Below, piece by piece: positions 1 through 27,363 of a DNA stretch of 27,363 bases. A program made the translations under genes and the position numbers. The notes under the pieces were generated by a model. The model was given only the letters and a program-made list of their open reading frames with translations, made no database searches and was not told where the DNA came from. Within the stretch, counting starts at the first letter, position 1. The number at the start of each line of letters is the position of its first letter. Origin of the DNA: Saccoglossus kowalevskii (lineage: Eukaryota; Hemichordata; Enteropneusta; Harrimaniidae); the NCBI RefSeq assembly GCF_000003605.2, contig NW_003128868.1:270033-297395 (forward strand), read 5' to 3'.

Positions 1-734
1 ATGTACTCGGTTTTGGCAACAACTCAGACTGCAGCGAAAACATAATATGAAAGTGATCAGATGACATAGTATTATAATTAACAGTAATATTGTTAATAAT
101 ACTATGAGCCGATTTAGAACAAATAACACGGTAAATCCAACTGTGTGCTAAACCAGAGTCACTAAGATAAGTAAAAGTAATGGAAGAAAGGAGTTCCATA
201 TCAGTAAAAAACAAACTATTATCCTTTACAAACTGTTCTAAATACGCATATTGCTCTTTCCCGGACTCAGCATTGCAATCACCCGCTATAAGACAGCAAC
301 ATGTATCTAAATCATTAATAGTGGCATGCAACATGCCAGGGATTCGTTGAAATTCATCAATATAAGCAGCTGGTGGAATGTAAACATTACAAATTACAAT
401 ATCAGGTTGGTGAGCTAACTTAACACGTATTCCGATAACTCTTTTCTCTCCTTCAATGAGAATTGGCGTAACTCCACAAAGAAGTTTACGCCAGATAATC
501 CCTACACCCCCAATAAGGCCTGCCATTAAGGATCCCATGTGCTCTATTCATAGCACTTAGACCAACTGAAATAATTTCACTATTTAAAGAACTAAGATTA
601 GACAAATTGTCATTGTTAAGCCAATGTTCCTTGTAGTAACAAAGGATTCAAGTAAATTATTAATTGCAGCAGTATTAATAGTAGCAGTATTTAAATCCTC
701 TCACATTATAACTACCAATGTTAATTATATTCAT
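1..734 (-). mobile_element. Non-LTR retrotransposon ORF2, endonuclease domain, decayed, runs off the left edge
   Basis: Begins with ATG at 734-732 and reads N-I-G-S-Y-N-V-R-G-F, the start of an APE-type endonuclease. Further left come an L-N-G-R-P-Y segment, GGVGIIWRKLL, AGDCNAE (266-283, the GDFN-like motif), TFTYLS and SSDHFHIMFSL (the SDH motif, near 48-63). About three frameshifts are needed (near 690, 650 and 520), so it is a pseudogene. Reverse transcriptase would lie outside the window. Family is CR1/L2-like at best guess. Confidence 0.8.
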
Positions 735-742
735 AAGGTTAA

Positions 743-1229
743 TCAGTAATCATTAATGTTAGCTAGTGTTGGCTCAAAGCAGATGGGAACATATCTTTGA
801 GTAACTGACTCAATTTTCTCAGCTACAACTAGTGGGACTAGTTTGTTAGCAGTGGTAGGTACGGTTTCCATGACAACTACGTTCTCCTCTAGTTTGGAGC
901 TTACTGTATCAAATTTTTCGCGCATATCTCTGACCAACTTCAATAAGCTGCTATAATCGACATAGTCAATATCAATTAGAGGGAGACGATGAAGTTGCTG
1001 TGCAACAAATCTCTTCTGAGTATCGACCGACAGGTCAGCTATGCAATCAATAACATCACGGATGGTGAGTGTTGCTTTACGGCGAGATGGAACACGATCA
1101 CCCGCCAGCTCAAAGACCGTATTTAATAACTTTCTCCACCGCCGCTCGAGTTATTCCAGAGCTCAACTTATTCACAACAAAACACGCCAGTTCACAAATA
1201 ACAATGTCATTGGCACAGGTGGCTGCCAT
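743..1229 (-). mobile_element. LINE ORF1, one frameshift
   Basis: ATG at 1229-1227, stop at 745-743, only 8 nt before the ORF2 ATG. The frame shifts once near 1120; otherwise about 160 codons stay open. The predicted protein has a charged central region and no zinc knuckle or recognisable RRM. Assigned as ORF1 from its position directly ahead of the endonuclease ORF and the same orientation. Confidence 0.55.
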
Positions 1230-1430
1230 ATTCAATGGTCATGTACACACAGACAGTCAGTATCAAAATTGGTTGAAAAACAATCATTGCACGCAATAAT
1301 TACCTAAAACACGACGTCACAAGTAGCAGACAACATTTACGAACACAGCAACAGAGTTAATCGATCAAAATACCGTCAAACAAAGAGCAAACGGAAAGGT
1401 GTATATGGGTGCTGCCATCTTGATTACGTG
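1230..1430 (-). mobile_element. Probable 5'UTR of the LINE
   Basis: Upstream of ORF1 on minus. Contains CAAGATGGCAGC at 1411-1422, matching the YY1 core (CAAGATGGC) near the 5' end of some LINEs. The true 5' boundary and target-site duplication were not found. Confidence 0.35.
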
Positions 1431-2040
1431 AAAGTTTGAAATAAAAATACACATTACTTCGAAAAAATTTTTGTGTTTTTGACAAAAGCTGGAAATAGCA
1501 TTGAGGTTGTTGAGTTCAACCGTAAGTTGTTGAACAATCTTACTGGTTTTGCAATATATGGATGGTTATGTTTCAGCTGTGTCTGGTTTTATGGTGATAT
1601 CTTTTCATATTCGGATTCCCACCAGATCTCTTAAATCCGTTAGCACCATGTCAACGTGCACTTAGATTTGAACAAACTTAAATACAAGTTTAGATATGTG
1701 AGATTTTCATGGAATACAGATAAGCAGATACTGTTGATTGCTATGTCATGGTTTATTTTTTTTTGTGTACGTCTAAATCGATATAAGTGAGTAATGAAAT
1801 AAACAAATAACAAACAAACAAACACAATATAAACTGTCTTAAAATATCGTTATATAGCGCATTTTGTATTGCCATTCTTCATTTGTAAGACCACTACCAC
1901 TATGTCAGCGTTTTCACTTACGGCTCAAAGCAAGCATTATCTGAAATACAATAATAATTTATTTTATTTTCATTTTTCATCCAATTAAATAGCATTCGTC
2001 GACAGACATGGAAGATAAATAACATGTAAAAGTAACTCAC
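1431..2040. other. AT-rich stretch, no supported gene
   Basis: Lies between the LINE and exon 23. Should hold the next intron and perhaps the terminal exon of the astacin gene. A weak candidate acceptor (GACACAG at about 1576-1582 on minus) would add three codons then TAA, but its pyrimidine tract is poor. Confidence 0.4.
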
Positions 2041-2108
2041 CGTACTCGCATATATATCCCTTCTCTTTAACGCACTTATCATCATCCCATTTCAATCCTC
2101 TTCTATCC
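2041..2108 (-). CDS. Exon 23: end of C-type lectin domain 2
   Basis: Acceptor GTAATAG, donor GTGAGT; phase 2 to phase 1. Encodes DRRGLKWDDDKCVKEKGYIC-EY, closing the CTLD with WDD (WND position) and its last two cysteines. The consensus donor implies at least one more exon; without splicing the frame would stop about 18 codons later. I could not identify the next exon securely. Confidence 0.85.
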
Positions 2109-5100
2109 CTATTACACAAACAACATGAATGATAAAAACACGGTGAGCACACTTGTAATGGTATCGAACTTTATAACACATAAACCCCAAAACGATGCTT
2201 GTCATTTGACTGTTATAGCTTACGATATATAATTAATTATGGTCGTCTCCGTAACACACTAATTAATTTCATCGACATTCAACTTATAAAGTTCTCAATT
2301 CATGTGTAGTGACTTGAATTCTATTCATCTATTTTTTGATCGTAGAGTTGTTATTTTGTTTTGTTTGTATTTGAAATATTTGTAACAAGACGTTTTTGCA
2401 ACTAAAATAGAAAAAAAATCACTAACCACATTTGTACGCAGTCTTGAACGGCAGCTTTCAGTGGTTTACTTGACGGTTGATTTCGTGCCCACTTTGTGAA
2501 ATCACCCGGTAATAGTGGCGTTCCATCTGACCAGACGAATTGCCCTTCAGTAATAATATCATCGAGCCCAAACCAGAATCCTTTCAGTACGTTACTATAT
2601 CCATTATCCATAATAAATCTCCGCACCAGATTCCATATAGCTTTCGTATTCAGTTTAGCTAACCGACCATTATTTGCCTCACAGTTTGCTTTCGCCGTTT
2701 CCCAGTTAGCCTTATCCATATGGACCTCATAGAAATGACAGCCACTGCATACAGTGTCTGGAACTACAGAATACAAAATTATTTAAAATAAAATTGATAA
2801 GATTAGATTACTTGAATGTTCAGTGACTTTTTTTTACAGGGAGTTTTTGGCAAAAACAGGGGAGAGGGCATGAAAAAAATATTTCATGGGCTGTTGTAGT
2901 TGCACTGTATGACCAGTAGAAATATTGCCTTGTAAATGTGTAATATTACCCTCCAACTTGGAGATAACGCGAACTGCAACTTAATACACTGAGTGTGTTC
3001 TATACCGCAATCACAAGCAGGGAAGAAATTCACAAGGTACATTTCAAAGCCAAGTGCACATAAGCCATACATCATCATCACTACATCTGATCTAATACGA
3101 TATAGATGTCACGACATATTGCACGTAAAGTATGTGTTGCTGCTAAATTTAATGCATTTCTTAGGGTACATACCGCTCCCCGGTATATTGGACTTGAACT
3201 CTAATTGTCATCATGAATGCGTGAATGGACACGGCGACTGTCAACGTGTCGTACTACACATAATAAATCGTTTACGTCTGAAGGTATGAAACCGACTATC
3301 GACCCTGGTATCAGGGTATGACGGAAGTGTGAACGAAGTGCGTGTATGAAGTATGGAACGCGCAGATAATGAACGCAACATTTTAGGCAGTAATAACAGT
3401 GTTTGTTTCAATGACTAAACATTACGTCATAACAAGAACTAAAATAACTACAAACGTATTTATAATTGTTAAAGCACTGAAATAACTAACCGACTCAAAA
3501 ATCACGGCGTAATAGCGCTAATATCTGAAAATGTCTGATTGTTGTCCTCATTCCCCCTAGTGCCTGTGTTGTATGGTCTATGTTCTATGATCTCATTTAC
3601 TCAGTCATTCAGTTTATTTATGGAAAGAATTAAATGTAATCTTATGGCTATATTCGGGCCAAACATAATGTAATTGCCGCATACGACTTATTAACCACTT
3701 CCGTGTCACTGAGAATGTTCTAGAACCGTACAGTGTCTGGATGGAATATTCTAGATTTTTTTTAGAAACTGGTTGAATAGGTAATAGAACACTGTATGAG
3801 GCAATAGAAGGTAATGGAACATTCTAGAATTTGTAGTAAGTTCCAGATTCATTATGTATGCTGATGTAATGGTCTATTTATAGACAGTGGTAGTATATAT
3901 AGGGGAGTTGTTCAGCACTGAGGTCAGATCGGAGATCTCGTTGAATTGTATTGGAGTTTAAGTATCTAGTTATTGGAGTAGTGGAGTTTTACCGCGTTAT
4001 TGTACTTGATGTTTGCAGAGTATAATAATACCAGTACCAGTTGAAACCTCATCTGTTGGCTCTGTGTTCGTATTTTATCATCGCCGCCAGGGAAGTCTTT
4101 CTGTTACTGTTGCCATTTTGGTATTTGAACCATCACACCTGTACTATACCAATTACGGTAATATTACGTTGCGTGTGACAGTAATTTAAGGACAAAATAA
4201 TAATTGTTTTCAGTGCGAGAAACAGAAAGGAAATATATATTAAATGTGCCATAAGTGACCCTACAATATTAAATTTATGAAAGTTTTCATTTTTTCCGAT
4301 TTTATGATGAGAAACGAATGGAAATTACCAACAAATTTATTAAATCTGTTAAGGCTCATTTGTAAAACCACGGTGGCTTATGACATAAATTTATATAAAT
4401 CATTTATCAAACATCGAGATATTGTTGCCTTCCCATGTGTATAAGACATGATACAAGTTTGGAAACGTCTCTTGTTTACTACCGTAACAATATGCTACAT
4501 TTTGATTTCACACCACCACTGGCCCGGCAACATTATATCTTCCGAGATGACAAAAAACTGAAATGCGAAAATCGACCAAAAAATGCTGACGTCACACAAT
4601 CACGCAATTGCAAAATGTGAGATGAAGCCAATTTTCAAGGTTGGTAATCTGCCGCCGCGTATCAATGGAAAGCACTAGATCTGCTTCAACCCAGGGGATT
4701 CAATCAATCATTGCCTTGGTAATATAACCAGACTAAATCAAAATATGACCAATTTACAATCCGTGATAAGTCGAACATTGGACATGGATGAAACAAATTT
4801 ATATGCGCGGAGAAATTGAGGTAGGAAGAATTCATACATATTTCACACACGACCTATGAAACTATCCGAAATATTCAAATACATATATTCATAGAATATT
4901 ACTCAAAACCACCAATAATTTGAGATATTATTATTAATAGTCAGCTATAGCTAATCAGTCAGAAGGATCATGCATAGTATGGGAATATTGAAAATTATTA
5001 CGCTGCTTAAAATTATGACACCGAACTGACATGATATACAGGATAAATATGTAATCACTATTATCGAGAAATTATTGGGGTATACCAGTGTTTTACTTAC

Positions 5101-8100
5101 ATTCGCAATTACACGTATCACCATTGGGTAATTGTTCACCAAACTATTAAAGAAAAACATGGATCAATGATCAATGATTATTCACATTTAGGGGTTGATT
5201 TAAAATATCCTGCTTGTGTGCACACACTTGGTATACAGGGCATATCATAAACAAGACATGTGTAAACTGAATGTTGAACGAGATGTGTATACAGACAAAG
5301 CTATACAAACGAATCCCCTCACCAAATATCGTGTTTCCTTCTTGTAACATCCACAACTGGATTGTGGAATACAAATACCCCCTGTGTCGAAGATTAGCCC
5401 ATCTTCACAGAAGCACCCCTCTACACATTGCGTTGTACATTCTCCGACAGGGTTTGGTTCATCGCAGGTTGCAGGGCACGCCGGACCACATGTTTTGTAT
5501 ATCATGTTCACCGGACAGTCAATTTCTAGAAAACAATTGTGCAAAAAAATTATTATTATGTTGTACTAAATGTGCAAGTTCACAAATCAATACAAATTGA
5601 GATTATTATAATAGAGACCTCAAACTATTGTTACTTGTTATGAAATCATAGAAATTAGCATCACCCATCCTATATATTGTATGGAATTAAACATTGTCCA
5701 TTCCTTATACTGTGTAAAAACCATCAAGCATCATTAATCTTCTATACTCTATAATGTATGGAATTTAGCATCGTCCATCCCCTATACTGTATGGAAATTA
5801 GCATAATCCATCTCCTATACTGTATTAAAATTAGCATTGTTCATCCCCTATAGTGTATGGAAATTAGCATCGTTCATTCCCTGTAATGTATGGAATTTAG
5901 CGTCGTCCATCCCCTATACCGTATGGAATTTAACATCGTCCATCCTCCATACTGTATTAAAAATAGCATAATCCATCTCCTGTACTGTAAAGAAATTAGC
6001 ATCCTTCATCCCATATATTGCATGGAATTTAGCATCGTCCATTCCCTATACTGTATTAAAATTAGCATTATCCATCCCCTATACTGTATGGAAATTAGCA
6101 TAATCCATCTCCTATACTGTATTAAAATTAGCATCGTTCATCTCCTATACTGAATGGAAATTAGCATCATCCATCCCCAATATTGCATGGAACTATCTTT
6201 CATCAGATTGAAAATTTGTTCGCCTTACCGCATGCAGTATTATATCGCCAATCGCTTATCACAATTCCTTCATTCTGGCACAGTGCAACATAACTTGCCA
6301 ATACGGCACAACCACCGGCTTCGTCTCCTGGAAGTGAGTCGCATAGATCCATCTTACATGCGTCAATGAACACTTCTGGAGGCAGTGTACCGGCACACTC
6401 TGGTAAGGCTCCTGGGATATTAGTAAAAAAATAATCACATGTTGCATACATATATAATACGTGAGTCGTTGCCTGTGATTAGTACAGTTAAATAAAAGTT
6501 ATAGAAGACGTGGTGCAACGATTTTATTTTACTCAGATGAGAAGTGTTTACCTATCAGTGATGTACATATGTCAAGTGCCTGATCTGCATTTTGCGAGTT
6601 TAAGTCGCAGGGACCAACATCTACAAATCTTCGAGTTGTATCCGTGACATCACTGTAACTGTCGCTTCCGCCTTCCTCTGGTATACACTCTTCAATAGTT
6701 TCCCAGCTGTTGCCGAACACGTAAACGTCAGATGTCTATTAGAATAAATATAAATTTAACCAATCGAGTTAAATGAGATTGAATGTAATTTGGACTAGGG
6801 CAATTGTTTGAATAAATTCGTGGTGCAACAGATAAATTCGGATGAGATAGAAAGGACTGAAATGGCGTAATATTAACTGTCCGCTGCTGCACGTTTTGCG
6901 TGCAGTGTTCACGTATCTTGTGTTACAAAATGTTACGCTACGTGCATCCATGAGAGATACTACTCATTTAAATCCGAAATTTGAACTAGTGCTTGAAATA
7001 TGTGTCTTTTGTAGCGAATCACATAACAATGATATCATCGTTCGCTGATAAAACGTCAAATATTAAACTATAACATTACCAGCTCCATAGCAGACGTGAC
7101 GAAGTCAACATCTGGATTGTTATTAAACCAACCACAGAGACCGCACACTTTTTCAAGATAGTCAGAAACCAGGTCAACTCGTATCACAGACCATCCATCC
7201 CAAGAAACACGAAAACCGTAACCAATATTAACCACCTAAAATAATACATAGAATTATTACATTTTTGTGACACAAAATTATATTCAAATGATGTGATGTC
7301 ATTATATTTGGTGACTTACCAGATACAAACCAACGTCTTTTATGGTTAAGTAATTCATCGTGATTGGTGGATAGACCGTGGTACCATCAATCTTCACTTC
7401 TTTTAATGGAAGTAACTCTATTACCTGTGATATACATATAGGTATATTATATTGTGTTTATAAAGCTCACTACGTAGTTAACTGGTACAACAAAACAATT
7501 AAACAAATAAATAATAACATTTGCAAGGCAGTACATAAATACTGAAACAATGAATATTGTTGTTTTAAAAGGCCATGCCGGGTCATGAAACATGCAAATG
7601 TGTTAATCACTGATTTATGGGAGCGAAAATATCATGCGTTATTGCAGTATTCTAAATGAAAATATCAGTCACGTGATTGTCATGAAAATAGAACCGCTAG
7701 ATAGTGTAAATAAACTTAATTCATAAACCAAACATTTCAAAATACTGTTTCCCAATGTGACCCGATGTTTTTCTATACAACTGTGTACTTCAAATTAAGC
7801 GATTTCCAAGTCGTATAACTCTTGATGTCAACATTTCTATCCTTTGCACCCCGACTGACCCGTTTTAAGGTTTGGTGGTCTGATTTTGAAATAAAAACAA
7901 TCGACTATTTATTTTCATAGAATACAATATTAACACAACATTATTTGAGTTTATACATACCACTGTAAAAATGTAATAAAGGTTCAGATTTGAAGATTTA
8001 AATCGCGTCTAAGTATATTTTATTTTTCGCAGTACAATGTGACAGTACGCAATGTGACTTGAAAACTTGCCACTGTTTCAATGAATATTTTGACAATATA

Positions 8101-11100
8101 ACTACTCAGTCAAGTGTTCAGGAAAAAACATTTAATAACTTACATATGACATATACATTTCTATTAAATTCCGAAACGTGTTTAGCCCACGAATTATTTG
8201 TAATATGTATATACGTGTATGCGAGGTACCAACTTTTGATGAAAACCAAGGTCCGGGAGATCAATTCGAAAACAAGAAAAAAAAACTTCTTGAAACAAAT
8301 TTACAAGCGAGAACCGCATCTTCTTACAAATGCACTAGTTATAAATCATGATAAAATGGACGTATTATTGCCACATATTACACAATATATAAACACAGCA
8401 AAATTATGACCCATTTATTTCTTGAAAATGCCAAAATCCTTTGCCCATTTTGAAACTTGCATAACTTAAAGACCCCTATGATTGCCGCGCAGGTAAGTTG
8501 TACCAGTAACCTCCCACGCTTCCAATAGGCGTTTACAATGTCGACAACGTCCATGTCACCAGTGCGTTATAAATAAATCCACGCATCAAAACTTTCATGC
8601 CGATAGTCTTGAACAACTCTTGATGTAACGCGACATTTTATCTACATTATTTTACAAACATAAATCGGTCTGTTTATGTGAGAGGTATAGACACATTATT
8701 AAAAGTGATTCCAACAAATCAAATCATATGAAATACTAAGATGCGCTTTGCGAGATGAAAACACACCTTATATATTGCTACAATTGTCAATCAAACGGTC
8801 AAAACAATTTCCTCCAGTGATCTGAGTGTCGATGAACCGGCATTCTATATTCATTCACTGTCACAAATGTCAAACAAACACATCATTTTCGCAATGTAGT
8901 AAATTGTATGGATGATGAATGTTGACAATATCGGAACAATTTTCAAAAACTGTACCCTGATTTTTTCAGAGCTATTGCAATAATACAGTTACCTTATATA
9001 GTACACGCGTGTCACACGCAACGTAATATTACCGTAATTGGTATAGTACAGGTGTGATGGTTCAAATACCAAAATGGCAACTGGTACTGGTATTATTATA
9101 CTCTGCAAACATCAAGTACAATAACGCTGTAAAACTCCACTACTCCAATAACTAGATACTTAAACTCCAATACAATTCAACGAGATCTCCGATCTGATCT
9201 CAGTGCTGAACAACTCCCCTATATATACCCTCACTGTCTATAAATAGACCATTACATCAGAATACATAATGAGTCTGGAACTTACTACAAATTTCTAGAA
9301 TGTTCCATTACCTTCTATTGCCTCCTACAGTGTTCTATTACCTATTCAACCAGTTTCTAAAAATTCCACCCAGACACAGTACAGTTCTAGAACATTCTCA
9401 GTCACACGGAAGTGGTAAACAAGTCGTATGCGACAACGCGCAAGATATACTACACAACAATCAGAATTTATTAAGAGGATGTCGAAAAGCATTGTTTTAT
9501 TATTTCGTACAGCGACTTACCATATCATAAACTTCAATTCGTGCTTGTTTAGTGTACGTCACAGTTGACCCAGGCGAAGTTAAATCGTTGTCCACGATCA
9601 CCGCAAATTTTGATTGATCGTTACATCCATCGGTCATCAAAATGTATTCACATTCACCTTGGTAATCATAGTAGGTGCCATCGAATGTTTTGTAGTGAGG
9701 ATCACCAGAGCCATAGCAGTTTGCGGTTTCTTGAAGGTGAAACGGATTTGAAACAGAAGTTATAATGACAGTCGTTTTAACTTGAAATACTATGTAATGT
9801 TGCTCTAGTTTTCATAGCTCACTGTCGAAATGCTGATCGTTCAGAGAGGAATATGGCTTTGGGATATCTTTACTTTATCAAAAAATGGCTATCATCAAAA
9901 GTGTTTATTATTATTACATTATTAAGTGTATTACATGAAAATGAAGTAAACATAACGTGGGATCACGCAATGAAAGAAACATTATATCTGCTCTGCCGTC
10001 CTCTATTGTTCTGTGATACCAACTATGCATATGCTGATATATAATTAGCACACTTATTGATAGGAGTAGCCCAGGGAAATAAAATAAAATATTCCTGCTC
10101 TCGCATGGGGTTTCCAGGGAAGAGAGATAGTATGACAGAAATTAAATACTGGTAGCAAAACTAAAGAAGAATATACGTGTAGCTCTGTGTGTGTGTGTGA
10201 GTGTGCGTGTGTGTGTGTGTGTGTGAGTGGATGGGATAAAGTGGGCCGTTTGGGCAGACAGTTGATGCTGGCAAGACCTGGTAACCCGAAAGTAAACACG
10301 GGAATCAATTTTTGAAAAATATCATCATGTAAAGAATTATTCTAAATCTATTTCCACGATTTTCAAATCTTCATTGAAAGTACTGTAATGCTATTTAACT
10401 TAATATCTCCAGTTCGTATGTGCTATCACCTTCGTTCGTCTTTTCTGGGTTTCCTGTGATCTACATATCAAATATATGGATTGTATAATAACCTCAAATT
10501 TTCAATCGGAAAAGTCAATAGGTGAACAGTACGCATTTGAATTAGTATTAGCATTGTATAATGCGTGATGATCTCAAGTCTGATTAACGAACAAAACATT
10601 TTACCTGCACAATCATCTATATACTCAGGACAACAATCCCCCCATGAGTGGCATAAGTTATCACAGTAACATAAACGCTCTTCAATTACTCCACCGCAAA
10701 CGTCTCCACAGTAACCTGTGCATAAAATATAAGCATAAGTATGTTTCAGGAAATTATTATTATATATTAGACATATTACTGTCCAAAATAACACATCATC
10801 CCGGCGATCATACGATCAGGTTTCAAGACTGGGATATGTTTTTAATTATTTGTATAATTTTTGGACAATACTAAGGTGCTGGAAAGAGCTTTTGTGAATG
10901 CGATGTGCAAGAAACATTGGCGACAATTTAGAGTATTCATTGGTCCATGATTGTCGATAAGTATTTTTTAGATATTTTACCCATTTGTCCCTACCTGTAT
11001 ACTTATTAGGTAAGATATCTGTTCAATTCATTCTCGCAGTAAATTATGCATTTCCAAAATTCAAACGCAATGAATTTGAGAACAATTGACCAGGTTTAGA

Positions 11101-14100
11101 AACAAATTGTATAATTCAAAACGTGTTATTAGCATTATTATCGAGGTATCGAACACACACAAACAATTGCTGAGAATTCGATACAAATTACTTACGTATG
11201 GGGCAGCATACCGATATTGGGTCATCGGTGTCACCACTCACATGCGTGCAGGAATACCCACCAGGACAGGAATCAAGGAACGGTACAACGGGCCCTCCAT
11301 CGGGAACTTCACAAAATACCATATCACCTTCGAACTCGTAAGGGTTCCCGAAAGGACAAGTGAAAGCTGCAACGTACAATTGATTTAAATCAGTGAGGCT
11401 GTGAAAATGTAGCATACATAGTAGTATTCGATTGATGAAATACTTGCAAAAAATAAAATTTAATGCGAGCAAACTTCTCCTCACTTTCACATCCATAGAA
11501 TGTTCACAGTTAAAGCATTAGTTTGCGATAAAGACGCAATTTCAAAGAAAAGTAATTAAATATGCACAAACATAACCTCATAACATATATTTAAATTTGT
11601 TTTGTCGATGCATCACAGCATGTGTCATATGCATATGACCATGCACCCCTACATTTTCTGACATTGTGAATACTATTCGAAAAAAAGTACATTATAGTTT
11701 GTGTCAAAATAACATATGGTATTATTGTACAAGTTATCATAATAATTTCATTATATGACATACTTTGTAATTGATAGACGTCGATAGAGTTTTCGGTTCC
11801 AAGTCCTTCAACACACTCATCGGACGAGCCAGCGGATGTGAGCAGTCCGTAGTCGGAAAAGGCATAACATGCTCCACCATCACCAAGCGCGAAATATAGT
11901 TCTTCCACGTGTGTAGCAGCACTAGCACATTTCTATTAAACAACAATACATTATGCAGACCATAAACAAGTCTGTATAACTACAAATTGCATCCTAGATT
12001 TGAAAGACATACAGAATATTGCGTACATACCAAGGCCTTGTCGGTTCGTGTTGCATATTCTCCATCTAGATGAGGGTTACCTGTGCCTTCCAATGATGGT
12101 AGTGATTCTGGGAGTATCCAGCATCCGTCATATATGTAACCTAAAAAATGTCGTTACACGTGTTCGATCATACAGTTGTATTATATCACCGAAGCCAAAC
12201 TATGGATGGGTTAAGAACTTTTTTGTGTGTCCATCTTCAAATTAAGAGCATTAAATGCGTTCTATCAACAGTTCTGCACGAAATTCGAAAATTAAGTGCA
12301 ATAAGCTATAAAAATACTGGCTTATTTATGACGCAAAATTTCAAAAATATTGTCTTTGAGCGTTACTTACCGGTAAACTGTGGACAACCAACTATCATAC
12401 ATGTACGGGTGTCTATGTTAGAACCCTCACATGACTCATCCCCGCACGTTCTGTACCTATCTTGAGATCCGCCTCCACATGTTTGTGTACAGTCTGACCA
12501 GGCACTCCATTCTGACCATCCTGGTCCTGAACAAGTAAAACACAATGTTACTGTTGCTTAAACATTAAACTTGCAAAGGGGCATCCATATATTGATCTTG
12601 CAATCGCTGTAAACATATGTGCTACTCACCATGTCACACTATTATACAAAATGGAAATATCATATTCAATGAGCAGGGACAAGTATAGGAAAGTAAGGGA
12701 TATAGCTATGAGATAAAATAATTTATGACGGTGAAATAAAAATCATTCCTTTTGTTGTACAGTCATGTGGCTCTTATTGTCAAATCCAAAGCAATGACAA
12801 TAACAATGTGCTTTGTCGTATTCATATTAGAATGTAATGTTGCTGGTAATTTAACAGACATACCTTCATAACAGCTGTATATGCCATTAACCTCCACTAT
12901 GTCAGTCAGACTAAGACCATTAATTTGACCAACTTCTCCGTCATAGTCCTGAAGCATAACCATCGTTGGTAATGCAGGATCTATGGCGAAGTCGTATAGA
13001 CCATAATGCATAAGTGAACCATAATCGTACATAGTGGATTGGAGATTCATGTTATACTCCTTAGCAAAGTTGCCCTCAGTCCCTGTTAGTGAAGCACATA
13101 TCACATAATTAATTCTGAATCAGGATATTGCTCATGTGTACATATGTGTATTGCGGGATGGTTACGTACCAGACTTTATATTGTCCCATTTGATTTCAAT
13201 GTAGTCATCTCGATCGTAACGCGATTGTTCGTGGAAAAATCCCAAGGCGTGAAGAACTTCGTGTTGTATAATTCCTTCCCACCAGCACGACCCGCTGTTT
13301 CCGTCGTAAAGTGACAACTCCTGCTTTCCACCAATTTTCCCAATATATGACCAACATCTTTCATAAGATTAACGATACAAAGCTATTATTTCCACACCCT
13401 CAGCTAATTTTATCATGTAAAAGCGATATATACCACTCGATTCTACCGATTAACCAAGTCGAATTGTTATGATACCAAATAATTATCTTACCCGCCGCCA
13501 TTGAACATACTTATATAATTGTCTGCCACGCCTTCTGTGAATGTTAAACATGTTTCTGCTTCAAGGTCGTCCAATGCATCCCGTATGATTCCTCTCCCGA
13601 ATTCGCCTGTGCAAATAAAAATTTTAAATTGAATTACACCATGGATTTTACGATTCTTTATAACATATATATTATTCATCAATTATAAAGTTCAATTCAC
13701 GTGGTGGAAATGATAATAATTATCGTTACAGTGGCATTTGCCTTCAGTAAAAATCAACACCACCGATCTTTTGAAGTAATAAAGGACAAACATAACAAAG
13801 GTTAAGGTTACTAGGGGCTATCAGAAAATGGATGGTTGTTCAAAGTCAGAATGTTCGTTGAAAATATCCGTTGTTTGCTATGGACGTGGTTGATACGCCC
13901 ACAAGAGAGTCGTCAAATCTGTTTTCGAGATACTAGTACATTGTTTTGGTTTAAATATTTTGTTTAATTATTTTTTGGATTTTAATGATATTTAATCAAC
14001 TCGTGCAAGTTTTTGTCAAACATAAAATCAGCAAATGTCCTCAACGTTTTTATTCAAAGTCGGTTTGAACATAACACACAAAGAGTTACGTTAGCTTGAT

Positions 14101-17100
14101 TCAAAATGGCTGAACGGTGACCACGTTTTATTTCTATATGTCCATGTCCATTTCTCGGACAATTCACCATTTTTTTATTGTGTACATACATGATGATGTT
14201 TATGTTATTTGTATCTAGGCAAGGCTCAGAACTATATATCTTGCGTGGTATATCTATAAGTCAATTTTCCTGTAGCTACTCACTAATTGGGCTGCCTTCA
14301 CTGGTAGTTTCTTCATCAAATACGTAATGAACAACATTACCAGGCCAATACAAGTAGTCATTAGTTGTGATGCCTCTTTTTCTGAAAGCAGAATAAATTG
14401 TATTAGATTGTGTTGTGTAGACTTCAAACTCACAGACGCATTCTCTGCAAACACATATTAGCCATTCTGTCACATGTTATGTATCTGTAGTGTGCACGGA
14501 ACATTATAAATTATAGTTACTCATGATTGGACAAGATGGGCATTCCTGCACTATGTCTTCTTTCTTGTTCTTCTGTCAGCTTTATATCTCCTTGAAATAA
14601 ATCTGTAAAAAAAAAGATGTTACAACCTATAATATACATCCGCGTTTTTTTGATTGCATGATTTTAATTATTGTGTCTTTCAAATGCTGGTTACGTTGCT
14701 TCCATTGTTACATTGAATCTGCGTCCGATATCTCACTCTATCAGGCAGTTGTCTCAAAAATTGTCCTGATCTGAATTTATTAATAATCTGATGTATTCGT
14801 TTTTAGTTGATTGCACGTTATATATATTGATTAGATGCGAAATAAACGCTTGTAAGACATTTTTGGTCAGCAATTGAAATTAATAACTATCAGAATGAGA
14901 ATATTTTGAAATCAAATGTCTCCATCAAATTTACCTATACTCCATTCATTATTATATGTAGTTCCATAAAGAATACTCATTATTTACTCACTCAAATCGC
15001 GATTGATTCGTAGAATATTATCAACGGATGGGTTTCTATGGGTCCGTCTAGTAGATTTGGCTTTATTGGTTTTTCTTTTTACTATATGTAACGCATCGTC
15101 TGTAAAAAATCACAATATGTATTTCATTAACAGTTTCTTACGTATATGCATGCTTTTTGATATAAATAGTTGAATATATGACAAGGCGCCGCACTACTGA
15201 AAGAAACGAGAAACGTATCTGCATTATTCTAGCTATCCCAAAGAAGACTGAATGAAATAATGTGCGTGCACACAGAACCAAAGTGACTAGATGCACAACA
15301 CCAATCTTTGACATCACAAGTAACCTATCCTGTAGTGACTGATGTCTGGGGCATGTACTTGCTCACCAGCTGTGACATATGCATGGAGTTATTATACGTA
15401 CAGGCAATTTATGAACAATTATTCTGTCTTACCTGATTCTGTAACTTCACAGAGAAAGGATTCAGCATTTCGGCAATCCGAAAACTGCCATTCAAAGACA
15501 TGTTCATTGTTACCTACACCCATTACACACTCAGCGTCGCTAGATGGTGATCGCGCCCAGGGATATGCTTTGTTCTCTTTGTATGGTATGGTTGTTTCTA
15601 CCCAGAGTGGTCTCCCGTTACCGTGTGGTTTACGTAATCCAATCCACAGTTTGGCACCACTGTAAGTATATGAATATTACATAATTATAAAAACACCAAC
15701 ATATAAGCTTCTTAAAAGAAGGGGTCATAAATTACGTCTTTGCTAAAATATTATTAAATGAAAACATCACAAAATCCAACAGATAAAATGTCTGATTAAC
15801 ACAAGCTATCCTGGAAATTCAGTGTAATGTCTCATATTGCAATGATACTGCCAATTAATACCGAATGACCAACAAGGACTCAACATTGCATAATATTTAG
15901 TAGGGAAACTGTTATTGTGTTTGAATGAATCAGTAATGGAAAGGTTAACTAATACCAAATCTGATTCTATACCGTTAGAACAAAACTACGCAATAAAGCT
16001 AGTACAATCAGCATTACTGGTGTAGGTAACAGTATATAATCATGGGCACAACAACAGAATAAATATTAAAGCCGCAAGCGGCGTCACCGGGGCCCAAGCT
16101 GATAAGATTCTGTTTCATAATTAATGAGGTCAACATGTTAGACAATCAGATACGAGTAACTTGTATTATCAGTAACATGAGGTCGAAATGAAGTTGGTAC
16201 CATGTATTTACCTGGTTTGGTTATCGAAATATGGTTTTCAGGATATATAATGAGCCATGTTCTTATGCACAATAATGAGATTACATAATCATATATAGCC
16301 AATTCTAATGTTAGTTGCATCTTTCATTCAATGTCTTCATAATGACACTAGTTACATGTCCTGCTCTGCGACAGTGTTTTAGATATGACTGCTTTGCATA
16401 TTAATGAGTTTACATGACCATATATGGTCNNNNNNNNNNNNNNNNNNNNNNNNNNNNNNNNNNNNNNNNNNNNNNNNNNNNNNNNNNNNNNNNNNNNNNN
16501 NNNNNNNNNNNNNNNNNNNNNNNNNNNNNNNNNNNNNNNNNNNNNNNNNNNNNNNNNNNNNNNNNNNNNNNNNNNNNNNNNNNNNNNNNNNNNNNNNNNN
16601 NNNNNNNNNNNNNNNNNNNNNNNNNNNNNNNNNNNNNNNNNNNNNNNNNNNNNNNNNNNNNNNNNNNNNNNNNNNNNNNNNNNNNNNNNNNNNNNNNNNN
16701 NNNNNNNNNNNNNNNNNNNNNNNNNNNNNNNNNNNNNNNNNNNNNNNNNNNNNNNNNNNNNNNNNNNNNNNNNNNNNNNNNNNNNNNNNNNNNNNNNNNN
16801 NNNNNNNNNNNNNNNNNNNNNNNNNNNNNNNNNNNNNNNNNNNNNNNNNNNNNNNNNNNNNNNNNNNNNNNNNNNNNNNNNNNNNNNNNNNNNNNNNNNN
16901 NNNNNNNNNNNNNNNNNNNNNNNNNNNNNNNNNNNNNNNNNNNNNNNNNNNNNNNNNNNNNNNNNNNNNNNNNNNNNNNNNNNNNNNNNNNNNNNNNNNN
17001 NNNNNNNNNNNNNNNNNNNNNNNNNNNNNNNNNNNNNNNNNNNNNNNNNNNNNNNNNNNNNNNNNNNNNNNNNNNNNNNNNNNNNNNNNNNNNNNNNNNN

Positions 17101-17359
17101 NNNGTTTTTATTGCTGATATCTATTACACATGAGTTGTACTATATACCATAAAAAATCTAGACGCCTAGACCCTCAGAAAGTGGTCAAACAGTCACTTCC
17201 GGTTTTATTTCAATCCAATATGGCTGCCAAACTAATTGACCAATCGAAATTCTGAAAGCATGTTGCACCAGTTCACATTAGGGACTATCAGTATAGAGCA
17301 TTATCAGATCATTCTGTTCAGCGGTTTTCTCAAACGGCTTGACGAAAAAAGTTACGGAA

Positions 17360-17390
<31 letters not shown>

Positions 17391-20300
17391 GAAAGAAAAA
17401 ACCGGACAATAAGAATAGGGGCCACGCCTTACAGGCTTGGGCCCCTAATAAAACCCCTGAAGGACATGTCGAACATTGAGCAAAGGTGCAGGAATATTAT
17501 GGATGATAATTGAACCTACACCGAGAGGCATGTTTCATCAGGAGGAAAGAAAGTCAAATACACAACAAAATGAAAAGCCTGCAAATCGACTTTTAATTTG
17601 AAATCTACCATTATCAGTAAAACACAACTCCCTCAATCTGATTCCCTAACCAATAAAACCTTTAAATGGTGTACTCCTTCAATTACACTAAGTAAACATT
17701 TAAAGACTACCACTACACTAGATGCCACTACCCTAATAAAACAACCTTCAAATTGCAAAAAATGTTCCAATACTTTCATCACTAGAAACAATGTGCAGTC
17801 TCGAAGCCCGAGGAAATCAAGCGAACATTAGGTGAGTGCGCCCTCTGTCGGGAACGGCGAAATATATACAAGATAATCCTAACTGTGAAAAGTCCCTTTG
17901 GGTGAGTAAACCCTCCAATAGCATTGTACTTTTCATGGTTGCCACGCCGCCAAAACAAATACCCAAGTCTCTTGAATAACTCATGAACAAATAAACAATA
18001 TAGATATTTCTCATGACATCAAAATAAAAATCAATAATTTCGGGTGGCACATTGGAGGTAAATGCTGGAATGTTGAATGCCTACATCCATATTTTAGAAA
18101 CCACGCCAACTTTTGAGAAACCACGCCCAAATTGTAACTCGATGTTCATTTAACAGTTCACAGAACTTCGAGTTACGGGCAATATTAATTTGTAATTTAA
18201 CGTCCACATTTAGTAACTCGAAGTTCAGTTAAGAGTTAACCGAATGTTGAGTTAAGGGCAACATAGACTTGTGAACTGAAATAAGCCATGATCCGCTCAC
18301 TGCGAGATCTCGCGTGGCCAAGCTTTACGTCTTTAGCAACCAGTTCCATGTGACACCATTGTGTCAACACAGGTGGCGCTATTCAGCACAGACCTGTGTA
18401 TTATGACGCATAACTAGCCTCTGAAGGCTAAATATCCATCCGCTACCATTTTTCTCAGCGTTTCTGCCGTGGAACTATATAAAAGTATTTTCTTGTTTTG
18501 AACACATCCTCCCCCGATTTTTAGCAAGATTCAATCTTTAATGAGTTGATCAATTAAAATAACACACAACACTCATCAGAATATCTTATTTTAACATATT
18601 AACATTATAATGCATATAAATTGGGAGGTCAAAGGTCTAATTTTTCTCAATATTGCATTGACACCCCTGATTGCCACAAAGTGGAAATAGTTCCGACCAC
18701 TTTTCCCATAATTCCACGCGCGGTATGTATCAGATCGGTTGGCTTGCGGCGATCTGCGTGTCAATGATGTGACACCGGTCAAGCTTTCCCCTAGAGACGG
18801 TGGTAGCGCCGTTGTTCACTCTGCCGTATACCGTTCACACGACAATATCGACTGTACAAAAACGCTATACGGTGAATGCAAGAGCGATTCTCGATTCATC
18901 TAAAGAATTAGACGAATGGTAGGTATTTTACACGTTTCCTGGGAAATGTGATCGGTGGATCAGTGCCTGTTCTCGTGCCGATGACTTTGAAAGACACCGC
19001 ACCCCAGTGTCCTCACTCAGAAAATCGCAATGACTATGCGAAAGATAGGGGGAGATAGTGCGTCTTTGAGGGAAATAAAATTACGAAATTAATTGCGTTG
19101 TCATTGAATGAAGAAACATAAATGGTCGCAAAAAAATATGCACATTTTATTACAATATTAATTCCGTACTACCCGAATTTACGAGGTTAAAAATATTAGA
19201 GTCTGTTGGAACACATTCGAAGTCAAGATATGCATCATTATCTTCATTGTCAAATGTTTTGGATCGTACGCAAAATCTCGATGAAAAACACTTTACGCCA
19301 TGACATATTCTTGAACGATTTGACCTAATGGGTCACAATATCCACGCTGTATCATATAAAAGCGGTTACCAGTATTCGTTAAGCAATGATCATAGACCAA
19401 GTTAGACAGTCAAATTAAAAGCATTTCGAAGGGGGTGGGCGCTTAGCCGAGCATGCACTTTATTGGAGGCAATGTTCCGAAATCGTCACATCTAGACCCA
19501 ATACCAGCCACTGCAAGGGGTGAGAATTCGAAGTTGAAACACCAAATTTTCGTAAAAAGCCCTAGAGCCGCGGCTCTGCGTGTTTGTCGACATCATCTAA
19601 ACGTAAAAAGAACGATAAACGTGTCGCAAGCGTGGAAATAAGGTCAACAAAAAACGCACAACGTTATGAAAGGACGCCATTTTGAACCAAAGCTTGACCT
19701 GTGTCACGTGGCTGACAACAGTTGCCAGGGTATCTCGCGAGATCTCGCAGTGAGCGGAATATCCATTATTTGTGAATATTTCTAATGTTTAAGGAAGTTC
19801 ACAATGTAGAACAAGTATTTATGTTCAAGTTTAAATAAACAACTTCGCTTGGGCGAAGATGGTCGTTTATGGCGCATTATCGAAAAAAGTTAAATATTGA
19901 GAAAACCAGTATAGACCTTTATTATTGTCAATAAAGTGATGCATGCCTCAAAACTGCTATAGCAGGCAATAGTAGACGTTAGTCTTGACGTCCGTAATTG
20001 TTGGCCACCTGACTGAATACTCGGAGATATATATACATAATTACAGACAAACATTATATACGTAAATTAGAACACTGAACACGGGATTGGAGTCCGTGAT
20101 CCCGGCAAACACAGAGTAGACAATAAACTCGCTCCCTGCCTCGCCACACTGACTGTCATGAAATATGCGTAATTGCATACGCTACGATCATTACGTCAGA
20201 CTGTTTCTGTGCATGTGGTGGAAAATAAAAACCTCATTGACTGCACATTGTATATAACTACGTGGTTTACATTTGGCTAGAGGGCGTCAATTATTATGTT

Positions 20301-21181
20301 CCGCATTTTCACTTTGGGTGTTTTTAGGCTTATTTATGACATGCAGCATGTCGAGCAAAGGTATTCACGAAAGTATGTTCTGTATTGTAGGATTTGTGTG
20401 CTTATATCCGTGTTACTAAACCACGTGAATTATACTTTATTTCCGAGAAATGTTAAAGCATTTATACTGATATAGACACATTTTCTAACTATACGAATTC
20501 CTTGCGCAACAACTTTCAATTTTGTGCGCAATTACCGTGCACACAGTAATCGTACATACAATCGTCATTGATGTTTATACTTGGTCAATGTAAAACATTG
20601 TTATGTCAAACTATGTGCAATGCTAATCGTATTTACCTTTTTGCAAGTACGTTGACCGCATCACGGACGTGTTCACTCTCAAGAACAGCCAAGTCACCAC
20701 CAAGTTCTTGACACTTGCTCCGGGCTTCTGACCATCCCAGCGAATTGTCTGGGACAGTGTAACATTTATCTGGTAATTTGACGTCACAGTTTCTGACCGC
20801 CACAGTGGATCCTAGACGGAGGATATAGAATAGATGTTGGGTTGGTGTCGGGTGTCACTATACAAAGCAGACACCTTTGTGGAGTGATTTATGTCAGTCA
20901 TTACATTACAGTTAACAAAAAATAAGAGGTTAATTTGAGAGTATGCTGTACGTGTATGACGGGAAAGATGATATTATGACAGTTAACATTAGTGCGCAGT
21001 GTGCCTGATTATCGCTGTTTATAATAAAAAATAGTACCCAGTTTCAGTGTAATGCGTCTCGAATTGCATACCTTATTTTCACGATTGATTTGATGAAACT
21101 GGTAAATAATAAACACATTAAACATTTCTTACCTAACAGAGCTCCTAAGAACATAAAACATATCTTCCACAATGCTTCCAT
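2041..21181 (-). CDS. Multidomain secreted astacin metalloprotease with two C-type lectin domains and VWD-C8-TIL tail (23 exons seen, 3' end unresolved)
   Basis: Coding exons on the minus strand, in transcript order: 21181-21133, 20811-20637, 15659-15433, 15099-14992, 14602-14521, 14381-14284, 13606-13492, 13357-13170, 13082-12864, 12526-12371, 12140-12031, 11932-11764, 11366-11196, 10715-10605, 9729-9521, 7424-7320, 7235-7080, 6735-6552, 6411-6229, 5525-5323, 5143-5101, 2763-2427, 2108-2041. All junctions are AG/GT and phases match throughout (3466 nt, 1155 residues so far). Domain order: signal peptide 1-16; CTLD 25-147; propeptide with F-Q-G-D192; astacin about 217-420 with zinc ligands H317, H321, H327, catalytic E318 and Met-turn M372/Y374; TSP1 424-472; GCW module 473-565; lustrin-like 566-622; somatomedin B 623-659; VWD about 660-860; C8 about 860-938; TIL 940-1006; CTLD 1026-1155. 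The catalytic residues are intact, so it should be an active secreted zymogen protease. Substrate is unknown. The biological role (matrix, mucus or immune processing) is inference only. Confidence 0.9.
2427..2763 (-). CDS. Exon 22: C-type lectin domain 2, main part
   Basis: Acceptor TTCTGTAG, donor GTTAGT; phase 1 to phase 2. Encodes CSGCHFYEVHMDKANWETAK, C-EANNGRLAKLN, GFWFGLDD, FVWSDGTPL, KWARNQPSS and DCVQMW. Clear long-form CTLD. The calcium-site tripeptide reads QPS rather than EPN or QPD, so its sugar specificity cannot be predicted. Confidence 0.93.
2764..3669. other. Intron 21, left part: no supported gene
   Basis: AT-rich. A plus-strand frame around 3170-3289 with a few clustered Cys/His codons is noted but has no domain match that I recognise and no consistent neighbours. 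Confidence 0.5.
3675..4180 (+). mobile_element. Solo LTR, copy A
   Basis: 506 bp, starts TGCCGCATACG and ends GTGTGACA, flanked by a perfect 5-bp target-site duplication GTAAT (3670-3674 and 4181-4185). Contains a TATA-like run (TATATATAGGGG near 3893). Homologous along its whole length, in inverted orientation, to 9010-9435. No gag or pol nearby, so it is a solo LTR. Sits in intron 21, antisense to the host gene. Confidence 0.85.
4186..5100. other. Intron 21, right part: nothing recognised
   Basis: AT-rich intron between solo LTR A and exon 21. No coding pattern, tandem repeat or RNA gene is visible. Confidence 0.5.
5101..5143 (-). CDS. Exon 21: short TILa-like tail
   Basis: 43-nt micro-exon, phase 0 to phase 1, acceptor TTTAATAG and donor GTAAGT. 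Encodes FGEQLPNGDTCNCE, resembling the C-terminal G-e-x-x-x-x-x-C-x-C tail (TILa/VWC-like) after a TIL domain. Assigned by phase continuity and the CxC motif. Confidence 0.8.
5323..5525 (-). CDS. Exon 20: TIL (trypsin-inhibitor-like) domain
   Basis: Acceptor TTTCTAG, donor GTGAGG; phase 1 to phase 0. Encodes CPVNMIYKTCGPACPATC then ECTTQCVEGCFCEDGLIF and a final C-x(n)-SSCGC. Ten cysteines match the TIL consensus. In VWF/mucin-like proteins TIL follows VWD-C8, as here. Confidence 0.95.
5646..6194. repeat. 33-bp minisatellite, about 16 units
   Basis: Tandem units of consensus ATGGAATTTAGCATCGTCC followed by ATCCCCTATACTGT, alternating with an ATTAAAATTAGCAT variant. Units near 5757-6194 are regular; those at 5646-5756 are more diverged. 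Located in intron 19, ending about 35 bp from the donor of exon 19. The 33-bp period keeps a plus-strand frame open, which is not evidence of coding. Confidence 0.9.
6229..6411 (-). CDS. Exon 19: C8 domain
   Basis: Acceptor ATCCCAG, donor GTAAGG; phase 1 to phase 1. Encodes PEVFIDACKMDLCDS, GGCAVLASYVALCQ and DWRYNTACG. With exon 18 all eight cysteines of the C8 domain are present in the usual order. Confidence 0.94.
6552..6735 (-). CDS. Exon 18: VWD-C8 linker and start of C8
   Basis: Acceptor CTAATAG, donor GTAAAC; phase 0 to phase 1. Encodes VFGNSWET (typical VWD-to-C8 join), an acidic/Ser-rich stretch and GPCDLNSQNADQALDICTSL, holding the first two C8 cysteines. Confidence 0.92.
7080..7235 (-). 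CDS. Exon 17: VWD domain, end
   Basis: 52 codons, phase 0 to phase 0. Encodes VVNIGYGFRVSWDGWSVIRV then KVCGLCGWFNNNPDVDF. CGLCG is the conserved VWD CxxC-type motif; the usual NYNG after it is WFNN here. Domain closes with a ...DDF-like segment. Confidence 0.93.
7320..7424 (-). CDS. Exon 16: VWD domain, middle
   Basis: Exactly 35 codons, phase 0 to phase 0, acceptor ATCACAG and donor GTAAGT. Encodes V-I-E-L-L-P-L-K-EVKIDG and a following strand, the hydrophobic beta-rich centre of a VWD domain. No cysteine. Confidence 0.9.
7425..9004. other. Intron 15, left part: no gene seen
   Basis: AT-rich intronic sequence. A 116-codon plus-strand frame at 8059-8409 has low-complexity AT-driven composition and no recognisable domain, so it is not called. 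Confidence 0.6.
9010..9435 (-). mobile_element. Solo LTR, copy B (inverted relative to copy A)
   Basis: 426 bp; on minus begins TGTCGCATACG and ends GTGTGACA. Flanked by a perfect 5-bp duplication ACGCG (9005-9009 and 9436-9440). Lacks a 69-bp block present in copy A (4044-4112), which in A is bounded by GTTG direct repeats. Sits in intron 15 in the same orientation as the host gene. Confidence 0.87.
9521..9729 (-). CDS. Exon 15: von Willebrand factor D domain, first part
   Basis: Acceptor TTCAAG, donor GTAAGT; phase 1 to phase 0. Encodes CYGSGDPHYKTFDGTYYDY and GECEYILM, the hallmark VWD opening (GDPHYxTFDG-x-x-YxfxG-x-C-x-Y). Ends in a strand that runs directly into exon 16. Confidence 0.95.
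10185..10228. repeat. (GT)n microsatellite
   Basis: About 44 bp of GT dinucleotides with a few GA and GC interruptions, in intron 14. Confidence 0.9.
10605..10715 (-). CDS. Exon 14: somatomedin B domain
   Basis: Single-exon module, phase 1 to phase 1. Encodes YCGDVCGGVIEERLCYCDN followed by LCHSWGDCCPEYIDDC. All eight cysteines are in the canonical C-C-CxC-C-CC-C order. In other proteins SMB mediates protein-protein contact (vitronectin, ENPPs). Confidence 0.95.
11196..11366 (-). CDS. Exon 13: lustrin-type Cys-rich module
   Basis: Acceptor TTGCAG, donor GTAAGT; phase 1 to phase 1. Encodes CPFGNPYEFEGDMVFCEVP, CPGGYSCTHV and VCCP. The CP-x-G-x-PY...C...CPxGYxC...CC pattern with six cysteines matches the lustrin-like Cys-rich repeats of secreted invertebrate proteins. 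Confidence 0.88.
11764..11932 (-). CDS. Exon 12: GCW Cys-module, second half
   Basis: Acceptor TTTAATAG, donor GTATGT; phase 0 to phase 1. Encodes KCASAATHVEELYFALGDGG, then ACYAF, DECVEGLG and DVYQL. The order C..A...YFALgdGG.CY...C..G.G....VY.l completes the module begun in exon 11. Best described as WSC/PAN-like of unknown ligand. Confidence 0.85.
12031..12140 (-). CDS. Exon 11: GCW Cys-module, first half
   Basis: Acceptor TTTTTTAG, donor GTATGT; phase 1 to phase 0. Encodes GYIYDGCWILPESLPSLEG followed by a hydrophilic stretch. The GCW start resembles WSC-like modules seen in secreted invertebrate proteins, but I cannot assign a family with confidence. Confidence 0.85.
12371..12526 (-). 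CDS. Exon 10: thrombospondin type 1 repeat
   Basis: Single-exon module, phase 1 to phase 1. Encodes WSEWSAWSDCTQTCGGG, then R-Y-R-T-C and further cysteines, six in all. W424, W427 and W430 form the WxxWxxW motif known to be C-mannosylated, and the SDCTQTCG segment fits the CxxTC motif for O-fucosylation. Both modifications are predictions here. Confidence 0.95.
12864..13082 (-). CDS. Exon 9: astacin C-terminal part with Met-turn
   Basis: Acceptor AACAG, donor GTATGT; phase 1 to phase 1. Encodes YDYGSLMHYG (Met-turn, with M372 and the zinc-coordinating Y374 of the tyrosine switch), then GQINGLSLTDIVEVNGIYSC, the usual end of the astacin domain including the final conserved cysteine. Confidence 0.94.
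13170..13357 (-). CDS. Exon 8: astacin catalytic exon
   Basis: Acceptor TGAAAG, donor GTACGT; phase 2 to phase 1. Encodes CWSYIGKIGG, then SCWWEGIIQ and HEVLHALGFFHEQSRYDRD. H317, H321 and H327 ligate zinc, E318 is the general base. No substitution is seen in the 18-residue signature, so catalysis should be preserved. A TAA visible in another frame is not in the coding frame. Confidence 0.95.
13492..13606 (-). CDS. Exon 7: astacin domain, first conserved cysteine
   Basis: Acceptor TGCACAG, donor GTAAG; phase 1 to phase 2. Encodes the helix IIRDALDDLEAETCLTF and NYISMFNGGG, matching the family's I-x-x-A-M/L-x-x-ie-x-x-TC-i-x-F segment. The cysteine belongs to the first of the two conserved astacin disulfides. 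Confidence 0.92.
14284..14381 (-). CDS. Exon 6: mature astacin N-terminus
   Basis: Acceptor TTTCAG, donor GTGAGT; phase 2 to phase 1. Encodes KRGITTNDYLYWPGN and VVHYVFD. The WP-x-x-x-V-x-Y-x-F/I pattern is the beginning of the mature astacin fold; K-R216 is a plausible activation cleavage site. Confidence 0.92.
14521..14602 (-). CDS. Exon 5: astacin propeptide with aspartate switch
   Basis: Acceptor after a run of T, donor GTAACT; phase 1 to phase 2. Encodes LFQGDIKLTEEQ followed by basic residues. FxGD is the known astacin aspartate-switch motif: D192 would ligate the active-site zinc and keep the zymogen latent. Confidence 0.9.
14992..15099 (-). CDS. Exon 4: basic linker, start of astacin propeptide
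   Basis: Acceptor TTTACAG, donor GTGAG; phase 1 to phase 1. Encodes a Lys/Arg-rich stretch with KRK and RR pairs (possible proprotein-convertase sites) and ends IL-R-INRDL, leading into the propeptide. No cysteine. Cleavage here could release the N-terminal lectin domain; that is inference. Confidence 0.85.
15433..15659 (-). CDS. Exon 3: C-terminal half of C-type lectin domain 1
   Basis: Acceptor TTACAG, donor GTAAG; enters phase 2, leaves phase 1. Carries the CTLD core WIGLRK, a PLWVET strand, the conserved cysteines in DAECV, SDC and FLCE. The EPN/QPD tripeptide and WND motif of calcium-dependent sugar binding are not present (RSPSS and WQFSD stand in their places), so calcium-dependent glycan binding is doubtful. 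Confidence 0.9.
16113..16429. repeat. Diverged direct repeats running into the assembly gap
   Basis: Three segments start similarly: CATAATTAATGAGG (about 16116), CACAATAATGAGATTACATA (about 16268) and CATATTAATGAGTTTACATG (about 16397). The last two continue with CATATATAGCC / CATATATGGTC about 129 bp apart, the second ending at the gap. Suggests a tandem repeat of about 130-150 bp. Confidence 0.4.
16430..17103. other. Assembly gap (674 N)
   Basis: Run of N inside the 5-kb intron 2. Open frames across it are artefacts. Confidence 1.
17160..17455. repeat. Probable interspersed repeat with (GAAA)n tail
   Basis: A stretch ending in a (GAAA)n microsatellite (about 17356-17400) followed by a GC-rich hairpin, GGGGCCACGCC near 17418 and GGCTTGGGCCCC near 17434. 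A related GGGGCCCAAGC motif sits on the other side of the gap near 16091. Looks like a SINE or non-autonomous element 3' end, partly hidden by the gap. Confidence 0.45.
18135..18285. repeat. Two-copy tandem repeat of about 80 bp
   Basis: GTAACTCGATGTTCATTTAA (from 18135) and GTAACTCGAAGTTCAGTTAA (from about 18214) begin two diverged units, each running through a GAGTTA-x-GGGCAA segment. Lies immediately left of the inverted repeat starting at 18292. Confidence 0.6.
18292..19758. mobile_element. Candidate non-autonomous DNA transposon bounded by 23-bp inverted repeats
   Basis: 18292-18314 and 19736-19758 are perfect inverted repeats (TCCGCTCACTGCGAGATCT + CGCG), enclosing 1.42 kb. Just inside, related AAGCTT/CACGTGACAC blocks recur in inverted orientation. 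No transposase frame is visible and the flanks show no clear target-site duplication. Confidence 0.5.
20637..20811 (-). CDS. Exon 2: N-terminal half of C-type lectin domain 1
   Basis: Acceptor CTAG, donor GTAAAT; enters phase 1, leaves phase 2. Encodes the first CTLD half: two N-terminal cysteines (C25, C33), W-x-x-A-x-x-x-C, then LGGDLAVLES, the classic long-form CTLD helix/strand signature. It is separated from its second half by a 4977-bp intron. Confidence 0.9.
21133..21181 (-). CDS. Exon 1: start codon and signal peptide
   Basis: Starts at ATG (21181-21179 on minus) and encodes MEALWKICFMFLGALLG, a typical short hydrophobic signal peptide. Donor GTAAG follows at 21132; the exon ends in phase 1. 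A strong acceptor (pyrimidine tract, then CGCAG) lies 2 nt upstream of the ATG, so the physical exon begins at 21183 and transcription must start in an upstream non-coding exon. Confidence 0.85.
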
Positions 21182-21414
21182 GACTGCGATGTAAGACAAA
21201 AAATAGATTTCGTATATTACGGCAACTAGGTACCACTTGAAAGTGATAAAATCAGCGAAGGATTATTTTCAATCTTTGCAAAGACAATACATTGTTGGTT
21301 TAAATTGATGACTCAAACCAAGGGAACAATGTGTTGTTAATGGGAAAAAAATGTATGATTGAAAAAAAAATATTTCGCCGAAATATATTCTGTATTATAA
21401 AGAAACTATATATA

Positions 21415-21484
21415 AAGTGAAATATACAGTGCCAGCAGTGTGAAATATACAGTGCCAGCAGTGTGAAATATACAGTGCCACATG
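21415..21484. repeat. 23-bp tandem repeat, three copies
   Basis: GTGAAATATACAGTGCCAGC is repeated three times with a 23-bp period, the last copy truncated. Lies in the proposed 5'UTR intron of the astacin gene. Confidence 0.9.
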
Positions 21485-21548
21485 TGAGTACAGCGATATT
21501 CTTAACTATATGCGCCTAAAACACAATATACTAAAAACAGAACCTTAC

Positions 21549-21577
21549 CTGGTAAAGACACGTCTTGTGTTCAGGTT
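21549..21577 (-). promoter_or_regulatory. Probable non-coding first exon of the astacin gene
   Basis: A strong donor (ACCAG|GTAAGG on minus) lies at 21549/21548, and a strong acceptor sits just before the ATG of exon 1, implying a 5'UTR intron of 21184-21548. The upstream boundary is estimated from the TATA-like box at 21600-21610, not observed. Confidence 0.4.
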
Positions 21578-21599
21578 GGCAGCCCAACAGCTAGTGGGG

Positions 21600-21610
21600 C
21601 TATTTTATCC
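21600..21610 (-). promoter_or_regulatory. TATA-like element
   Basis: GGATAAAATAG on the minus strand, roughly 50 nt upstream of the proposed 5'UTR donor. The spacing would place transcription start near 21572-21577. Weak match to TATAAA, supported mainly by the neighbouring donor. Confidence 0.3.
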
Positions 21611-21639
21611 TATTTTCGAATCGCAAAACATCTGTTGTT

Positions 21640-23200
21640 TAAATTAACAGAGATGAAGCCTAATGAATATCTCTCATGATTGAACCAATTGTTCCCGTAC
21701 ACTAGTACTGTACATGTGTTTAACTATATTGTAACGACGTATTGTATTGTACACACTCGTAATGTGAACTTGATTACTTCTAATTATGAACTGTGTTAAA
21801 AAGTAGATTAATTTATTTCATTTCGCACATTACAGTTCACAGTTCAAATTATAATGAAGAACTTCTTTCCTTTGATTGTGGTACAACATATATGTAATAT
21901 ATCTTCGCGGAACAATGTATATTATATTTTCATGTAATAATTTTTTGTGCCGAATAAATGTGAATAAATGTAGTATATTCCAATGAAATGACCGATATTG
22001 TTATGTATACTTATTATTGCAGATGCATTTCAGATTCTGTTGAACTTGAAAATTTGATTGATTGACTGATTTGATAATCACATTTTTTTCATCAATAAGT
22101 TTCGCCAGCAGATCGCTCATTCTTATAAATTACCATACACAATTGGGTTAATTACATTGGTTATCCAAAATGTTCAACAAATGAGCTGTTAAATGCAGTA
22201 CGTTCACGGTGTGGTATAAATCACATGTGGATATTTGAAATATATCAATATTTCTTTCAATACAGATAAAAAATATCAGTATTTTATTATTTCTGCTTGA
22301 CAACCTATTTGTCGAGGATATATTTGTTCAACAAGATATCAGCATTCAAATTATGCTTCCTTGATGATTTCGGTTTATTTCTTTATTTGTATGAAACTAA
22401 ATTCATTAAAATGTTCTTTAGTACAAAAGAAACACAAGATTCAAATCGTTTCACATTCGGATATATTGGTGAAATTCTTCTATCCTAAATTTAGTGATTA
22501 CAGTTCAATAGTATATGCAGCGGAACTTTAAATTAAAGAGACTAAATAAATTTAAATTGTCTGCTTGAATACTTGAATTTGACTCTCATGGCTAGCATTC
22601 AGTCAAACTGTGTAAGTAAACAGATGGCTTTAATTTAATATCACCACTTTCTACACCTTTACATCAATTACATTTTTTAATTGGTTTTAATTGGTTAAAC
22701 ATTTTCCAGCTTATTCGCTATGTTTATGTTTATTAATTGTAGTTGTTTTGTGCCAAAGAACTTGTATTCCATATTCAAATTTGTATTTAGTGATCTACGG
22801 TTGAGTATGTTAACTTCACTTTTATATCGGATATGCGAGAGTATATTAAAAAAAAATTGTTTTGGACAGACACATGAAAAACTGGAATTTAATCGGCTGA
22901 AAATATTAAACAGATACCCACACACACGTTCCTATCTTTGAATGGAAACTCTATACGTTGTAATAGTTCATCTCCTGATTGTGGACATTTTGTATTTTGT
23001 TGTCATGAAAAAAATAACCTTAACTTGATAGTACAAAAACCTTCCAGCCTACTATAAAGTCAAACAAGGAATGAACCAATAATACGACCAAAGGCAAAAA
23101 TGTGTATTATTCACAAATTTTAATTAACAAAAAACATATTAATAAAAGTACTGATGATAGTCATGTAAATCGTATGGTTAATTGTACAAATTGAAATATA
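21640..23200. other. Upstream intergenic region, nothing recognised
   Basis: AT-rich sequence beyond the proposed promoter; short AT-driven frames on both strands, no domain, RNA gene or clear repeat. Confidence 0.5.
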
Positions 23201-23259
23201 CACCATGATATTGATGCGTGATGATAATAAGGTGAAATGTCAGAAAGTTTCAGCAACCA

Positions 23260-23835
23260 AACAATCAATCATGGTGACGATAAAACATACGAAACATTTG
23301 TTGTATATGTTCTATTCTTATTAAAATAGATTGCATGTATATTAATATTCAATTAAGCAATATGTACTTTTAATTAAATATTTCAATATGTGCGGTGGGC
23401 ACTGAACTGAAATGTACATTCACTGTTATATTAATTGAATATTTAAATTGAACTTGAAATGTGGATATTCCCATTTGTATTTCAATTCAGCCTGATGATA
23501 TGTGGTGATATTATCCATAGTTCAATGGCTCGCCTTTCATTTTAGTTGATAACGTTAGTGCAACTGCCCTGTAGTAATATAACACTAGAACGAGCTCAAC
23601 TCAAAATCGAAATAACAAGCTTACGCTTTGCCGGTCAACTTATTGCATGATCCTGTGCATCCCACGTGTTGTTGTTGTCGTTGTTTTTGTTGTTGTTTTG
23701 TTATTGATTCTCGCGAATTATAAATAACTAGTTATAAAACGACCCATTTCTGCATGTTTTCAGCCTAGTTTTCTCCAAAAAAATGTACTGTGTGAAATAT
23801 CATAGAAGTGGACGACCTACTGACGTATACATTCT
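23260..23835. repeat. Old direct duplication, copy 1
   Basis: Shares ordered blocks with copy 2 (23935-24565), offset about 704-734 bp: GATAAAACATACGAAACATT, TTCAATATGTGCGG (23382), CTGTAGTAATATAACACT, ATCGAAATAACAA and GTGAAATATCATAGAAGTGG (23792). Non-coding by appearance. Confidence 0.65.
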
Positions 23836-23934
23836 TATGCAGAACAAATAAACTTGATAATTGTTTTGACCTTGGTTTAGTAGACTGACGAACGACTTCA
23901 GTTGCGGAAAAGGACATATAAACCACGTTGCCGA

Positions 23935-24565
23935 TGGTGATAATGAGAAAAGAATCAGCCATAATGATAAAACATGTGAAACATTTGTTCCTAGCTTCTG
24001 TGCATGTTCTCTTGTCGTTAGTGCTGATTGTATATTGTACATATATTATTAATCAATCATGCATTATTTACTTTCAATCAAATAGTTCAAAATGTGCGGT
24101 CGGGTACTGTACTGAAATGCTCATTCATTAATATAGTAATTGAATATTAAATTAAATTGAATTTAAATTTTCTTTCGTGCAACTTGCATATTCCAAACTT
24201 GAGGACATTATCGAATAGTTTAATGATATGATTTTCAATTTCAGTTGGTAATGTATGTGTAGTTGTCCTGTAGTAACAGAACACTGAATTAACAATCTCA
24301 CCAAACAAATCGAAATAACCAATATGAGCAAAATATATCGATCGATTTATGGTTTACTTTATCGCAGAATCGTATGGAAAATGTGCAGTCCATCTATTGT
24401 CATCATCGTTGTTTTGTTAATTATTAAATATAAACGCTTACTTTAACATTCATTCAATTTATGGTATTTAATTCCCGATTATTAATGATAATACATTGTT
24501 TATACATGTTACTGTCGTGTGTCACGTGAAATGTAATAGAAGTGGAAAGAGGACGCTAGTTTTTA
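23935..24565. repeat. Old direct duplication, copy 2
   Basis: Partner of 23260-23835, with GATAAAACATGTGAAACATT, TTCAAAATGTGCGG (24086), CTGTAGTAACAGAACACT, ATCGAAATAACCA and GTGAAATGTAATAGAAGTGG (24526) in the same order and orientation. Many substitutions and indels point to an ancient event. Confidence 0.65.
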
Positions 24566-24666
24566 TGATCGCTTCAATTTATTTATTTGGTTAACTTTCC
24601 CGTAATGCGACTACGTGAATAATTAGCATTTAGATCAGCTTGGAAACAGTCTAGAAACGTTGATAC

Positions 24667-24823
24667 CTAAATCCCACAACATGACAAAATAACAGATTCT
24701 TGTAAAATATTCGCAGTGTTCATGTTAGACATTGTGATCCAATAACAAGTTTCCATGACCTGGGACCCAGCATCATATTGTACATGCTCAACGTATTTAA
24801 AAGTCAGTTGTTCACGAAAACAC
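24667..24823 (-). CDS. Weak candidate terminal exon, unknown protein
   Basis: Good acceptor on minus (TTTTGTTTCAG) at 24825-24824, then 51 open codons ending in TAG, with five cysteines and a plausible non-repetitive composition (e.g. CFREQLTFKYVEHVQYDAG). I do not recognise the family and no partner exon to the right was found, so it may be chance or a gene relic. Confidence 0.2.
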
Positions 24824-25673
24824 CTGAAACAAAATGGCAAAACTATTGCGTAAAAATCAACATCGCATATCATCGACATGTACTATGTAAGCGTCTTGTA
24901 TAAAGTGTGCTTTTCCCTGTTCAAAGAAACAATTTTACTACAGCAACGAAGCAGTCAACCGTCTACTCACCCTGGAAAACAACTAGCAAGTATATAGTTT
25001 CCAGTGGAGGCCTGGTTAATGATCAATAATGTGCATGTACACTGCCGATTCTTTTCTCATGCGCATTGCATTCTGCGTACTCTCGTACTCTCTTCTCTCT
25101 ATCTACTTTCCACGTCTGTCTCAAGAGAAACAAAATGAATGGAAATTAACGTCGATCCCCTGAAAGATTTGGAATCTCACAACCCTCTTTACCTTGGAAT
25201 AGCAACCCACAATGCAATATTCCAAGTTAAATGTTGCAGATAATAAAATTGAGTCAATTCAACAATAAATGAAAAAAAACAAAATATGCTAAATGTAACA
25301 CATTCAAATAAATCTACTCAAATCCTGGTAGATATCGCATGAAATCCATGATGATTATCTCGGCCGTTTTCACGCAGGCATCCTTTTAGAAAGATGGACC
25401 CGAGTATGAAAGTTGACACGGGTGTTATCTCACAGATTGCACATATGCGTATTCCATTTCCTATGTGTTCTGTAGTTCCAACAAGTATGATATTAAACAT
25501 TGTTTGGGTGCAGGGAGGTAGTCACAGGAAAGTCTCCAAATTCAATGGAGAGATACATAGCTCAAGGTAGCAAAAGCGATAGTACGTGTTAAATTTGCCA
25601 GTGAATCGGGCGTTCTTTAAACTATATGCTAAAACACTATATACATCATCTCATATTCTAGATATAGGCGAAT

Positions 25674-26004
25674 ATATCCTCGGGGGCGGAGCTACGTCAC
25701 GGACGTTCTACGTTGCTAAGACGCGCACCACTGTACCACTATTTCTATGGGCTTCGTGCGCGCTGTTGTGGAACGCCGGTGGAGCCGGTCAAAACTCGAG
25801 AAAACAACCCAAACTCAACTTTGAAGTAATCCTAAACAACCAAATTCATATATGTTACACACGTAGGGCTAATCTTGTTACACTGTTCAGGGGACTCTCA
25901 ACAACCATCGCAAAGTACCGTTTTCTGCGGGTTTTGGGTCTTTGTTTTCACCGCGAGGGTTGCCAGGCGGTAGAAAATGCCCGGATGTCCGCCCCCGAGG
26001 ATAT
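25674..26004. mobile_element. MITE-like element with 17-bp terminal inverted repeats
   Basis: ATATCCTCGGGGGCGGA at 25674-25690 is the exact inverse of 25988-26004. The repeats extend inward with degenerate similarity (TTCTACG...CGCG). The interior is markedly more GC- and CpG-rich than its surroundings. The outer ATAT is palindromic, so it may be the target duplication and not part of the repeat. No transposase. Confidence 0.65.
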
Positions 26005-26049
26005 AATGATTATACCAATGTACCGATGTGTGTTTATGGAATGACCTGA

Positions 26050-27363
26050 GTGAACAATTTTGCTATTGTGCTTTTTTTACTATTTCCACTATTAAAAAAT
26101 AGTTGTATTACAAATCTCGCAACTGCCCAGTGAATTGCACGTAATGTTGTTGGCTAGACGATTGCTTCTAGATTTTATTTTTTATTTACGACCAGATAAC
26201 GGCTAACAAACTACAGACATCGGATTATCGATAGCATGGTTGTAATTATTTGGGCGACCACTTGATGGGGATTGTTGTGTGGTTGAAGTCAACCACAAAG
26301 TTTCACTAATGCATTATATAAAACGTAATTGAAATCAGAGACACCCATGTTACTTCGTAGTGGAACTCACTGTAAGTATGAATATCTCCTGATTCACGTC
26401 ACCAACGAACTCAATAAGTGGACATAATTCGTAATTACATATCACGACATTAAGCAAATATAACTGAGATGTCAGTACAAAACGTTATGCATAGTTATTG
26501 TGTTGATAAGAAACGTATTATTTGTGTGATGTTGAGAATTTTGTTCCACCGGGTTGAACCAGTTTGCATAAGTCGCAATCTCAGCTAAGGCAACCAGCAT
26601 GTTTTAGCCGTCTGTGACAAAGTCAATCATGTATAGAAACGAATAAATGAAACATTGGAGTAAAATGGATAAACAAATAAAACAATCGATTGAAATTATA
26701 TTTTAGAAATTTAGAACTTTTTTATATTGTTGTCAACTTTGTTTTATCTCACACATATATGCAAGTGTACATGCATTTTAGGTTTGATCGATTTTTGAAT
26801 CATAATATATTTATCAGAAAACAAATTTATTCGTGACACAATTTGTTTGTTTGAGTATTAAATTCACGGCGAAACTCTTCCTTTATCTCAGAAATATTGT
26901 ATTGGTGATAATAATATAGATGGAAAAATCACTACAAAAAGCATATAGGACCATTATACACCCATTGCACATCGGACTGAGAATATTTCGAGTGAAAAAA
27001 AACTTCATTCACAAAAGATTTTATTTTTTTATCATATCACAGTCAAGTAACTGTAACGGACAACCAGAAACTCGATGTAACCAGTAAAAAAGTTTATATT
27101 GAATAGTAGTGTTCTGTGCCTGTATGACACAGGCAGCTCTAGAAGATGAAGATGGCCAGTACATGAAAATGTGAATGACGAATGAAAATATATAGACGCT
27201 GTAACATTTGGCGTTACGGTGACAGATGTATAATAATAAACTTGATTCAACGAGGGTAACACACTTATCTTCCCCATGGCCCTCATATAATATATATATA
27301 ATGATTAGATATGTGTATGGATTTTATATATTTATATATATCTTCGTATAGGTATGGCTGCTC
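26050..27363. other. AT-rich end of window, nothing recognised
   Basis: No gene supported. Contains a small perfect hairpin (GTGGTTGA-AG-TCAACCAC, 26279-26296) and an AT-rich run near 27288-27345. Confidence 0.5.

Follow-up and report, generated by a model that had tools for sequence, protein, structure and literature searches.

Gene structure in the window

The window, the whole stretch of 27,363 nt analysed here, corresponds to C2076:270033-297395 of the 572-Mb Saccoglossus kowalevskii genome and carries on its minus strand a gene for a predicted secreted protein, in which an astacin protease is combined with a VWD-C8-TIL assembly. The initial annotation had read the modules of this gene in the order lectin, propeptide, astacin, thrombospondin type 1 (TSP1), GCW, lustrin, somatomedin B (SMB), VWD, C8, TIL, and lectin, and our analysis confirmed this order. 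It had also proposed 23 exons joined in frame between positions 2041 and 21181. The exons do join, through 22 GT-AG introns with all phases compatible, but the model was incomplete: position 2041 is a splice donor and not the end of the gene, and a 24th exon at 1940-1918 was needed (Table 1). When the best-scoring donor and acceptor were taken for each open frame with phase unused, 18 of the 22 junctions were phase-compatible, against a chance expectation of about 1/3; the count is rough, as the open frames had been preselected and the frame of one short exon was taken from the model.

The last exon opens at an acceptor 100 bases beyond the donor at 2041, and the last lectin exon of two paralogues, on C48 and C3976, ends in a phase-1 donor that matches the one at 2041. 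Because exon 24 is short, its support consists of splice signals and the analogy with these paralogues. The full model of 24 exons encodes 1162 aa, and its last codons read DNACFEP followed by a stop. A stop at 1985 was rejected as the end of the gene because a donor occupies the corresponding place in both paralogues, and AATAAA at 1968 and 1963 was rejected as a polyadenylation signal because both copies lie inside the last intron of the 24-exon model. The first lectin domain is interrupted by an intron with a run of 674 N (16430-17103); joined across this intron, the two halves match a single Lectin_C profile at positions 3-106 of 107.

Table 1. Exons of the predicted astacin gene, with positions in the window.
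Feature	Position	Strand	Content
Exon 1	21133..21181	-	Start codon, signal peptide (MEALWKICFMFLGALLG...), phase-1 donor; found by automatic signal-peptide-exon scan
Exon 2	20637..20811	-	N-terminal C-type lectin domain, first half
Exon 3	15433..15659	-	N-terminal C-type lectin domain, second half
Exon 4	14992..15099	-	Propeptide
Exon 5	14521..14602	-	Propeptide, aspartate-switch motif FQGDI (FQGD codons 14597-14586), as defined in the accessible part of PMC9848320
Exon 6	14284..14381	-	Astacin domain start; KR activation site (codons 14380-14375)
Exon 7	13492..13606	-	Astacin domain
Exon 8	13170..13357	-	Astacin domain, zinc/catalytic motif HEVLHALGFFHEQSR (codons 13263-13219)
Exon 9	12864..13082	-	Astacin domain, Met-turn SLMHY
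Exon 10	12371..12526	-	Thrombospondin type 1 domain
Exon 11	12031..12140	-	GCW (WSC-like) module, first part
Exon 12	11764..11932	-	GCW (WSC-like) module, second part
Exon 13	11196..11366	-	Lustrin-type cysteine-rich module
Exon 14	10605..10715	-	Somatomedin B domain (8 cysteines)
Exon 15	9521..9729	-	VWD domain, GDPH self-cleavage motif (codons 9706-9695)
Exon 16	7320..7424	-	VWD domain
Exon 17	7080..7235	-	VWD domain (CGLC motif)
Exon 18	6552..6735	-	VWD-C8 link and C8 start
Exon 19	6229..6411	-	C8 domain
Exon 20	5323..5525	-	TIL domain
Exon 21	5101..5143	-	Short link after TIL (FGEQLPNGDTCNCE)
Exon 22	2427..2763	-	C-terminal C-type lectin domain
Exon 23	2041..2108	-	C-terminal C-type lectin domain end; phase-1 donor at 2041
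Exon 24	1918..1940	-	DNACFEP and stop; absent from the initial model, placed by comparison with C48 and C3976

Outside the exons, scans of the window for tRNA genes and for Rfam families (gathering cutoffs) returned nothing. In a Pfam search of stop-masked minus-strand frames, which covered the three largest introns and the two flanks, the sole match was below cutoff, the remnant of a LINE-type endonuclease at about 44-400 on the minus strand, downstream of the gene (Exo_endo_phos_2, 7.5e-5, 23 bits, cutoff 27.4). Two solo-LTR-like copies (3675-4180 and 9010-9435) lie in introns in opposite orientation; they are 90-100% similar over their matching arms and are flanked by the 5-base duplications ATTAC and ACGCG. 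The C8-TIL intron holds a 33-base tandem repeat (5749-6192, 13.5 copies) with a higher-order period of 132 bases. IMG/VR was scanned with an astacin exon (10 pattern matches) and with a VWD exon (1), and neither yielded a confirmed relative.

Domains of the predicted protein

A Pfam search of the spliced protein confirmed the annotated astacin (1.5e-49), VWD (2.3e-31), C8 (1.8e-13), TIL (3e-13), and TSP1 (TSP_1, 4.6e-9) domains and both C-type lectin domains (Lectin_C, 3.5e-29, two stretches). The astacin catalytic domain matched PF01400 at positions 2-188 of 189 with 168.7 bits, and VWD, C8, and TIL stand in the order of a D assembly. SMB was unlisted in the whole-protein scan but, as a segment with eight cysteines, reached 26.9 bits against PF01033 (cutoff 23.1). 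The lustrin module of the window stayed below the PF14625 cutoff (21.6 versus 27 bits), but that of the paralogue P2 exceeded it (28.7 bits). The GCW module is present, but its window copy has no Pfam match, and a search of the module against the PDB gave no match at E up to 1. Its counterpart on C48 (270035-270537, two exon peptides joined) matched WSC (PF01822) at 4.8e-5 with 23.9 bits, below the cutoff of 27.8. This match suggests that the GCW module is a divergent WSC domain, and we refer to it as WSC-like and not as a proven member.

Between TIL and the second lectin domain, at the place of the E domain of a D assembly, there is only a short piece, FGEQLPNGDTCNCE. The long Ser/Thr-rich repeats of gel-forming mucins are absent from the spliced protein, in which the highest Ser+Thr share of any 60-residue segment was 23%. 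Sugar-binding C-type lectins carry an EPN or QPD motif plus WND. In the translation of the window copy, the second lectin domain reads QPS and WDD and the first has neither motif; lectin domains on C48 and C3976 read QPNN. Sugar binding is doubtful because neither lectin domain of the window keeps the full EPN/QPD motif.

The best solved match of the astacin part was 3lqb (LOC792177 protein in the match table), which we take to be a hatching enzyme, and the second-best was 3vtg, High choriolytic enzyme 1. NCBIfam matches to LegP and polycystin were discarded, being far below cutoff and accounted for by the astacin and lectin domains. Beyond the signal peptide, the predicted protein is devoid of N-glycosylation sequons, whereas shuffled versions of the 23-exon model had 6.5 on average and the fraction with none was 0.0006. 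The paralogue on C2244 does carry such sequons.

Motifs of the protease and VWD parts

The protease part keeps the prodomain switch, the activation site, the zinc motif, and the Met-turn, and is a predicted protease. In the window, FQGD lies at aa 189 and is followed by I, HEVLHALGFFHEQSR (HExxHxxGxxHE) at aa 317, and SLMHY at aa 370. FxGDI is described as the one motif common to animal astacin prodomains in the accessible part of PMC9848320. HExxHxxGxxHE is kept in five of the six copies modelled and KRG at the start of the astacin domain in all six. The switch motif FxGD is kept in 4/5 copies in which the exon was found, the exception being C3976 with FEAD.

In the VWD part, GDPH is followed by Gln at +14 and Cys at +17, counted from the Asp, a pattern present in all six family VWD copies that were read (the window, four paralogues, and C4257). 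C3976 has SGLCG instead of CGLCG. By the coordinates in the match table, three solved FCGBP chains (8r0t_B, 8r0t_C, 8qci_B) have as their first residue the Pro of the GDPH that aligns with that of the window. In the window, a Cys precedes the GDPH Asp by five residues; it is in register with a Cys of FCGBP and occurs in the five other copies too. In FCGBP, mutation of the Asp or His of GDPH stops cleavage and mutation of the Gln does so partly, and the first strand, once cut, stays attached through cysteines, by a disulphide that is missing from some other VWD domains that undergo cleavage (accessible text of PMC10880436). GDPH does not guarantee cleavage, because MUC2 carries the motif yet is uncleaved in CHO cells without acid (excerpts of PMC10082768). 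The conserved GDPH and the Cys in FCGBP register lead us to expect, by inference, a two-chain protease linked by disulphide, and the mature protein would probably consist of two such chains.

Paralogues in the same genome

Astacin matches were found at 51 places in the genome, many of them exons of one gene, and GCW-lustrin-SMB matches adjoin several. Searches free of any constraint on order or phase recovered the full module order at C3976:471.7-479.9 kb, where the lustrin match is weak (E 0.013), and at C2244:8.8-17.8 kb, although for the first lectin domain there the searches detected the second half only. C48:265.6-273 kb shows the order from astacin on (lustrin E 0.015, and 5.2e-6 in a profile search), and its first lectin domain is unread because the upstream stretch is mostly N. 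On the contig of the window, the tandem neighbour P2 (C2076:248-259 kb, same strand) encodes lectin, propeptide, astacin, lustrin, SMB, VWD, C8, TIL, the link, and the start of a lectin that runs into N. P2 is without TSP1 and GCW, since its astacin and lustrin exons are just 114 bases apart. P3 (C2076:222-227 kb, plus strand) extends from the second lectin half to lustrin; its modules past the lustrin exon are unread, not absent, because the stretch beyond is almost all N.

At C1345:328-338 kb, astacin is followed by tandemly amplified TSP1-GCW-lustrin units, a second architecture of the family. C3249 has three TSP1-GCW-lustrin units and then TIL and a lectin; its upstream part is N, and no VWD or C8 match was found in the readable stretch between the lustrin units and TIL. 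A TSP1-GCW-lustrin-SMB-VWD-C8-TIL series lies at C4257:78-83.6 kb. The 8 kb read upstream of it contained no astacin match, and no second lectin was found up to 87 kb; thus, the scaffold may exist without the protease. Partial module sets, defined by match position only, are present on C3981, C4071, and C2793. The copies read leave aside these three contigs, a second set on C4257, most of C1345, and the other VWD matches in the genome. The profiles were built from copies that they later re-found, and the loci new by profile search are C1345, C3249, and C4257 only.

In Pfam analysis of the joined exon peptides from C2244 and C3976, astacin, VWD, C8, TIL, and TSP1 exceeded their cutoffs, as did two stretches of lectin, and SMB reached cutoff in both only as a segment. 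Exon models recovered 16, 11, 16, 20, and 20 of the 22 testable exons in P2, P3, C48, C3976, and C2244, respectively, and 39 of 83 paralogue exons have exactly the length of their window counterparts. These exon models forced the phase and order of the window; the module order comes also from the searches that forced neither. The recurrence of this unusual design in other gene copies indicates that the design is real. We conclude that the architecture is that of a recurring family in this genome and not a misjoin.

Divergence and selection

Ranked by identity to the window, the paralogues follow one order for both halves of the protein, as expected if the halves travel together: identity is 0.68 (P2), 0.61 (C2244), 0.52 (C48), and 0.51 (C3976) for astacin and 0.73, 0.55, 0.48, and 0.45, respectively, for VWD-C8-TIL. 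Between P2 and the window, dN/dS was 0.26 overall, 0.16 for astacin (with dS of 1.5, near saturation), and 0.28 for VWD-C8-TIL. Both halves are under purifying selection in this comparison. Between P3 and the window, dN/dS was 0.54 overall, 0.58 for astacin, and 0.27 for the lectin half, and HQ replaces HE in the zinc motif of P3, which is likely a pseudoenzyme or a decaying copy. No dN/dS is claimed for C48, C3976, and C2244, because dS was infinite or >3 in every comparison.

Interpretation of the locus

We propose, with a probability of roughly 0.6, that the locus is a single 24-exon gene for a secreted astacin zymogen with a mucin-type D assembly, which would cleave itself and be placed in mucus, matrix, or an adhesive. 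The domains, the paralogues with the same order, the intact catalytic and switch motifs, the conserved GDPH, and purifying selection are the computed parts of this proposal. From them we infer activation, self-cleavage, disulphide linkage, location, and substrates, in the following scheme. The signal peptide would be removed, and the FQGDI aspartate switch would keep the protease latent until another protease, specific for dibasic sites, cut after KR (R216). In the secretory pathway, the VWD domain would cut itself between Asp669 and Pro670, and the protease chain (lectin, astacin, TSP1, WSC-like, lustrin, SMB) would be held by disulphide to the scaffold chain (VWD-C8-TIL-lectin). The lectin, TSP1, WSC-like, SMB, and D-assembly modules would then direct the active protease to mucus, extracellular matrix, or a secreted adhesive, and its substrates there would be matrix or mucus proteins; as judged from the modules, a function in matrix or mucus remodelling would fit.

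The domain series is very probably one gene. The claim of the initial annotation that one gene has this architecture gained strong support from the repeats in the paralogues, from the lack of an internal signal exon, and from purifying selection on both halves against P2. It is very unlikely that two neighbouring genes, one for lectin-astacin-TSP1-...-SMB and the other for VWD-C8-TIL-lectin, have been read as one. Such a split would agree with the astacin-free series at C4257 and with the SMB-VWD junction, where the acceptor at 9729 that joins the halves is among the weaker ones, making it the weakest point of the model, and where the intron contains AATAAA at 9909. However, the full order is kept at C3976 and C2244, the order from astacin on at C48, and both halves in P2, with each paralogue series on one strand within about 7-11 kb. 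A scan for signal exons, defined by an ATG, a hydrophobic signal-like start, and an in-phase donor, recovered the true exon 1 but had no hit in any of the 22 introns of the 23-exon model, the N run excepted; sets of 40 random sequences for each intron had means of 0 to 0.30. The VWD exon has no in-frame ATG from the upstream stop to the acceptor. Phase-1 introns between modules are the usual sign of exon shuffling. All nine between-module introns are in phase 1, compared with 4/13 of the others (hypergeometric 0.0014), a count in which the prodomain-astacin (phase 2), VWD-C8 (phase 0), and TIL-link (phase 0) introns are classed as within a unit and would count against the pattern if classed as boundaries. 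That exons of unrelated genes were put together by the assembly is hardly credible: a 674-base gap does lie within the gene, but the order recurs on the separate contigs C3976, C2244, and C48, and the counterpart of the gap-holding intron measures only about 1.2 kb in P2 and about 0.5 kb in C3976, with the lectin halves adjacent in both.

As for function, the product could instead be mainly a structural component of an adhesive or mucus, like flatworm ap1/ap2 or sea star Sfp1, with an astacin whose role is limited to the maturation of this protein or of its partners. We consider this unlikely, if worth keeping in view: the likeness to adhesive proteins (excerpts of PMC7037938), the astacin-free series at C4257, and the loss of the catalytic Glu in P3 with its astacin dN/dS of 0.58 all fit, whereas the catalytic motifs kept in 5/6 copies modelled and the astacin dN/dS of 0.16 in P2 do not. 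An enzyme for de-adhesion or hatching, which the scaffold would target to the glue or egg coat of the animal itself so that this material is dissolved, seems distinctly improbable. An astacin with CUB in the de-adhesive gland cells of Asterias rubens has been proposed to release the footprint (excerpts of PMC9382459), the solved matches include 3vtg (High choriolytic enzyme 1) and 3lqb, and the scaffold half resembles glue proteins; however, the architecture differs from that of the sea star enzyme.

The preferred reading, a self-cleaving astacin placed in mucus, matrix, or an adhesive, can be extended. For FCGBP, a reactive anhydride with the potential to form covalent bonds with other molecules has been described, but later mass spectrometry could not confirm covalent FCGBP-MUC2 binding (accessible text of PMC9354016). 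On a speculative and rather doubtful view, the genes would form an undescribed family of self-cleaving, two-chain, matrix-anchored proteases, in which the GDPH anhydride could covalently bond the protease chain to the matrix or mucus being digested, and in which the TSP1-WSC-lustrin cassette may have been amplified and modules swapped in this lineage to retarget the enzyme.

Relation to known proteins

The initial annotation had regarded the architecture as novel. This claim was narrowed: C-type lectin, SMB, and TSP are already listed as astacin partners in a 2023 review and VWD-C8-TIL is unlisted in its accessible part (PMC9848320), and the architecture is not a one-off. Because those partners are already listed, any novelty is confined to the D assembly and to the complete module order. 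We take PS50234, the VWF entry in the legend of that review, to be the type A domain. No astacin with VWD-C8-TIL was found described in the literature searched, which was thin on subscription journals and consisted partly of excerpts. In their accessible parts, astacin appears in PMC12197698 (in a reference title only), PMC11857728 (with ShK), and PMC10855680 (with SRCR).

Astacins of family M12A (PF01400) have the same signal peptide, FxGDI prodomain, HExxHxxGxxHE, SxMHY, and extra modules; the protein described here differs in VWD-C8-TIL and in a lectin domain at each end, and VWD, C8, and TIL are not among the partners in the accessible part of PMC9848320. The D assemblies of FCGBP, gel-forming mucins, and VWF have the same VWD-C8-TIL order, share GDPH with Gln and Cys in the case of FCGBP, and are the best solved matches; in contrast, there is one D assembly only here, without mucin repeats and attached to a protease. 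Macrostomum ap1/ap2 and Asterias Sfp1 likewise contain VWD-C8-TIL (or VWD-C8) together with a C-type lectin domain or TSP1, but in a different order and with EGF or discoidin modules, and a protease domain is unmentioned in the excerpts of PMC8621496 and PMC7037938. The Asterias Astacin-like Sfp is also a secreted astacin tied to adhesive material, but it consists of astacin and CUB, and VWD-C8-TIL is unmentioned in the excerpts of PMC9382459. Cnidarian TSR-astacin shares astacin and TSP1, with VWA, trypsin, ShK, and immunoglobulin and not VWD-C8-TIL in the accessible text of PMC5446238. In the tunicate house, astacin-type and VWD-lectin proteins are separate proteins (excerpts of PMC3390340), whereas the two kinds are joined in one chain here.

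The gene thus joins astacin proteases and mucin/VWF-type D assemblies, which are usually studied apart, and both its zymogen-activation and Asp-Pro self-cleavage sites are conserved. The functional purpose of GDPH cleavage has been called not yet revealed (accessible text of PMC10880436); if self-cleavage holds this protease to its substrate matrix, that would provide a testable purpose. The family, whose TSP1-WSC-lustrin cassettes sit between phase-1 introns in the window copy and are amplified in one copy and partly missing in another, is also a clear case of exon shuffling. The secreted astacin-scaffold protein is worth testing as a matrix- or mucus-anchored enzyme.
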